Positions 1-64,000 of a DNA stretch of 64,000 bases are shown here, in pieces. Numbering within the stretch: position 1 is the stretch's first letter; every line of letters starts with the position of its first letter. A program made the position numbers and the translations under genes. Source of the stretch: Lentilactobacillus sp. Marseille-Q4993 (lineage in GTDB: Bacteria > Bacillota > Bacilli > Lactobacillales > Lactobacillaceae); the NCBI RefSeq assembly GCF_951230165.1, contig NZ_CATNVB010000003.1, positions 62,001-126,000 on the forward strand. The letters are read 5' to 3'. The notes below the pieces were generated by a model. The model made no database searches. It was not told where the DNA came from and was given only the letters and a program-made list of their open reading frames with translations.

Positions 1-1
1 A

Positions 2-928
2 ACCATCTACTTCAACCACGACGGTAACGTCGACGACCTTGTATCTCTGCTCCTCATTCTTCAGTTCCCCAAAACTAACCTAATTGGCGTTAGTACCGTT
101 GGTGCCGACTCTTACGTTGAGCCTTCCGTTTCAGCATCACGGAAAATCATCGATCTGTTTGGTCACCAAGCCGGCCTTGAAGTTGCCAAATCCAACTCTC
201 GACCAGTTAACCAGTTTCCAAACGAATGGCGACTCAGCACCTTCTCATTCGACGATTTTCCAATTCTTAACGAAGAGGACAAAATCAAGACACCTGAAGC
301 TGCCAAACCAGCTCATTTGGACATGCTAGATAAAATAAAGGCCAGCGAAGAAAAGGTCACGTTAGTTATGACCGGTCCCCTCACTGACCTTGCGCGGGCA
401 ATCGAAGTTGACCCAAGCATCACTGATAATATTGACGAATTGTTCTGGATGGGTGGCTCAATGACCACCGACGGGAACGTGTCAGAACCAGGTCACGACG
501 GCTCAGCTGAGTGGAACGCCTTCTGGGATCCTGAGGCCGTTAAAACCGTTTGGGACTCTGACATAAAAATCACCGTGGTTAGTTTGGACAGCACAAATCA
601 AGTGCCATTAACTCCTGAATTGAGAAAACGGTGGGCAAAGCAACGCCGGTACCCAGCCATTGACCTTATTGGAATGGGCTATTCTCTGGTTCACTCATTC
701 GAAGCTAACTCAACCTACTACCTTTGGGACGTATTGACCACATTGGTTAGCAAGTACCCAGACCTCGTAGAGTCCAAGCAAATTAAAACGGATGTCGTAG
801 TTGACGGTCCATCTGCCGGCAAAACTTACATCACAGAAGAAGGCCGCGAAGTAACGTTTGTGACAAGTGTTCACGCGGACGAGTTCTTCGATAAGATGGA
901 TGAGTTGGCGAAGAGTGCGACAAATTAA
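2..928 (+). CDS. Nucleoside hydrolase (inosine/uridine-preferring family), 5' end cut off by the window
   Basis: The reading frame is open from base 2, so the start codon lies outside the window. The visible N-terminus carries the calcium- and ribose-binding motif of the family as HDGNVDD, followed by a Rossmann-like core with VTLVMTGPLTDLA and LFWMGGS, both typical of ribonucleoside hydrolases. These enzymes split nucleosides into base and ribose in the cytoplasm for salvage. A hairpin terminator follows the stop codon. About 308 residues are visible, near the usual family length, so only a few residues are missing. Substrate preference cannot be told. Confidence 0.88.
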   Translation, partial: TIYFNHDGNVDDLVSLLLILQFPKTNLIGVSTVGADSYVEPSVSASRKIIDLFGHQAGLEVAKSNSRPVNQFPNEWRLSTFSFDDFPILNEEDKIKTPEAAKPAHLDMLDKIKASEEKVTLVMTGPLTDLARAIEVDPSITDNIDELFWMGGSMTTDGNVSEPGHDGSAEWNAFWDPEAVKTVWDSDIKITVVSLDSTNQVPLTPELRKRWAKQRRYPAIDLIGMGYSLVHSFEANSTYYLWDVLTTLVSKYPDLVESKQIKTDVVVDGPSAGKTYITEEGREVTFVTSVHADEFFDKMDELAKSATN

Positions 929-935
929 GTAAACA

Positions 936-966
936 AAAAGCCCTCCTAAGTAGGAGAGCTTTTTTA
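936..966. terminator. Bidirectional hairpin terminator
   Basis: An inverted repeat CTCCTA/TAGGAG flanked by an A-run on one side and a T-run on the other lies between two converging genes, so it can serve both strands. Confidence 0.8.
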
Positions 967-973
967 GTACAAT

Positions 974-2791
<1,818 letters not shown>

Positions 2792-2931
2792 AAATCTCCC
2801 TCTCCAATTTATACCCACAATGTGAGCAACGTAACAATAAGTATACAGGAGTCATAACTATAATTAAATAGATCAAAGTGCGTAGTTGTTTGAAGCATGT
2901 ACACGAATCGTATGAGTAAAAATCATGATGC

Positions 2932-2949
2932 TTGGGAACAGCGTAAGTT
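2932..2949 (+). repeat. Recombination repeat A (5' border of silent cassette)
   Basis: An 18-bp sequence encoding the WEQRK border, identical to the complement of 8096-8113 and 8672-8689 inside hsdS, and inverted relative to them. Confidence 0.9.
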
Positions 2950-3443
2950 TAATTATTTGCTGACTGCAAAAGATGGTATCAGAAGAGGTCCATTTGGAAG
3001 TTCACTTAAAAAAGATTTCTTCGTGAAAAATGGTCAATATGCAGTATACGAACAAAAGAATGCAATATACGATAACTATGAAGTAAGATACGAAATCAGC
3101 GCAGACCGTTTCAATAAGTTGAAGTCTTTTGAATTGAAGCCAGGTGATTATATATTAAGTGGTGCTGGTACAATTGGCAAAATTTCAAGAGTTCCCAATG
3201 GAATAAAAAAAGGAGTTTTTAACCAAGCATTAATTAGAATTCGTATAAATCACGATTTGGTAAATGATATATATTTTTTAGAATTCATGAGATCAGAGAG
3301 CATGCAGAGAAAGTTAACCTCAACTAATCCTGGTTCAGCTATTACTAATTTGGTACCTATGAAAACTGTTAAAGATTTTGAAGTTAGTGTTCCTAAAATT
3401 GAAGAGCAAAAAAAGGTAGGCTTATTTCTAGTAACGGTTAGTA

Positions 3444-3470
3444 ACCTTATCACCGCCAATCAGCGTCAGC
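3444..3470 (+). repeat. Recombination repeat B (3' border of silent cassette)
   Basis: A 27-bp sequence encoding the ITANQRQ border. It is identical to the complement of 7605-7631 at the end of hsdS and has one mismatch to the complement of 8214-8240 in its middle. Confidence 0.92.
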
Positions 3471-3474
3471 ACAA

Positions 3475-3504
3475 ATCCCACCCTTCTTCCACCGAGAGTG
3501 GGAT
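3475..3504 (-). terminator. Probable terminator of the recombinase gene
   Basis: An ATCCCAC/GTGGGAT stem with a 16-base loop, just beyond the stop codon of the recombinase and immediately after recombination repeat B. The T-run is short. Confidence 0.5.
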
Positions 3505-3514
3505 CTTTTCATCA

Positions 3515-4435
3515 CTATATCAGACTTGCCAAATGCTTCATCACTTTATCATTATCCTGGTTCTCCAACTCCTGGATTATGTGTAAGTATGTCTGCTGTG
3601 TCGTATTCATATTCGAATGACCCAACCTTCTCGCCACCGACGCAATACTAACCCCAGAATATAATAAAAGTGAAGCATGAGTATGCCTTAGGCCATGCAC
3701 CGAAATCACCGGAATTTCTGCTCTTTTACATAATCTTTCAAGCCAATGGTTCACGGTATCGTTATAAACCTTGCCTCGAACAAATATTGGATCATCAAGT
3801 GGCAGGCCCTTTGTAATTTGCGCAAACTGAATCACCGTCTGCCAATCCAATTGAATCCTCCTCTTTGACGATTCGTTCTTAGTTGGTGCAAACCTCGGCA
3901 CATTACTCTTATAGTCCCAAGTCTTACTAACATTTAATGTCTGCCTTGCAAAATCAAAATCTGCTGGGGTCAACCCAAGTGCTTCCGAGAACCGCAACCC
4001 CGTCTTGGCAACTAACAAAATGAAGTAATCCCACGTCAATTCACCATCAGTCAACTCCAAGTTGTCTAGCAGTAATTGCAACTCCTTTTGATTCAAGAAC
4101 TTGGGTTTGTGAAAGCCGGGCTTCCTCCCCTTTATAATCGCCTTTCTTGTTGGATCTTTATCAATCAGGTTTTCTTCCATTGCATCGATTAATGCACTTC
4201 GTAAATGACGGTGAAAATCCATTACCGTTTGTTTTTCATGCGTTTGAGCATAATCGTTCAAAATTTGTTGGTACTCAAGTCGATCAATTTCCTCCAACCT
4301 CAATTCTGGAGCCAGTCCCACTAAATGGCGATGCGTCATAATGTACTTTTTAAACGTAACCTCCCTGACAGCCCCTCGTTTATACAAATTCATCCACTCA
4401 AGAAAATACTGGTGTAACTTCATTCGTTTATCCAT
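3515..4435 (-). CDS. Tyrosine recombinase (XerC/D-type integrase) of the hsdS switching locus
   Basis: A 306-residue phage-integrase-family enzyme. The catalytic residues are visible: Arg148 in TGLRFSEA, His247 and Arg250 in HGLRH, His273 in LGHSN, and the nucleophile Tyr283 in QQTYLHI. A SAM-like N-terminal DNA-binding domain covers about residues 1-105. It sits between hsdR and the inverted half-hsdS. No phage genes or att-like tRNA end are nearby, so I infer that its job is to invert DNA between the hsdS repeats. The same gene arrangement with an adjacent recombinase is established for switching type I systems in streptococci and lactobacilli. Confidence 0.9.
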   Translation of the reverse strand: MDKRMKLHQYFLEWMNLYKRGAVREVTFKKYIMTHRHLVGLAPELRLEEIDRLEYQQILNDYAQTHEKQTVMDFHRHLRSALIDAMEENLIDKDPTRKAIIKGRKPGFHKPKFLNQKELQLLLDNLELTDGELTWDYFILLVAKTGLRFSEALGLTPADFDFARQTLNVSKTWDYKSNVPRFAPTKNESSKRRIQLDWQTVIQFAQITKGLPLDDPIFVRGKVYNDTVNHWLERLCKRAEIPVISVHGLRHTHASLLLYSGVSIASVARRLGHSNMNTTQQTYLHIIQELENQDNDKVMKHLASLI

Positions 4436-4451
4436 AACAACCCCTCCAAAA

Positions 4452-4484
4452 TAAAAAAGTTAGCAACCATCTGGCTACTAACTC
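4452..4484 (-). terminator. Terminator downstream of hsdR
   Basis: On the minus strand, AGTTAG pairs with CTAACT (inner stem AGCCA/TGGTT) and is followed by a run of six Ts, between hsdR and the recombinase gene. Confidence 0.75.
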
Positions 4485-4524
4485 GTTTGTATCTTGAATT
4501 ATGGAAAAACAAAAATTTAAACTT

Positions 4525-7500
4525 TTATCCCCGCGTCATCAATGGTGCAATCTTATTTGTATAGTAATCCTCAACGTCCCCTCTTACTTTCTTCTTCCAA
4601 GCAAGCATGTTGTTTAAATCACTATCAGGGTAACTTTCTTTAAATCGATTAAAAGCTTTTTTGGTCATCAGCTCCGTCATACCCTTTTGTTGCTGACTTT
4701 CTTCCTCAGAATCATAATTAGCCATGACGTACCGCAAGTCATCGTAATCAACCTTATACTCATCAGCAAAATGAGATAACATCTTCTTACTTTCCTGATC
4801 AATCAAGTCTTCCAAAACTTGGTTCAATTGTTGACCAGAATAGTTTTGGGGATCCTTCTGAACATCTTGCCACAAACTCCGGATAATATCGGCCAATGAA
4901 CTATTGGTTTTGGCCAACTCGTCAATATATTCATCAACTTCGCTAACCTCTTTTTTGTTCATCGTGACTTGCTCATTTTCATCATCAGGAACATATGCTT
5001 GAATCAAGCCCATGATGTAACGGTCATCAACCTCTTTTGTATGAAATGAGGTCAACTCATATTCATCGTCAATTTCCAATTCTTCTTCGTCACTACCATC
5101 TTCCTGACGAATTGACTCTAACACATCCTCATAGGTACCGCGCATTTGTTCCATACTTTCATCGTCAATTTCAGAAACATCAATTCGCTCATCTTCTGGT
5201 AGTGATTCTTGATTGTCCAATTCATCAAACGTTCGAATAGCAGATAAATTCTTATCATACTCTTGGAATGCCTGGGCAAAAGCCTTCCTTTTATCAAGCG
5301 GAGCTGCCAGAATCGATGTTGCATCCGGACCAGCATTCATGTACTCCTGCATCTTTTTCTGTGAACTAGCAAACTTATCCCGGGTCGTCTTCCAATCTGG
5401 AGCAAGAATATCATTAGTTCCGCCGTGGGAGTACAGCTTTAAAGCCTCGTCAACATCCTTATCATACGTTTCAGGGTACTGGAACGTAATGATTTGTCCC
5501 CAAGTCTTATTCTTGTCAAAAATCCGATTTGTTCTAGAGAACGCTTGAATCAAGTTCTGTGGGTTAAGCGGTCTTCTATCGAGATAAAGAGTTGATAAGT
5601 TAGGCGAATCAAATCCTGTTAACAGCCGATCAACAACAATAACTATGTCCAACTGAGCCCCGGGCTGCTTATAGTTAGCCTTTTTTCTAGCTAAGCGATC
5701 ATTAACATTCCGGTTATATCCGTCCAGTTCCCCCATTGTATAACTTGTGCCAAACATCTCGTTATAGTCAGCAAGTGATTCCTTCATCTCACTTTGATCA
5801 GCTTGTGATTCAGCTTCGTTTTGAGAAATTGAGTAAGTGATTGCAATTCTAGGAAAATCTGGTGCAACCTCTTGAATTCTTTTAGGTACTCCCTGCTCCT
5901 TAATATACTTCTTGAAAAATTTATAGTACTTTTGGGCCTGACTAATTGAAGAAGTTGTAAAAATAGCAGAGTAACGGTCATTATTCATTAGGCCTTGTTT
6001 TCGGTAAGCTAACTTGATGATGTTCTCAACAACGGACATCATGTGCGAGTCCGATGCGTATACCTCATCCATTTTCTTCTTATCAGATTCATCATTTGAA
6101 TCTTGGGCGTCACTCCCATAGTTCTCAACCTTAAATCCAAGAACCGCCTTATCACGAATAGCATCTTCAATTGTGTATGAGTGCAATACTGGACCGTACA
6201 TCTGCTCGGTTGTCCGAGCATCCTGGCCGTTCTCAGCTCTAGCATTTTGGTCAAATATCGGTGTTCCTGTAAACCCATACCACAACGGTTGCTTATTAAA
6301 GAACTTATCTAGTTCACGCTTTTGGCTTGGAGTAATCGTTCTGTGACATTCATCGACAATAAATGCTAGCCGCATATTCTTCAACTCTGCGTATCTTTTA
6401 GCCCCTTCTGGTTCTTCATCAATTCGTTTAAAAATCGTCTGCATCTTCTGGCGGGTTGTAACCACAACATTTCTATCACCGTTCGTCAACTGATCAGCTA
6501 AATCATAACTGTTGCTAGTTTCATTAATACTGATGGTATCGGTGTTTGCATATGTCTGAAATGCAGAGGTGGTTTGAGCATCCAAATCTTTCCGGTCAAT
6601 TAAAAACACAGTCTTTTTAATCGATGGAATTTGAAGTAAGTTCCTAGCAACCTTATATGACGTTAAAGTCTTACCTGAACCAGTCGTGTGCCAAATAAAT
6701 CCAGATTTACCTTCTTTTGAGGCTTCAAAGATTGCTTGAATCGCATGGATTTGGTACGGCCGCAAGAGAATCAAATTCTTCGCTTCACTATCTAAAACTG
6801 TGTAGTCAGCAATCATATGGTGAGCTGCCGGAATCGACAATACGTCATTAGCAAAGTCCAGGTAATTTTCAACCACCTTATTATTTTCATCAACCCAAGT
6901 TGTTAAAAACTTTGAGTTCAAGTTTTCACCAGCTGAAATGTACCTAGTCATAGCTCCATTTGTCACAATGAACATTTGTACAAAGCAGTAGATATCAGAG
7001 AACTTACCTTCATCAATATATTTTTGAATTTGATGAAAAGCCTGCATATATGGCTGCTTAGGTGTCTTCAATTCAATATGAATGACTGGCAACCCATTAA
7101 TCAACAGTGACACATCAAATCGTCGATCTTGATCCAATGCCATGCTCTTTGGTACTTGAACTTGATGAACGATTTGGTACACGGATGTGCCACCTGAAAC
7201 ATTCGTATTGTTCAGAATAACTAAATCAGCATCTGGATTTGTGGAGTCGTCCCGCTTCACATGAATCCTAACTTGCCGATTGGCCCCCGTCATAAATTCA
7301 GCTGCTCTATAAAATGATGGTTGAATCATTTGAGCTTTAATTGTCGCTTTTTCATTTGCAGTTAGTGGTGCATCTGCAAGCTGTTCCTTGTTATTTGCAG
7401 CAAGAATGGTAAAGAAGTTATCCCATAATTGCGGAATTGTCTTTAAGTCTTCCCGTAGTTGCCACTGATTAACCCCCTGAGTTAGGCGATTGATCAGTTT

Positions 7501-7527
7501 GTTTTCCATCGCTAGTTCTTCTTCCAT
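4525..7527 (-). CDS. hsdR: Type I restriction enzyme, endonuclease/translocase subunit
   Basis: This 1000-residue subunit cuts DNA and drives translocation in the HsdR2M2S complex. The N-terminal PD-(D/E)xK nuclease shows Asp138 and Glu152-Leu-Lys154 (IELK). The superfamily 2 motor shows Walker A TTGSGKT at 281-287 and DECH at 392-395, then FTGTP, DRLLTGFDSP and QAFSRTNR motifs of the second helicase domain. The C-terminal third is acidic and probably contacts the methylase. The ATG start follows a GAGGG site. It lies 24 bp after hsdS, in the order M-S-R. It is intact and looks functional. Confidence 0.96.
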   Translation of the reverse strand: MEEELAMENKLINRLTQGVNQWQLREDLKTIPQLWDNFFTILAANNKEQLADAPLTANEKATIKAQMIQPSFYRAAEFMTGANRQVRIHVKRDDSTNPDADLVILNNTNVSGGTSVYQIVHQVQVPKSMALDQDRRFDVSLLINGLPVIHIELKTPKQPYMQAFHQIQKYIDEGKFSDIYCFVQMFIVTNGAMTRYISAGENLNSKFLTTWVDENNKVVENYLDFANDVLSIPAAHHMIADYTVLDSEAKNLILLRPYQIHAIQAIFEASKEGKSGFIWHTTGSGKTLTSYKVARNLLQIPSIKKTVFLIDRKDLDAQTTSAFQTYANTDTISINETSNSYDLADQLTNGDRNVVVTTRQKMQTIFKRIDEEPEGAKRYAELKNMRLAFIVDECHRTITPSQKRELDKFFNKQPLWYGFTGTPIFDQNARAENGQDARTTEQMYGPVLHSYTIEDAIRDKAVLGFKVENYGSDAQDSNDESDKKKMDEVYASDSHMMSVVENIIKLAYRKQGLMNNDRYSAIFTTSSISQAQKYYKFFKKYIKEQGVPKRIQEVAPDFPRIAITYSISQNEAESQADQSEMKESLADYNEMFGTSYTMGELDGYNRNVNDRLARKKANYKQPGAQLDIVIVVDRLLTGFDSPNLSTLYLDRRPLNPQNLIQAFSRTNRIFDKNKTWGQIITFQYPETYDKDVDEALKLYSHGGTNDILAPDWKTTRDKFASSQKKMQEYMNAGPDATSILAAPLDKRKAFAQAFQEYDKNLSAIRTFDELDNQESLPEDERIDVSEIDDESMEQMRGTYEDVLESIRQEDGSDEEELEIDDEYELTSFHTKEVDDRYIMGLIQAYVPDDENEQVTMNKKEVSEVDEYIDELAKTNSSLADIIRSLWQDVQKDPQNYSGQQLNQVLEDLIDQESKKMLSHFADEYKVDYDDLRYVMANYDSEEESQQQKGMTELMTKKAFNRFKESYPDSDLNNMLAWKKKVRGDVEDYYTNKIAPLMTRG

Positions 7528-7551
7528 ATTATTTCCCTCAGTTCTAATTAT

Positions 7552-8742
7552 TTAGATAAACATTTTTTGTAGCAGACTCTTTTTGAGTTCTTGGAGTTTG
7601 TCGAGCTGACGCTGATTGGCGGTGATAAGGTCATCTACTTTTATGAATATGTTTGAAACGACTTTTTGTTCGGTAGTATTTGGGATGAAAATTTGTAGGT
7701 TTCTTACTAATTCAGAATTTATATTTACTTGAGCTCCTGGCTGGCCATATTTTTGCCAACTTGATTCATAAAATTCTAAAAATTGATACATAAAATTAAT
7801 ATTAAATTTTGGGTTTAAAAATACAATAAAGCCATCATGAATACCCGTTTTAATATAATTGATCACTGGCTTACCAACTGATGCCGCAATACTTAAAATC
7901 AAATGTGGCTCTTCAAGAACTAGCGTTTTCTTAATCCCCGCTTCGGATAGATGCTGTTCCACGTGTTCTATCTTTCCATGTTGCTCAGTCACATCGGATA
8001 TTCGTAGCCATCCAACATCGCTATCTTCTGAAAACCACTTTTTGCTTTTTATTGGTCTTGGACTTGCTCCTCGCCTAATATCTGACAATTCTCCCAACTT
8101 ACGCTGTTCCCAATCGTCAGTGAATCCATCAAATCTGAGCTCTGGAATTTTTGCCCCATTTTTTGGAAACATTTTTTGAAGCAATCCTTTTTTTAATTCT
8201 TGGAGTTTGTCGAGCTGACGCTGATTGGCAGTGATAAGGTAATCAATACTTGAAAATAAGGATGCGACCTGAACAGATTCTTCCTCATTGGGTATTAGTA
8301 CATTAGCATTCTTTATGTCATCAGAATTGATGGATTCAAACGTTGATCCTGTACTATAAATTCTCCAATAATTAACAGTATTATATTTTCTTAATAAGTG
8401 ATAAATAAACATCGAGGCCTTTATACCCGCAACCCCACGTCCTAAAACAACCCTATACTTAGTTAGAGCTACTTCTCCAACAGGAGCTCGGACTGTCAGA
8501 ATAATATCACCTTTCTCTGCAATTTTAGTTTCTTGCTTGGTATAGATTCTTGGTTTTACCCACCCATTTTTGATATCAGCATTTCCTTGAACAAGGATAG
8601 TGTCATCCGGATTATCAGTATAGTTTTCTCCATTAGGGGATTGACCCATTGAAATTTCAGCAACATCAGATAACTTACGCTGTTCCCAATCGTCAGTGAA
8701 TCCCTTGAACCTCAGCCTTGGCTTTTTAGTTGTTTCTTTCAT
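7552..8742 (-). CDS. hsdS: Type I restriction-modification specificity subunit
   Basis: This 396-residue protein selects the DNA target. It has two target recognition domains, about residues 18-170 and 215-370. Each begins after FTDDWEQRKL and ends at (Y/D)LITANQRQLDKLQELKK, the helical spacer repeats. The internal direct repeats at the DNA level match the borders of the inverted cassette at 2932-3470. The start codon overlaps the hsdM stop by one base (TAATG), so translation is coupled. Each half can in principle be exchanged, so the specificity read here is one of several states. Confidence 0.95.
   Translation of the reverse strand: MKETTKKPRLRFKGFTDDWEQRKLSDVAEISMGQSPNGENYTDNPDDTILVQGNADIKNGWVKPRIYTKQETKIAEKGDIILTVRAPVGEVALTKYRVVLGRGVAGIKASMFIYHLLRKYNTVNYWRIYSTGSTFESINSDDIKNANVLIPNEEESVQVASLFSSIDYLITANQRQLDKLQELKKGLLQKMFPKNGAKIPELRFDGFTDDWEQRKLGELSDIRRGASPRPIKSKKWFSEDSDVGWLRISDVTEQHGKIEHVEQHLSEAGIKKTLVLEEPHLILSIAASVGKPVINYIKTGIHDGFIVFLNPKFNINFMYQFLEFYESSWQKYGQPGAQVNINSELVRNLQIFIPNTTEQKVVSNIFIKVDDLITANQRQLDKLQELKKSLLQKMFI
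7605..7631 (-). repeat. Recombination repeat B, copy at the hsdS 3' end
   Basis: Twenty-seven bases identical, in inverted orientation, to 3444-3470. Confidence 0.92.
8096..8113 (-). repeat. Recombination repeat A, copy before the second recognition domain
   Basis: Eighteen bases identical, inverted, to 2932-2949. The match to the third copy at 8672-8689 extends further into the FTDD codons. Confidence 0.9.
8214..8240 (-). repeat. Recombination repeat B, copy after the first recognition domain
   Basis: Differs from the other two B copies at a single base, an A in place of G in the GGCAGTGA part. Confidence 0.9.
8672..8689 (-). repeat. Recombination repeat A, copy before the first recognition domain
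   Basis: Third exact copy of the 18-bp WEQRK-encoding border element. Confidence 0.9.
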
Positions 8743-10328
8743 TAACCCAAGTCCTCCTCAAGGTCATTGATAAACGCATTCAATCCTTCCATAATGCTGT
8801 CATCGTCAGACGTCATATCTTTCAACATTGATACAAGTTCTTTTTCATTCTTCTTAATATCTTGGCGAGTTTCTCTAAGGTCCTTAGATACTTCACGAAG
8901 ATCAATTTCTGGTTCTGGTTCAAAGGTATCTACATAACGAGGAATATTTAAGTTAAACTCATTTTCTTGAATTTCATCGAAGGTAGCAAGGTGCGCAAAT
9001 TTATCTACATCTTCTCGCTTTTCGTATGTGTCGAGAATCTTTTGGATATCTTCTTCCCTCAACATATTTTGAGTTTTAATTTTTTCGAAGTTTTTAGATG
9101 CATCGATGAACATCACATCTCGATCCTTCTTGTCCTTTTTGAGAACAACGATGGTCGTTGGAATACTTGTACTGTAGAACAAGTTTGCGGGCAATCCAAT
9201 AACTGCATCAATAGCACCATCTTCAAGCAATTTTTGACGAATCTTTCCTTCAGTACCGCCACGGAATAGAACCCCATGTGGAAGAACGATTGCCATTGCT
9301 CCACTGTGTTTCAAATGATAGTAACCGTGCAAAAGAAATGCATAATCGGCCTTAGACTTTGGAGGTAAAACACCAAAAGCAGAGAATCTTGGATCATCCT
9401 TGAAACCATCGTTGGCTGACCATTTAAGTGAGTATGGTGGGTTCATAACAACTGAATCAAAGTTGGCAACTTCTTCAGCGGGCCAATCTTCGTCCAATGT
9501 GTCACCATTCCGAAGCTTTTGGTTAGCAATGTCAACGTGGTGAAGAATCATATTCATTCTGGCAAGGTTGAAAGTTGAGGTGTTGATTTCTTGTCCGAAG
9601 TAAGTAATTCTGTCTCCGTTTTTAATGAACCGTTTGAAGTTCAATAGAAGTGAACCAGATCCCATAGCTGGGTCATAGACGGTCATTCCATCTGAGTAGT
9701 CTTTACCAACCAGCGTTAGTTTAGTCAACAATTCAGATACTTGCTTAGGAGTATAGAATTCGCCGGCCTTCTTACCTGATTCTGAAGCAAATTGACTGAT
9801 TAAGTATTCGTAAGCATCCCCGAGCGAATCACCAGATGTTTTAACTAATTCAAGCTTACCAATTGCAGAAATAACCCCAGAGATTGTATCAGCTTGCTTT
9901 TGGGCAGAGCTCCCTAATCGTTTTGAATATAAATCATAATCATCGAACAAGCCTTCAAATACTGAACTTGACCCTTCCAAGCTAGTAAAGGCATTTTGGA
10001 GTTCGCTTAATTGGAAAGTGTGATCATTAACTAGTTTTAAAATGTTGGTATAAGTGTATTGGGGTTGGATAACATAACCAAAATCTGCGCGTAGTTCTTC
10101 TAGCAAATCTGGGTTATCAGCATTTTCTTCATAGACTTTTTGAGCATCTTCCAAAGTGCCGCCGTCTTCACCAAGTAATTCAGAAATTTCATAAAGCATA
10201 TTGTCTGAGAGGTACTTGTAAAAGACCGTTCCTAATAGGTAGTTTTTGTATTCGTTGGCATCCATCTTTGAGCGAAGCACATCCGCTGCGCTGAATAATC
10301 CGCTTTGTAAGCTTGTTGTTTCTGACAT
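8742..10328 (-). CDS. hsdM: Type I restriction-modification N6-adenine methyltransferase subunit
   Basis: The 528-residue protein methylates adenine using S-adenosylmethionine within the M2S core. The N-terminal HsdM helical domain (about 10-150) precedes the catalytic domain with cofactor motif DPAMGSG at 219-225 and catalytic NPPY at 296-299. The C-terminal coiled region contacts HsdS. It begins 2 bp after the small HsdS-like gene and overlaps hsdS by one base, so the genes form one transcription unit. Nothing is missing. Confidence 0.96.
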   Translation of the reverse strand: MSETTSLQSGLFSAADVLRSKMDANEYKNYLLGTVFYKYLSDNMLYEISELLGEDGGTLEDAQKVYEENADNPDLLEELRADFGYVIQPQYTYTNILKLVNDHTFQLSELQNAFTSLEGSSSVFEGLFDDYDLYSKRLGSSAQKQADTISGVISAIGKLELVKTSGDSLGDAYEYLISQFASESGKKAGEFYTPKQVSELLTKLTLVGKDYSDGMTVYDPAMGSGSLLLNFKRFIKNGDRITYFGQEINTSTFNLARMNMILHHVDIANQKLRNGDTLDEDWPAEEVANFDSVVMNPPYSLKWSANDGFKDDPRFSAFGVLPPKSKADYAFLLHGYYHLKHSGAMAIVLPHGVLFRGGTEGKIRQKLLEDGAIDAVIGLPANLFYSTSIPTTIVVLKKDKKDRDVMFIDASKNFEKIKTQNMLREEDIQKILDTYEKREDVDKFAHLATFDEIQENEFNLNIPRYVDTFEPEPEIDLREVSKDLRETRQDIKKNEKELVSMLKDMTSDDDSIMEGLNAFINDLEEDLG

Positions 10329-10330
10329 AA

Positions 10331-10885
10331 TTATTTTCCTCCGTTAATATCGTTCTTATCTAATATAGTAAGAATCGCTTTGTTTATTTTTTTTGAGTAT
10401 TCTCGTTGTAGCCGAATCTGAATGAGCATTTGACGATAAACGTCACCTAACCGCTTTTGAGCTTCAAATGGCGGTAGTTTGATATCTAATCCCCTCACAC
10501 TGCCAGCAGTCATTCTTCTTATCGCAGAACCTTCCATTGTTGTGAACAATTGACGCTTCACCGTTTCCGATTCATTTAGGACATAGCAGATATACCATCT
10601 ATATACCTTGGAATCATCGACCGTCATCCGCATAATGTTCTGTGGAATTATTTTCCCCTCTGACTGTGGTGAAACAATTGTGGATTTCTTAGTCATCAAA
10701 TTGATGATTAAATCCCCCGCAACTAAGCTGTCCCCCGTCGAACTTTTAGCATCCTTACTCCAATAGCCTTGTGATAGATCGAAATCAATATCTTCATTGG
10801 TGTAGATATTTGGATTATCCATCTTTTGACGAAGTACGAAGCTGTTTGCACCAACGGATACTTTTGCAATCTTATCTAATTTCAA
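10331..10885 (-). CDS. Small HsdS-like (single recognition domain) protein at the head of the hsd operon
   Basis: This 184-residue protein resembles half of a type I specificity subunit: one recognition-domain fold with GDLIINLMTKKSTIV and the stretch LPPFEAQKRLGDVYRQM followed by a C-terminal helix, as at HsdS domain borders. It lacks the WEQRK and ITANQRQ repeats of the neighbouring hsdS, so it is not part of the shuffled set. A very strong GAGGAGGAGG ribosome binding site precedes the ATG. It is the first gene of the operon, 2 bp before hsdM. It could be an alternative half-specificity subunit acting as a dimer, or a modulator; which one is unknown. Confidence 0.7.
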   Translation of the reverse strand: MKLDKIAKVSVGANSFVLRQKMDNPNIYTNEDIDFDLSQGYWSKDAKSSTGDSLVAGDLIINLMTKKSTIVSPQSEGKIIPQNIMRMTVDDSKVYRWYICYVLNESETVKRQLFTTMEGSAIRRMTAGSVRGLDIKLPPFEAQKRLGDVYRQMLIQIRLQREYSKKINKAILTILDKNDINGGK

Positions 10886-11236
10886 ATGTTACCTCCTCCT
10901 CTTTTTTAAAAATAAATCAGCTGAGTTATTATTACAAAACTAATTGTAAAAGAGTGAAGATCATTCGTCAACAACTTTTTAAATAAATCTGATGATTTAT
11001 TTAAAAAGCAGAAGCGTTTTTAGATTTCTATTCCTATGTATATATCAAAAATTGAGCAATACATAATTAATTTATGAATTAGGATGAGTATAAGCGTAAC
11101 AAGGAAGTTACGGTGGGGTCAATGGGTAAAAGGGTGTAGTTTGCTTTTGTGTTTTCAGCTAGTTCAAAGAAAAACTATTTATTAGTGAATTATGCTTACA
11201 AAAGTGGAATAATTATAGTCACTAGGGGGAATAACA
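10886..11236. other. Divergent intergenic region between the hsd operon and secreted-protein genes
   Basis: A 351-bp AT-rich non-coding stretch that must hold the hsd promoter (minus) and the promoter of the gene at 11237 (plus). Apart from the perfect hairpin at 10975-11008, I see no clear element. Confidence 0.6.
10975..11008. promoter_or_regulatory. Perfect 15-bp inverted repeat
   Basis: CTTTTTAAATAAATC and its exact complement are separated by a four-base TGAT loop, about 90 bp upstream of the hsd operon start. It may be an operator or a bidirectional terminator-like hairpin. It lacks a long T-run beyond the stem, and function is not shown. Confidence 0.6.
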
Positions 11237-11908
11237 ATGAACAAAAAAATAATCAGTACCATTCTTTTAGGGGTTGGAGCAATGTCCTTATCACTTGTCT
11301 CTAACCAAGAAACCGCATCGGCAAAGAAAACTTACGGAACAATTGGGTATGAGACTGGAAAGAAAATAAATAAGTGGTCAGAATCACATTGGATTAAATT
11401 TATAGGTGGCTCTGAAACCAAAAAGGACTTTATGCACAAGGCAAACTATGTTTTGAAACATAACCATGTTTCTTTAAAGAATCATAATTTATATGTCGCA
11501 ACTACAGGCCACAGATCCTTTCCACTAATAAACTTTTATGCAATTGGAAAAAATAACCACAGATTTTATTTTGATGATTATTATTTTGATAATAAAAGCG
11601 GAATTAAAAAGGAAAAAGTGATTGAATTAATGCCTAAAATGCTCAACAAAAGCGATAAAATCACAAATCCATCACACGGTAAACACTGGGTAGACTATGC
11701 AATGAATACCTATTATGAAACTGATACTGATGGAACGTATATTAAAGCTCCTGGTTTCAAAGATCCATATTACTATCAAGATAATCTATTTAACTATATG
11801 CCAAACATGGGCGGTGCAATCAATGGTATGGGAGCCGTCAATACTAAGAAAAAGATTTTGATTCAAGCTCCAGATATGTTTAAGTACGAGTGGCCAACGG
11901 GTAATTAA
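11237..11908 (+). CDS. Secreted protein of unknown function
   Basis: A 223-residue protein with a clear signal peptide: Lys-rich start, hydrophobic stretch about residues 6-22, and likely cleavage near ASA-KK at about 29. The mature part is rich in Lys, His, Tyr and Asn, and basic like its neighbours. No LPxTG anchor or known domain is recognised. It is followed after 41 bp by another secreted protein, so the two probably form an operon. Confidence 0.7.
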   Translation: MNKKIISTILLGVGAMSLSLVSNQETASAKKTYGTIGYETGKKINKWSESHWIKFIGGSETKKDFMHKANYVLKHNHVSLKNHNLYVATTGHRSFPLINFYAIGKNNHRFYFDDYYFDNKSGIKKEKVIELMPKMLNKSDKITNPSHGKHWVDYAMNTYYETDTDGTYIKAPGFKDPYYYQDNLFNYMPNMGGAINGMGAVNTKKKILIQAPDMFKYEWPTGN

Positions 11909-11949
11909 TCAGCTTTGAGATTAATACAGCACATAGGGGGACAACAATA

Positions 11950-12804
11950 ATGCAATTCAACAAAAAAACGCTAATAAATTTAATTCTATTTGCTATTGCT
12001 TGTGTCTTTACCTTCTCTGTGGGTACTTCAGGCCAGTACAAAATTGCTTACGCTAAACACTATAAAGATGTAAAGATTTGGAGTCAAAAGCGAATGCATA
12101 TGAAAAGTATTACGCTGACTCACGGAAAAATATACACCTATCCAGATTTAACTGATAAGCACCCAATTAAAATATCAAAAGCAAAAACTGGTGAGAGTTT
12201 TTGGTGGATTTATGAGATAAAGTATAGACTTAGAAACGGGCGCTGGGCGCTTTACCGATGTGTTAAGACTACTCCAGGAAAGCATAAATTTTATGTTGGG
12301 TACGTTTTTCATAAATACACCACTCATCCTAAGTGGGTATCTAAAATTGCCATTCCTAAAGTTGGTAAACACTTAGCTAATTCCCAAAAAGATGTGATGC
12401 TTTTATCTAAGCCTAAAAAATCAGGTGGCCTAATTAATAGCTATAGTCGCGTACCTGGTATGCGAACTGCAAAATTGTATGATGGCAATTACATTTACTG
12501 GCTAACAAACCATCCAAAATTTGCTGTTGAATCTGTTCCTGGTATCCACAGCTTATCTGAAAAATTTGTAAACCATACAAGGCATTGGCAAATGTACTGG
12601 ACAAATGATGCACCAATTGACTACGGAACTACTCCTGGAAAGAAAGGATTTAGGTTATTCAGCCATATGTATGATCCACTACAATCATATTTTCCTTTAA
12701 TACTAGGTGGTAAATACGGTAACCAAGGTTTTTCAACACTGTATAATTGGCACCAGAAGATACTATTGGTAAATAGGCAAACGTATAATTACAAAGCAAA
12801 CTAA
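11950..12804 (+). CDS. Secreted protein of unknown function
   Basis: A 284-residue exported protein with a signal peptide (hydrophobic stretch about residues 10-27, cleavage probably after AYA near 35). The mature chain is basic and aromatic (Lys, His, Trp, Tyr) with no recognised domain. A TAGGGGG ribosome binding site precedes the ATG. It is probably co-transcribed with the upstream gene and ends at a strong terminator. Its composition resembles the many other secreted proteins in this window, although it lacks their LRG-type motif. Confidence 0.7.
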   Translation: MQFNKKTLINLILFAIACVFTFSVGTSGQYKIAYAKHYKDVKIWSQKRMHMKSITLTHGKIYTYPDLTDKHPIKISKAKTGESFWWIYEIKYRLRNGRWALYRCVKTTPGKHKFYVGYVFHKYTTHPKWVSKIAIPKVGKHLANSQKDVMLLSKPKKSGGLINSYSRVPGMRTAKLYDGNYIYWLTNHPKFAVESVPGIHSLSEKFVNHTRHWQMYWTNDAPIDYGTTPGKKGFRLFSHMYDPLQSYFPLILGGKYGNQGFSTLYNWHQKILLVNRQTYNYKAN

Positions 12805-12807
12805 TAT

Positions 12808-12859
12808 TAAAAAGCGTCTCAAACTAGTTCACAATAATAACTAGCTTGAGGCGCTTTAT
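12808..12859. terminator. Bidirectional hairpin terminator
   Basis: AAAGCG-CTCAA-CTAGTT pairs with AACTAG-TTGAG-CGCTTT between two convergent genes, with A and T runs at the two ends. Confidence 0.85.
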
Positions 12860-12875
12860 ACTTATATTTCACTTA

Positions 12876-13313
12876 TTATTTATGATAATAATACGTAGCC
12901 TTTAACGGAGACATTAATCCCCCACCAGACGGTTTATAATCAGCTAACGCTTGCTTGCCATTATACTTAACCGCTTTTAGCATAGTCCATGCATCCGTAC
13001 CATTTTGGGACAGAAGCCACTTACCATGGTCTTTTTGAACAACTAACTGGCGGGTTTTATAATAATGCTTCTTTCCTGACAGTTCGTAGTAGTACCTAAC
13101 TTTATGGTTATGGTACTGATAGGATTTAAAATAATATTTACTGATGTTGAAAACTGAAGTATCGCCATTTTTATAATGATGATACCAATTACCCCGAATG
13201 GACTTTGGGGTTGTCACATCTTTTGATTTGGCGTAGGACGTGGTTGAACTTAACCCAACACCACCACTAATTATCGCAATTAAAGTTAATTGCATCCAAG
13301 TTCGTTTTTTCAT
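12876..13313 (-). CDS. Small secreted protein, TPKSIRGNW-type family
   Basis: A 145-residue protein with a signal peptide (hydrophobic residues about 7-25, cleavage near SYA-KS). Right after it comes TPKSIRGNW, a variant of the Pro-x-x-(Leu/Ile/Val)-Arg-Gly-x-(Trp/Phe/Tyr) core shared by several small secreted proteins here. The remainder is a beta-rich, very basic Lys/Tyr/His chain ending in a YYYHK-like tail, close to those of the genes at 22663 and 48978. Function is unknown. A GAAAGGAG site precedes the ATG. Confidence 0.72.
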   Translation of the reverse strand: MKKRTWMQLTLIAIISGGVGLSSTTSYAKSKDVTTPKSIRGNWYHHYKNGDTSVFNISKYYFKSYQYHNHKVRYYYELSGKKHYYKTRQLVVQKDHGKWLLSQNGTDAWTMLKAVKYNGKQALADYKPSGGGLMSPLKATYYYHK

Positions 13314-13346
13314 TATTAATCTCCTTTCGTATTATTTTAAATCTAT

Positions 13347-13835
13347 TTAATGAGATCCATTCGCCAAACCACCATAACTATGCGGTACCTTATGACTTAC
13401 AAAATCAAACCATACTCCACCTTGATACCCTCTAATGACTTTGTACTTTTTCCCATTAATTTTTCGATACGTGAGTCCAAGACCGTTACCGGGAAATGCA
13501 CTTGATGCCGCGTATTTCAAGTTTGGTTGTAAATAGAAAATTTTGACTCCATTCGCTACTTTGTAAAAACCTTTAAATGACATTTTGTGAGCATTGGACT
13601 TGGCACTAGTTGATATCTTAAAGGCCTTCACTCCGGGTGATTTAATATAGGCAGAACTTTTTGATATTTTGATAGTTCTCCACGTTTTCTTACCATTATA
13701 TTGATAGAATGTACCTCTAACAGATTTTGGAGTTGTTGCAGCATATGTGCTATTCGAATCTGAAACAATCGCAAAAGTGATTCCCAAACTAACTGATGCA
13801 AGTACGATAGCAACAATTTTCTTAATTCCCATCAT
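13347..13835 (-). CDS. Small secreted protein, TPKSVRGTF-type family
   Basis: I place the start at 13835 (or the adjacent ATG at 13832), behind a GAGGAGAAAG site. An upstream in-frame start at 13889 would overlap the terminator of the previous gene. The 162-residue protein has a signal peptide ending near TYA, then the family core TPKSVRGTF followed by basic beta-rich sequence. No catalytic motif is recognised. It belongs to the run of minus-strand paralogues from 12.9 to 14.7 kb. Confidence 0.68.
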   Translation of the reverse strand: MMGIKKIVAIVLASVSLGITFAIVSDSNSTYAATTPKSVRGTFYQYNGKKTWRTIKISKSSAYIKSPGVKAFKISTSAKSNAHKMSFKGFYKVANGVKIFYLQPNLKYAASSAFPGNGLGLTYRKINGKKYKVIRGYQGGVWFDFVSHKVPHSYGGLANGSH

Positions 13836-13865
13836 TCTTTCTCCTCGCTTGTATATAATCCTAAA

Positions 13866-13911
13866 AAGTAAGAGTCCAATTCTATCCAAAAAGAATTGGG
13901 CTCTTATTTTA
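13866..13911 (-). terminator. Terminator of the gene at 13913
   Basis: On the minus strand AATAAGAG-CCAATTCT pairs with AGAATTGG-CTCTTA and is followed by a T-run. Confidence 0.8.
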
Positions 13912-13912
13912 A

Positions 13913-14248
13913 CTATCTAGTTAAAACAAGGCCTCTCGCCTTAGCTTTATGCTTGCTAATATAAGTGAACTTATCTGTATAATGATAACCTTGAACTTTA
14001 AACTTCAAAGAATATTTATTGTGACCAGTTTTTTTATAACTCACTTTACCAGTGCCACCGCCCTTACCATATACGGTAAGCTTATTCTTGGTGATCTTGT
14101 ATACTGGATAGCCTTCATTTTTCCATGTACCACGAAGAACCTTTGGTGATCCCTTATGCCATGAGCTTGCTCCGGCTGAAACGGTCATGCCGCCAAGTCC
14201 AAGAAGTGTGGTGGATAGAAGTATGAGTGCGATTTGTTTGGTTTTCAT
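13913..14248 (-). CDS. Small secreted protein, WHKGSPKVLRGTW family
   Basis: This 111-residue protein has a signal peptide (about residues 1-27) followed at once by SSWHKGSPKVLRGTW, the fullest form of the family core. The rest is a short basic domain with Lys/Tyr/Gly-rich strands and the fragment VSYKKTGHNKYSLKFK, which recurs in the paralogues. An AAAGGGGG ribosome binding site precedes the ATG. The role is unknown; a small wall- or surface-associated protein is the simplest reading. Confidence 0.75.
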   Translation of the reverse strand: MKTKQIALILLSTTLLGLGGMTVSAGASSWHKGSPKVLRGTWKNEGYPVYKITKNKLTVYGKGGGTGKVSYKKTGHNKYSLKFKVQGYHYTDKFTYISKHKAKARGLVLTR

Positions 14249-14266
14249 TGGTTAATCCCCCTTTGT

Positions 14267-14656
14267 TTATCTATAATCCCAGCCACTCCAGTACTTGTTA
14301 TTATATGGATAGGTTTCCCGACTAGTGACCTTATGACTATTACCAACAACTTTTATGTGATATCTCTTATGGCTATAGAAATATTCAATCCCTGAGAAGA
14401 TATAAGAATGTTTACCAACCTTCTTATATTTAACATTTTTTAAATGTAACCCATCACCGGGGCCACCATCATCAAAGCCTGCCTTGCCAATTGTCGTATA
14501 GTAAGAGATTCCATGACGCTTACTGGTATAATGATGCCTCAAAACTTTCGGCGTCCCCTTATGCCATCCTGCCGCATCCACCTGCTGTTGCGTCGACACA
14601 TATGTAACTCCGCCAAGCGCTAGCCCAGCAATCACTGCAATTCTGTTTAATTTCAT
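14267..14656 (-). CDS. Small secreted protein, WHKGTPKVLRHHY family
   Basis: I prefer the ATG at 14656, which is nine bases after the GAGGGG site, over the ATG at 14665 that abuts it. The 129-residue protein has a signal peptide, then WHKGTPKVLRHHY. Here the Gly after Arg in the family core is replaced by His. NVKYKKVGKHSYIFSG matches the conserved central strand of its paralogues. It lies 18 bp upstream of the next family member. Confidence 0.7.
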   Translation of the reverse strand: MKLNRIAVIAGLALGGVTYVSTQQQVDAAGWHKGTPKVLRHHYTSKRHGISYYTTIGKAGFDDGGPGDGLHLKNVKYKKVGKHSYIFSGIEYFYSHKRYHIKVVGNSHKVTSRETYPYNNKYWSGWDYR

Positions 14657-14747
14657 TTTGTTCATCCCCTCAAATATGATTACTTTTTTATAATACTACA
14701 ATACATAATCACTTCAATTAAAAAGCAGGTTGAATTTTGGCAAACAA

Positions 14748-14778
14748 AAAACGCGTAACCATAACGATTACGCGTTTT
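14748..14778 (-). terminator. Hairpin terminator
   Basis: AAAACGCGTAA and TTACGCGTTTT form a perfect stem just after the stop codon of the gene at 14782 on the minus strand. Confidence 0.8.
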
Positions 14779-14781
14779 AAA

Positions 14782-14976
14782 TCACTTTTTATTCCTAAAC
14801 AATATCTTAATTATACATTTGCCATAATTTCTCTTATTAAGCAGATATTCTGCTTCCTCATCACCCCAGCGTGCGCGCTTCTCTAGCTCATCTCTGGCAT
14901 ATTTAGCGATTATCGCCTCTGGCATGCTGTGTGGGAAAAGTCGGCCGTATAAGTAATCATTTGGTTTGTCGTCCAT
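14782..14976 (-). CDS. Small cytoplasmic protein of unknown function
   Basis: The ATG at 14976 follows an AAGGGAGACG site and gives a 64-residue protein beginning MDDKPNDYLYGRLFP. A longer frame from 15039 has no ribosome binding site. There is no signal peptide. An Ala/Glu/Arg-rich helix in the middle and a basic tail are the only visible traits. It has its own terminator, which supports a real gene. Confidence 0.5.
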   Translation of the reverse strand: MDDKPNDYLYGRLFPHSMPEAIIAKYARDELEKRARWGDEEAEYLLNKRNYGKCIIKILFRNKK

Positions 14977-15117
14977 CAAAACGTCTCCCTTAGTATTAAA
15001 TTTTTGGTACAAGATTAGTTTACTACAAAACAGATTCAATAATCCTAAATAATAATATTTTTATTAGTCGATAGTGATATAATTTTTGTGAATAAACTTA
15101 TACGGGGGTATATATCA

Positions 15118-15504
15118 ATGAACGGTAAGAAATTATTTTGGGGAGTCTTGGCGATTCCATTAGGATTGTCAGTAGCATTTAGTAATCCGACAAGTGTGAA
15201 TGCGGCAAAGTGGCATAAGGGAACACCTACATTCTTTAGAGGGTCTTGGATACACAAACCATACAAACAGTGGGAAGTCTCAAAAAAACAAATATCTGAG
15301 TATAGACAGTATTCAACAATTGGCAACTACTTCTATGCGCCAAATCTATATAACCATATTTACTACAAGCATGTCGGTCATACATACAAGTTCAGAGTAA
15401 AGGATTATGGTGCAAAAACTCATCATACATTTAAATGGAAGGTTATCAACCACAATACTTTTGCTTCGAGCCATGGAGTTAGGTATTACAGGATTAAAAA
15501 ATAA
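15118..15504 (+). CDS. Small secreted protein, WHKGTPTFFRGSW family
   Basis: The ATG at 15118 follows a GGGGG site. An in-frame ATG 30 bases upstream lacks one and would spoil the signal peptide. The 128-residue protein has a signal peptide ending near VNA, then AKWHKGTPTFFRGSW, a family core with Phe-Phe in place of x-Leu. The central strand IYYKHVGHTYKFRV matches its paralogues. It is the plus-strand member of the cluster, with a strong terminator. Confidence 0.74.
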   Translation: MNGKKLFWGVLAIPLGLSVAFSNPTSVNAAKWHKGTPTFFRGSWIHKPYKQWEVSKKQISEYRQYSTIGNYFYAPNLYNHIYYKHVGHTYKFRVKDYGAKTHHTFKWKVINHNTFASSHGVRYYRIKK

Positions 15505-15514
15505 ACATTATTAA

Positions 15515-15553
15515 CAAAGCCTCGGTTCACTTAACACGAACCGAGGCTTTTCT
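15515..15553. terminator. Bidirectional hairpin terminator
   Basis: AAAGCCTCGGTTC pairs with GAACCGAGGCTTT between convergent genes. Confidence 0.9.
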
Positions 15554-15557
15554 TTTA

Positions 15558-16511
15558 TTAAATCAAATCACTAATCTTCTTTTGTAAATCTGAAATTTGG
15601 TTATTAATGTCTTTCAACTTAGTTCTGTATCCATCAGCCTTATCGGCATCATTCCTTAAGCCAACCATCTTTTGATAGTATTCTTCAGCTTTCTCAGCAT
15701 CAGGTCCTACTTCATTTTCGATTGATTTATATTCATCAATTTGCTCAGTTATTTTCTTAATCTGAAATTCTTTAGCCCGATATTCTAGGATTAGTTGCTT
15801 ATCATCTGAGTTAGCATCCATCTTTTCTAATTCGGACTTAAGGGAATCTAGTAACGATTCACTACCACTTAGGCCATCGCTTCTATAAATAACTAAAAAT
15901 TCTTCATATTTTTCCTTCATCATTTCCGCCTTCGCCCGTTTGCCACCATCAGCATCCGTCTTAGCGATTTTCTTTGATAAAGAATCAGCCTTAACCTTTA
16001 ATCCTGCGATTTGTTCATTCAATTTGTTGATCTCATCTTTATGCTTTTCCACATTAGTCATCACTGTCGCACCTAAACCAGGTTGTAATCCCGCCACATT
16101 AGTATTCTCAGGATTTAACACCCCTGGCTTATTAGTTGGTGCCACTGAGTTGTTATTAGTAGTGGTATTTTTGCTGTACTTAACGGTCTTAACCGCCACC
16201 GTCTTTTTAACGGTCTTGTACCCCTTCTTTGAAACAGTTACTCGATAATGCCAATTGCCAGTCAAAGAGTACTTTGCCTTAAGCTTGAATACTCCCTTAG
16301 TATTGGCGTGACCCTTAGCGTAAGTAATCCCCTTGCGAGTCACTTTTACCGTGGCCTTGGCTTTAGTCTTTCCCTTAACATAAGTACTTTGCTCAGTCAG
16401 TTTATTCACACTAACCTTCATTGACTTGGTCTTTGCGCTCGCAGTGGTCAAACTAACCCCAAATAATAACGAAGTAGCTAGTAAAGTTGTTGCTAGTTGC
16501 TTTGTCTTCAT
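15558..16511 (-). CDS. Secreted protein with an Ig-like domain and a coiled-coil tail
   Basis: This 317-residue protein has a signal peptide (about residues 1-26). A Lys/Thr/Val-rich beta domain (about 30-115) shows VSVNKLTEQSTYVKGKTKA, the pattern of bacterial Ig-like repeats. After an Asn/Pro linker, about residues 155-317 are predicted coiled coil from heptad-like Leu/Ile/Lys/Glu spacing. No anchor motif is visible. It may attach non-covalently to the cell wall through the basic domain, but this is only inference. Confidence 0.7.
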   Translation of the reverse strand: MKTKQLATTLLATSLLFGVSLTTASAKTKSMKVSVNKLTEQSTYVKGKTKAKATVKVTRKGITYAKGHANTKGVFKLKAKYSLTGNWHYRVTVSKKGYKTVKKTVAVKTVKYSKNTTTNNNSVAPTNKPGVLNPENTNVAGLQPGLGATVMTNVEKHKDEINKLNEQIAGLKVKADSLSKKIAKTDADGGKRAKAEMMKEKYEEFLVIYRSDGLSGSESLLDSLKSELEKMDANSDDKQLILEYRAKEFQIKKITEQIDEYKSIENEVGPDAEKAEEYYQKMVGLRNDADKADGYRTKLKDINNQISDLQKKISDLI

Positions 16512-16667
16512 AAAAATAAAAATCTCCCTTTAAAAATTTATGTAACTTTAGTAGTGTACAGGAATACAAGTTGGTAATAAAGGATTAATTTAAAGGGTTT
16601 ACTTTCAGAAATAACGGCATTAACTATAACCCCTGTTACATATATTCAAAAATATTTCCAAAACAAA

Positions 16668-16713
16668 AAAGAACCTCCACCCTTTTTCCCGTACTTAACT
16701 TTAGTGAGGTTCT
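16668..16713 (-). terminator. Probable terminator of the methyltransferase gene
   Basis: AAGAACCTC and GAGGTTCTT form a stem with a long loop just after the stop codon on the minus strand, followed by a T-run. Confidence 0.6.
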
Positions 16714-16737
16714 TCAACTCATATTTGATTTTCAACT

Positions 16738-17694
16738 CTAACTAACATCCACCTTCAGATCATACACCCGCTCCGCAATCTTTCTCACGTCTGCAGGCGT
16801 CGTTCGGCAGCAACCACCTATCACGTTGGCCCCCTCTGCCAACCATTTCTGGGCAAACTCGCCAAAGTCTGCAGGTGTCTTGCTTGCTACCCATTCACCT
16901 TTATCGGTATCAAACACATCCCCATTATTCGGATACACGATCACCGGCTTATCCGTGTACTTCTTGATTTCATTAATCAGCTCACTGATTCGGTGAATCG
17001 AGGTACAGTTTACCCCAACCAATTCAATGTTTGGTTGCTCATCGAGATACCTAACCACTTCAGAAATTGGCGTCCCATCGCAAATCGTCCGCTCATCAGC
17101 GGTGCTCAGTGACACCCATGCTCGTTTGTTAGAAAAGTCCCGATACAGCAACTCTACCAGTGCCTGAATCTCATCAAACCTGGGCATGGTTTCAAGGGCA
17201 AAGATATCAATTCCTGCATCATCAAGCTCCTCAAGCAGTGGTCGGTGAAAATCCTGATATTGGTACTTTGTCAGATGATAATCCCCCGTATACTCGCTAC
17301 CGTCACTCAGAAACGCTCCGTATGGGGCAACACTTCCGGCAATTACAGCAGGTAACGTCTGCGTCCTAGCAGCGAAGTCGTTACGGGCTTGTTTAGCTAG
17401 TTTGACAGCCTTATGAATGTAGTGACTGGCGTCCTCATCACTCATCCCATTCGTCGTGAATACCAGCGGATTGGATTGATAAGTTGTCGTAATGATGATA
17501 TCCGCCCCTGCTTCTAGGTACTTGGTATGCGCATCGTAAATGGCCTCCGGATTATTAATCAGGGTCTGACTTGACCACAACTTATCGCTGTCGATCAAGC
17601 CCTCGTTTTCAAGCAGCGTCCCCATCGCCCCATCAAGGACCAATGCGTTGTGGGGAGCTCTCAGTAATCGTTGTTTTAGCAAACTACCAACCAT
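16738..17694 (-). CDS. mmuM: Homocysteine S-methyltransferase
   Basis: The ATG at 17694 lies eight bases after a GAGG site; a GTG nine bases upstream is less likely. The 318-residue enzyme makes methionine from homocysteine using S-methylmethionine or S-adenosylmethionine. The zinc-binding cysteines are visible as GVNCTS (about residue 230) and GGCCRTTP (about 295), and the N-terminus LVLDGAMGTLLE is typical. It follows the ECF transporter genes by a few bases and shares their T-box leader. This suggests uptake of a methionine-related compound coupled to methionine synthesis. Confidence 0.93.
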   Translation of the reverse strand: MVGSLLKQRLLRAPHNALVLDGAMGTLLENEGLIDSDKLWSSQTLINNPEAIYDAHTKYLEAGADIIITTTYQSNPLVFTTNGMSDEDASHYIHKAVKLAKQARNDFAARTQTLPAVIAGSVAPYGAFLSDGSEYTGDYHLTKYQYQDFHRPLLEELDDAGIDIFALETMPRFDEIQALVELLYRDFSNKRAWVSLSTADERTICDGTPISEVVRYLDEQPNIELVGVNCTSIHRISELINEIKKYTDKPVIVYPNNGDVFDTDKGEWVASKTPADFGEFAQKWLAEGANVIGGCCRTTPADVRKIAERVYDLKVDVS

Positions 17695-17708
17695 AATCGT
17701 CACCTCGT

Positions 17709-18566
17709 TTATTTACCGGGATACCATACGTGGGATAACCCGCCCTTCGTAATGAATAGTTCAATATATAGATACGCCCCTGCCAGACAAAGTTCGGCGA
17801 TTGCTACTAATCTAAAGGTCCAGTCAACTTTGGTAGCTGGCTGAAAATTGTAGTAGGAACGTTGATTTTTAATGCCATAGAGTCGTAATTCCATCGCCGT
17901 TGCGATTGTTCCTACTCGATTAAACGTCGAAAACAAAAGCGGCATCAAAATTTTGACGGACAATTTAATTCGTTTGAAAAGGCCCGTTCGTTTCTTATCA
18001 AGCTCCAATCCCCTCATTTGAAGCGAATTCTTGATAGTCTTGTAATCCCGCATGATATCAGGAACTGATCTCAACCCCAACGACATAATTGTGCAGACTT
18101 TATATGGTACGTGCAGGCGGTACAATCCTTCGGCCAGCTGACTAGGGGTAATTGCAAGAATGAACCACAGACTGGCAACGAACATGCTGAAAACTTTTAG
18201 CAACCGCACACTCAGATAGAACAGGGTTTCGGCGGTCACCGGATAGTGACTGGTTAGGCTAAATAGGACGGTACTCTGACCAATCGCGTTACTGCCCACG
18301 TTTGGTGAAACTAAAAACATCAGAGCCACATTCAGCAGGTTCATCCAAACGACAAACCAGGTAACAGCCTTGATAGTCCGCCACTGTGGTCTTTCGGAGA
18401 GTAACAGCCCCAAGTTGATCAAAAACGCGATTCCTAAAATTCGAACGTCAAAAGTCACCATAATCAGCACTAGATTAGCAACCAGCAAAGCAATTTTGGT
18501 AGCTCCGTTCAGCTTTTGAATGGAGTGAACTCCAGGTAAATAGTTAACGATAAATGTATCTTCCAT
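17709..18566 (-). CDS. ecfT: ECF transporter transmembrane component (T)
   Basis: This 285-residue integral membrane protein has about five or six hydrophobic helices and the EcfT-type coupling region with GLRSVPDIM and MRGLELDKK, which contact the ATPases. It lies between the fused ATPase gene and mmuM. It is a dedicated (group I) T component because it is co-encoded with its own A and S proteins. It resembles the MtsV/YkoC type. Substrate is set by the S component. Confidence 0.9.
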   Translation of the reverse strand: MEDTFIVNYLPGVHSIQKLNGATKIALLVANLVLIMVTFDVRILGIAFLINLGLLLSERPQWRTIKAVTWFVVWMNLLNVALMFLVSPNVGSNAIGQSTVLFSLTSHYPVTAETLFYLSVRLLKVFSMFVASLWFILAITPSQLAEGLYRLHVPYKVCTIMSLGLRSVPDIMRDYKTIKNSLQMRGLELDKKRTGLFKRIKLSVKILMPLLFSTFNRVGTIATAMELRLYGIKNQRSYYNFQPATKVDWTFRLVAIAELCLAGAYLYIELFITKGGLSHVWYPGK

Positions 18567-18579
18567 GATGTTCCTCCTT

Positions 18580-20271
18580 CTAAATTGAAACGGCTCTGGC
18601 TAACTTATCACCGGCAACGCCAACTCTAGCAGCCAGTTTGTAGATTGAAGTCTGAAGTAATCCCGTTCGGTCAATCAACTGTTGGTCAGCTAACGTTGCA
18701 AATGGATCCTTATCTGAAATAATGCCGCCATCATCAACCACCAACGTCCGGTCGGTGTAATCAAGCGCCAGTTGCATGTCATGCGTGATGACAATAACCG
18801 TCATATTATTTTGCACCGCAAGCTGATTGATAAAGTCCATCATTTGTTTGTAATGACGATAGTCTTGACCAGCAGTCGGTTCATCAAGAATCAAGGCCGC
18901 TGGCTTTAGCACCAACATTGAGGCAATTGTTAATCGTTTTTTCTGGCCAAAACTAAGGGCATCGACCGGCCAATTTCTCATTGAATACAGGTCGGTTACC
19001 TTCAGTGCCTGTTCAACCCGGGACTTAATTTCAGCTTCCACAAACCCCCTCAGAGTAAGGGCTAGTGCGACCTCATCACTCACCGTATCTTCAACAATCA
19101 TTTTGTCTGGATCCTGAATGATATAGCCGATTTGCTTGCCAATCTCTTGGATTGACTTGCTTTTGATGTCTTCCCCAAGTTCAGTGATACTGCCAATTTG
19201 CGGTCGTAATACACCACATATCAATTGAGCAAAGGTTGACTTACCCGCTCCATTTTTACCGACTAAACTGATTCGTTCGCCCCGTTTGATAGTTAAATCA
19301 TCAATATGCACAAACGGCTGGTTGTCGTAACTAAAGCGGAGGTTGTTGATCGTTAACAGATCAGCTTTTTCACTTTCATCAACTTCAGCCACAGAAGCTG
19401 GTCTAGTAGCTAACTCTTTGACCCCAGATTGATATTTAGTTAAATCAATCTGATCAACATCCCACAGATTCTTTTGATTAGCATCCGGTTTGGCAATCTT
19501 ATCCAAACACTCTAAGTACAACGGCTGACGAATCCCATACTTTTCTAACAGGTCAGAGCAAAGTAATTTATCAGGAGTGGTAACAGTAACAATCTCTCCA
19601 TTTGCCACCAAAACAACCTTATCAACATGGCGGTGAAGCACTTCTTTCAGCCGGTGCTCAATAATCACGATTGTCTTGTTATTCTGCTTGTTTAACCTAT
19701 CCAACAACTCAATCATTTCGTTACTCATCTTAGGATTCAATGCCGCCAACGGCTCGTCCAACAAGATAATCGGGGCATCACCATTCAACACTCCACCAAC
19801 CGTCACTCTTTGTTTTTGACCACCTGATAATGAAAATGGCAACCGATTCAAAAAGTTTTTCATGCCGATAATATCAGCTGATTCAGCAACTCTTCGTTTC
19901 ATCTGGGGTAATGGTGTATTCAAATTTTCTAGATAAAAGGCAATGTCTTCACCAACGCTCAACCCAACAAACTGCGAATTTGAATCCTGTAGCACCGTCC
20001 CAACAGACTCAGAACGGGAAAAGACAGTCGACTGAGCTAATGATTCACCATTAACGATGACATCCCCCGTAAACTCACCCTTATCCTGATTGGGAATCAA
20101 GCCATTGATTGTCTTGGCAAGGGTTGACTTACCACTGCCACTAGGTCCTAAAATCAGAACCTTTTCGCCAGGATAAATATCTAGGTTAATGTTTTTCAAC
20201 GTTGGTTCTTCTTGACTCTTATATCTGAATGTAAAATCCTTAAAACTAATGATTGGTTGTAGAGCTGTCAT
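18580..20271 (-). CDS. ecfA: ECF transporter ATPase with two fused ABC domains (A)
   Basis: The 563-residue protein contains two complete ABC cassettes. The first has Walker A GPSGSGKST (about 40), signature LSGGQKQR and Walker B IILLDEP. The second has GKNGAGKST (about 338), the variant signature LSFGQKKR and LILDEPTAGQD. Such fused ATPases are found in YkoD/MtsU-type ECF systems. Gene order S-A-T with close spacing indicates one operon. It powers import at the membrane. Confidence 0.94.
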   Translation of the reverse strand: MTALQPIISFKDFTFRYKSQEEPTLKNINLDIYPGEKVLILGPSGSGKSTLAKTINGLIPNQDKGEFTGDVIVNGESLAQSTVFSRSESVGTVLQDSNSQFVGLSVGEDIAFYLENLNTPLPQMKRRVAESADIIGMKNFLNRLPFSLSGGQKQRVTVGGVLNGDAPIILLDEPLAALNPKMSNEMIELLDRLNKQNNKTIVIIEHRLKEVLHRHVDKVVLVANGEIVTVTTPDKLLCSDLLEKYGIRQPLYLECLDKIAKPDANQKNLWDVDQIDLTKYQSGVKELATRPASVAEVDESEKADLLTINNLRFSYDNQPFVHIDDLTIKRGERISLVGKNGAGKSTFAQLICGVLRPQIGSITELGEDIKSKSIQEIGKQIGYIIQDPDKMIVEDTVSDEVALALTLRGFVEAEIKSRVEQALKVTDLYSMRNWPVDALSFGQKKRLTIASMLVLKPAALILDEPTAGQDYRHYKQMMDFINQLAVQNNMTVIVITHDMQLALDYTDRTLVVDDGGIISDKDPFATLADQQLIDRTGLLQTSIYKLAARVGVAGDKLARAVSI

Positions 20272-20286
20272 GGTGACCCTCCTTGA

Positions 20287-20877
20287 TTATTCTTTGGTTA
20301 GGTGAGAATTTTTCCGGTTGCGTTTGGCAAGTGAGAATAGCAGCGGGATCCCGGCGATGATTGTAATTGCCCCATCAGTAATCACTGCAATGTATCCCTG
20401 AGCAAAGTTGATCAGCTTCTCACCACCGTAGAACAGCGTGTTTAAAAATGGAGCGATGAATCCAAACGCGACCAACAGGCCAATCAACGATGTGATGGTG
20501 AAAATGGCTGCGTGTTTTTTGGTAAAAATCCCGTCCTCAATTCTGGCACCGTAGAGTGGTAATAGCCCAATCACAAAGGCTGCGATGAAATTACCAATCC
20601 ACCATTCTGGCCAAAATCCCGAACCAGCAATCAAGTCGGCAAAGAAGTTACCGAACAGTCCAATAAACCCAGCCGGGAGCGGACCGTAAAGGGCTCCGAC
20701 AAAGACTGGAACTAGGTAAGCTACGGACAACTTTGTGTTTGTGTAAACGGGAATGCCAACAAAATCTAGTAATACCCCAAACAATGCTGATCCAATCGCT
20801 ACCGTCACGATTGATTGCGTACTCCATCTTCCAACTAACTTACTAAAAACTGACTCTCTAATTTCATTTGCTGCCAT
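20287..20877 (-). CDS. mtsT: ECF transporter substrate-binding component (S), possibly methionine-related
   Basis: This 196-residue membrane protein with five or six helices includes GALYGPLPAGFIGLFGNFFADL, typical of the MtsT/HmpT group of S components. It is the first gene of the operon and lies directly behind a T-box leader. The neighbour mmuM and a possible ATG specifier suggest methionine or a precursor as substrate, as proposed for MtsTUV in lactobacilli. A vitamin-type S component cannot be excluded from sequence alone, because this fold is shared with thiamine-precursor and riboflavin transporters. Confidence 0.75.
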   Translation of the reverse strand: MAANEIRESVFSKLVGRWSTQSIVTVAIGSALFGVLLDFVGIPVYTNTKLSVAYLVPVFVGALYGPLPAGFIGLFGNFFADLIAGSGFWPEWWIGNFIAAFVIGLLPLYGARIEDGIFTKKHAAIFTITSLIGLLVAFGFIAPFLNTLFYGGEKLINFAQGYIAVITDGAITIIAGIPLLFSLAKRNRKNSHLTKE

Positions 20878-20913
20878 GATAATCTCCTCTTTCTTTTATC
20901 TAATTTTAGATAA

Positions 20914-21180
20914 ACAAAAAACGCCCCCGAAAAATCGAGGGCGTCTTCACGCGGTACCACCTGTCTTTATCAAATAATGCCAATAGCAGAATTCGACATC
21001 TCCACAGTCTAAACATCAAACTGCTTTGCCAATAACGAGGCTACCGTCTTTGCTCACATTGCGTTCACAAAGAAATGCTCATGAACCATATTCGAAGTAA
21101 TCGTTGCGGTCAGCTCTCACCTAATCTGACTCTCTTTATCGCACAATTAGATTCTACTCATTCAATCATCGCTTATCTAA
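20914..21180 (-). promoter_or_regulatory. T-box riboswitch leader, probably methionine-tRNA responsive
   Basis: On the minus strand the antiterminator core GGTGGTACCGCG lies at about 20950-20963 and is followed by the terminator CGCCCTCGA-TTTTT-CGGGGGCG plus Ts (20914-20945). Upstream, a long Stem I region has AGTA and AGAGAGT elements and GGTGAGAGCTGACC at its apex. A likely specifier loop holds TTCATGAGC, giving ATG (Met) at 21082-21080. The T-box identity is firm; the specifier reading is my manual folding. It would switch on the S-A-T-mmuM operon when uncharged tRNA accumulates. Confidence 0.9.
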
Positions 21181-21245
21181 TGTTTTTCTAATTATTGAAT
21201 ATTAAACAACCATTCGGAATTAAAGTCAACATTTTTTTAATCAAC

Positions 21246-22124
21246 TTAATCCCCACCATCAGTTCCAATCTGGGTATATGCCTTCTTACCACCAATTGAG
21301 TAAGTGCTAAACCACTCACTCATATAGTAATCACCATCCGTGTAACTATATCTATCGGTTGGTTTATGAAGGTTTGTAATTCTTAGTCGATAACGATAGC
21401 TTCCAGTTTTACGAATGTGCTTATCGCTTACTCCTTTAACATGTGTCTTGGTGTATAGATACCGAGAATCGCCCTTCTGTTTGGTAGCCGTAATCTTAGC
21501 AATTGAAACTGGCTTATTGGGATATTCACCCAAATATGCGTTTACATCAACTAGCTTAGGGTTCGCTTTATAGTACTCAAGATATCCATCCGAAGTTATC
21601 TGTAGCTTATCAGAATACTTTGCTGGAACATTCAGCTTGCTTAGCTTAGGCAATGACCCATATTGAAGGTCACCAAAGCTGTAAGGTAGCTCATATCCCG
21701 GTCGACTGACCTTCGTTAATTGACCTTTATGATATTTAACATCCTGTGATCCAAGCCCGCTATCATAGAATCTAAGTCCTTTGGTTAATACGGTCTTTCT
21801 AATCTTATAGCTTAGACTGTCGCCATAGTAATCCACCCGATAGTCATTATTCTTATGGATTTTTGAATTCCAATAAGTATTCATCTTTGCAGCAACAATC
21901 GTCCCCTTGGGAATGGTCAACGTCTTATGAACTCGCTCCTTATTGGCCGTATTAACCAACATTACTGGAATTTTAATTACCCTATTAGTTCGATAATATG
22001 TCTTTGTAAATGGATTCTGGATACTATTAATATTGAATTTTGCAGTCTTAGCTTGCGTGATAGTTGTCCCACCAAACGCAAAAGCCAACAACAGTGTCGC
22101 AGTCAATTTTGTAGTAATTTTCAT
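21246..22124 (-). CDS. Secreted protein of unknown function
   Basis: A 292-residue exported protein with a signal peptide (about 1-25, cleavage near TQA-KT). The mature chain is basic and Tyr-rich with many beta-strand-like stretches and no known domain. It lacks the P-x-x-LRG core of the small secreted family. A CGGAGGGAAAA ribosome binding site precedes the ATG. It stands alone between the T-box operon and another secreted gene on the same strand. Confidence 0.7.
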   Translation of the reverse strand: MKITTKLTATLLLAFAFGGTTITQAKTAKFNINSIQNPFTKTYYRTNRVIKIPVMLVNTANKERVHKTLTIPKGTIVAAKMNTYWNSKIHKNNDYRVDYYGDSLSYKIRKTVLTKGLRFYDSGLGSQDVKYHKGQLTKVSRPGYELPYSFGDLQYGSLPKLSKLNVPAKYSDKLQITSDGYLEYYKANPKLVDVNAYLGEYPNKPVSIAKITATKQKGDSRYLYTKTHVKGVSDKHIRKTGSYRYRLRITNLHKPTDRYSYTDGDYYMSEWFSTYSIGGKKAYTQIGTDGGD

Positions 22125-22209
22125 TATTTTCCCTCCGTGTACTCGAGAAAATTATAGTCCGGCTAACCGATATCCAACCTCAATTCACCCAAACATAACT
22201 CTTTTTTAA

Positions 22210-22548
22210 CTAGTGGATCCCGGCTTTGAACCAGCCTTTGTTGGCGGCAACAACGTAAGTGTAATAACCGTTAGTATTAAATTTGCCACTCTCGACGACC
22301 CATAAATAGCTTGCTCCATGATGGACTTTTAGATGGTGACCACGTTTGACCCATGTATGCTTAACTGCATAAGAATTAACCCGTGGAATCGTGTTTTTAA
22401 TTTTCACAATTTTAACTCTTTTAGTCACCGTAACCCAGTGGGGCCTGAGCCAATAGTAATAACTGTGTGCTGATACACTACTTCCCGTAATCACAAACAA
22501 GGCAGACATCGAAACCCCCGTAACAACCCCAATTAACCACTTTTTCAT
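22210..22548 (-). CDS. Small secreted protein of unknown function
   Basis: Two adjacent ATGs follow a TAGGGGG site; I chose the second at 22548 for spacing. The 112-residue product has a signal peptide ending near VSA-HS, then a basic His/Tyr/Trp/Val-rich domain with WVTVTKRVKIVKIKNTIP. WVKRGHHLKVHHGASYLWVV resembles the surface-associated domains that recur in Lactobacillaceae exoproteins. Function is unknown. Confidence 0.65.
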   Translation of the reverse strand: MKKWLIGVVTGVSMSALFVITGSSVSAHSYYYWLRPHWVTVTKRVKIVKIKNTIPRVNSYAVKHTWVKRGHHLKVHHGASYLWVVESGKFNTNGYYTYVVAANKGWFKAGIH

Positions 22549-22662
22549 CATGTATTCCCCCTAATCAAAATCCTTTAAAACTACCACCATTATTGTATTA
22601 TAAAAGTTGAAATTTATAACTTGATTCGCATAATATCATTCTATATTCGGAGGAGATTTAAA

Positions 22663-23076
22663 ATGAAAAAACAACTCGCGTTAACTGCGGCAATGGCTGG
22701 TTTGTTTGGAGTTTCACTGATGAGTACTCCAGTTACCGCCCAGGCAAAATATGTAAAGACACCGGTGTCGTTGAGGGGAAAGTGGAGATCAAAACTCCAA
22801 GGAACCATTAAAATAACCAGGTACACCTTCGCTACATATCGGGCGGGCCACTATCAAAGACTATCTGGGGTTAAGAATTGGGGTGGTAATCTCCCTGGTA
22901 AGCAACTGATTGTCAGCAAGCGAGCACATGGATATTACCTACTTGGTCGCCGTTACACGGATGACTACACCTTACTAAAGCGAGTTCGCCGAAACGGTCG
23001 CCTAGCTCTGAAAAACTATGTAGGTGGTCTGGGTGGTCCAAGCCACGTTTACTATTACTACAAGGTCAATAACTAA
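22663..23076 (+). CDS. Small secreted protein, TPVSLRGKW family
   Basis: The ATG at 22663 follows a perfect CGGAGGAGA site. The 137-residue protein has a signal peptide ending near AQA, then KYVKTPVSLRGKW, a member of the small secreted family. Its ending with several Tyr and a YYYKVNN tail resembles the gene at 12876. The next gene, at 23079, is in the same family and begins two bases after the stop codon, so the two would be translationally coupled. Confidence 0.75.
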   Translation: MKKQLALTAAMAGLFGVSLMSTPVTAQAKYVKTPVSLRGKWRSKLQGTIKITRYTFATYRAGHYQRLSGVKNWGGNLPGKQLIVSKRAHGYYLLGRRYTDDYTLLKRVRRNGRLALKNYVGGLGGPSHVYYYYKVNN

Positions 23077-23078
23077 GG

Positions 23079-23511
23079 ATGCCTCACCCACGCAACTCAC
23101 CAAACTCGCCCCCCCCTACTTCTCACATCCAGTCTATCAACTTTTGCTCTACTTGCACCCCAAAGTACTCAAGCAGCTAGCTGGCACAACGGTATTCCCA
23201 AGGCTCTCCGTGGCAAGTACAAGAGCAAACCACGCGGTGCCCGTAAGAATTACACCCGGATCTATTTTCGTAAACATTCAGCCCCATTTTATAACTTTTG
23301 GAAAATGGGTGGATACACTATGAATTCACCAATGCTGGGCATCGCTAGTCACGCCAAATATAAAAAAGTTGGCGCCAGAACTTATAAAATATCTGGTCGT
23401 GACAAGATGAATACGATCACCCAAACCATGTACGTTTATAAAAAAGGACACAAAATTAAGTTCACATTTAGTCATTCGTTTAAGGGGCAACCTGTCCTTT
23501 ATAAGTACTAA
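23079..23511 (+). pseudogene. Small secreted protein gene out of frame at a C8 tract (possibly phase-variable)
   Basis: From about 23113 to the stop at 23511 one frame encodes the hydrophobic part of a signal peptide (LLLTSSLSTFALLAPQSTQA), then ASWHNGIPKALRGKY and a basic domain like the paralogues. The only nearby start is the ATG at 23079, in a different frame. The two are separated by a run of eight Cs at 23109-23116. With seven Cs, the ATG would read straight through to a 143-residue secreted protein. A start with AAGG directly before it is weak, so translational coupling to the upstream gene would be needed. It could equally be a simple frameshifted relic. Confidence 0.65.
23109..23116. 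repeat. C8 homopolymer tract inside a signal-peptide coding region
   Basis: Eight consecutive Cs preceded by G and followed by T; contraction by one base restores the reading frame of the surrounding gene. Confidence 0.9.
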
Positions 23512-23517
23512 CATTTG

Positions 23518-23546
23518 ACCACATTCGGCCGACTCGAAGGTGGTTT
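23518..23546 (+). terminator. Hairpin terminator
   Basis: ACCAC-TTCG pairs with CGAA-GTGGT and is followed by five Ts, immediately after the secreted-protein frame. Its presence supports that frame as a former or conditional gene. Confidence 0.75.
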
Positions 23547-23615
23547 TTCCATGTCCAAATGTTATAATTATAACTGTAATCGTTTTCACAAACGACATAA
23601 AAGGAAGGCTATCCC

Positions 23616-24056
23616 ATGAGAAAAAAAGCCATGCTTATTGGGGCGGTTGGTTGTGGCAAAACCACCTTAATTCAGGCAATGCACAACCAATCACTTCACT
23701 ACAATAAAACTCAATCTCTTGATTTCTACGATGACATTATTGACACTCCGGGCGAGTATGTTGAACACAGACCGTTGTATTCAAATTTAATGACAACCTC
23801 GGTTGACGCAGCCCTCATCGTCCTCATTCAGAGTGCCACGGATAAGCGCGTTATCTTTCCACCCGGTTTCACCACAATGTTTTCAATGGACGTTATTGGC
23901 CTGATTACTAAGACCGATGAAGCCAACGCTGATGACATTGAATATGCCCGCCGCCGAATCCTTGACGCTGGGGTTTCAGACATGATGGAAGTTTCTGCCG
24001 TTACTGGCGATAATCTCGACCAAGTAAGAAATTACATTGAATCACACGTTAAATAA
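23616..24056 (+). CDS. pduV: PduV/EutP-like small GTPase
   Basis: A 146-residue P-loop GTPase with Walker A GAVGCGKTT at about 9-17, switch-region DIIDTPGEYVEH, and the guanine-specificity motif as TKTD. This is the EutP/PduV family linked to bacterial microcompartments, where PduV is thought to associate with the outside of the shell. It lies about 2 kb beyond the last pdu gene, on the opposite strand and with its own promoter and terminator. It is therefore regulated separately from the main operon. Its exact role is not established. Confidence 0.85.
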   Translation: MRKKAMLIGAVGCGKTTLIQAMHNQSLHYNKTQSLDFYDDIIDTPGEYVEHRPLYSNLMTTSVDAALIVLIQSATDKRVIFPPGFTTMFSMDVIGLITKTDEANADDIEYARRRILDAGVSDMMEVSAVTGDNLDQVRNYIESHVK

Positions 24057-24057
24057 A

Positions 24058-24103
24058 ATAATCCCGTCAACTTTGACTATGCTCAAGTTGGCGGGATTTT
24101 TTG
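24058..24103 (+). terminator. Hairpin terminator of the GTPase gene
   Basis: CCCGTCAACTT and AAGTTGGCGGG form a stem followed by six Ts. Confidence 0.88.
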
Positions 24104-24118
24104 GTTATTTTTCATATA

Positions 24119-24988
24119 TTATCTTTGCACTAAATCGTGATACTGCTGATTTCTTTCGAAGAAATCAACCGCAAATTCACATTGTGGATCTACTTTCAAA
24201 TCAAATGTTCGACAAATTGTCACAATTTTTTCAGCCATTAGTTTAGCAATTCCTTGACCACGATATTTGTCATCAACTTCAATATGGTCAACGATGATTA
24301 CGTCTGGTTCAAACTTCAGCTCAATATCTGCAAACGCCACCTGATTTCCCTTTAGGTCACTCAGATGAAGTTGGTGAGGTAAAAAGGCAAAATTAAACTT
24401 ATCGGAATCATTACCTACCGCTTGGCTAATTGCTGGCTCAATCGAGCTAACAACCACTTGGCTAATAAACTTACGGACACTCATATTCAACAATTGGGCA
24501 ATCCCCTTATCCTTAAGGGCAAGATTATTGTCAAAAATGCTGGCAACACCGCCAATATTAAGGTCAGAAGTGCCTCCATCAATCTTCATGTACATGCCCA
24601 GGGCAATATCTTTCAAATGCTGGCTAGCATTATAACCACCAAGTCGTCCCGTTGATGTTGAAACTATCATTGCCGGTTTGCCTTCCCAGACACTTTTACT
24701 GGTCGGTCGAGAACCAACATCCAAGGCATTCTTCAACCCCCCTGGGATTGATCGGTTATATTCTGGTGTAACAAATACAATACCGTCTGAACTACGAACC
24801 TGATCTCGGAACCTGTCCCACTCTGCATTGGGTTGGCTCTCAATGTCCTCGTTGAATAATCCCAACCGAGAAATATCGATAAACTCGATTTGAAATTCAG
24901 CTGGAAAAATAATTGCGATGTTTTTGGCGAGCGCCTTAGCCCAAGAATAACGCCTAAGGCTCCCAACAATAATTCCAATCTTCTTCAT
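24119..24988 (-). CDS. NADPH-dependent FMN reductase fused to a GNAT-type acetyltransferase
   Basis: Residues 1 to about 180 form a flavodoxin-like NADPH:FMN (azo-/quinone) reductase with GSLRRYSWAKALA at the phosphate-binding loop and TPEYNRSIPGGLKNALD at the flavin site. Residues about 195-289 form a compact GNAT domain of the YjdJ type with VDDKYRGQGIAKLMAE as the acetyl-CoA loop and a FFERNQQY-like end. Both halves are full-sized and there is no internal stop. A GGAAGGG site precedes the ATG. Such fusions are reported in lactobacilli, but the acetyl acceptor is unknown. Confidence 0.85.
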   Translation of the reverse strand: MKKIGIIVGSLRRYSWAKALAKNIAIIFPAEFQIEFIDISRLGLFNEDIESQPNAEWDRFRDQVRSSDGIVFVTPEYNRSIPGGLKNALDVGSRPTSKSVWEGKPAMIVSTSTGRLGGYNASQHLKDIALGMYMKIDGGTSDLNIGGVASIFDNNLALKDKGIAQLLNMSVRKFISQVVVSSIEPAISQAVGNDSDKFNFAFLPHQLHLSDLKGNQVAFADIELKFEPDVIIVDHIEVDDKYRGQGIAKLMAEKIVTICRTFDLKVDPQCEFAVDFFERNQQYHDLVQR

Positions 24989-25007
24989 TTCATGACCCTT
25001 CCAAATT

Positions 25008-25790
25008 TCATTTTTGACCTACCAAATATAGTCGTTTTAAATCAGCAATCTCACTATTCGAAAAGCCAACATAATCAGTCAAGTAGGGAATGATTCCCCC
25101 AAACTCTAGCTGGATCAGCGTCATCGCTTGGTCAAAGTAATCATCAGAGACGGAGGTCAATGACTGTAAAGACTGTAAGAAGTTTCTGCCCATATGGGCT
25201 TTCTTGGCCTCTGTGATTCTTCGTTCAAGTTTTGGTGTTATCAGTTGGTTAGTCAGCAAGTAATCCTGCTTAATTTGCCACCAGTCCACACCAAGTGCCC
25301 CAAGCAACAGAATTGAACACATTCCAGTTCGATCCTTTCCCGAAGCACAGTGATACAAAATATTCTTATCCTCGCCACTAACAAGTAGCGACTGTAAGAA
25401 CTCTCGGTAGGCCTTTCTCGGCTGGCTATTCAAAACTAACCGTCGGTACACATACATCATTCGTAGGTGACCCCCATTAGGATCATCCGAGTACATCTGG
25501 TTCAAATTATCGACAGTGGTCTTACTTTCCGTTTCATCATTATCAAAAACGGGAAGCCGGACGTAGTCGATCCCCTTTGGGACCACGTCAGGGTTGCTAT
25601 CGATTTCCGCGTTTGAACGCAAATCAACAATGCAACTAACGCCATAGTTCAACAGTTCCTGTTGATCAGATTCAGTTAACCCAGAGAGTTCACCAGACCG
25701 AATCAGTTTTCGCCACTTGACGAACCGACCATCGGCTGACTGGTAGCCACCAAGGTCCCGAATGTTGACAACACTTTTGACTGGTAACAC
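25008..25790 (-). CDS. Protein tyrosine/serine phosphatase, Y_phosphatase3 family
   Basis: The 260-residue protein contains the P-loop HCASGKDRTG at 148-157, with the Cys nucleophile and Arg, and NIRDLGGY near the N-terminus, both diagnostic of this family of bacterial tyrosine phosphatases and phosphoinositide phosphatases. The GTG at 25790 lies 22 bases from the AAAGGAGGG site. The true start may be a rarer codon (ATC or ATT) a few codons upstream, adding IKNR, since the family usually has Arg-Val-Leu-Pro at that point. It sits between the fused reductase and pduU; a link to the microcompartment is not evident. Confidence 0.88.
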   Translation of the reverse strand: MLPVKSVVNIRDLGGYQSADGRFVKWRKLIRSGELSGLTESDQQELLNYGVSCIVDLRSNAEIDSNPDVVPKGIDYVRLPVFDNDETESKTTVDNLNQMYSDDPNGGHLRMMYVYRRLVLNSQPRKAYREFLQSLLVSGEDKNILYHCASGKDRTGMCSILLLGALGVDWWQIKQDYLLTNQLITPKLERRITEAKKAHMGRNFLQSLQSLTSVSDDYFDQAMTLIQLEFGGIIPYLTDYVGFSNSEIADLKRLYLVGQK

Positions 25791-25830
25791 TCGATTCTTG
25801 ATAGCAATCTCCCTCCTTTAATATCTACGC

Positions 25831-26190
25831 TTACGTCTTCGTAATGTTAGTAACGTCAAACCCGAGCAAGTTATGCAACGTATCGACAACTTCCCGAAGT
25901 GCCGACTCCACTTCGGAGACCTCACCGACAATAACAACAGAACCACTAAACCGATCAATAAATCCTAGTTGGACCGAACTCGCTTTGGTTGCAATGTCAC
26001 CGGCAATAATTGACGTTTCACTCGGGGTAATCGTTAGAATTCCGAGAGCATTTTTCTTGGTCTGAATTCCTAATTTTTCATAGATATCATCAGTTGGGTT
26101 AGCTACAATATGAGCCAAGGTCACCTGTTTACCAGGTACGTACTCTTGAATTGAACGTTCAATATTTCTATCTTCTGCCAATTTAACCAC
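25831..26190 (-). CDS. pduU: Microcompartment shell protein PduU
   Basis: A 119-residue circularly permuted BMC-domain protein. The N-terminal [21 protein letters not shown] and the core [20 protein letters not shown] are hallmarks of PduU/EutS. It forms hexamers in the shell face and has an N-terminal beta-barrel that is thought to cap the pore. It is the last gene of the pdu operon, 9 bp after pduW. Confidence 0.95.
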
Positions 26191-26199
26191 ACCAATCGT

Positions 26200-27381
26200 T
26201 TATTTTGAGATTATTCTTGAAGTTTCGCGGGCAATTACGAGCTCTTCATCTGTTGGAATTACCAACACCTTGACTTTACTGTCACGACCTTGAATTTCGA
26301 ATTCATTATTCTTATTCTTCTGTTCATCAATCGTGACCCCAAGGTATCCAAGTTGTTTACATACCCGACTCCTAATTGGAGCGGAATGTTCGCCAACCCC
26401 AGCAGTAAATACCAACGTTTCAAGCCCATTTAAATCAGCAGCGTAAGCCCCAACATAATGTTGAATTTGGTGGACGTACACTTTTAATGCCAATTTAGCT
26501 CGGTCATTGCCTGCACTTTCTGCTTCAAGTACATCCCGAACATCATTAGATACTCCAGATAAGCCCTGCAGCCCAGACTTTTTGTTCATGACTGTTCGCA
26601 TTTCATCTGGACTTAAGTGCTCATTTTCCTCGATAAACGGAATAATATTAGGATCAATATCACCACAACGAGTACCCATTACCAAACCAGCAAGTGGCGT
26701 GAAGCCCATCGACGTGTTAACTGACTTACCGTCCTTAATTGCACAGATGCTTGCTCCGTTTCCTAAGTGACACGAAATGATTTTAGCTGCCTGGGCATCA
26801 CCAAACTTTCGCTGAACTTCACTATATACGTACTGATGAGATTGACCGTGGAACCCATAACGCCGGATTCCGTACTTTTCATAATATTCGTAAGGTAATG
26901 CGTACATGTACGCTTCAGGTGGCATCGTACTGTGGAAAGATGTATCGAAGACCGCCACATCACGAGCCTCTGGAAGTAGTTGTTCGAATGCTTTAATTCC
27001 AGCGAGATTAACAGGATTGTGAAGAGGGGAAACCGTCGCTAACTTATCTATTTCGTTTTCAACGTTTTCATCAATCTCAACTGATTTTTCATACTTGCGA
27101 CCACCGTGAGAAACTCGGTGTCCGACTCCGACAATTTCCGACTTATCTTTGATGACACCACTGTCTAGCAATGCGTCAATCACCAGTTGAACCCCTTTGG
27201 TATGATCCTCGATGGGCTGAACTGATTCGTGTTTTTCATCGCCAACTTTGTAAGAAAAAGCTCCGTCTTGGTGGCCGATTCGATCAACCAATCCGCTGAC
27301 TAATACTTCTTCTGCAGGCATGGAATATAATTTAAATTTTAGCGATGAACTACCTGCGTTTATTGATAGAACTTTTACCAT
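26200..27381 (-). CDS. pduW: Propionate/acetate kinase
   Basis: The 393-residue ASKHA-family kinase begins MVKVLSINAGSSSLKFKLY and contains HLGNGAS, VGHRVSHGG and GVGEHS motifs of acetate kinases. In the pdu context it converts propionyl phosphate to propionate and makes ATP. It lies after pduQ (22 bp) and before pduU in one transcription unit. It could also serve as an acetate kinase in central metabolism; the location supports the PduW role. Confidence 0.93.
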   Translation of the reverse strand: MVKVLSINAGSSSLKFKLYSMPAEEVLVSGLVDRIGHQDGAFSYKVGDEKHESVQPIEDHTKGVQLVIDALLDSGVIKDKSEIVGVGHRVSHGGRKYEKSVEIDENVENEIDKLATVSPLHNPVNLAGIKAFEQLLPEARDVAVFDTSFHSTMPPEAYMYALPYEYYEKYGIRRYGFHGQSHQYVYSEVQRKFGDAQAAKIISCHLGNGASICAIKDGKSVNTSMGFTPLAGLVMGTRCGDIDPNIIPFIEENEHLSPDEMRTVMNKKSGLQGLSGVSNDVRDVLEAESAGNDRAKLALKVYVHQIQHYVGAYAADLNGLETLVFTAGVGEHSAPIRSRVCKQLGYLGVTIDEQKNKNNEFEIQGRDSKVKVLVIPTDEELVIARETSRIISK

Positions 27382-27403
27382 ACATGTACCCTCTCACTAA
27401 TAT

Positions 27404-28525
27404 TTATTTGATAACTCGTTGATAGATTTCTTTAAGATCTTCATCAGAAGGAACGACCGGGTTACCAGGGAATGTTCCATCCTTCTTGGCATCAGCAACC
27501 ACTATATCTGTCTTTGACTTAGCGTCTTCAGTATCAATACCAAAGGCTCTCAAAGTCCGAGGACAGTTCATTTGAATCATCAATTGCTTGATTTTGGCAA
27601 TAATCCTCTGAACCGCAATTCGATCACTCAAACCAGTCGAGGCCAAGCCAGCTTTTCTAGCGGCTTCAGCATACTTGTGCATTGCTGGTTCACAGTTCTT
27701 AGCATTATATTCAACTACGAGTGGCAACAACATTGCACATGCCAAACCATGAGGAATATGGAAGTTGGCACCAAGTTGATGTGCTAACGAGTGAGTGATT
27801 CCAAGACCGGCATTATTAAACGCAATTCCAGCAGCACAAGAAGCTTCGTGAACTACTTTTCTGGTCTCCTCATCATTACCATCCTTATAACAATCCACCA
27901 AGTTCTTGAAGATAATATCAATTCCCTTTTCAGCAAGAGCATCGGTAATCGTGTTAGCATCTTGGGCAACCAATGATTCCAACGAATGAGTCAAAACATC
28001 CAAGCCTGAGTAGGCGGTTACATTTTTGGGTGCCGTCATTACTAGCTTAGGATCGAGTAACGCAACGTCAGGAATCAAATAATCTTCCATGATTGGAAAC
28101 TTATTGTGGTTCTTAGTATCAGAAACCACACTGGTGTTGGTAACTTCTGAACCAGTTCCACTAGTAGTTGGAATGGCAACAAATTCTTCAATTTCACAGT
28201 GATTTACTTTTTCACCGAAGAACCGAATCGCTTTTCCTGTATCAATGGCAGAACCACCACCAATTCCAACAATGATTTGAGGTTTGAAGTCGTTAAACTG
28301 CTTAACCCCTTCCATGATGTTTTCCAATGGTGGATCTGGCTTAACATCAGAGAAAATTGAGACTTGGTTAGATGAGTTGATTTTGCCAACAATCGTGTTA
28401 AACGCTGGCGTATCTGGCAGGAATGAATCACATACTAAGAATACCTTTTTAGAGCTAATCTTAGTTAACCAGTTCAAGCTGTCAGTGCCTGAATAAATTT
28501 TGGTTGGAATGCGAATCTCTTCCAT
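27404..28525 (-). CDS. pduQ: Iron-dependent 1-propanol dehydrogenase
   Basis: The 373-residue group III (iron) alcohol dehydrogenase has the NAD-binding GGGSAIDTGKA at about 92-102. Metal-ligand residues lie in GLDVLTHSLE, AFNNAGLGITHSLAHQLGA and IPHGLACA. It reduces propionaldehyde to propanol, or 3-hydroxypropionaldehyde to 1,3-propanediol, and regenerates NAD+ inside the compartment for PduP. A GGGAGGTG ribosome binding site precedes the ATG, and pduP ends 3 bp upstream. Confidence 0.94.
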   Translation of the reverse strand: MEEIRIPTKIYSGTDSLNWLTKISSKKVFLVCDSFLPDTPAFNTIVGKINSSNQVSIFSDVKPDPPLENIMEGVKQFNDFKPQIIVGIGGGSAIDTGKAIRFFGEKVNHCEIEEFVAIPTTSGTGSEVTNTSVVSDTKNHNKFPIMEDYLIPDVALLDPKLVMTAPKNVTAYSGLDVLTHSLESLVAQDANTITDALAEKGIDIIFKNLVDCYKDGNDEETRKVVHEASCAAGIAFNNAGLGITHSLAHQLGANFHIPHGLACAMLLPLVVEYNAKNCEPAMHKYAEAARKAGLASTGLSDRIAVQRIIAKIKQLMIQMNCPRTLRAFGIDTEDAKSKTDIVVADAKKDGTFPGNPVVPSDEDLKEIYQRVIK

Positions 28526-28528
28526 GGC

Positions 28529-29968
28529 CTACACCTCCCAAGATCTTAATGAAAATCCTTCTGGGCAGTTGAAACGACGACGACGCGTAAATGTCTTTGT
28601 AGTAGTTGTTCCTTCACCCGTTGGGGTTGCGATTGTCAATGCAGCAGCACCACTGTAGTAACCATTGTCACCAACACCTGTTGCAGCAAAGGTTGGGCCG
28701 TTTGCAACAAAGATTGAGGTGTTCATTCTGTGAGCTGCCTTGTTAATATGAGGAATGTTTTCTGAATGAATTGAAGCTGTATGATGATTGCCCATTTCAA
28801 CTTCAACTGCAGTTGCCAATACGCTATCGAAATCAGGGCAAGTTACGATTGGGAGTAATGGCATCAACATTTCTGTCTTAACTAAAGGATGATCCTTTGG
28901 AGCTTCAAAGATAACAACGGTTGGGTTACCAGTGTATGAAATTCCAGCTTCATCAAGGATATATGTGGCATCCTTACCAACAAACTTACGGTCAGGATCA
29001 CCACTATCTTGAATTGTCATTTCAGCTAGTTTGTCAACTTGATGAGGATCAGTAACTAGGAATGCTCCTTCGTGTTGCATCTTCTCAATCAATTCATCCT
29101 TAACACTTGCTTCAACGACAACTTCCTTTTCAGCAGTACATAAAATATTATTATCAAATCCAGCTGACACGATAATATCATGAGCTGCAAGATCGATATT
29201 TGCAGTGCTATCAACCATTGCAGGTGGGTTACCGGCACCGGCACCGACTGCTTTTTTACCACTAGTCAATGCTTGGTGAACAACAGCAGGGCCACCAGTA
29301 ACTGAAAGCATAGCAATATCCGGATGTTGCATCATTTGTTGCACTGACTCAATTGATGGCTTATCAAGTGAAACGACTAAGTTCTTCATACCAGTAGCAT
29401 TGAAAACAAACTCGTTTAGCTTCTCAATCGTCCATCTAGTAATATCCTTTGCACCTGGGTGGGCACCGAAGAATAATGCGTTTCCTGCTGACAACATCAT
29501 AATTGAGTTATTAATAACTGTTTCAGCGGGATTAGTACTTGGACCAACGGCACCAATAACCCCATATGGAGTATATTCATACATAACCATTCCGCCATCA
29601 CCAGTTTCGACTTCTGGTTGAAGTACCTCTGGGCCTGGTGTGTTATAGAGTGCATTCTTTAGCTTAGCAACCTTGGCATCAACTGTTCCCATTCCAGTTT
29701 CATCGTGAATTGCTTCAGCGATTTGTTGAATGTGGGGACCAAAGCCGTCTTTGATTGCCTTAATAACTTTCTTTCTAAAAGCAATTGGTTTGTCAGCATA
29801 AGCTTCTTGAGCTTGTTTTGCGGCAGCGATTGCTTCATCAACTGAGGTAAAGATTCCGTTACCCAAACCGTCTGGTTGATTAATATTGTCAGAAGAACTC
29901 TTGCCAGAGGTTGAGAGTTCTTCTTTTAAAATTTGTCTGATTTGATTTTCTAGATCTGTGACTTGCAT
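28529..29968 (-). CDS. pduP: CoA-acylating propionaldehyde dehydrogenase
   Basis: A 479-residue aldehyde dehydrogenase that makes propionyl-CoA from propionaldehyde, CoA and NAD+. The catalytic Cys is in NNILCTAEKE (about residue 278). The first 18 residues (VTDLENQIRQILKEELS) form an amphipathic helix, the known targeting signal for encapsulation, followed by a Ser/Gly-rich linker. Length matches PduP of Salmonella and lactobacilli. Its product is handled by PduL in the same operon. Confidence 0.96.
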   Translation of the reverse strand: MQVTDLENQIRQILKEELSTSGKSSSDNINQPDGLGNGIFTSVDEAIAAAKQAQEAYADKPIAFRKKVIKAIKDGFGPHIQQIAEAIHDETGMGTVDAKVAKLKNALYNTPGPEVLQPEVETGDGGMVMYEYTPYGVIGAVGPSTNPAETVINNSIMMLSAGNALFFGAHPGAKDITRWTIEKLNEFVFNATGMKNLVVSLDKPSIESVQQMMQHPDIAMLSVTGGPAVVHQALTSGKKAVGAGAGNPPAMVDSTANIDLAAHDIIVSAGFDNNILCTAEKEVVVEASVKDELIEKMQHEGAFLVTDPHQVDKLAEMTIQDSGDPDRKFVGKDATYILDEAGISYTGNPTVVIFEAPKDHPLVKTEMLMPLLPIVTCPDFDSVLATAVEVEMGNHHTASIHSENIPHINKAAHRMNTSIFVANGPTFAATGVGDNGYYSGAAALTIATPTGEGTTTTKTFTRRRRFNCPEGFSLRSWEV

Positions 29969-29970
29969 AT

Positions 29971-30447
29971 TTAGTGACTCTCCTTTATAAATTCCTGGAT
30001 TGCAGCTTCACAAATTGCTTGATCTTCCTCGATCAATCCGCCACTTACGCCAATAGCCCCTTTAATTTGACCATTGATGACGATTGGGATTCCTCCAGGA
30101 AAAGAAACTAATTTTCCGTCTAACATAGTTTCCATTTGGTATAAGGGACCACCCGGTTGGATATCCTTACTAATATCCTTAGTGGGCTCCTTCATAGCAA
30201 TTGCGGACCATGCTTTTTTGGGTGCAAGCGTTGAGCTAACAAGGTTTGCATTTGGCATATGGTAAAGCATTTGAACCGTATTGGTTAAGTCCATAAAACA
30301 GATAGTAACGCCAACTTTTAACTCGTTAGCTTTATTAACGGCTGCGTCTAAAACCGTTTGCATTTTACTTCTTGAAAATAAATTTTCTTCATTGCCTTCA
30401 TCCAACGCTTCGCGGACAATTTTCTTTAGCTCATTTGTATCCATCAT
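29971..30447 (-). CDS. PduO C-terminal-type (GlcG/HbpS) domain protein, stand-alone
   Basis: This 158-residue protein matches the DUF336/GlcG fold that forms the C-terminal half of Salmonella PduO: GVTICFMDLTN, KKAWSAIAMKEPT and FPGGIPIVINGQIKGAIGVSGG. Here it is a separate gene that overlaps the end of pduO by four bases. Its N-terminus, DTNELKKIVREALDEG, looks like an amphipathic encapsulation helix, so it may be taken into the shell on its own. The family can bind heme; the role in the compartment is not settled. Confidence 0.88.
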   Translation of the reverse strand: MMDTNELKKIVREALDEGNEENLFSRSKMQTVLDAAVNKANELKVGVTICFMDLTNTVQMLYHMPNANLVSSTLAPKKAWSAIAMKEPTKDISKDIQPGGPLYQMETMLDGKLVSFPGGIPIVINGQIKGAIGVSGGLIEEDQAICEAAIQEFIKESH

Positions 30448-31022
30448 TTTCCCTCCGTAGCAGCAAAGTATCTCTTAACAACTTCGTCTGATATTTTTTT
30501 CATTTGGGCTTCCTGATCTTCTTCCCTTGCAATAATGTAGAAAAAGTCAGAGAGTCGATTAACATATCTTTCAAGTTCTGGCCTAACAGAGCTGCTTTTC
30601 ATAAACGCAACTAAATTCCGTTCAGCCCGTCGACAAAGTGTTCTGCAAACATGCAGTTGAGCTCCTGCTTTGCTGGCTCCAGGCAGGATAAAACTGTCGA
30701 CCTTGGGTAGTTTTTCCGTATATTTATCAATAACTTGTTCCAAAAAATGAACATCATCATCAGTAATAATCTGACTGTTTTCAATAAACTGCTGGGTTCT
30801 CATCGTTGCAATTTCTCCCTGCAGGAAAAACATTCGGTACTCGATTCGTTGTAGATACTCGACGTTTTTAGGGTTGATACAGAACTTATCAGCAAAGCTA
30901 ATATTGGCGTTCAATTCGTCAAACGTTCCGTAAGTTTCGACTCTTAGCGAGTCCTTTGAAACCCGTTGACCGTCATACAAACTAGTCGAGCCTTTATCCC
31001 CACCTTTTGTATAAATAGCCAT
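30444..31022 (-). CDS. pduO: ATP:cob(I)alamin adenosyltransferase, PduO-type
   Basis: A 192-residue enzyme that makes adenosylcobalamin, the cofactor of the diol dehydratase. Visible motifs are TKGGDKGSTSLYDG (ATP binding), YGTFDELNA, and CRRAERNLVAF in the C-terminal helix. It contains only the N-terminal catalytic half of the Salmonella PduO; the other half is the next gene. The stop codon overlaps the start of that gene, so they are coupled. Confidence 0.95.
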   Translation of the reverse strand: MAIYTKGGDKGSTSLYDGQRVSKDSLRVETYGTFDELNANISFADKFCINPKNVEYLQRIEYRMFFLQGEIATMRTQQFIENSQIITDDDVHFLEQVIDKYTEKLPKVDSFILPGASKAGAQLHVCRTLCRRAERNLVAFMKSSSVRPELERYVNRLSDFFYIIAREEDQEAQMKKISDEVVKRYFAATEGK

Positions 31023-31039
31023 TACTCAGCCTTCTTTCG

Positions 31040-31303
31040 TCAAGCATCCACACGATCAATGATCCCTACTATTGAGCAATCATTGACGTCGTTTGCTACC
31101 TTTTCTGCACTGGCCCTTCTGGCACCAGCACCTCTAACTAACAATACGAATTCGCCAATCCCAGCACCCACTGTATCCGCAGCAACTTCCTCTGCTCTAG
31201 TAGGTTTGCCTTTAGAATCAACGGGCTGAACGATCATTAGTTTACGGCCGACTAGCGACTTGTCCTTCTGAGTAGAAACAACACTACCCATTACTTTTGC
31301 CAT
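31040..31303 (-). CDS. pduN: Microcompartment vertex protein PduN
   Basis: An 87-residue CcmL/EutN-family protein. The likely ATG at 31303 gives MAKVMGSVVSTQKDKSLVG, the standard start of the family; a TTG two codons earlier is also possible. GAGIGEFVLLVRGAGARRA is the core of the pentamer-forming fold. It caps the vertices of the shell. The 5' end overlaps the end of pduM by 13 bp. Confidence 0.95.
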   Translation of the reverse strand: MAKVMGSVVSTQKDKSLVGRKLMIVQPVDSKGKPTRAEEVAADTVGAGIGEFVLLVRGAGARRASAEKVANDVNDCSIVGIIDRVDA

Positions 31304-31803
31304 ATACAATCTTCATCAGTCCTTTCTTGTAATACCAATTGCTTTAAACCTATTAGATCTCGAGCTTCTTCGGTAAATCTTTGCTTTGGATTCATTATGA
31401 GAATGCTATTATCGGGAATCCTGGCTAGCTCACCTCGGTTTATGACCTGCGAGTGAGTTGACCATACTAACGAATCGGTTCCAACAACAAAGTCAATCGG
31501 CCAGTCCAACAACATCTTTCTCGGAATGAAGTTCACCATATTCTTACTAATTTGAAAATAGAAGTGAACATCATAACTGATTCCCTTTAAAATCCAGTCG
31601 ACCCATGCATTTTGCTGATTGGCCCGGTATAAATCAAGAATCAGGTTAATTGTTATTCCGTCAATCGTAATTGAACTGTTTTCAATGAATAAATCATCAT
31701 CAGGTGATGGATCATCTGAGTGAAAGGACAGAGCCTTTTGCTGGTGATTCCGCTGCTGAATCCGTTGAACTACCTTTTCAATTATTTCGTCTACTTGATT
31801 CAT
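31291..31803 (-). CDS. pduM: Microcompartment protein PduM
   Basis: A 170-residue protein similar to PduM by position (between pduL and pduN) and by its N-terminal amphipathic helix NQVDEIIEKVVQRIQQRN, followed by a linker. It is a structural component needed for proper compartment assembly in Salmonella, but its mechanism is unknown. The GTG at 31812 is an alternative start. I chose the ATG at 31803 because the Shine-Dalgarno-like AGGTGAG lies four bases before it; this is not certain. Confidence 0.85.
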   Translation of the reverse strand: MNQVDEIIEKVVQRIQQRNHQQKALSFHSDDPSPDDDLFIENSSITIDGITINLILDLYRANQQNAWVDWILKGISYDVHFYFQISKNMVNFIPRKMLLDWPIDFVVGTDSLVWSTHSQVINRGELARIPDNSILIMNPKQRFTEEARDLIGLKQLVLQERTDEDCIWQK

Positions 31804-31828
31804 CCAGCTCACCTACTTTACATGTTGT

Positions 31829-32470
31829 TTATTCATTTGGGTTTGGGATAATTCGACCAAACGTGTTAGGACCAACGTTAGCTGCACTAGCCTCATCGGT
31901 ATCAAGATGCATTTCAAGAACGAAGTCTTTTCTTGGTCTAGCAATTACATCACTGTAAATTGTCTTTCGTTCTGGTGAATCAATTTCAACTGATACAGAG
32001 TCACCAAGTTTTACCCCAAACCGCTCAGCGTCTTCCAAGCTCATATGAATATGACGCTTAGCCGCAATGACTCCTTGAACAGTTACTTCACCATCTTTGG
32101 TTCTCAGCTTAACTGATGGAGCTCCATCAAGATGACCCGAAAGTCTGATTGGAGCATCGACACCAATTCCAAACGTTTCTGATCTTGCAATCTCGACTTG
32201 TGAGTGAGAACGACATGGGCCAAGAACTCGAACACCTTTGATTTCCCCTTTAGGGCCAACGATGTCAACTTTTTGCTTACTTGCAAACTCGTTTGGTTGT
32301 TTGAGGGGCTTAAATACTTCCATCTCTTGACCAGGGAATAATGTGTGGAAATCTTCCTTGGTTAAATGAATATGGTGATTTGATACCCCAATTGGAATTC
32401 GGTTAGGATCGGAGTTTTCCTGTAAAACCTGCCGAATAATTTGTCTTAGATTTTCTTCAGTTAATTCCAT
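31829..32470 (-). CDS. pduL: Phosphate propanoyltransferase (phosphotransacylase)
   Basis: A 213-residue PduL-family enzyme that turns propionyl-CoA into propionyl phosphate and recycles CoA in the lumen. The two zinc-ligand motifs are visible: VSNHHIHLT (about residue 30) and KRHIHMS (about 138). The N-terminal helix LTEENLRQIIRQVLQE is a typical encapsulation signal. The gene lies after pduJ and before pduM. Confidence 0.96.
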   Translation of the reverse strand: MELTEENLRQIIRQVLQENSDPNRIPIGVSNHHIHLTKEDFHTLFPGQEMEVFKPLKQPNEFASKQKVDIVGPKGEIKGVRVLGPCRSHSQVEIARSETFGIGVDAPIRLSGHLDGAPSVKLRTKDGEVTVQGVIAAKRHIHMSLEDAERFGVKLGDSVSVEIDSPERKTIYSDVIARPRKDFVLEMHLDTDEASAANVGPNTFGRIIPNPNE

Positions 32471-32498
32471 ATCTACCTACTCAGCTTTCTTCAAAAAT

Positions 32499-32774
32499 TT
32501 ATTTCTTTTGAGGTAAGATGTTTTCAACTTCTGCGTGTGGACGAGGAATTACGTAAGAAGTAACCACTTCACCAACTTGTTCTGCAGCTTGGACACCAGC
32601 ATCAACAGAAGCTTTTACGGCACCAACATCACCACGAACCATAACAGTTACTAATCCACTACCAATTTTTTCTTGGCCAACCATTTCAACGTTAGCTGCT
32701 TTAACCATTGAATCTGCAGCTTCGATTGATGCAACTAAACCTTTGGTTTCAATCATTCCTAGAGCGTTATTCAT
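32499..32774 (-). CDS. pduJ: Microcompartment shell hexamer PduJ
   Basis: A 91-residue single BMC-domain protein. The ATG at 32774 follows GGAGGAA. An earlier ATG 15 bases upstream overlaps the preceding gene and lacks a site. The core [20 protein letters not shown] and [17 protein letters not shown] is nearly identical to that of PduA at 39328. PduA and PduJ are the two main hexameric tiles and differ mainly in promoter distance and a few residues. Confidence 0.95.
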
Positions 32775-32788
32775 AATAAATTCCTCCA

Positions 32789-33277
32789 TTACTTCTTCTT
32801 TTTATTGTCTTTATTTTTTGGACTATTCTTCTTTGGTGCCTGTTTCTTGGTACTTGGTGCTTTCTTAGTAGGGGTTGGCTTTTTAACCTCTGCTTTTGGA
32901 GCTTCAGGTTCTACCTTTGGCTCACTTGGCTTTACTTCTACTGACTTAGTTTCTTCATTTTGATCATAAACTGGTCGGTAGAAATCTGGTTGAAATGGTG
33001 CTTTGTCGTTGAAAGCATCCGTCTTGCCAAGTTCTGGAATTCCCTCTGCAGGGTTGGCAAGAACTACCGCTCCCTGAATTTGAACACCAGTATCTTGGGC
33101 AGAATCGACAGCTGCTTGAACAGCGGCAACGTCACCAGCAACTGATACAGTTACCAGACCGCCACCCTTTGTGTTCTCAACGTTTCGCACTTCAACATCC
33201 GCCGTCTTTAGCATTCGGTCACAGACAACAACCGCACTGGAAAGCCCAACCACTTCGACATATCCTATTGATTGCAT
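32789..33277 (-). CDS. pduK: Microcompartment shell protein PduK with a lysine-rich tail
   Basis: Residues 1 to about 88 form a BMC domain ([21 protein letters not shown] and [15 protein letters not shown]). The C-terminal 75 residues are low-complexity: Pro/Glu/Lys-rich, then a strongly basic KKPTPTKK-type tail. In Salmonella the PduK extension carries cysteines that may bind iron-sulfur; here the tail has none. It follows pduH and precedes pduJ, as in other lactobacillar clusters. Confidence 0.93.
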
Positions 33278-33293
33278 TTATTTCACCTGATTC

Positions 33294-33644
33294 TTAAAGT
33301 TTGAACGGTACTCCCTTTACAAGCCTAGCGGCATTGGCACCGACTATCCGGTTCTGCTCAACATCACCTAGCGGAACATTGAACAGCGGGTCATCCGGTT
33401 TGAGGTTCTTATAGTGAACAACAACATTGTGGTCATCAAACGAGATTCCAACTGATAATCGCGAACCAACTGCAGCATCGTACGCTCGCTCAACAGGAGT
33501 ACTTTTATCGACGTTAATGAAATCAAAGGGAATTTGTTCCTCTTCAATTCCTAATGTCAACGTCTTGATTGCATCTGGTACTTCAGTAACTCCGGTGGGC
33601 ATTGCAATCAAAATACTTGGTCTGTCTGAATTACTAACTACCAT
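33294..33644 (-). CDS. pduH: Diol dehydratase reactivase, small subunit
   Basis: A 116-residue DdrB/PduH-type protein: LGIEEEQIPFDFINVD, DAAVGSRLSVGISFDD, VVHYKNL and AARLVKGVPF are all family features. It forms the reactivating complex with PduG that swaps damaged cobalamin for fresh coenzyme. I chose the ATG at 33644, which overlaps the pduG stop. An ATG 18 bases further upstream is also possible. Confidence 0.93.
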   Translation of the reverse strand: MVVSNSDRPSILIAMPTGVTEVPDAIKTLTLGIEEEQIPFDFINVDKSTPVERAYDAAVGSRLSVGISFDDHNVVVHYKNLKPDDPLFNVPLGDVEQNRIVGANAARLVKGVPFKL

Positions 33645-35475
33645 AACGATCACGACTTTCATTTGCGTAGGATAAAATCAACCCAGTAGCAACAGCATTT
33701 CGTGGTCCCTCAATTGCTCGAATATTACCCCGACCAGCAACTAAGTTAAAGTGAGATAATTCATCGGTAACTAGCTGAGGAATCTCAAAGTCTAGAGCTG
33801 ATCCACCAACAATAACTACAAACGGAATATCACGAATGTTGCCAGTCGGACTTACGTGTTTCAAGGCTCTAACTGCGTTAGTCACAAAGACCCGTTTCTT
33901 GGCAGTTTGCCGAACGATTTTAACCTTTTCAATACTCAAGTTTCCTGGAATCGGTTCGTAACCATCCTCCGTAATTACCACAACTCTCGCAAATAATTCA
34001 GATGGTAATGGTTTTTCAAAGAACTGAACTGATCCATCCTCATGTCTAAGTTGAAAGAGGTTTTCTACCTTTGCTAATGGATACTTTTTAATATCCTCTG
34101 CCAGGTAAGGGTCATCGATGCCTAACTCAGAGTTGATGATCATCGTGACCATATCACCGGCTCCTGCCAAATGAATCGCAACCTTTTCATCCTTTTGATT
34201 GATGATTGAAGCGTCGGTAGAACCAGCTCCCAAATCTAGAATTGCCATCGGTTTGTTGGTTCCTGGCGTTGTTAACGCACCAAGAATTGCTGCTTCAGCT
34301 TCGGCTCCACCAATTTCAACGGGAACGTGCAATTCAGATTGAATAAGATCTGAAATAGCTTGCATCTGGAGATGATCTGATTTAACCATTGCAGCAATTC
34401 CAACGGCTTGTTCCATCGAGAACTCACCGGCTAGTCCACCGCGTACCTTAACTGGAACTGATGTATTTACAGCAAGTAAATCCTGAATCGCAATTTCACT
34501 ATTATGCTTACTTGTTAAGTCAGCCATTGTTTGACGAACTTTTTCTAGCATTCCACCAACGTTGGTTCCCGATTCACCAGTGATATCTGAAATTGAATTA
34601 AACTCGTTGATTTTCTTCATAATGGATTCAGCCCCCTGGGCAACATTAACGTCACCTTTCTTGCCATCACCATTAATCATAATTTTTCCTGCTGGAATTA
34701 CTCTTGCTTTGACATCCCCAGCCGGCGTCTTGATAACAACCGCTGACCGGTTTCCAATAAGTGCTCTGGCTACTGGAACGATGTTCTTGGTTTCATCTGA
34801 TGAAAGACCAAACAACGTAGCAATGCCGTATGGATTAGAAAGTTGAGAGATTACCTGACCACTACCCGCAACTTCAACCGCGGCTAACATATTCATTGGA
34901 ATCATATCGATTCCGGATACTTCGTCAACGATTGGAATTTTGTGTTGCAATCGATTGTCAATTAAGACAGCATCGTCACTTTGTAAAATAGCTGCGGTGA
35001 TTTTGTACCCTGCCGTAACATAAGCATCAATCAATTTAGCAGCATCCGCAAAGTCAACGTCCTTAGGGACAACCACGATATATTGTCTTGACCTATCAGT
35101 TTCTTTCAACAAATCCAATAACTTTACGGTGTAACCAGAACCGGTGCCAATCCCTCCAGGGGTTCCAGGGTTATGACCAATCATGGTCGACTCCGTAATC
35201 ACCGTTTCGGTAATTGTCTCCATTGCAACATCACCAATAACCGGCGTAGCTTCGTTGATTCTAATGACATCAACGTCATTCAACGAGGTGTTGGTCGATT
35301 CCAATACGTTGTTGATCGACTTCTTTACCCCAATCAGGTTCTGTTTGGTACCCTTGATTCCCGTTGTTTCAGAAATTCCGGAACCTAAGAAATTGACTTC
35401 ACCAGATTCTGATACGTCAGCAAGAGCAACTTCCGTCGAGGAATTTCCAATATCTACACCAATTACTCGCTTCAT
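33634..35475 (-). CDS. pduG: Diol dehydratase reactivase, large subunit (ATPase)
   Basis: The 613-residue chaperone-like ATPase has an ASKHA fold with IGVDIGNSSTEVALA at the N-terminus, GTPGGIGTGSGYTVKL in the middle and AILDLGAGSTDASII as the second phosphate motif. It uses ATP to remove inactivated B12 from PduCDE. It is separated from pduE by 20 bp and overlaps pduH. Confidence 0.96.
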   Translation of the reverse strand: MKRVIGVDIGNSSTEVALADVSESGEVNFLGSGISETTGIKGTKQNLIGVKKSINNVLESTNTSLNDVDVIRINEATPVIGDVAMETITETVITESTMIGHNPGTPGGIGTGSGYTVKLLDLLKETDRSRQYIVVVPKDVDFADAAKLIDAYVTAGYKITAAILQSDDAVLIDNRLQHKIPIVDEVSGIDMIPMNMLAAVEVAGSGQVISQLSNPYGIATLFGLSSDETKNIVPVARALIGNRSAVVIKTPAGDVKARVIPAGKIMINGDGKKGDVNVAQGAESIMKKINEFNSISDITGESGTNVGGMLEKVRQTMADLTSKHNSEIAIQDLLAVNTSVPVKVRGGLAGEFSMEQAVGIAAMVKSDHLQMQAISDLIQSELHVPVEIGGAEAEAAILGALTTPGTNKPMAILDLGAGSTDASIINQKDEKVAIHLAGAGDMVTMIINSELGIDDPYLAEDIKKYPLAKVENLFQLRHEDGSVQFFEKPLPSELFARVVVITEDGYEPIPGNLSIEKVKIVRQTAKKRVFVTNAVRALKHVSPTGNIRDIPFVVIVGGSALDFEIPQLVTDELSHFNLVAGRGNIRAIEGPRNAVATGLILSYANESRDRYGS

Positions 35476-35495
35476 ATCTAAAACTCCTGACTAGA

Positions 35496-36020
35496 TTAGT
35501 TATCGCCTTTAAGCTTCTTATTCTTCTCGTAGAAGTCAGCGGCTTCTTCAAACCAACCGGCACATACTGGAGCGTTGTACTTATTCTTCAATTCAGAAGA
35601 AATATCTAGCAACTCCTGTTTGCTTGAACGGTATGGTCGAAGGGAATTGTACATTTCCAACAATCTGTCATCTGGAATCTTAGTTAATTCAGCAGCCCGC
35701 TGGAAATTCTTTTGAATAGCTGGTCTTCCAGCATTCTTAGCAATTTCGCCTTGCATTCTCAAGGTATCTGGGGTGATTCTCATATCCTTAGAATCAACTT
35801 TACCGCTAGCAATATTTTTAACTGTGATGTCATCCAATGGCTTTCCAGTTGGTGACTTGATTTTCTCTGGATGTTTTTGATACAGAGGATAATCGTTGCG
35901 TCCTAATTCGGCTCCGTTTGAGCTGGTTGGCGTTGATAGATTACTGCCAGAACCATTGGAAGAATCATCGTCTTTGATCTGGGTTAAAATTTTTGAAACT
36001 AATTCATCTACTTCACTCAT
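35496..36020 (-). CDS. pduE: Propanediol/glycerol dehydratase, small subunit
   Basis: A 174-residue gamma subunit. The C-terminal two-thirds (DYPLYQKHPEKIKSPTGK, RMQGEIAKNAGR, LLEMYNSLRPYRSSKQEL) match PduE/DhaB3. The first 18 residues (VDELVSKILTQIKDD) form an amphipathic helix that can target the enzyme into the shell, followed by a Ser/Asn-rich linker. A GGAGGACC site precedes the ATG. Confidence 0.96.
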   Translation of the reverse strand: MSEVDELVSKILTQIKDDDSSNGSGSNLSTPTSSNGAELGRNDYPLYQKHPEKIKSPTGKPLDDITVKNIASGKVDSKDMRITPDTLRMQGEIAKNAGRPAIQKNFQRAAELTKIPDDRLLEMYNSLRPYRSSKQELLDISSELKNKYNAPVCAGWFEEAADFYEKNKKLKGDN

Positions 36021-36035
36021 TACAATGGTCCTCCA

Positions 36036-36752
36036 TTAATCAAAATTTACTTCAATTTCTTCAGCTGGCTTACCAACAACCACTTGCTTGGTTTCTTGAA
36101 TATGCATCAATGCAGAAAGTGCTTGATACTGAACCCGAGACATTTGATCGTTGACAGTTGGAACAGGGGTTGGAGACATTCCCTTTGCATACTGAGCTGC
36201 ATTTTTACCAATTGCCCGGTAAGTATCCAGTGTTAGAACTGGAGCTTGTGGGAATAACTCAAGGTTGTTTAGGGGTTCCTGATCCTTTTGATGGATAATC
36301 GTGGTTCCCTTTGATTGAATACCAACCGTGATCCCTGAACCTGACAAACTATCACCTTCAACGGCACAGAATGACACATCAGATGTCCGGTAAACCTTAA
36401 CTACTCGTGCTTTAAGCCCTTCTTCTTCGATGCCGGCAATTACTTGTCTTAACACATCTTTATGAGGGGTTTTAATCATCGTTCTTGTAATTTCTTCTGC
36501 AAACGCTGGAGCAACTGCGATAACAACTTCATCCTTTGAAAATCCAGGTTTCGCAATACCTACATGCTTGAACCAGTCAACCTTGTTAGCTGTTGGACGG
36601 GTTTGAGTTGCTACGGCAGCGTTTGAACTGCTTTGAGCTGCACTTGTCTTAGGATCATCCTTGAACGAAATGGGGGTTTCAACAGTACCTACCTCGCTAA
36701 TTACGTCCTTGATAATGCTTCTTAACAGCGCTTCATCAATTTCCTTAGCCAT
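36036..36752 (-). CDS. pduD: Propanediol/glycerol dehydratase, medium subunit
   Basis: A 238-residue beta subunit. The core includes [25 protein letters not shown] and [20 protein letters not shown], which help to hold coenzyme B12. The N-terminal 20 residues ([18 protein letters not shown]) form the principal encapsulation helix of the dehydratase in other species. It lies between pduC and pduE with close spacing. Confidence 0.97.
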
Positions 36753-36774
36753 TTGTATCCCTCCTTTTAACTAA

Positions 36775-38451
36775 CTAAAAGTCCGTCTTCTTAGGATCGA
36801 GTGCCCATGGGACATCCTGAATCTTGTTCCATGTTTCTTCATCTTCCCAAACTCGGTAACCAGTACCTGGGCCTTTGTAATCGTTGGTATCGTTAATAGC
36901 AGAGATACAATTCCAGTTACCATCAAAAATAGCTGAAGTTTGCAGATAATCACCACAAACCTTTTGCTGAGCCAGATGGGTAACTGCATCGGCAACATCG
37001 TCAAAGCCATGTTCATCAAGAGCCTTAATAATATCGACAACGGTAATTCCACGAGCCATCAGGTCTTGAGCGGCTTTCATGTCTTGAACCATGTCACGTT
37101 TTGGCATGTCATCTGAATTACTTGCGTAAGTTGCAGCTTCGACTTCTTCATCAGTAATTGGTGGTAATCCTAAGCTTTCGAATACGGCTTGAATTGCTTT
37201 AGCAGCCTTGTTCCTAATCATAATGGCCTCATCTTCTTCGATTGGGTAAATGCCACCATTAACAGCAAGGTCACGCTCCATAGTTACGTAGTCGTCGTAA
37301 TCCAACACATCCATATTTGAACCCGCAAATGTATTGTCTTTGTTTTCCTCAGCCGCGTATCCTGATGAAATGTAATCAGTTCCAGCAATGAATTGGCCGA
37401 GTAATCTTTCAGTTCTTCTAATATCTGAGTGAGAAAATGCTTGGTCATTACCAGAAGCACATTCGATGTCGAGCATCATGCAAAGCAAGTTCTCGCCTAA
37501 CACTTCGCGAATTCCGCCAGCAACGGCTCCTGGGATCCCGATACAACTAACACCACCGTTTTGTAGACCTTGAACACCAGATGCCTTGGTGATGAAAATA
37601 CAACGGGCTTCAAGGTAAAGCATTGATTTTCCTTCGGTGTAACCCATCATAACTTCTGATCCGGCACCGGAAGTAAATCTCATCTTCAAACCACGAGATG
37701 CATAACATGATGCTAAGAATCCCTTTGACCAAGGGGTATCATCACCATCAGTAAACACGCGGTCAGTTCCGTAAACGGAAATGGTTTCGGCATAAGCGGT
37801 AAATCCTCTCATCCCTAAACTAAGTTCATCCGCCTCTTCAACTGAACACTGGGTAATAACTCCAGGCCGGCCGGTTTGTGAACCAACCATGATTGAAATG
37901 GCGTTCATTGGTGCGTAACGCGCAACCGCAGTGGTGGTTTCTTGTTCTGGGAACCCTCTTCTTGCAGCTTCAGCCGCATCAGCAGCTAATTCCACTGGGT
38001 TATCCAATGTATTAGTAATATGACATTGGGTAGCTGGAGTTCTTCTTGGTCTCATCTTTTGAGTAGCCATAATCATTTCAGCAAAGTTCAACTTACTGAT
38101 AACTTCCTCAGCCTTAGCTGGGGTCATTGCAGTTGTCAGTTGAACGATTTCTGAACGGGGAACGTTTGGATCACAAAGCATATTGGCTAGCTTTAATGAA
38201 TCCATATTCATAACCTTTTCAGCGTTTTCAAGATTGATTCCGTATTTAGCAATGTATTGGTCAATCAAGTCAAACTCGTCCTGAGTCTTACCATCCAATT
38301 CAGTAACCACACCATTTTCAATCTTGATACTTGGCTTTGGGTCATTCTTTCCCATCATGGCGACTAACCCTTCGTCATCCCAACGTTTAACAAATCCATC
38401 TAGATGAACTGGGCGCTTTTCTAGTTTTTCAAATCTTTTTTGACGTTTCAA
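36775..38451 (-). CDS. pduC: Propanediol/glycerol dehydratase, large catalytic subunit
   Basis: The 558-residue alpha subunit carries the active site that dehydrates 1,2-propanediol to propionaldehyde, or glycerol to 3-hydroxypropionaldehyde. The family signature RFEKLEKRPVHLDGFVKRW is at the start, with GRPGVITQCSVEEA and TSGAGSEVMMGYTEGKSM further in. It starts with TTG after a GGGAGGAGG site. Length and motifs are those of the class I, B12-dependent family. It cannot be told from sequence whether diol or glycerol is preferred. Confidence 0.97.
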   Translation of the reverse strand: MKRQKRFEKLEKRPVHLDGFVKRWDDEGLVAMMGKNDPKPSIKIENGVVTELDGKTQDEFDLIDQYIAKYGINLENAEKVMNMDSLKLANMLCDPNVPRSEIVQLTTAMTPAKAEEVISKLNFAEMIMATQKMRPRRTPATQCHITNTLDNPVELAADAAEAARRGFPEQETTTAVARYAPMNAISIMVGSQTGRPGVITQCSVEEADELSLGMRGFTAYAETISVYGTDRVFTDGDDTPWSKGFLASCYASRGLKMRFTSGAGSEVMMGYTEGKSMLYLEARCIFITKASGVQGLQNGGVSCIGIPGAVAGGIREVLGENLLCMMLDIECASGNDQAFSHSDIRRTERLLGQFIAGTDYISSGYAAEENKDNTFAGSNMDVLDYDDYVTMERDLAVNGGIYPIEEDEAIMIRNKAAKAIQAVFESLGLPPITDEEVEAATYASNSDDMPKRDMVQDMKAAQDLMARGITVVDIIKALDEHGFDDVADAVTHLAQQKVCGDYLQTSAIFDGNWNCISAINDTNDYKGPGTGYRVWEDEETWNKIQDVPWALDPKKTDF

Positions 38452-38472
38452 ATTAAATCCTCCTCCCTCAAA

Positions 38473-39300
38473 TTATTTAATGTATGATGGAAAATCGTTA
38501 ACTGGTTTTTCACCTAATTCAGCCAACAGCTTCAAGCCGACTTCTCGACCTGCAATAACTGCTTGGCGAACGGCACCAGAATCACCATAAATGTGAACCA
38601 TTCCTTCGTTAGAAAAGCTGGTTCCATGGGCTGGTGAACCAAACGAAATCACATGAACTCCAGCAGTTTTGACAGCTGTATCGGCCATTACGACCCCTAT
38701 TCCTGCGGGGGCACCGCAAATTAATCCGTAAGCTTTGCCGACAGGAGCGTCGAACGCATAGTTACATGCACCCGCTGCTCTAGCTGTAAATTGAAGTTCC
38801 AAGTGACCAGCAGCCGAATTGTAAACATCACCAAAAGTTCTGCTTAAGTTATCAAGAGCGACATTGATTGCTTGGCGAACATCTGAAGGGTCGAATCCAC
38901 CGATCAAGATCAATGATCCATGACCAGCTCCACCATTAGTATCCCGAGGCAATTCAATATCAATAACTTCGGTGTTTGTTTGCTTAACTGCTTCATCCAT
39001 CGCCATAATATGAGGGCCGGCTCCTGAACGAGCACTTAAAATTCCTAATACTGAAAACTTCTTGGTAACGTGCAATTTGTCCAAGAGCATTGGATCAACG
39101 CTCGGAATGCACATTCCAATCGTGTCACCAATTTCTCTGGTACCGACCAACTCAGGAACTGAGCTAGTGGTATTCAAAAAATTATTCATTCCATGGCCTC
39201 CTGACAAATCAGACTGCTTATTGTTGCTCAAAGAAATTCCACGCTTTAGTAGTTCTTTAGCTACATTCTGAACAACTTCATCTTCATTTAGTCTTGTCAT
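38473..39300 (-). CDS. pduB: Microcompartment shell protein PduB (trimer, two BMC domains)
   Basis: A 275-residue protein with two fused BMC domains: one around SVLGILSARSGAGPHIMAMDEAVK and one around GLICGAPAGIGVVMADTAVKTAG. Tandem-domain trimers form larger gated pores in the shell. The N-terminal extension LNEDEVVQNVAKELLKRG is amphipathic; in Salmonella this part of PduB links shell and core. It follows pduA by 27 bp. Confidence 0.96.
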   Translation of the reverse strand: MTRLNEDEVVQNVAKELLKRGISLSNNKQSDLSGGHGMNNFLNTTSSVPELVGTREIGDTIGMCIPSVDPMLLDKLHVTKKFSVLGILSARSGAGPHIMAMDEAVKQTNTEVIDIELPRDTNGGAGHGSLILIGGFDPSDVRQAINVALDNLSRTFGDVYNSAAGHLELQFTARAAGACNYAFDAPVGKAYGLICGAPAGIGVVMADTAVKTAGVHVISFGSPAHGTSFSNEGMVHIYGDSGAVRQAVIAGREVGLKLLAELGEKPVNDFPSYIK

Positions 39301-39327
39301 ATTTAGTTACCATTACTGTCTGACAAT

Positions 39328-39624
39328 TTATTTCTTGTCGGCAGCTGACTTGTTAGTTGGCAATAGCTTTTCAACATCGGTATGTGGGCGTGGAATTACG
39401 TAGTTTGAAACAACTTCCCCAATGTTTTCAGCAGCTGTGACACCGGCATCTACAGAGGCCTTAACAGCACCAACATCTCCGCGAACCATTACAGTAACCA
39501 AACCATGGCCAATTTTTTCTTGACCAACGAGATCAACGTTAGCAGCCTTAACCATTGCATCTGCCGCCTCGATTGAAGCAACCAATCCTTGTGTTTCGAT
39601 TAAACCTAAAGCTTCTTGTTCCAT
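39328..39624 (-). CDS. pduA: Microcompartment shell hexamer PduA
   Basis: A 98-residue single BMC-domain protein, first gene of the operon. The core [20 protein letters not shown] and [17 protein letters not shown] is typical of PduA, and a short polar tail ends in KSAADKK. Its pore passes the diol substrate and limits escape of the toxic aldehyde. An AGGAGG site precedes the ATG. Confidence 0.96.
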
Positions 39625-39861
39625 GAGTGAAACCTCCTAATAGTATTTGGCTATCCCTGTCTGAGATAACCGGTGTTTTTAAAAACAAGTAAAGTTTATA
39701 TTAAACCGCTTACATTATTTTATTCAGGTCAAATATTTATTATCAAAAATGGATAAATCTAAAACACTAAATTACCATTTTCACAAAAAAATACCTTTTT
39801 GGAATTAATCATTCCAAAATTGAACATTTTTGAACTTGAAGAAGTAAAATTTGTTCAACAA
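39625..39861 (-). promoter_or_regulatory. pdu operon promoter region
   Basis: About 240 bp between pduA and the pduF terminator. It contains a cre-like box (39701-39714) and AT-rich sequence with repeated TTGAAC/GTTCAA fragments between about 39820 and 39860. These could be PocR or other regulator sites, but no binding consensus is known to me, so this is only a suggestion. Confidence 0.55.
39701..39714 (-). promoter_or_regulatory. Candidate cre (CcpA) site of the pdu operon
   Basis: The minus strand reads TGTAAGCGGTTTAA, 13 of 14 bases of the cre consensus TGWNANCGNTNWCA, about 80 bp upstream of pduA. It would let glucose repress the operon. Confidence 0.65.
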
Positions 39862-39899
39862 AAAAACGGATGCACTTTAAAAGTGACACCCGTTTTATT
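39862..39899 (-). terminator. Terminator of pduF
   Basis: On the minus strand a hairpin (AACGGGTG...CACTTTT/AAAGTG...CCGTT) is followed by six Ts, directly after the pduF stop. It separates pduF from the pduA operon. Confidence 0.75.
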
Positions 39900-39915
39900 T
39901 CTGAATTAACTATAG

Positions 39916-40620
39916 TTACAAGATTGTCTTAAGCCCAACTGCAATTGCCCCGCCAACTAACGGGCCACACATTGGCACCCATGAGTACCACCACTCACCA
40001 CTACCACCGTTTGGTACTGGCAGGAGCGTATAAGCTAACCGCGGACCCCAATCACGAGCAGGGTTAATCGCAAATCCAGTTGTGGATCCAAGAGCTGACC
40101 CAATCACAACAATCAGCATTCCAACGATAAATGGTTTCAAGCCAACCGTAAAGTTGCCTAAATTAACCAAGATAAATACAAAAGCAAATGTTGCAATAAC
40201 TTCGGAGATAAAGTTAAAGAGTGAAGACTTAATTGCTGGTCTAGTCGCAAAAATACCAACTGAATTACCACTCTCCTCACCCTTACTTTCCTTGAAGTGA
40301 GGTGCAAATTGAATAATAACTAACGCTGCCCCAACGAAGGCACCAAGGAACTGCCCCGCCAAGTATGGTAATACTTCACTCCAAGGAAACATTCCAAACA
40401 AAGCAAACGGAATCGTTACCGCCGGATTCAAATGACCATCTGAACCAAGAGCTCCAGCAACATAGACCCCCATCGTTACCGCCATTCCCCAGGAAATACA
40501 CACGAAGAGCCATCCTTGCCCCTTTGCGTATGCTTTATTCAAACTAATACTGGCACCAGTTCCGGCACCTAGTAATATTAGGATCATCGTTCCGAAAAAC
40601 TCACCAATAAATCCATCCAC
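39916..40620 (-). CDS. pduF: Propanediol/glycerol diffusion facilitator
   Basis: A 234-residue aquaglyceroporin of the MIP family with six membrane helices. The two pore motifs are NPAVT in the first half and NPARD in the second; the Asp after the second is typical of glycerol facilitators. I chose the GTG at 40620, eight bases after AGGTGG, which gives MDGFIGEFFGTMIL. A GTG 12 bases upstream is an alternative. It forms its own transcription unit upstream of pduA. Confidence 0.93.
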   Translation of the reverse strand: MDGFIGEFFGTMILILLGAGTGASISLNKAYAKGQGWLFVCISWGMAVTMGVYVAGALGSDGHLNPAVTIPFALFGMFPWSEVLPYLAGQFLGAFVGAALVIIQFAPHFKESKGEESGNSVGIFATRPAIKSSLFNFISEVIATFAFVFILVNLGNFTVGLKPFIVGMLIVVIGSALGSTTGFAINPARDWGPRLAYTLLPVPNGGSGEWWYSWVPMCGPLVGGAIAVGLKTIL

Positions 40621-40837
40621 AATAAACACCACCTATATATTCATATATTCCATGCACCTGTATTCTAACAAGATTCAAGAGTAATATTTTAGCTCGTTTT
40701 TTTCTGAGATGATAAACAAGATAAAAAAATGCCATTTTGTATTTAATTAAGTTTATTAAATATTCATCAGTTTAAAAGAACAAAGATTTATAATTAAGTT
40801 AACTACTGAACAATATCCACGCTTGGAGGTGCCCCAC

Positions 40838-42343
40838 TTGAACTCACAATTCATTCTTTCCATTGATATCGGGACTACTAGAACAACCGCCACAATCATT
40901 GATCATGACGGTAACAAAGTAATTCACGCTAGCAAGCCCATTTCCCAATTCTCTTTTAAACCAAGCTGGTTTGAACAAGATGCTAACGAAATTTGGGAAC
41001 AAGTTATGTCGGCAATAACTGGCGTCCTTATAATGGGTAAATTAAAGCCAGAACAAATTGCTGGAATTGGAATCTCAAACCAACGAGAAACCACCGTAAT
41101 CTGGGACAAAAAGACCGGTACCCCAATTCATAACGCATTGATGTGGGAATCTCGACAAACCGAAGAGTACACGAATCGGATGATTAGTAACGGGTACTCA
41201 GAAATGATTCACCGCAAAACGGGATTGAGAATCGACCCATACTTTTCAGCATCTAAAATAATGTGGTTATTAGACCATGTAGACGGTGCTAGGGAAAAGG
41301 CTGAAAAGGGAAAATTATTATTCGGGACAATGGATACTTGGCTGATCTGGAAGCTTACTCGGGGCAAGGTACACGTAACTGACTACACCAACGCTAGCCG
41401 AACAATGATCTTTAACATCAAGGAGCTCAGTTGGGACGAAGACTTGTTGGATCTCCTTAAAATCCCAGCAAACATACTTCCGGAGGTAAAATCTAACTCT
41501 GAAGTTTATGATACGACTGATAAACGGACTTTTTTCAACACTGAGGTCCCAATCTGCGGAATCGCTGGTGATCAGCAAGCTGCCACAATTGGCCAACTAG
41601 CAACTGAGCGAGGAGACGTCGTTGGCACATACGGCACTGGCGCTTTCATCATCATGAACACCGGAAACACACTTCAGCTATCAAATAATAACCTCATCAC
41701 CACCATCTGTTATGGACTTAACGGTGAGGTAAACTACGCTTTAGAAGGTAGTATTTTTGTCGCCGGAGCAGCTTTACAATGGCTTAAAGATGGACTTAAA
41801 ATGGTAAAATCGGTCGCTGATGCAGACATTTTGGCAACTCAGTCAACCGACAACAACAATATGTACGTGGTTCCAGCGTTTACCGGCCTCAGCGCTCCAT
41901 ACTGGGATCCGAACGCTCAAGCCGCTTCGTTTGGCATGACGAGCAAGACAACTAACGCTGATTTTATCCGAGCAACGATTGACTCAATTGCCTATCAGAC
42001 CACAGATATTATCAAACTGATGCAAAACGAATCAAACATCTACATCAATGAACTAAGAGTAAACGGTGAAGTAACTAAGAGCAAATACTGGCGGGAATTT
42101 TTATCTAATATTCTAGATGTCCAACTTCTGCAATCAAGTGCTGAAGATGCAGATGCCCGGGGAGTTGCATTCCTTGCTGGCCTTGCGGTAGGGTACTGGG
42201 ATAGTTTTGCAGAAATCAAGCAACTGGTTAAGCCAGGAACCTCAACTTATCCATCAATGTCACCTGATAATCGGGAATTTTTATATGAGGGTTGGAAAAA
42301 TGCGGTTCGGGCAACCCAGGAATTTAAACATATAAAAAAATAG
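40838..42343 (+). CDS. Glycerol kinase (FGGY family), divergent paralogue
   Basis: The TTG at 40838 follows a GGAGGTG site. The 501-residue protein has LSIDIGTTRTTATIIDHDG (variant of the GlpK phosphate loop DQGTTSSRA), WEQDANEIW-like substrate residues, NQRETTVIW and GTYGTGAFIIMNTG. It phosphorylates glycerol with ATP. Several signature residues differ from canonical GlpK, so it is probably a paralogue. Its divergent placement beside pduF suggests a role in routing glycerol that enters with propanediol. Confidence 0.85.
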   Translation: MNSQFILSIDIGTTRTTATIIDHDGNKVIHASKPISQFSFKPSWFEQDANEIWEQVMSAITGVLIMGKLKPEQIAGIGISNQRETTVIWDKKTGTPIHNALMWESRQTEEYTNRMISNGYSEMIHRKTGLRIDPYFSASKIMWLLDHVDGAREKAEKGKLLFGTMDTWLIWKLTRGKVHVTDYTNASRTMIFNIKELSWDEDLLDLLKIPANILPEVKSNSEVYDTTDKRTFFNTEVPICGIAGDQQAATIGQLATERGDVVGTYGTGAFIIMNTGNTLQLSNNNLITTICYGLNGEVNYALEGSIFVAGAALQWLKDGLKMVKSVADADILATQSTDNNNMYVVPAFTGLSAPYWDPNAQAASFGMTSKTTNADFIRATIDSIAYQTTDIIKLMQNESNIYINELRVNGEVTKSKYWREFLSNILDVQLLQSSAEDADARGVAFLAGLAVGYWDSFAEIKQLVKPGTSTYPSMSPDNREFLYEGWKNAVRATQEFKHIKK

Positions 42344-42518
42344 CTACCAAGAATGTAATTATTTTGTTCACTTCCTTACAAATCAAAGGCTTTTAGAGCT
42401 AGTTTTGAATAATTTATACTGTCATTAGCAATATTTTGCGTTGCTATGAAATTCCAAACTCGTTATAATCAAATTTGAAAGGGCTTTCTTAACTCTTTCC
42501 AATAAGGGGGTAAAGAAT

Positions 42519-43613
42519 GTGCAAAACATTGCCGTAAACATGCCAACACAAGAGGAATATTCAAATTTAGGATCATATTTACAATCCTTTTCAGAAATCA
42601 CTCAAATTACAGCACACTTTTATAGCCTGACGGGGGTTTTAGTTTGTGATGAGATGGTCTATTCCGACGAACGGGATATCCAAAAGCATCTCGACGTAAA
42701 CCAAGCTAAAAAGTACACCCTATTTCCAATCTGTATTAACGGTAAATTGTGGGGATTTACCGTGTGCAGTTCCAACACAGTTCCAGAAGATAGAATTAGG
42801 ATGTCAAAACAGTATTTGGAAAATATTTTTTCACAGGTTTTTGAAAACAATCCGGAAAGCATGCTAACTATGGTGCTAGAACCACTTGATAACAATCAGT
42901 TCAATCAAATGAATTATCTTAGTATCCTACTTAAAATGAACCCGAACTTTGAAGATAATTCTGTCGTTCAGCAAGGAGAATCACAAACGTCTACATTTGA
43001 TAGTAGCGAATCCTATAAGAGCCTATCGAATGCCGTTGACTACATTCTTCGCAACGTCACCCAGCCCATTTCACTTAACGAAGTTGCCGACCAGGTTTTC
43101 CTTTCGTCATCATACCTAAGCCGCCTGTTCAAACAACAGCTTCATATTACATTTATCGACTACGTGAACCGGCTAAAGATTGCGAAAGCTAAAGAATTAT
43201 TAGCTTTGACTAACAAGCCAGTTAATATCATTTCCAACCTAGTTGGCTTTTCTCAAACTAGCTACTTTACCAAAACATTCAAGAAGTTGGCTAACACCAC
43301 CCCTTCCGCTTATAGAAAGCAAACAATCTCGGCAAAGCGAATCTTCACGATTCCCCACACCGTTGACTGGACGCCACAATGTACCGTTTTCAGTGTTTCA
43401 AAACGATTTTTCAAGCAAGAGGGAATCGATTTCTTCTATCAATCAGTTAATGATCACATCTACATCAACAGCATTGATAATTTGATTGATTCAAACAGAA
43501 ACTGCGGTTGGACATTCACCGTTGATGGTGAGCAACCTAACGTTCCAGCCGACAAAATGATGGTAAGTGATGCATCTGAAATCCAGTGGGTATACACAAA
43601 TTTTAATAGTTAA
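42519..43613 (+). CDS. pocR: AraC-family regulator PocR with a DUF4430-like C-terminal domain
   Basis: Starts with GTG after AAGGGGG. The 364-residue protein has an N-terminal PocR sensory domain (about 10-115), an AraC DNA-binding domain with two helix-turn-helix motifs (about 170-266), and a C-terminal extension. This last part (about 285-362) contains GWTFTVDGEQPNVPADKMMV, which resembles the DUF4430 domain found in cobalamin-binding transcobalamin-like proteins. PocR is the known activator of pdu and B12 genes with propanediol. The extension may let it sense B12, but that is inference. Confidence 0.9.
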   Translation: MQNIAVNMPTQEEYSNLGSYLQSFSEITQITAHFYSLTGVLVCDEMVYSDERDIQKHLDVNQAKKYTLFPICINGKLWGFTVCSSNTVPEDRIRMSKQYLENIFSQVFENNPESMLTMVLEPLDNNQFNQMNYLSILLKMNPNFEDNSVVQQGESQTSTFDSSESYKSLSNAVDYILRNVTQPISLNEVADQVFLSSSYLSRLFKQQLHITFIDYVNRLKIAKAKELLALTNKPVNIISNLVGFSQTSYFTKTFKKLANTTPSAYRKQTISAKRIFTIPHTVDWTPQCTVFSVSKRFFKQEGIDFFYQSVNDHIYINSIDNLIDSNRNCGWTFTVDGEQPNVPADKMMVSDASEIQWVYTNFNS

Positions 43614-43770
43614 TGTGGGGTTAGTGCATAACCTCATAAATACCAGAGCTTCAGTGATAATTTCACTTTGTTGAAATTCTCCATTGAAGCTCCTTTTTAT
43701 TAGAAAATAATTAATGATAATCTCATATAAGTGTATACTTAACTTAAACCTTTCGGGAGGAATCAACCCA

Positions 43771-46170
43771 ATGAAACTCAATCAATTTGCGTACATACCA
43801 ACGCCTCACGGTAAAATTGTAGCTGAACTCAAATCAATTCACTTTATTACGGATCAAGATATATCCGACTTAAGTACCAAGCAACTCTTACATAACCTAC
43901 TCGACCGATTCTTCGTTGAGGCCAAGACACCAACAACTAAGCGAGCCAAACTTGCGAAACTCCTAGCTACACCAACTATGAACGCTCTGGACTACCTAAA
44001 TGAGCCAGGCCCATTATCTAGGCCGGCATTCAACAACATTTCCTTGCAACTACTTGGATTTACTGAAGGGCTCAACTTCTCCGCCACCGATCCGGAGACC
44101 ACCATTACCAATTCCGGCCTGCCCGAATTTCTCCCCCAAGTTGAACCCGATGTTAACCAGTTGATTGATGCATGGTATCGTCTCTTGAACACCCGGACCA
44201 CGTTTGGTGAAGTGCTAATCGACTATCTTGCTAGCAAGGGATATTATCACCAGTTCGATGACTTGAAAATTCCAACTATTTTCAACGGTAAGACTCAGGC
44301 GATTGCGGATACTACCAAACTAATTTGGGAAGTTGTATACGTTGAAGCTCCTCTTGATAGCGACAATGATGGCAAACGAGATTTACTAAAGGTCAACATC
44401 ATTCGTCCTTCAGAAACCGAGACCGGCACAAAGGTTCCAACCGTTTTCACTGCCGACCCATACGGTGAAGGAATGAACGTCGATTGGTCGCTTAAAATGG
44501 CTCACGATAATAAGCGTCCCCTCAAACGGAAACAACCAAACCAGTTAACCTACGAAGATGTTAAAGCAGACGACACACCTAAATCAGTACCAAGCCCCCG
44601 TGAAGTTCACGGTTATTCATCAGAGGCTGAAGAATCGTTTCAAAAGGAATGGATGTACACCCTCAACGAATTTCTACTAGCCCGTGGGTACGCAGTTGTA
44701 TATTCATCCGGCGTCGGCACTAAAGACTCCGACGGGTTTAGAACTACTGGAACTGATGCTGAAACAATCAGCGCTACTTCGGTCATTGAATGGCTCCACG
44801 GTGACCGAACCGCGTTTACCAATAAAACAGAGCAGATTGAGATCAAAGCTTGGTGGTCTAACGGCAACGTCGGCATGACTGGTCGTTCGTATCTGGGCAC
44901 CCTGCAGAATGCTAGTGCTTTAACCGGCGTTGACGGACTCAAAGCTTGCGTCGTTGAAGCTGGCCTATCAAACTACTACGATTACTACCGGGAAAACGGC
45001 TTGATGATGGCTCCTGACGGTGACGATGCGGACTCGCTCGCCGAGTGGACTTTCAGCCGCCAACAGGAAGCTGGTGATTACCTAACCGTCAAAGATCATT
45101 GGCAACAACATTTAGCCCAAATGAAAATCGACCAGGCTCACGACTCTGGTAGTTACTCCCGATTTTGGGACGAACGCAACTTGCTGCGGAAAAATCACGC
45201 TAAGGCGGATATGCTATTGGTTCACGGTTTAAATGACTGGAACGTCCGTCCCGGCCAAGTTTGGAAAATGCGCGAAGCTCTTAAAACACGTCCTGGTACC
45301 CAAAAACTAATTTTGCATCAAGGACAACATGAATATTTGAATAATTTCCGATCGTTCGATTTTTCAGATATCGTTAATCTGTGGTTCACCAACAAACTTT
45401 TCGGCTTTGAAAACCACGTTAATGAATGGCTACCTGAGGTGATAGTGCAGGATAATGCCAAACCCGAAACCTGGTATCCCACTAGTGACTGGGGTGGTGA
45501 TGAAGCTAAACCAAAGACGTTGAATCTTGAATCGGACTTTACTAATTCGGGAAATCAGTCATCGTTTTCGGATAAATTGGCCGAAGATACTTTTAATCTT
45601 TACGATAAGGAAATTGAAAAGTGGCGGACTGATTTATACAGTATTACGGGAAGCCCAATGGACGGTCACTGCCTTCGATTGCTCACTAACCCACTTGAAA
45701 ACGACTTGACCATCGACGGCCTCCCTCAAATCACCTTAACCGCCAAGAGCAATCAGAACATTGGCATGCTGAGTGTTGCCCTTGTCGATTACGGTACCGA
45801 CAAACGCTTGGTCGAAGTACCATCAGTGCTAGATTCCCAAACCATCTTTCTCGGCTATCATTGGCAAAAAGATGATCTCAAGGAGTTCACCCTTCAAAAG
45901 AAAACTACTGATTTCAAACGCTTTAGTGAGGCTCACATCAACATGCAACATCGCGAGAATAGCTATAAGGTTGATGAATTGGAACCAAATCATGATTATA
46001 AATTAACCTTCGACCTTCAGCCAACGTTCTGGCGAATCAAGAAAGGCCACCAACTCGGCGTCGTTATCTATGCAACTGATTTTTACTGCACAATTAAGGG
46101 AAATCAGGGGATTGAGTATGAGGTGAACTTGGCGGAATCGGAGTTGAGGTTTAGAAAATTTGATAACTAA
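43771..46170 (+). CDS. pepX: X-prolyl dipeptidyl aminopeptidase
   Basis: A 799-residue serine peptidase of family S15. The ATG at 43771 follows CGGGAGGAATC; an earlier in-frame ATG has no site. The triad is visible: Ser373 in GRSYLG, Asp489 in LNDWNV and His520 in QGQHEY, spaced as in lactococcal PepX. It releases X-Pro dipeptides from peptides in the cytoplasm. It has its own terminator and is unrelated to the pdu genes. Confidence 0.96.
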   Translation: MKLNQFAYIPTPHGKIVAELKSIHFITDQDISDLSTKQLLHNLLDRFFVEAKTPTTKRAKLAKLLATPTMNALDYLNEPGPLSRPAFNNISLQLLGFTEGLNFSATDPETTITNSGLPEFLPQVEPDVNQLIDAWYRLLNTRTTFGEVLIDYLASKGYYHQFDDLKIPTIFNGKTQAIADTTKLIWEVVYVEAPLDSDNDGKRDLLKVNIIRPSETETGTKVPTVFTADPYGEGMNVDWSLKMAHDNKRPLKRKQPNQLTYEDVKADDTPKSVPSPREVHGYSSEAEESFQKEWMYTLNEFLLARGYAVVYSSGVGTKDSDGFRTTGTDAETISATSVIEWLHGDRTAFTNKTEQIEIKAWWSNGNVGMTGRSYLGTLQNASALTGVDGLKACVVEAGLSNYYDYYRENGLMMAPDGDDADSLAEWTFSRQQEAGDYLTVKDHWQQHLAQMKIDQAHDSGSYSRFWDERNLLRKNHAKADMLLVHGLNDWNVRPGQVWKMREALKTRPGTQKLILHQGQHEYLNNFRSFDFSDIVNLWFTNKLFGFENHVNEWLPEVIVQDNAKPETWYPTSDWGGDEAKPKTLNLESDFTNSGNQSSFSDKLAEDTFNLYDKEIEKWRTDLYSITGSPMDGHCLRLLTNPLENDLTIDGLPQITLTAKSNQNIGMLSVALVDYGTDKRLVEVPSVLDSQTIFLGYHWQKDDLKEFTLQKKTTDFKRFSEAHINMQHRENSYKVDELEPNHDYKLTFDLQPTFWRIKKGHQLGVVIYATDFYCTIKGNQGIEYEVNLAESELRFRKFDN

Positions 46171-46206
46171 ATAAAGGACGAGGCTGGGATACAACTAGGT
46201 AAATCG

Positions 46207-46258
46207 AAAAAAAGTAACGATAAAATTTCATTTTCTTGAAATTTATCGTTACTTTTTT
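46207..46258 (+). terminator. Strong hairpin terminator of pepX
   Basis: AAAAAGTAACGATAAA pairs with TTTATCGTTACTTTTT, with an inner ATTTCA/TGAAAT stem, directly after pepX. Confidence 0.9.
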
Positions 46259-46274
46259 GCTTTCATCCAAATCC

Positions 46275-46488
46275 TTACTACACGCAGTAACCATCAGGAC
46301 TGAGATCCATTATTCATGGCTCTCAGTTACTGTTGGGTTTGCAGTAAACATCAAGAGTGAATCCCGCTTTTCGCAGAATTCACTAATTGTTGTTCTTGCG
46401 GGGGCACTAAGACGAAATCAAAGATTCCTGTAGTGCTCTCTGCGGGGGTGGTACAACGAAAGCATCTTTGTATGCTTTCTGTACCACC
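46275..46488 (+). ncRNA. Array of four to five tandem hairpins in a non-coding interval
   Basis: Between the pepX terminator and the next gene lie successive inverted repeats: TTACT/AGTAA (46275-46290), ACTGAGA-CCAT/ATGG-TCTCAGT (46299-46327), AGTGAAT/ATTCACT (46356-46384), GCACTA/TAGTGC (46404-46436) and GGTGGTACA-GAAAGCAT/ATGCTTTC-TGTACCACC (46447-46488). The first two large hairpins are each preceded by GCAGTAAMCATCA, and the last two by TGCGGGGG. No protein is encoded. It looks like a structured RNA or a repeat-derived element; I do not know a family for it. Confidence 0.5.
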
Positions 46489-46566
46489 GCCTTTACGTCA
46501 ATGCCCTTAATCTGATATTCTTAAACTCGCACGCTTGTAAAATACATAACAAATCGGAGTTTACCC

Positions 46567-47136
46567 ATGGATAACAGTGACAACGGCATCAAGGGAGCAA
46601 TCAACGGCTTTCTAGCAATTCTTTCTGGAATTGTTCTCATCCTACTTTATTTCATTGCCAAACTAATCATTGCAGCGATTATCTTTGCCATCATTGCCGG
46701 CATCTGGGCATTGATCAAATACCAACTGCATACTAATCGTCCCATCAACAAATACAACTACCGCGATTTTGAGTTTGATAAAGTCGCCAACGAACTAAGC
46801 TACGCCGACCGTCTAGATTCAACTTCGTTCACCTACTACGTTGCCAAAATCTTTATTGATTTGGGATACCAAAACGTTACGGTAACGCCTTCGACCGACG
46901 GTAATAATCTCATTGTTGAGGGTCAACAGTTTACCGCCTACTGCATTCACAATAAGAATGAACAGGTGGAGTTGGACTGGCAACCAACCGCGGGCAAGCT
47001 ACTGGCCACTCAAAATAAGCAAAAATACGTGATAACAAACGGCACTTTTGAAGCCGGTTTTGGCACAAATTATCGCTTTAAAATGATAGACCGCACCGGT
47101 TTAACCCAATTACTAAGTAAGGTGACAGCAGATTGA
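46567..47136 (+). CDS. Membrane protein with a degenerate Mrr-like (restriction endonuclease-fold) domain
   Basis: A 189-residue protein with two adjacent hydrophobic helices (about 14-55), then a cytoplasmic domain from about 70 whose pattern resembles Mrr-type nuclease folds: YYVAKIFIDLGYQNVTVTPS, DGNNLIVEGQQFTAYCIH and KYVITNGTFEAGF. The usual catalytic Asp and Gln-x-Lys are replaced by Asn-Leu and Tyr-Cys-Ile-His, so nuclease activity is unlikely. It overlaps the next gene and is probably co-transcribed with it. Confidence 0.65.
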   Translation: MDNSDNGIKGAINGFLAILSGIVLILLYFIAKLIIAAIIFAIIAGIWALIKYQLHTNRPINKYNYRDFEFDKVANELSYADRLDSTSFTYYVAKIFIDLGYQNVTVTPSTDGNNLIVEGQQFTAYCIHNKNEQVELDWQPTAGKLLATQNKQKYVITNGTFEAGFGTNYRFKMIDRTGLTQLLSKVTAD

Positions 47137-48059
47137 AGTTAAAGAAATATCTCATTCCACTAATAATGATGGGAACGTTTTTGATTCCCTTAACCACCCA
47201 CGCCAAGTACCATCTCCCCACAAAACCGGTCATTCAAGACGAGATGGGCATCCTTTCCAAAAGCCAGTTACGGCAAATCGCTGCGGATAACGCCAAACTA
47301 GCCAAGCTAAAGGATCCCCAACAGATCTGGGTTTTCACTTCGAACAAAAAATTCCCTAGCATTCAGGAAAACTACGAGGAGGACGACCTAACTAAACGTA
47401 ATCCTGAGAGGGTATCATCCTCAGTTAGTGGCATCTACGACACCATCATTCAGACGTACTACAATTGGCGCGACGTTGACAATGTTTCCAAAGCCGACTT
47501 TGCCTACTTTCAAAATTACTATCCAAGTAACCCTAACGAAACCAAGTATCGGGAATTATCCTACTATGAGTTTGATGAACTAGTATCAAGTCACATCAAT
47601 ATCCTCATCGTTTCTCCTAAGCAAAAGTACCCAGTTGCGTTTGCAATGTCTAACGGAACTGCTGGTCGCATGGGTGAAGTTCGGAGCAAAATTATGTCTT
47701 ACCTGGTCAATCCAACCGAATTATCTGGGAAAAATGTTACGACTGTCGCCCATGACTATTCCCGGTTTATGCTCAAACATGGTAATGAACCACGTGATGC
47801 ACCAGGTCTTTCCTGGGACCAAGTTACGATTCGAGGATTCTTCATTCTGGTTATTCTGATTTGGATTGTCCACCACTTTTACCGAAAGCATCATCCTAAA
47901 AATCCTCGTGGGGGCGGCTATTACGATGGCGGTTACGACGGGGGCTATGCGGACGGTTACTATGTTGGTCTGCAAGAAGATAACGATGGGTTTGGTTACA
48001 AGGATGGTTCATATGTTGGTTCGTCTAATCCTGACGATGGTGACGATGATTCTTACTAG
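47133..48059 (+). CDS. TPM-domain membrane protein, first of a tandem pair
   Basis: Starts with TTG that overlaps the stop of the upstream gene, after an AGGTGA site. The 308-residue protein has a signal peptide, a TPM domain (about 30-200, with VIQDEMGILSKSQLRQIAAD), a membrane helix (about 225-250) and a Gly/Asp/Tyr-rich cytoplasmic tail with repeats such as YYDGGYDGGY. TPM proteins sit in the envelope; members act in stress or photosystem repair elsewhere, but no function is known here. It is paralogous to the next gene. Confidence 0.82.
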   Translation: MKLKKYLIPLIMMGTFLIPLTTHAKYHLPTKPVIQDEMGILSKSQLRQIAADNAKLAKLKDPQQIWVFTSNKKFPSIQENYEEDDLTKRNPERVSSSVSGIYDTIIQTYYNWRDVDNVSKADFAYFQNYYPSNPNETKYRELSYYEFDELVSSHINILIVSPKQKYPVAFAMSNGTAGRMGEVRSKIMSYLVNPTELSGKNVTTVAHDYSRFMLKHGNEPRDAPGLSWDQVTIRGFFILVILIWIVHHFYRKHHPKNPRGGGYYDGGYDGGYADGYYVGLQEDNDGFGYKDGSYVGSSNPDDGDDDSY

Positions 48060-48127
48060 TTTTTCAGCCATAAGCCTAAAGGTATGCTAAATATTTAAGT
48101 ACATACATAACGTTCGGGGGGAACGCA

Positions 48128-48934
48128 ATGAACCGACTACGTAAATTAATAACAAGGACGATTTTGGCTCTTGCCTTTCTGATATTAATTCCACAGCAAG
48201 TTTCAGCAAATCAATTTCATCCGCAACCGGTCATCGATGACGAAATGGGTATCTTATCTGATGCCCAAAAACAGCAAATCATGGATGATAATGCCAAACT
48301 AGCTAAACTAAAGCACCCGCAGCAGATTTGGGTGGTGACGTCGAATGAGAAGTTTAAGGGATATGACAACTCGAACGACCCCGTCTACTATCCTAAGAAT
48401 CGGCAAACAACATTTTCATATCGAGCTTACAATGCTACACAATCAGTGATTGCTAATCATGTCGGGTACAACAAGAATACTGCAAACGACGCTACTATGT
48501 CAGACTTTGATCTGCTTAGCTATAAAATAAATATTATCTTCGTTTCTCCTAAACAAAAGCCTGCCGTTGCAGTTTCCATGTCAGAAAATTGCAGTACTGT
48601 GATGGGTGACCTACGAGACATTATCATGACGACACTGGTGGATAATGATGATATCAGTGGTAGTAACGTTACTAAAGTTGCTAACCAATACACGAGATTT
48701 ATGAGTAAGCATTTAAACTCGGCCGTTCTCGACGGTGGTGGCCCCGATTCAAATGATATATTTCTGTGGTCTGTAATAATTTTGATTATCATCATTTGGC
48801 TCATCTACGGCAATTATCAGAGTAACCATCCCCATCGTGGTGGTGGCGGTGGCTACTCAAGTAGTGAGTACGATGTTGGATTTGATGATGGTTGGTTTAT
48901 GAGAAAACAGAACGATGATAACGCTAAGTGGTAA
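48128..48934 (+). CDS. TPM-domain membrane protein, second of a tandem pair
   Basis: A 268-residue paralogue of the upstream protein: signal peptide, TPM domain with VIDDEMGILSDAQKQQIMDD and PQQIWVVTSNEKF, a membrane helix (about 218-238) and a short Gly/Asp/Ser tail. A CGGGGGGAAC site precedes the ATG. The two probably arose by duplication and form an operon that ends at a strong terminator. Confidence 0.82.
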   Translation: MNRLRKLITRTILALAFLILIPQQVSANQFHPQPVIDDEMGILSDAQKQQIMDDNAKLAKLKHPQQIWVVTSNEKFKGYDNSNDPVYYPKNRQTTFSYRAYNATQSVIANHVGYNKNTANDATMSDFDLLSYKINIIFVSPKQKPAVAVSMSENCSTVMGDLRDIIMTTLVDNDDISGSNVTKVANQYTRFMSKHLNSAVLDGGGPDSNDIFLWSVIILIIIIWLIYGNYQSNHPHRGGGGGYSSSEYDVGFDDGWFMRKQNDDNAKW

Positions 48935-48938
48935 GGAA

Positions 48939-48970
48939 AAAGCATCCGAAAAAATTTCGGATGCTTTTTG
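48939..48970. terminator. Bidirectional hairpin terminator
   Basis: AAAAAGCATCCGAAA pairs with TTTCGGATGCTTTTT between convergent genes. Confidence 0.92.
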
Positions 48971-48977
48971 ACTAATT

Positions 48978-49421
48978 CTAATGCTTATAATAATAACCCG
49001 ATACCTTAAAATGCTTCGTTGGGTGGCCAATCATAATTGATTCAGCCGCAATCGCTTTTCTACCATGATGTTTAACAACCTTAACTTCCCAACCGTAGAA
49101 AGTGCCTTCTTTAACCCCAATTTCGTAAAGGCCTTTGTTGTTCAGCTTCTTAACGAACATATTTTTTCCAATTCCGTCTTGATCGATTCCAATTAGTTTA
49201 TTCTTCTTACTGAAGTCAACATATCTAAACTTGTGCTTTGATAAACTGAAACCATAAGCATATTTGCTGTCTTGACGATGAATCCAATTACCTCTCAATT
49301 GCTTAGGCATGTAGTTTAAAGTAGTAGCCTTTGCCGATGCTTTGGCAGAACTAGCAACCCCAATTGTTCCTAACGCTGCCAATGCAAGTCCAGTGTGTAA
49401 TAGTGCTTTATGTAATGTCAT
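48978..49421 (-). CDS. Small secreted protein, MPKQLRGNW family
   Basis: A 147-residue protein with a signal peptide (about 1-30), then LNYMPKQLRGNWIH, the family core. The C-terminal half contains the conserved HHGRKAIAAESIM and a YYYKH end, close to the genes at 12876 and 22663. A GGAGGCTC site precedes the ATG. It lies about 25 kb from the other members, so the family is dispersed and not a simple tandem array. Confidence 0.74.
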   Translation of the reverse strand: MTLHKALLHTGLALAALGTIGVASSAKASAKATTLNYMPKQLRGNWIHRQDSKYAYGFSLSKHKFRYVDFSKKNKLIGIDQDGIGKNMFVKKLNNKGLYEIGVKEGTFYGWEVKVVKHHGRKAIAAESIMIGHPTKHFKVSGYYYKH

Positions 49422-49501
49422 GATGAGCCTCCAAATAGAATATGATTAAATGATACCACTTATGATTTAACATAATTACCTTTTTACAATTATTCACTTA
49501 A

Positions 49502-49540
49502 CAAAAAAACTCCCGCCGGCCACACGCCAGTAGGAGATTA
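49502..49540 (-). terminator. Terminator downstream of the GH36 gene
   Basis: On the minus strand CTCCTACTGGC and GCCGGCGGGAG form a stem followed by seven Ts. Confidence 0.8.
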
Positions 49541-49599
49541 GTTGATTAGTAGAGAACTTTTTGCGTCTTTATCAGGAGCGACCTGAGAAAGGCGATATG

Positions 49600-49620
49600 A
49601 ACTGCGGAAATTCCGCAGTT
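49600..49620. repeat. Perfect palindrome just after the GH36 gene
   Basis: AACTGCGGAA and TTCCGCAGTT flank a single A. It lies six bases beyond the stop codon without a T-run, so it is more likely an mRNA 3' stabilising hairpin or operator than a terminator. Confidence 0.5.
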
Positions 49621-49626
49621 ATTCTT

Positions 49627-51750
49627 TTATTCAAATGTTACGTGGTATAGCCGTGCCATCTTTGGCTTATCAAAGACAACATTCAGCTGGCTATCTTTAA
49701 ACTCAAACCTACTATTGTTATCCGCTTGAGGATAAACCTGTTCAAGTTTAGCAACTTTACCATATTTCTCAAGTGAAATTGTATGCTTAGAGCTTTCTTC
49801 ATCACCGCGCCAAACTGCTAAGTAAACATCTTTTTGATGCTTCAAACCATAGCTATACCAGCCATCATCCAGTTGGCTCAGCCCTTCTGGCCAAATTGGC
49901 AAACTTTCAGGAATGATATTTCGATAAGACTTATAAGCCTTGATTCCTTCAGCAACCAATTCCAGTCGGTGACCTTTAACCTTGTTAAGATAGCCACTCT
50001 GGTGAATTCTTAGTAGCATTGCGTTGATCATATTGAAGATTACTTCCTCATCATCACCATCTTGAAGTGGATATGACCAAATTGCACATTGCTCTGGGGT
50101 TACAACTGATGCACCAACAGCAGCAATGTTTCCATTCCGTACATAATCAGTTTGATCAGTCATTGATTGAATACTGTGGCGTTGGAGCATTGCGTAGTCA
50201 TGACGCATTCCACCACTACCACAATTTTCAATTACCAATTCAGGGTAACGTTTGAAAACATCGTCTAACCACTTCAAGTAGGCACGGTTATGGTTCAACA
50301 GACCATCACCAAAACTATCAGCGTTCAATTCAGTCCCAATTCCAGTCGTAATGTTGTAATCCATCTTAATATAGCCAACGCCATATTGCTTAACTAATCG
50401 GTCCACAACTTCATCAGCAAACTTTCTTACTTCAGGATTAGTGAAATCAAGGTGATAACGATCACAATCAATTACTCGTTTGCCGTGACGAGTAAAGAAC
50501 CAGTCATCTGGTAACTTATCAGCAAGTGGTGACTTGATACCAACAACTTCGATTTCAAGCCAAAGTCCAGGGGTCATCCCCTTATCACGAATGTACTGAA
50601 TCAACTTTTCAATTCCATCTGGGAAGCGTTCCTTAGAAGGTTGCCACTCACCAACACTATCCCACCAGTATCCGGGAGCGTACCAACCACAATCAATAAC
50701 AAAGTATTCACAGCCAACCTTATGAGCTGCGTCAATCAGTGGAATCTCCTTATCGGTTGTTGGATCTCCAGCCAGACCGTTCATATAATCATTGAAGATG
50801 ACTGGCAACTTGTCATTATCCTCATTTTGACGTCTAATCAAACGACGATACTTTGTCATTTCACCTAATGCATCTTCAAAGTCACCAACTAGTTGTCCGA
50901 AAGCTACTTGAACAGTGGTAAATGACTCCCCTGGCTTAAGATTCTTCCACCAGTTATTATCATATTCTTCAGGGCCAGAAAGTCGGATTGCCAATAGATT
51001 TCCGCGACCAATATCAGTCAGTTCATAGTGCCAAGCACCATTATTTTCAATTTGCCATACGGCGGTCTGATTGGTCTTAGTGTTATGCAAAATACCATTT
51101 GGTGAATATTCAGAACATGACCATGATGAATTATTGGTAACACTGATCCGTTTGGTTGATGCTTGATTCTTCTCACCATCAGCCCAGTAATCAAGGCCAG
51201 CGTCCTTTAAGGTCATCGTTTTCCACTGAGCCTCTGCTGTCCAATCGTTATTAGGGATAGAAACTTCATTATCTTCAGAATAGTTGCCTTCAATGTCTTT
51301 AAATTGATTAATCCCACTTAGGGCAAACGAAGATACGTATTCAATCCCCAAATCCTGGTTACCAATATTTTCAACACGAACCCAACTTCTAATAACCGTG
51401 GATTCATTAAACAGTTGGTAGTAATTTGTAGTCTTTAGGCTATTCTCTTCATCAACCTGCTCAATTGTCACTAATTTGCCTAGTTCATTATCAGTAACTT
51501 CATAGTCTTCGAACTTCATATCACGACCGGGATTTGAATCTACAAAGCTGACTCCCTTATGATGGAAATTACGACCCGTAACCTGAACTTCAGTAATCTG
51601 AAAATGCTTTTTCAACTCTTCATCGGCATCACTTAGGTCATTTGAATTAAGCTTTGTTAGAATAATTCTATTATCAATCACTTCAAATCCTAGTTCAGCT
51701 GAATCAGTTTGAACATTGATTGATGTTTTCTGATCATCAAGTACTTTCAT
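49627..51750 (-). CDS. Alpha-galactosidase, family GH36
   Basis: A 707-residue enzyme with no signal peptide, so it acts inside the cell on alpha-galactosides. The catalytic nucleophile is Asp464 in IKMDYN; the acid/base is likely Asp532 in SMTDQTD. YFVIDCGWY and ENCGSGGMR are family features. A CGGAGGAA site precedes the ATG. The promoter carries a cre box and the motif shared with the two other glycosidase genes of the island. Confidence 0.93.
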   Translation of the reverse strand: MKVLDDQKTSINVQTDSAELGFEVIDNRIILTKLNSNDLSDADEELKKHFQITEVQVTGRNFHHKGVSFVDSNPGRDMKFEDYEVTDNELGKLVTIEQVDEENSLKTTNYYQLFNESTVIRSWVRVENIGNQDLGIEYVSSFALSGINQFKDIEGNYSEDNEVSIPNNDWTAEAQWKTMTLKDAGLDYWADGEKNQASTKRISVTNNSSWSCSEYSPNGILHNTKTNQTAVWQIENNGAWHYELTDIGRGNLLAIRLSGPEEYDNNWWKNLKPGESFTTVQVAFGQLVGDFEDALGEMTKYRRLIRRQNEDNDKLPVIFNDYMNGLAGDPTTDKEIPLIDAAHKVGCEYFVIDCGWYAPGYWWDSVGEWQPSKERFPDGIEKLIQYIRDKGMTPGLWLEIEVVGIKSPLADKLPDDWFFTRHGKRVIDCDRYHLDFTNPEVRKFADEVVDRLVKQYGVGYIKMDYNITTGIGTELNADSFGDGLLNHNRAYLKWLDDVFKRYPELVIENCGSGGMRHDYAMLQRHSIQSMTDQTDYVRNGNIAAVGASVVTPEQCAIWSYPLQDGDDEEVIFNMINAMLLRIHQSGYLNKVKGHRLELVAEGIKAYKSYRNIIPESLPIWPEGLSQLDDGWYSYGLKHQKDVYLAVWRGDEESSKHTISLEKYGKVAKLEQVYPQADNNSRFEFKDSQLNVVFDKPKMARLYHVTFE

Positions 51751-51806
51751 CTATTAAAATTCCTCCGTGTCATTCATGATTTTCATTGGTTCATTATATA
51801 AATAAT

Positions 51807-51820
51807 TGTAAGCGATTCCA
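51807..51820 (+). promoter_or_regulatory. Candidate cre (CcpA) site of the GH36 gene
   Basis: TGTAAGCGATTCCA matches 13 of 14 bases of the cre consensus, about 57 bp upstream of the start codon. Confidence 0.7.
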
Positions 51821-51852
51821 CAAGGTGGTTAAATATCATTTTTAGCATTAAT

Positions 51853-51870
51853 AGTGCCTTTTTGTAACTA
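51853..51870 (+). promoter_or_regulatory. Shared operator-like motif, copy 1 (GH36 promoter)
   Basis: AGTGCCTTTTTGTAACTA recurs with few changes at 54664-54680 and, inverted, at 55035-55052, each upstream of a glycosidase gene. It probably binds the AraC-type regulator encoded at 58191. Confidence 0.6.
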
Positions 51871-51927
51871 TTAAATATAGAATTGGTGGTCTTTTCTCAC
51901 TATGATACTGAACTTTCTTTGTAAAGC

Positions 51928-51967
51928 AAAGGGTCAAGAAACTGGAGAAGGTTTCTTGACCCTTTTG
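51928..51967 (-). terminator. Terminator of the secreted glycosidase gene
   Basis: AAAGGGTCAAGAAAC pairs with GTTTCTTGACCCTTT, about 100 bp beyond the stop codon. Confidence 0.78.
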
Positions 51968-52064
51968 ATTAAGTTAATTAGTTTAGGAGAATATTTAATT
52001 GGTTCAGCAAAAAAGATTGCTCTATGTTACCCTTGAATACTAAAAATTGATACCTTAATCTCAA

Positions 52065-54464
52065 CTACCTATTAATTGAAATTAATTTTGAATTTCCGGT
52101 TACAAAGTTACCGTTGGTTAATTCAAACCGCGAAGTGTATTTATTCAATACGATCTTCTTGACATGAAGCTTGGTACCCTTCTTGAGGTGCTTAATTTTG
52201 TTAGTTAAGCTAACCTTGTTGTACTCGTTAATACCCTTGGCTGACTTAACATAAATTACTGAATGCTTAGCCCGATAGTTTGCATTTCTTACGTACTTAC
52301 TATTAGCAGTTACGTACTTACCATTTGTCAATTGATAACGAGCAACGCCATTTTCAGTAACCAGTGCCTTAACTTTCAAGACCTTATTCTTGGCAACCCT
52401 AGCAACGCGATTGCTTTTCTTGAATGAAGTTGACTTGTATTCGTAGATTCCTCGTTTAGCGTAAATTGCTTTAGTCATCTTATTAGTAATTTTCTTAGCT
52501 GAATTGCTAGATGATGAACTACTTGACGACGAAGCGGACGAGGATGAACTGGTTGAGGACGTTACTGAACTGCTTATCGAACTAGTACTTGATGAGCTTG
52601 AACTTGATGAATTATTTGAGTTAGTCGAAGAAGAAGTACTTTGATCTACTGGGGTGAAATTAAAGTAGTCAAGCTGCAAACTTCCTGACTTATATATAGT
52701 TGATAACGTATTTTCACCCTTCTTTAGTGACACCGTTCCATACTGAAGAACTTTTCGGTTACCAACCGGTGCAGTTGTGGCCGCAATTCCATTATTTGAT
52801 TTTTCAAATGATGCATCCTGAAGCTTTTTACCGTTCAGTGTCATTTCTGCAACTGAGGCTTGGCCACCGCCGTATCCAATTTCTAACTTGTATTCCCCAG
52901 ATTTAGGAGCATAAATCTTGGTAGTGACTCCATCACCAACCTTGTTTATATGGTTAGCATAATAGTCTGCCGATGCATAGCTTCCTTGAGATTTAAAAAC
53001 TTCTTTACCAACAAATTGGCTATTTTCAGCTTCTACTCTGATTGGATCCTTATCAGTGGCTTGGGTTACCGTCAAGTTAGTTTTTTCGTTCTTAGAATCA
53101 CTTGGGGTTACTTGCAATTGATAACCTGAAGTGGCATCAATGTCATTAACAGGAACGGAGATTTTCCCATCTTTGACCGGAACAGTTCCCTGTTCAACAA
53201 CCTTTGGCGAGTCAACTGCAGTATCGACACCATACCAAGGAGTCTTTGAAACGGTTACTTTGGCAGTATTGTTGGTGTACTTATCAGCCTTCAAACCACT
53301 AACATTGATTGTCGTATCACCGCTCTTACCACCAAACAGAACATTAGTATTACCATTGTTGTCAGTGTTTGCAACACTTGCTAGGTCAGCACTTGGATTA
53401 CTATCAGTACTTGTTTTCACCATATTGCCAGTCATATCGCCATACCATTTGTACAACCAGTAACCACCATTTGGTTTCTGCTGATCAGTCAACAAATTAT
53501 TTAACCGACCATAATTGAACCAATAAGACATGTTAGCGGTGTCCAAGTTTGGAATATTTTCAAATGATTGCATATAGTGAACCATCAATCCAGGAACTCC
53601 AAGCTCCTGTCTTTCGCCGTACTCGTTGATATTAAGTTTAATATCTGTCGAAATTCCTAACTCTTTTTCAATTTTTGTTAGTTGTTCCGAGTTACTTTCA
53701 ACATCCTTACCGGCTTTACCAATGTGCCAGCTAATATAATCTGGCATTACACTGATTTTTTTGCCGTTAACCTTAACGTCAGCGTTTTTACAATGTTCCA
53801 AGAAGTTTTTCATCCAAGCGCTGTCCCATTTGTAAGTACTTGGTCCAACTATTTTGGCATCTGGATCAACCTGTTTGATGTGCTGAACTGTCTTATCCCA
53901 AAGGTCATAAAAGCTACCCCAACTACCATGGCCATTCCGACCACCTGACTCATTAAATGATTCGTAACTACCATCGGGTTCATTTAAAATCTCGTAGCCA
54001 TAAATATCATCTTTATACTGAGATTTTTTTGTAGCTTGCATTGTCTTGTCAACCATGCTTAACCAGTCATCCATCCCAGTAAACTTATATGGCCATCCAG
54101 AAAGATAATCCGCTAGACGAATCTCAACTTTAGCTCCAACCTTATGGGCAGTTGGCGCCACATCAGAAAAGTAGCCGCCTGGGCCTGCTTGGCCATTTGA
54201 AATCTGTTTTCCGCCATCGACCACTTGAGTAAACATTCGTGGATGAAGTGCAGACACTAAGTCAGCGTTTGGAGTTGATGCATCTTTTAACGCAACCAAC
54301 CCTCCCGATGAAACGTGTTCAGCCGGCCTAATTGTTTGTGTTGAATCAACGTCAATCGTCTGGTCCACTCTATCCGCCATAACCGATTCACCGGATAATC
54401 CCAAACCTAACAGGGCTGCTCCTGCCGTTGTAGCAAGATAGTAAAAACTTCTTCTCAAACTCAA
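52065..54464 (-). CDS. Secreted clan GH-A glycosidase (GH39-like) with CBM and wall-binding tail
   Basis: A 799-residue exported enzyme that starts with TTG after GAGGTGA. Order of parts: signal peptide (1-30), a TIM-barrel catalytic domain (about 55-345) with acid/base Glu162 in ILNEPD and nucleophile Glu281 in INEYG, a beta-sandwich (about 365-470), a CBM6/35-like domain (about 485-615) with VRVEAENSQFVGKE, a Ser-rich linker, and two SLAP/DUF5776-like repeats (about 665-799) that bind the cell surface. Substrate is uncertain; the neighbours suggest a galactose-containing glycan. Confidence 0.82.
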   Translation of the reverse strand: MSLRRSFYYLATTAGAALLGLGLSGESVMADRVDQTIDVDSTQTIRPAEHVSSGGLVALKDASTPNADLVSALHPRMFTQVVDGGKQISNGQAGPGGYFSDVAPTAHKVGAKVEIRLADYLSGWPYKFTGMDDWLSMVDKTMQATKKSQYKDDIYGYEILNEPDGSYESFNESGGRNGHGSWGSFYDLWDKTVQHIKQVDPDAKIVGPSTYKWDSAWMKNFLEHCKNADVKVNGKKISVMPDYISWHIGKAGKDVESNSEQLTKIEKELGISTDIKLNINEYGERQELGVPGLMVHYMQSFENIPNLDTANMSYWFNYGRLNNLLTDQQKPNGGYWLYKWYGDMTGNMVKTSTDSNPSADLASVANTDNNGNTNVLFGGKSGDTTINVSGLKADKYTNNTAKVTVSKTPWYGVDTAVDSPKVVEQGTVPVKDGKISVPVNDIDATSGYQLQVTPSDSKNEKTNLTVTQATDKDPIRVEAENSQFVGKEVFKSQGSYASADYYANHINKVGDGVTTKIYAPKSGEYKLEIGYGGGQASVAEMTLNGKKLQDASFEKSNNGIAATTAPVGNRKVLQYGTVSLKKGENTLSTIYKSGSLQLDYFNFTPVDQSTSSSTNSNNSSSSSSSSTSSISSSVTSSTSSSSSASSSSSSSSSNSAKKITNKMTKAIYAKRGIYEYKSTSFKKSNRVARVAKNKVLKVKALVTENGVARYQLTNGKYVTANSKYVRNANYRAKHSVIYVKSAKGINEYNKVSLTNKIKHLKKGTKLHVKKIVLNKYTSRFELTNGNFVTGNSKLISINR

Positions 54465-54598
54465 AATATCACCTCATAGAATTATGTGCTAGAAAAAAAC
54501 TGCAGGTAAGTTTTCCAATTATTGAATTTGACTTTAATAATTAGAAGGATCACGTAATCTCTTTTGGTAATGTGCACAGGCATTATATTATTCGTTGG

Positions 54599-54612
54599 AG
54601 AAAGCGGTTTCA
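54599..54612 (+). promoter_or_regulatory. Candidate cre (CcpA) site of the secreted glycosidase
   Basis: AGAAAGCGGTTTCA matches 13 of 14 bases of the cre consensus, about 135 bp upstream of the start codon. Confidence 0.62.
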
Positions 54613-54663
54613 ATATGTGTTTTTACATATTTGGTGGTAAAAAGTAACAAATAAATGAAAATA

Positions 54664-54680
54664 GGCATCTTTTTGTAACT
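54664..54680 (+). promoter_or_regulatory. Shared operator-like motif, copy 2
   Basis: GGCATCTTTTTGTAACT, about 50 bp upstream of the cre box of the secreted glycosidase; same relative order as in the other two promoters. Confidence 0.58.
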
Positions 54681-55034
54681 GATTATTTACATGACAAGCT
54701 AACAATTTTATATTTTGCTTCTCTAAAATTTATCCGTTTGGAATCGATCCTTCTACGTAACATTGTGATTACACCAAGCGTTGTCCAAATTTCAATTAGT
54801 AATTATAATTCACCAATTTTACTATTTTCTTTCATTATATAAAGAAAAATCCTCATATTAGTTTTCATCATATTATTCTCTCAATCACCAACTCCAAAGT
54901 TAACTACTTAACCTCACTTTCAACACCAATCGCTCAACTACACTATTTGCAAGCAACCAACTAGTAAAATTATTCAGCAAGAACATGCAATTTTACCTCA
55001 ATGTGAAAAAATGGCACCTAAAGTTACTGCTATG

Positions 55035-55052
55035 TGTACAAAAAGACACCCA
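55035..55052 (-). promoter_or_regulatory. Shared operator-like motif, copy 3 (GH27 promoter)
   Basis: The plus strand GTGTACAAAAAGACACCC is the inverted form of the motif. A second related half-site (TATAAAAAGGGGC) follows about 19 bases downstream, the direct-repeat spacing expected for an AraC-type site. Confidence 0.58.
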
Positions 55053-55097
55053 TTGTATAAAAAGGGGCATTTAATTGAAAATATTCACCGCTTATAA

Positions 55098-55111
55098 TGT
55101 AAGCGTATACA
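55098..55111 (+). promoter_or_regulatory. Candidate cre (CcpA) site of the GH27 operon
   Basis: TGTAAGCGTATACA matches 13 of 14 bases of the cre consensus, about 75 bp upstream of the GH27 start. Confidence 0.7.
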
Positions 55112-55185
55112 AGAGATAGATGCTACGTAGCGCAATTCTGATGTGAAGTTATCCACATCAAATGTTGAATTGGAGGAAATGCAAA

Positions 55186-56472
55186 ATGCAAAAGTTTAGA
55201 ACGTTCGCAACTGTCCCACCAAAAGGTTGGAACAGTTGGGACGGTTATGGCGCATCGGTTCGAGAAGATGAAATCAAGCAAAACGCCGACTACATGGCAA
55301 AAAATTTAAAACAATATGGTTGGGAGTATCTAACGGTCGATATTCAATGGTACGAACCATCAGCTGATTCATCAACATATCATGATTTTTATCCATTAGT
55401 TATGGATGAATATTCACGATTGTTACCAGATCCAGGTCGTTTTCCATCGGCAAAAAACGGAAACGGTTTCAAAGAATTAGGTGACTATCTTCATAACTTA
55501 GGGCTAAAGTTTGGAATCCACATTATGAGAGGAATTCCACGCCAGGCCGTTCATGAAAACCGTCCGATTAAGGGAACTGACAAAACTGCTAGAGACATTG
55601 CTCTAAATAACATCTGTCCTTGGAACTCAGATATGTACGGGGTTAACGTTGATATGCCAGAAGGTCAGCTTTACTATGACTCACTGATGGAACTTTACGC
55701 ATCATGGGGAGTTGACTTCATCAAGTGCGACGATATCGCAAATTCCGTCCTCTACAACGGAACTCATAAAAAGGAAGTAGAAGCACTTCGGAAGGCTATT
55801 GATAAGACCGGCCGTAGCATGGTTCTTTCACTTTCACCAGGTCCTGCCCCAGTTGAAAATCGTGCATTCTTACAAACCAACGCCAACATGTGGCGGATCA
55901 CCGATGATTTTTGGGACGAGTGGTCATTACTACTAAATATGTTTGACCGTGCAGAAAAATGGGCTCCAATCTCAAGACCAGGTAACTGGCCAGACTGTGA
56001 TATGTTGCCATTAGGTCACATTGGTATCCGTTCAGTTGATGGCCCTGGTGGAAACCGCCAAACTAGATTTACTAAAGCTGAACAAAAAACAATGATGTCA
56101 TTGTGGACGATTATGCGCTCCCCATTAATTATGGGTGGTGAACTTACAGATTTAGATGATTGGACAAAGAGCTTGCTAACAAATAAAGATTTGTTGGAAA
56201 TGGATGATACTATCACTGATAAATTCCAATCATATCGTGATGAAAACAAGATCGTTTGGCAAGCAGAAAACGATTCAAACCATTACACAGCTATTTTTAA
56301 CATCTCTGATGGTCAACTTCAACTAAGTGCCGACGAACTCCAAAATCTTAACGTCCCTCTATCTGGAACTGATATTTGGGCAAACAAGTCCGTTTCATTA
56401 TCAAATAACGACACAATTTCAATCGATTCACATGACGTTTATCTTATCAAAACAGAAAAGAGTGAGAAGTAA
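55186..56472 (+). CDS. Alpha-galactosidase-like enzyme, family GH27
   Basis: The ATG at 55186 follows TTGGAGGAAA. The 428-residue enzyme has no signal peptide. It starts VPPKGWNSWDGYG, the GH27 signature, with the nucleophile Asp182 in IKCDD and acid/base near Asp240 in RITDDFWDEW. The type with MRGIPRQAVHENRPIKG includes both alpha-galactosidases and beta-L-arabinopyranosidases, so the substrate is not certain. Its stop overlaps the transporter start (TAATG). Confidence 0.88.
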   Translation: MQKFRTFATVPPKGWNSWDGYGASVREDEIKQNADYMAKNLKQYGWEYLTVDIQWYEPSADSSTYHDFYPLVMDEYSRLLPDPGRFPSAKNGNGFKELGDYLHNLGLKFGIHIMRGIPRQAVHENRPIKGTDKTARDIALNNICPWNSDMYGVNVDMPEGQLYYDSLMELYASWGVDFIKCDDIANSVLYNGTHKKEVEALRKAIDKTGRSMVLSLSPGPAPVENRAFLQTNANMWRITDDFWDEWSLLLNMFDRAEKWAPISRPGNWPDCDMLPLGHIGIRSVDGPGGNRQTRFTKAEQKTMMSLWTIMRSPLIMGGELTDLDDWTKSLLTNKDLLEMDDTITDKFQSYRDENKIVWQAENDSNHYTAIFNISDGQLQLSADELQNLNVPLSGTDIWANKSVSLSNNDTISIDSHDVYLIKTEKSEK

Positions 56473-57869
56473 TGAAAGCTGAAGCTTATAATAATCAATC
56501 AGAACCTACTGCTAGCTTCCCAGCTGGATCATCGAAAGGTAAGGTTGGTGTCCTTGAACGCCTAAGTTACGCAAACCTTGATTTTGCTGGTCAGTTAGTC
56601 GCAACCGTTGTTAACAGTTACTTAATGTATTTCTTTACTGATGTTGCTATGATTTCAGCATCAGCAACTGGTATTATCCTTTTAATTGCCCGGGTTCTTG
56701 ATGCCATCAGTGCACCAGCTTGGGGAACAATTATGGATATGACACATTCTAAATACGGAAAGGCCCGTCCTTTCTTCCTTTGGTTAGCTATTCCATACGC
56801 AGCAAGTGGTATTCTATTATTCTGGAATCCAGGTTTAAGTGCAAACGCAAAAGTTATCTACTGTGCGGTTGTTTACATGATCTACGGTATTCTTTACTTA
56901 GGTATCAACGCCCCCATCACCACTATTCTTTCATTGATTAGTACAAAACCAGGCGAACGGGTCGTCCTCAACTCATGGCGGATGGTTGGTTCTAACCTTG
57001 GTGTGTTCCTTGTTAACTCATTAACTCTCCCATTAGTTGCATTTTTCGGTCACGGAAACGATTCAGTTGGTTTTAGAATCTTTATCGTTATCTTTGCTGC
57101 ATTAAATGTTATTGGTACCTTATTCTCATTTGGACACGTTCGGGAAAGAGTTATCTCAAACAATGACGAACGAGTTACATTGAAACAAAGTGTTCACGCA
57201 ATGAATAAAAACTGGCCTTGGTTCCTTATCGTTGGTGGTAACCTCTTATTCTGGGTTGCTCAACAAGGTCGTCAACAATCACTTGTTTACTACTTTACTT
57301 ATAACTTCCACAACAAAGGATTAGTTACATTCTTCAACTCAATTTCAATTATTCAAGTTCTCGGTGTTATCTCAATTCCTTTACTTAACAAGTACTTCTC
57401 AAAGAGTCATATCTGGGCTAGTGGACTTGCACTTGCAGTTCTTGGTCAATTCATTATTATGTTCTCCGGAATGAGTGTTGCAGGGGCAACCGCTGGTTGG
57501 TTACTTGCTAACATCGGATCAGGTATCGCAGTTTCAATGCCATTTGCAATGCTTGGCTCAGCTGTTGACTATGGTGAATGGAAGAGTGGTGTCAATGCTG
57601 CCGGTCTTCTTACTACCATTGGTTCTGCATTCTGTATGTCAATGGGACAAGGTTTAGCCGGTGCCCTTAATGGTGGAATTATGTCATCATTCGGTTACGT
57701 GGCTGATCACGCCCAAACTGCTCATGCATTAACTGGTATCTCAATTTCATTCAACTGGGTAACCATCCTTATGTACGGTATTGCTATCATCCCAGCAATC
57801 CTATGCCAGAAGTACGAAAACATGGAAGGTCAAATCACTTCAGAATTATCAAAAACTACTCGGGTTTAA
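56472..57869 (+). CDS. GPH-family sugar:cation symporter (MFS, melibiose-carrier type)
   Basis: A 465-residue membrane protein with twelve predicted helices. AGQLVATVVNSYLMYFFTDV and ISAPAWGTIMDMTHSKYGKARPF in the first loop are signatures of the glycoside-pentoside-hexuronide family. It likely imports the oligosaccharide that the GH27 and GH36 enzymes split. The one-base overlap with GH27 indicates a coupled pair. Confidence 0.92.
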   Translation: MKAEAYNNQSEPTASFPAGSSKGKVGVLERLSYANLDFAGQLVATVVNSYLMYFFTDVAMISASATGIILLIARVLDAISAPAWGTIMDMTHSKYGKARPFFLWLAIPYAASGILLFWNPGLSANAKVIYCAVVYMIYGILYLGINAPITTILSLISTKPGERVVLNSWRMVGSNLGVFLVNSLTLPLVAFFGHGNDSVGFRIFIVIFAALNVIGTLFSFGHVRERVISNNDERVTLKQSVHAMNKNWPWFLIVGGNLLFWVAQQGRQQSLVYYFTYNFHNKGLVTFFNSISIIQVLGVISIPLLNKYFSKSHIWASGLALAVLGQFIIMFSGMSVAGATAGWLLANIGSGIAVSMPFAMLGSAVDYGEWKSGVNAAGLLTTIGSAFCMSMGQGLAGALNGGIMSSFGYVADHAQTAHALTGISISFNWVTILMYGIAIIPAILCQKYENMEGQITSELSKTTRV

Positions 57870-57943
57870 TATAATTCAATACTTTGAAAAGCAAGCCATT
57901 CGCTTGCTTTTCGTTGTCTATCCAAACTAAAGGAGAAATTAAA

Positions 57944-58120
57944 ATGAGTAATGATAAAAAGAAACATGTCGTTAATTTTTGGGTAATGATTATTATTATT
58001 ATCTTGGTTGACGCCCTCTTTATAGGTTTTAACTCGATAAAAAAATCACATAACAGTTCTGCTCCACAAATCACAACCACAAAAACCATTTCTAATCCAA
58101 CTCTCAAAAGTCTAAGCTAA
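57944..58120 (+). CDS. Small single-span membrane protein
   Basis: A 58-residue peptide from the ATG at 57944, behind an AAAGGAGAAA site. Residues about 10-28 form one hydrophobic helix (VNFWVMIIIIILVDALFI) preceded by a Lys-rich start; the tail is polar and Thr/Ser-rich. It lies between the transporter and the regulator on the same strand. The good ribosome binding site supports a real gene; function is unknown, possibly a transporter accessory. Confidence 0.6.
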   Translation: MSNDKKKHVVNFWVMIIIIILVDALFIGFNSIKKSHNSSAPQITTTKTISNPTLKSLS

Positions 58121-58190
58121 CTTTTTGTTGTTATCACTCTAAGTATATGAAAGAATGGTAGTGCATAGTTTCACTAAGGAGGAACTCACT

Positions 58191-59150
58191 TTGAAATTCA
58201 CGTGCCTTGATATAAGCGAACCAGTTCTTCATATTTCATCTGGAAGGTTTACTGCGGGTGAACACTGGCAGCATAAGCACATGTACCATGACGGTAACTT
58301 TGAAATAATTGTTATGGTTCACGGGACAGCATACCTCCAAGTAGATAACTCATACTTCGAACTACATGAGGGCGAATGCTTTGCTTTACCACCATTTCAC
58401 CATCTCAAGGGTTACAAAGAGTCCCCTGCTAATACCCAGTATTACTGGTTTCACTTTTTTACAAAGCCCGATGGCATTTCAATCCAAGAGGTGCCAAATA
58501 CAAAAACAGGAATCGAGCAGCTCTTCTCTAAGAACCAAGCAGCATTACCAATTAAGTACAAAATCAATGCAATTGATAAGGTGATCATTCTCGCAAACCA
58601 AGTATTAGATGTGGCAAAAAACAATTACTTTACCTCACTTTCAGTTGATTTCTTGTTATCAGCATTACTAATTCAACTTTCTGAAGATTACTATAAATCA
58701 ATCGTGGACGCACCAATTTCGGAAGTTGAGGCCCGTATTGACGGAATCAAGGAGTGGATAAGGGCAAACCTAAGTGAGAAATTGAGAGTAAATGACGTCG
58801 CTGAGGAATTTGAACTTAACCCCCATTATTTGGTTAGATTATTCAAAAACTACACTAATATGACAGTTATTCAATACATCAATTCACTTAAACTTGATTC
58901 GGCAAAAGAACTACTTCTTAGAACAAACCTGCCGATTAAGCAAATAGCTAGCATGTCTTTTTATCCAGATGAAAAACGGTTCATGAAGAACTTTAAGTCT
59001 CAACTAAACCTTACTCCATCTGAATATCGGCGTGCTTACAGTAAGAAATTCCTAGATAGCAGTATCTTCGACCCGGAAGTTCCAATTACCAAAGAAGGTG
59101 TCGATTACGATGACCGATTTAAAGATGATGAAACGAAAAAAGGTAGCTAA
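58191..59150 (+). CDS. AraC-family regulator of the galactoside island
   Basis: The TTG at 58191 lies after AAGGAGGA and gives 319 residues. The N-terminal cupin domain (about 5-130) is a sugar-binding AraC type, with EHWQHKHMYHDGNFEIIVMV. Two helix-turn-helix motifs lie in about 192-285 (LRVNDVAEEFELNPHYLVRLFK). It is placed at the end of the transporter operon. I infer that it activates the three glycosidase promoters through the motif at 51853, 54664 and 55035. Confidence 0.88.
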   Translation: MKFTCLDISEPVLHISSGRFTAGEHWQHKHMYHDGNFEIIVMVHGTAYLQVDNSYFELHEGECFALPPFHHLKGYKESPANTQYYWFHFFTKPDGISIQEVPNTKTGIEQLFSKNQAALPIKYKINAIDKVIILANQVLDVAKNNYFTSLSVDFLLSALLIQLSEDYYKSIVDAPISEVEARIDGIKEWIRANLSEKLRVNDVAEEFELNPHYLVRLFKNYTNMTVIQYINSLKLDSAKELLLRTNLPIKQIASMSFYPDEKRFMKNFKSQLNLTPSEYRRAYSKKFLDSSIFDPEVPITKEGVDYDDRFKDDETKKGS

Positions 59151-59165
59151 TTGGCTACCTTTTTT
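59138..59165. terminator. Bidirectional hairpin terminator
   Basis: AAAAGGTAGC and GCTACCTTTT form a stem around AATTG between convergent genes; it overlaps the end of the regulator gene. Confidence 0.88.
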
Positions 59166-59167
59166 AT

Positions 59168-59926
59168 TTAATTAAAATTCTGTAGTAACTGCATTGCTAA
59201 TCGAACATTTTCCACTCCCATCTGCCCCGGCGCTGACACCTCTCCCACCGTCGCGAACGTCATGCTAGATCCGATCAACTGACCACTGATTCGCGTTACT
59301 TTACCTAAATCTCCCATCGCCATCGAAACAATCGGCTGCTGCAAAGAGGTACTTGCCTTACTAGTTGCCGTCATCAAGGTAAGAACATCGGCCGCTGAAT
59401 TTGGCATCACAGCAATTTTCAACACATCGGCTCCGATATTTTGCATTGCGGTCAAACGGATAATGATCTCTGTTTCGTCTGGAGTTGATTTAAAGTCGTG
59501 GTTGCTCATAATCACGACTTTTTTATTTTGATGTATGTAATCAACCAGTCGCTCAATCTGTTCAGAATCATGGTTTAATTCAACATCAACAGCATCTGCA
59601 TAATCACCTTCACAGACTTGTTTGCATAACTGAATATATTGATTTTCTGCCAGTGAAAGATTACCACCTTCACTTTTAGTCCGAAATGTGACTAGCAACG
59701 GTAATCCTTCAAGGATATCTTTCAGTTTGTTTCCAATCTCGGATAACATAGCATTATCAGTCACTTGGCTAAAATAATCAATTCGCCACTCAACTAAATC
59801 TGGTTTAGCTAAAACAATCTTCTTGGCAGCAGAGATTATCTCTGTTTCAGTAGTTCCAATAATCGGGACCGCGATTTTAGGTTGGTCAGTGCCTAAAGTT
59901 GTGGCACCAATCTTGACTATGTTCAT
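59168..59926 (-). CDS. aroD: 3-dehydroquinate dehydratase, type I
   Basis: The ATG at 59926 follows GAGGAACG and gives a 252-residue enzyme; a longer frame from 59989 has no site. It dehydrates 3-dehydroquinate in the shikimate pathway by a Schiff base. DLVEWRIDYF, the His in VIMSNHDFKSTP and the Lys in ADVLKIAVMP are the active-site elements. It is followed by a dehydrogenase gene on the same strand, upstream in coordinates. Confidence 0.94.
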   Translation of the reverse strand: MNIVKIGATTLGTDQPKIAVPIIGTTETEIISAAKKIVLAKPDLVEWRIDYFSQVTDNAMLSEIGNKLKDILEGLPLLVTFRTKSEGGNLSLAENQYIQLCKQVCEGDYADAVDVELNHDSEQIERLVDYIHQNKKVVIMSNHDFKSTPDETEIIIRLTAMQNIGADVLKIAVMPNSAADVLTLMTATSKASTSLQQPIVSMAMGDLGKVTRISGQLIGSSMTFATVGEVSAPGQMGVENVRLAMQLLQNFN

Positions 59927-60006
59927 TAGCGTTCCTCGTTTCTGAGTTGTAGTTGCTGTTATTATCCCCTTTTGGGCTGACGGGTTCAAACTAAATTGGC
60001 AACTTG

Positions 60007-60948
60007 TTAGTTATCTTCTTTTAACATCTTTAGCAGTAACCTATCCCGCTCACTCACAATTCTTTCCGCCTCATCACCCTGCCAATCATAGAAGCCCTTA
60101 CCTGACTTACGCCCCTTCTCATCAGCCAACACTTTCTGTTTTAATGCCTGATCCTCACCAGTTTCGTTGGCCAAATCTGCGTAAAGATACTTGGAAATAT
60201 TATCAAACACGTCCAAGCCACCAAGGTCCGCACTAATGATTGGGCCTAGGATACTCCACCGGCGACCCAAACTGTACTTTACAATATCGTCCACCGCTTC
60301 AGGCGTGGCGATTCCCTTCTCAACGATGCTCAAGGCTTCTCGAAGTACGGCCAATTGAATTCGATTACCAACAAATCCAAGCGACTCCTTCTTCAATGGC
60401 ACTGCGTGTTTACCAATCTCAGTAATCAATTCAGTGGTAAAGTCCACCGTCGTTTGATTCGTTTTTTCACCAGGAACTACCTCAACTAAAGGCATCAACT
60501 GAGCAGGATTCCAAAAATGAGCAACGACGAACCGCTGTGGGTTCTTCAAAACAGAGGCAATTTCTGTCGGACTTAGGCCTGAAGTATTGGTAGCAAGAAC
60601 CACTTCATCCCCCACAAATTTTTCCACTCGCTGCCAAACTTGTTTCTTAACATCGATATCTTCAACGATTGACTCAATCACAAAGTCAGCATCGGTAAGA
60701 GCAGTTTCATAATCCGTCGTCGCGTCGATTCTATCTAAAACATCATCAACATCCTTATTATCGACGATTCCGTTTTCGACAAACGTCTTTAAATCCTCAT
60801 CTATCAGTTTAATTCCCCGCTCGATCGCAGCGTCATTGTTATCTAATAAGTTGACGTTGTATCCATGAATTGCAAACTGGAGGGCAATTGCGTGTCCCAT
60901 CGTTCCTGCCCCAATATTAGCTACGGTTTTCACATCAGATATCTTCAT
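60007..60948 (-). CDS. 3-hydroxyacyl-CoA dehydrogenase family protein
   Basis: A 313-residue NAD-dependent enzyme. The Rossmann motif is GAGTMGHAIALQFA at about 13-26; ATNTSGLSPTEIA and HFWNPAQLMPLVEVVPG are typical of the 3-hydroxybutyryl-CoA/L-carnitine dehydrogenase group. Lactobacilli lack full beta-oxidation, so the substrate is likely another 3-hydroxy acid. It lies 80 bp upstream of aroD in the same direction. Confidence 0.88.
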   Translation of the reverse strand: MKISDVKTVANIGAGTMGHAIALQFAIHGYNVNLLDNNDAAIERGIKLIDEDLKTFVENGIVDNKDVDDVLDRIDATTDYETALTDADFVIESIVEDIDVKKQVWQRVEKFVGDEVVLATNTSGLSPTEIASVLKNPQRFVVAHFWNPAQLMPLVEVVPGEKTNQTTVDFTTELITEIGKHAVPLKKESLGFVGNRIQLAVLREALSIVEKGIATPEAVDDIVKYSLGRRWSILGPIISADLGGLDVFDNISKYLYADLANETGEDQALKQKVLADEKGRKSGKGFYDWQGDEAERIVSERDRLLLKMLKEDN

Positions 60949-61031
60949 AGTTTGGCCCCCGTTTTTAATTTCTAGCTCAATAATAACAAAAACGTGATAA
61001 AGTAATGGTAAAAAGGACTGGGAGTGAGCGT

Positions 61032-61259
61032 ATGTTTATGATGCACGGGTTTGAATTCGGTGGCATGTCACCTTTTTCGTTCATGTTTATGGGCTTCGGA
61101 GGACTAATCTTCTTACTACTGATTGGTGGATTAATTGTTGCGATTAGCAAATCCAATCAACAACACAACCTAATCGTTCCAGTAATGGCTGTCGTCATCA
61201 TCGTCCTCTTGCTCATGTTGCTAACCCCAATGGGTGGTTCGTTTTATCATGGCTGCTAA
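61032..61259 (+). CDS. Small membrane protein of unknown function
   Basis: A 75-residue protein with two hydrophobic helices (about 20-40 and 48-68) and a Met/Phe/Gly-rich N-terminus. The ATG at 61032 follows GGGAGTGAG. It is adjacent to a second tiny membrane protein gene that starts 21 bases later. No family recognised. Confidence 0.6.
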   Translation: MFMMHGFEFGGMSPFSFMFMGFGGLIFLLLIGGLIVAISKSNQQHNLIVPVMAVVIIVLLLMLLTPMGGSFYHGC

Positions 61260-61280
61260 TTCAAACGAGGAAGTGAAGAC

Positions 61281-61442
61281 TTGTTATTAACCGGAACGAT
61301 ATTCTTCATTATCCTATTAATTTGGATTCTGATACTGAAAACAATTAATCGCCCAGTTAACAAAGTACTGGTGTATGCACTGGTGTTGAGTGCTGTGTGG
61401 GTGATATTTGATACCGTGCTATTTTTGATATCTGGTTGTTAA
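61281..61442 (+). CDS. Tiny membrane protein of unknown function
   Basis: A 53-residue peptide from TTG at 61281, after a GAGGAAG site. It begins LLLTGTIFFIILLIWILIL and has a second hydrophobic stretch (VLVYALVLSAVWVIFDTVLF), so it has two helices, and ends in SGC as the upstream protein ends in HGC. The two probably form a pair. It is shorter than usual gene-calling cut-offs; the ribosome site and the following terminator support it. Confidence 0.55.
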   Translation: MLLTGTIFFIILLIWILILKTINRPVNKVLVYALVLSAVWVIFDTVLFLISGC

Positions 61443-61482
61443 AAGCCTGAACTAGTCGCAGTGACAAGCTCAGGCTTTTTAT
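61443..61482. terminator. Bidirectional hairpin terminator
   Basis: AAAGCCTGA and TCAGGCTTT form a stem with T-runs at both ends, between convergent genes. Confidence 0.8.
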
Positions 61483-61485
61483 TAT

Positions 61486-62106
61486 CTATTCATGTTTTGA
61501 CGCACCCGTCTGCGTATCCGCCTGCGGTTTCACCGAAGGACCCGTTGTTGCATCTGGATCTGGAACTAACTTTTGCCCGGTCATCTTTAAGTATGACTCG
61601 ACAACTGGCCAGATATCAGCAACCCATTCATTAATTCCACGGTAGTTACCTTCTTCATCATGCATTGCTTTGTAGTAATGCATCACGTGTTTTGTGGGGC
61701 CGTTACCTGGAACTGGCATTGAAATCAGGTCAGTTTCACCTTCCCGTAAGGCATGGATAACGTGTTTGACGTGTTCCACCGCCCGTTCTGGATGAACGGC
61801 ACTTAACGGATTTCCCACTTGGTCAGGTGTTCTGGGAGCAAGCATTTCGGAATTGCTTAAAAATTTATTGTAGTAAATAAACTGGTTATTTTCGTCAGCG
61901 TACGTCAATTCAATTGGAATTGTCTTGAGAAAAAAGTTTAGTTGATTGACCGTTAGCAACCCTCTATCGAGTTTGACATAGTCGTTACCTTCAGCTGCGT
62001 TAGTATGCTTTGATGCTTGTTCGAACCAATCATCCGCATTCATATCAACGCCAGGAACTGTCGTTTTATTTGGGGTTGTTGCATCAAGGTTCTCTTCATT
62101 ATTCAT
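61486..62106 (-). CDS. PAS-domain protein (PAS_10/DUF438-like)
   Basis: I chose the ATG at 62106 after GAAGGGAA; an upstream ATG adds 15 residues. The 206-residue protein has a central PAS domain (about 45-165) with FFLKTIPIELTYADENNQFIYYN and GNPLSAVHPERAVEHVKHVI, flanked by polar tails. Such proteins are common in lactic acid bacteria and may bind a small ligand such as flavin or heme; the ligand is unknown. No output domain is attached. Confidence 0.8.
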   Translation of the reverse strand: MNNEENLDATTPNKTTVPGVDMNADDWFEQASKHTNAAEGNDYVKLDRGLLTVNQLNFFLKTIPIELTYADENNQFIYYNKFLSNSEMLAPRTPDQVGNPLSAVHPERAVEHVKHVIHALREGETDLISMPVPGNGPTKHVMHYYKAMHDEEGNYRGINEWVADIWPVVESYLKMTGQKLVPDPDATTGPSVKPQADTQTGASKHE

Positions 62107-62201
62107 AATGGTTTTCCCTTCGGTTTGTCGTAGCCAACGAAAAAGGCTCATTCCAATTTTACAACAGGAATGAGTCTTAATTTAGTCCCATTTAGTTTAC
62201 A

Positions 62202-62843
62202 TTAATAAAAACTTGGTTTGTCCCCATCGGTACCTGGTTGGTTTACTCCAAGTGATTCGTGGACGTCTTGGCTTGGATCAACAATGTGTTTAACCACGAT
62301 GTCAGCGATACTCTTCCGAGAGACCTCGGTCCCCTTGAACGGTTCGCCTTTCCTGGTTGTTTCATAGCTAATGATGTCGTTGTTGGACAACCATGCTGGC
62401 CGAATAATTGTATAATCCAGGTCAGAACTTTCAATCACTTTGGCAGCCGCTGAATATGTTTCAAGATAGCCACCATCGAGCATTTGGTGATTCCATTCTC
62501 CGTACTTACCAGGAACTTCATCATAAATTCCAAGTGTGGAAATCCAAATTAGCCGTTTCACCCCAGCTTCATCCATTGCTTGAACTACCGCTTTAGCTTG
62601 TTGTTCGATGTTACTGCCTGCCAAGTTTGCGTAGACAACGTCAACGCCTGCTAAAGCATCAACCAAATCACTTTTAACGGTAGCATCCCCTTCAACTACC
62701 GTTTGCCTACTGCTGTCACTAGTTTGCATCCGCGAAGCCTTTCTCAAGAAGAGTTTCATATTTACGTCAGTTTGCTTTAAAAGCTGATCTTCAGCCAACC
62801 GTGCGATTTTTCCGTTTGCCCCAAGAATTAATACTGTTGTCAT
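62202..62843 (-). CDS. NAD(P)-binding NmrA-like/atypical SDR protein
   Basis: The ATG at 62843 follows AAGGGAGGAA. The 213-residue protein has a Rossmann fold with VLILGANGKIARLAEDQLL, then WISTLGIYDE and YTIIRPAWLSN, typical of atypical short-chain dehydrogenases that sense or reduce quinones. It is divergent from a TetR-type regulator gene, which probably controls it. Confidence 0.85.
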   Translation of the reverse strand: MTTVLILGANGKIARLAEDQLLKQTDVNMKLFLRKASRMQTSDSSRQTVVEGDATVKSDLVDALAGVDVVYANLAGSNIEQQAKAVVQAMDEAGVKRLIWISTLGIYDEVPGKYGEWNHQMLDGGYLETYSAAAKVIESSDLDYTIIRPAWLSNNDIISYETTRKGEPFKGTEVSRKSIADIVVKHIVDPSQDVHESLGVNQPGTDGDKPSFY

Positions 62844-62984
62844 TTTAAATTCCTCCCTTGTTTTCAAAAATAATGATACAAGGATTGCGGAGTTAATATA
62901 ACGGACAGATTTAATTGATTGTCCGCACACTTTACTGGTAAAAGCCGTAGTTTTTCATACAATTAATTAAGTGGAGGAATTATC

Positions 62985-63542
62985 TTGAAAACTCAAATTG
63001 AAATTGCTGAGGCAACAAAAAAATTAATTTTAAAAAAAGATTTTAATCAGATTTCCGTAACTAATATTATGACGGGGGCAGGATTACGACGACAAACATT
63101 CTATGACTTCTACCATGACAAGTATGATGTCCTAGCGTGGATCTACCAAACTGAGGTGAATGAAGCGGTTAGTCGCTGTGAAGATTATGCGACTTGGCCA
63201 GAAACACTAGTCAAAATGCTGACTTACTTCAACGATAACCGTGAATTTTACCAAAAGGTCATTCAAATCGACGAACAAAACGCTCCCGAAGAAGTAATCG
63301 AAAGCCATATCAGGGAAATGGTTGGTTCAATTTTTAATGAGATGATTCTGGTCAAACGGTTACCAGTCGACGAAGCATACCAAAGCTTTTGCGAAGACAT
63401 GCTCAGTGCAGCCTTAATATCCCGATTGGAAAAATTTCTTAGCACGCCAGCTGCATCGATTGATCAAGAGGCAAAATTCATGAGAACGTATATTGAGGAT
63501 GGCATGAACGGGCTGATTAGCAGAATTGGTAATCAAAATTAA
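62985..63542 (+). CDS. TetR/AcrR-family regulator (DhaS-like)
   Basis: Starts with TTG after GTGGAGGAAT. The 185-residue protein has an N-terminal helix-turn-helix (about 10-55) with FNQISVTNIMTGAGLRRQT-type residues. It belongs to the branch with a TetR_C-like ligand-binding domain, which includes dihydroxyacetone kinase regulators such as DhaS. It is transcribed away from the NmrA-like gene; the 141-bp gap likely holds its operator. The regulated ligand is unknown. Confidence 0.85.
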   Translation: MKTQIEIAEATKKLILKKDFNQISVTNIMTGAGLRRQTFYDFYHDKYDVLAWIYQTEVNEAVSRCEDYATWPETLVKMLTYFNDNREFYQKVIQIDEQNAPEEVIESHIREMVGSIFNEMILVKRLPVDEAYQSFCEDMLSAALISRLEKFLSTPAASIDQEAKFMRTYIEDGMNGLISRIGNQN

Positions 63543-63593
63543 GCTTATCAATAACCAAAGTGATATTATGTTATTGAGGGAGATGAATTATTG

Positions 63594-63983
63594 ATGAAAA
63601 AATTTTATTTAGTAATTGTTGCGGTGGCTTTCTCATTCTTGATGTTTGCCACTACACAACAAGTAAGCGCGGCTACATATCATTCAGGAACCCCAAAGAT
63701 ATTAAGGGGGCATTGGCGAAGCGCCAAGAAAACTTCCCTTGGTCACGGGATAATGAACGTCCACAAGACCAAGGTATATTTACATTCCAGACTGGCACCT
63801 GATCCAGAAGGAATGATGCATGCTAAATACAAACGAACATCAAAGGGTCACTATAAGCTGATTGGCCGGAATTACGCAAACGCACCTGTTGGCGGCAGCA
63901 TAATATCGATAAGGGTTAAAGTGTACAGCCACCACAAGATTTACGTCAAAGGACAATCAATGAAGGGTGTCTACTACAAATAA
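63594..63983 (+). CDS. Small secreted protein, YHSGTPKILRGHW family
   Basis: A 129-residue protein with a signal peptide (1 to about 27, cleavage after VSA), then ATYHSGTPKILRGHW, a full form of the family core, and a basic Lys/His/Tyr chain with MHAKYKRTSKGHYKLIG, equal to the central strand of the paralogues. The ATG at 63594 follows GAGGGAGA. It ends close to the window edge, with no terminator visible. Confidence 0.75.
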   Translation: MKKFYLVIVAVAFSFLMFATTQQVSAATYHSGTPKILRGHWRSAKKTSLGHGIMNVHKTKVYLHSRLAPDPEGMMHAKYKRTSKGHYKLIGRNYANAPVGGSIISIRVKVYSHHKIYVKGQSMKGVYYK

Positions 63984-64000
63984 CCAAAAAGAGTTAGAAA

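What the first reader, a model, noticed from the sequence alone, without database searches (positions are those of the whole stretch)
2932..10885. Type I restriction-modification locus built to switch specificity by inversion
The sequence shows six copies of two border elements: element A (18 bp) at 2932, 8096 and 8672, and element B (27 bp) at 3444, 7605 and 8214. They flank three recognition domains: two in hsdS and one in a silent cassette in the opposite orientation. A tyrosine recombinase with a complete catalytic set lies between. Established knowledge: similar loci shuffle hsdS in streptococci and lactobacilli and change genome-wide methylation. Here hsdR and the recombinase lie inside the invertible span, so a single flip also turns hsdR over. 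Two successive flips, at A then at B, would swap the domain and return hsdR.
Basis: partly seen in the sequence, partly recalled or inferred. Interest (0 to 1): 0.85.

Follow-up and report, generated by a model that had tools for sequence, protein, structure and literature searches.

The report
Inverting restriction locus carrying hsdR along
This lactic acid bacterium carries a DNA-recognition gene of a type I restriction system laid out to be reshuffled by flipping a DNA segment, and unusually the flip would also carry the DNA-cutting gene; flip-switches of this kind are known, this layout is rare, and a possible self-regulating switch in front of the operon looks new.

Summary
Element A (18 bp, three identical copies) and B (27 bp; 27/27 and 26/27) have no further exact copy in the 2.28 Mb genome. 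They bracket two TRDs in hsdS and one in an opposite-strand cassette, with a tyrosine recombinase and hsdR between. In silico, inversions at A and B give 24 isomers, all with open HsdS frames; 12 turn hsdR away from hsdM, and A-then-B swaps a TRD and returns hsdR. A relative (L108) looks caught flipped: 25-bp A repeats enclose recombinase-hsdR-hsdS on the strand opposite hsdM, and re-inverting turns a 31-residue stub into a 415-residue hsdS. hsdR lies inside the span in 4 of 36 scored loci (32 outside), one being Mycoplasmopsis cynos, so the layout has precedent: a new variant of a known kind. Inversion in this strain is not shown. Beyond the finding: the operon's first gene is a short HsdS-like protein resembling Staphylococcus hsdS_short, and its promoter-like site lies between two palindromes. 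Two strict palindromes precede 10 of 48 relatives (0.01 expected) and 0 of 31 operons lacking the gene, suggesting an undescribed autoregulator.

The parts
2897..3586 (+). half-hsdS cassette (TRD3) on the opposite strand, presumed silent
   Evidence: Methylase_S 9.7e-11; no promoter-like site listed on the + strand in 2600-2897
2932..2949 (+). element A copy 1
   Evidence: 18/18 identical to the other copies
3444..3470 (+). element B copy 1
   Evidence: 27/27 to the copy at 7605
3487..3503 (+). terminator-like hairpin between cassette and recombinase
   Evidence: 8 such sites found, 6.0 expected by chance
3515..4435 (-). tyrosine recombinase, candidate invertase
   Evidence: PF00589 6.3e-24; of 32 related loci 25 have hsdS ORFs on both strands
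4457..4484 (-). terminator-like hairpin between hsdR and recombinase
   Evidence: 12 pairs and T run
4525..7527 (-). hsdR, inside the invertible span
   Evidence: TIGR00348 3.5e-92, EcoR124_C
7552..8742 (-). hsdS next to hsdM (TRD1 + TRD2)
   Evidence: two Methylase_S stretches
7605..7631 (-). element B copy 2
8096..8113 (-). element A copy 2
8214..8240 (-). element B copy 3 (26/27)
8672..8689 (-). element A copy 3
8742..10328 (-). hsdM
   Evidence: TIGR00497 3.1e-117
10331..10885 (-). h: short single-TRD HsdS-like protein, first gene of the operon, outside the invertible span
   Evidence: no Pfam match; PADLOC Specificity_I 2.9e-11; profile of six h proteins hits solved S subunits; first gene in related operons
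10912..10929 (.). proximal palindrome ATAAATC-AGCT-GAGTTAT (one mismatch)
10943..10971 (-). promoter-like site TTGACG-17-TACAAT between the two palindromes
   Evidence: only minus-strand site with 10 of 12 matches; the total number of sites (26) equals chance (26.5)
10983..11000 (.). distal palindrome ATAAATC-TGAT-GATTTAT
   Evidence: this exact form once in the genome

Best explanation
[quoted passage not shown] The recombinase inverts DNA between oppositely oriented A copies or B copies, moving TRD3 into the hsdS beside hsdM and TRD1 or TRD2 into the cassette. Because hsdR and the recombinase gene lie inside, every odd number of flips turns hsdR away from hsdM and puts the cassette's foreign tail on that HsdS (loss or change of restriction and modification); every even number restores hsdR and the normal tail, in half of these isomers with a two-TRD HsdS (all six ordered TRD pairs are reachable), in the other half with a single TRD. 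Shown: elements, gene order, frames of the isomers, a relative in a flipped arrangement. Inferred: that this recombinase acts on these elements, that it happens in this strain, and the phenotypes.
For: Repeats exact, correctly oriented and without further exact copies in the genome. All 24 isomers keep open HsdS frames, 12 with and 12 without hsdR beside hsdM. Of 32 loci with a related recombinase, 25 have hsdS ORFs on both strands, many with A-like and B-like inverted repeats. L108: 25-bp A repeats flank recombinase-hsdR-hsdS, inverted relative to hsdM; re-inversion turns a 31-residue stub overlapping the hsdM stop into a 415-residue hsdS. L107 of the same genus has hsdM, hsdS and hsdR on one strand. 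hsdS rearrangement was found in transformed clones of L. reuteri for LreRMII with recombinase lsrA, hsdR at the cluster end (PMC6122466, passages); PsrA makes inversions at 15-bp repeats in vitro (PMC7096588, passages).
Against: One arrangement in the assembly, no alternative-junction contig; no reads or methylomes. A-element codons look alike in the five matches from loci without a detected recombinase, so A conservation alone does not prove a recombination site. A terminator-like hairpin before the recombinase may keep its expression low. Descent of this recombinase from the same group as PsrA or LsrA was not tested.
Confidence: 0.83

Rival explanations
1. The locus inverts but mainly works as an ON/OFF switch for restriction and HsdS function, with TRD exchange secondary (overlaps with the best explanation rather than excluding it).
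For: hsdR orientation and HsdS tail are locked together in all 24 isomers; in L108 only one hsdS ORF was detected in 19.9 kb, so its flip only disconnects hsdS and hsdR from hsdM.
Against: The window carries a third, different TRD flanked by both A and B, which a pure ON/OFF switch does not need.
Confidence: 0.3
2. A frozen relic: recombinase or sites no longer act, and the repeats are alike because HsdS conserved regions are under protein constraint.
For: WEQRK codons are similar in the five matches from loci without a detected recombinase; single assembled arrangement.
Against: Intact recombinase frame with catalytic residues; 27/27 and 18/18 identity with abrupt loss of identity on the cassette side; all isomers in frame.
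Confidence: 0.12
3. TRD exchange occurs by ordinary homologous recombination between hsdS copies or with incoming DNA, and the recombinase is incidental.
For: The two hsdS halves share a 78-bp repeat at 88%; a 531-bp identical inverted block in M. cynos L167 shows that longer tracts also arise.
Against: The cassette shares only 18-27 bp with hsdS, short for homologous recombination (recalled); the recombinase is linked to hsdS in many genera.
Confidence: 0.05

Closest known systems
Lactobacillus reuteri LreRMII with lsrA (PMC6122466, passages)
   Same: Lactobacillaceae type I locus; recombinase between two hsdS genes; TRD rearrangements found in clones
   Different: hsdR and hsdM are the first and last genes, outside the hsdS-lsrA-hsdS unit; two full hsdS genes instead of one plus a half cassette
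Streptococcus pneumoniae cod/SpnIII locus with PsrA (PMC4948785 and PMC7096588, passages)
   Same: tyrosine recombinase, short inverted repeats, silent hsdS donors
   Different: hsdR and hsdM are co-transcribed with hsdSA; that they stay outside the inverting part is my reading of the passages
Mycoplasmopsis cynos NZ_LR214986.1 locus (L167)
   Same: homologous recombinase; 24-29 bp inverted repeats in hsdS genes with hsdR between them
   Different: recombinase on the other strand, more hsdS genes, no h-like gene annotated before hsdM
Mycoplasma pulmonis hsd loci (layout recalled; Dybvig 1998 not held; inversions and loss of activity in a PMC4948785 passage)
   Same: inversions change specificity and can abolish restriction; hsdR and hsdM between hsdS genes (recalled)
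   Different: putative recombinase gene lies elsewhere in the genome (PMC2824730 passage)
Staphylococcus xylosus hsdRSMS with hsdS_short (PMC10030836, passages, sections 3.3 and 4)
   Same: short HsdS-like protein directly before hsdM; Staphylococcus plasmid relatives found by tblastn share the order
   Different: no inversion cassette in the parts read; authors suggest a stabilising role for hsdS_short, and no operator or autoregulation appears in the parts read

Membership tests
Type I restriction-modification system | hsdR, hsdM and hsdS genes together | tested here: met
Inverting type I system | second variable hsdS sequence on the opposite strand sharing inverted repeats at TRD borders | tested here: met
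Inverting type I system | locus-encoded tyrosine recombinase (usual, not universal: M. pulmonis) | tested here: met
Inverting type I system | several arrangements within one clone | not testable with these tools
   single assembly, no reads; only the relative L108 shows a flipped arrangement
Inverting type I system | different methylation motifs for different arrangements | not testable with these tools
   needs methylome data
PsrA/LsrA recombinase group | common ancestry with PsrA or LsrA | not tested
   PsrA and LsrA sequences were not compared
hsdS_short (S. xylosus hsdRSMS) | short HsdS-like protein directly before hsdM | tested here: met
   184 residues, adjacent to hsdM; same order in two Staphylococcus plasmids
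hsdS_short (S. xylosus hsdRSMS) | sequence homology to hsdS_short | tested here: inconclusive
   Staphylococcus plasmid relatives match at 4e-5 and 9e-6 over half the protein, 21-22% identity; the S. xylosus sequence itself was not compared
Type II-style controller (C) protein | small helix-turn-helix protein | tested here: not met
   h matches HsdS profiles and solved S subunits; 'works like' only
Autoregulator reading palindromic operators | binds the palindromes and changes transcription | not testable with these tools
   only sequence association:

The most novel reading that the evidence does not exclude
The first gene of the operon (h, a single-TRD HsdS-like protein) is an autoregulator: as a dimer it reads two palindromes of the type RTANWT-N6-AWNTAY that bracket the operon promoter, so a restriction-enzyme recognition domain has become a controller protein, here placed before an invertible hsdS-hsdR module. 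It may at the same time be the accessory methylation subunit known as hsdS_short, linking modification and transcription.
Probability: 0.45. Interest if true: 0.75.

Novelty: new variant of a known kind. Interest (0 to 1): 0.55.

Why it matters
If it inverts, one event changes both what the cell methylates and whether its nuclease gene is linked to its methylase, so immunity and epigenetic state would switch together; L108 suggests that flipped states occur in nature. The palindromes before h make two open points testable: how such type I operons are regulated, and what the short HsdS of Staphylococcus (exact role left open in PMC10030836) does.

Tried and rejected
Codon conservation of A as proof of a recombination site: inconclusive, only five matches from loci without a detected recombinase. 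Strain-level isomers in Ligilactobacillus salivarius plasmids: given up, because the stretches opened (later 72) lack a full hsdR-hsdM-hsdS set beside the integrase. DNA search of plasmids with the locus: 21 records, none covering 80%, the 20 listed match 1-2% of the query. Rfam on the window: 0 families. Alternative-junction contigs in the own genome: none.

Palindrome tests, misses included., 22 loci, N4 test: at the floor (0.0033) in L111, L112, L113, L116, L117, 0.0066 in the window, not significant (0.09 or more) in the other 16. In the any-gap test of the same call L119 and L156 also reach the floor (0.010) and L121 has 0.020; L156 and L121 are T-rich runs., 26 loci, four of them (L169, L180, L181, L184) genes already seen: N4 p below 0.05 in L169, L171, L172, L173, L175, L177, L188, L191, L192, L193, L194; 0.06 or more in L174, L176, L178, L179, L180-L187, L189, L190, L195. 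Staphylococcus L200, L201 best at another gap (8); L204 p 0.325. The motif RTANWT-N6-AWNTAY was written after seeing part of these data, so its shuffle expectation is optimistic. My first count wrongly dropped L190 and kept L114 beside L171 (same gene); one search is the corrected count (53 rows, 5 repeats dropped). Controls took the first ATG as start.

hsdR inside or outside: three repeat loci dropped, L065 had no mapped gene, M. cynos L167 and Listeria L168 were added by hand, L036 counts as outside because its first hsdS is cut by the contig end.

Structure prediction of h was asked for three times and never ran, machine busy.
Full report
Observation. A is 18/18 in three copies, B is 27/27 in two and 26/27 in the third. 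Exact copies occur three times each in the whole genome, all here, against 0 for the patterns read backwards. On the cassette side identity ends within a few bases of the elements, and the three TRDs are different.

What it can do. A breadth-first enumeration of inversions at A and B gives 24 isomers. In every one the hsdS frame beside hsdM and the left-hand hsdS frame stay open (193-438 and 182-427 residues). hsdR stays with hsdM in 12 and is turned in 12. The normal HsdS tail goes with hsdR, so turned isomers have the cassette's foreign tail on the HsdS beside hsdM. Of the 12 unturned isomers, 6 give a two-TRD HsdS, one for each ordered pair of the three TRDs, and 6 a single-TRD HsdS.

Relatives. 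The recombinase has 32 related loci in the species-level genome collection, 23 of them Lactobacillaceae by record title (family assignment recalled). The commonest order is hsdR-hsdM-hsdS-recombinase-inverted hsdS (13 of the 32). The three closest DNA relatives of the window's hsdR (68-71% identity) lie in h-hsdM-hsdS-hsdR (L102, L104) or hsdM-hsdS-hsdR (L103) operons; no recombinase was detected in those stretches nor in L107 and L109. So the window looks like that operon type plus a recombinase and cassette behind hsdR (inference). With hsdS-to-hsdS inverted repeats of 14 bp or more as criterion, 36 loci could be scored: hsdR inside in 4 (window, L057, L163, M. cynos L167), outside in 32; 25 were not scorable, L108 among them because its second A lies in a stub. 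The sample follows my searches and is not a census; L167 and L168 were added by hand. L036 has the order hsdS-hsdR-recombinase-inverted hsdS but its first hsdS is cut by the contig end and shows no B, so it counted as outside.

A flipped relative. In L108 (genome G098, one contig) hsdM is followed by a 31-residue hsdS stub ending in A and then, on the other strand, recombinase, hsdR and an hsdS without its normal start, up to a second A. Re-inverting between the 25-bp repeats gives a 415-residue hsdS whose TTG start overlaps the hsdM stop. L107, of the same genus, has hsdM, hsdS (in two overlapping ORF pieces) and hsdR on one strand and 74% DNA identity to L108 over hsdR. This is the strongest evidence that blocks containing hsdR flip; it is one assembly and the event is inferred.

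The first gene, h. The ORF 10331-10885 has no Pfam match but matches HsdS profiles (2.9e-11), and a profile of six h proteins hits solved S subunits. With the window h as query 35 of 301 family genomes had a match at E 1e-3, and with the profile 39 of 395 order genomes at 1e-8; some of these matches lie in full-length HsdS. Of 26 loci examined next, hsdM follows in 14, hsdR in 9, neither in 3. Staphylococcus, Sutcliffiella and Halobacillus plasmids carry such a gene before hsdM. In size and position it corresponds to hsdS_short of S. xylosus, which was needed for correct methylation in E. coli and was toxic when expressed from a plasmid; removing it did not markedly change hsdM or hsdS transcript levels, but from a foreign promoter, so this does not test autoregulation (PMC10030836, sections 3.3 and 4).

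Operator-like palindromes. Upstream of h in the window lie ATAAATC-N4-GAGTTAT (10912) and ATAAATC-N4-GATTTAT (10983), with the best promoter-like site of the minus strand between them; the exact form occurs once in the genome. A shuffle test for paired palindromes with a 4-base spacer gave p 0.0033-0.0066 for the window, L111, L112, L113, L116 and L117, 6 of 22 loci, and 0.09 or more for the other 16. In the order-wide set 11 of 26 are below 0.05 (one a repeat), among them L188, L191 and L192, h-hsdR operons that share another motif, AAATAT-N4-ATATTT. Two Bacillaceae plasmids have GTAATT-N6-AATTAC twice, and two Staphylococcus plasmids have one GTAGTT-N6-AACTAC plus an imperfect second copy. 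Two strict copies of RTANWT-N6-AWNTAY occur in 10 of 48 h loci (0.01 expected from shuffles), at least one in 18 of 48 (1.57 expected), and none in 31 operons without a detected h (N4 pair test p below 0.01 in 0 of 31). The window has one strict copy; its second has a mismatch. The arms broadly follow the h tree: ATAAAT, ATATTT and ATACTT in the window's clade, GTAATT in eight others, GTAGTT in the two Staphylococcus, AAATAT in one h-hsdR clade; L174, L178, L179 and L204 show none, and L172 carries GTAATT although it groups nearer the window's side.

Literature. Inverting type I systems are well described (PMC7394358, PMC6122466, PMC4948785, PMC7096588; passages). HsdC of Mollicutes (a C-protein homologue) and RptR of E. 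coli (79-residue homologues) regulate type I operons but are not HsdS-like by what I read (PMC5282649, first of three parts; PMC12255303, passages). Three searches for an HsdS-type autoregulator listed none that I recognised; for most listed papers I saw only title and start of abstract, and subscription journals are mostly missing from the library.

Verdict. New variant of a known kind: an inverting type I locus with hsdR inside the invertible span, structurally convincing, activity untested in this strain. The more surprising lead is the palindrome-bracketed promoter before the short HsdS-like gene.

Noticed in passing
window 10331-11005: Short HsdS-like first gene with two palindromes bracketing the operon's promoter-like site; two strict palindromes also precede 10 of 48 related genes and 0 of 31 operons without a detected h.
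   Followed up: yes
window 974-2818 (-): 614-residue protein with a long Glu-Pro run coded by a GGTTCT tandem tract (about 1959-2084); no Pfam, NCBIfam or PADLOC match at 1e-3. A 6-bp unit would keep the frame if copy number changed.
   Followed up: no
window 4457-4484: Terminator-like hairpin between hsdR and the recombinase, which may keep the recombinase at low level.
   Followed up: no
L167 7209-7739 / 13103-13633: 531-bp identical inverted TRD block in Mycoplasmopsis cynos hsdS genes, suggesting recent copying of a whole TRD.
   Followed up: no
   Followed up: partly
L204 4857-7957 (pMP118) and L165 6809-9903: Ligilactobacillus salivarius megaplasmids carry an h-like gene plus an N-6 methylase gene with a related recombinase divergent next to it, without annotated hsdR or full hsdS in the stretch.
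   Followed up: partly
window 11237-14248: Five small ORFs in a row whose N-termini look like signal peptides by eye.
   Followed up: no
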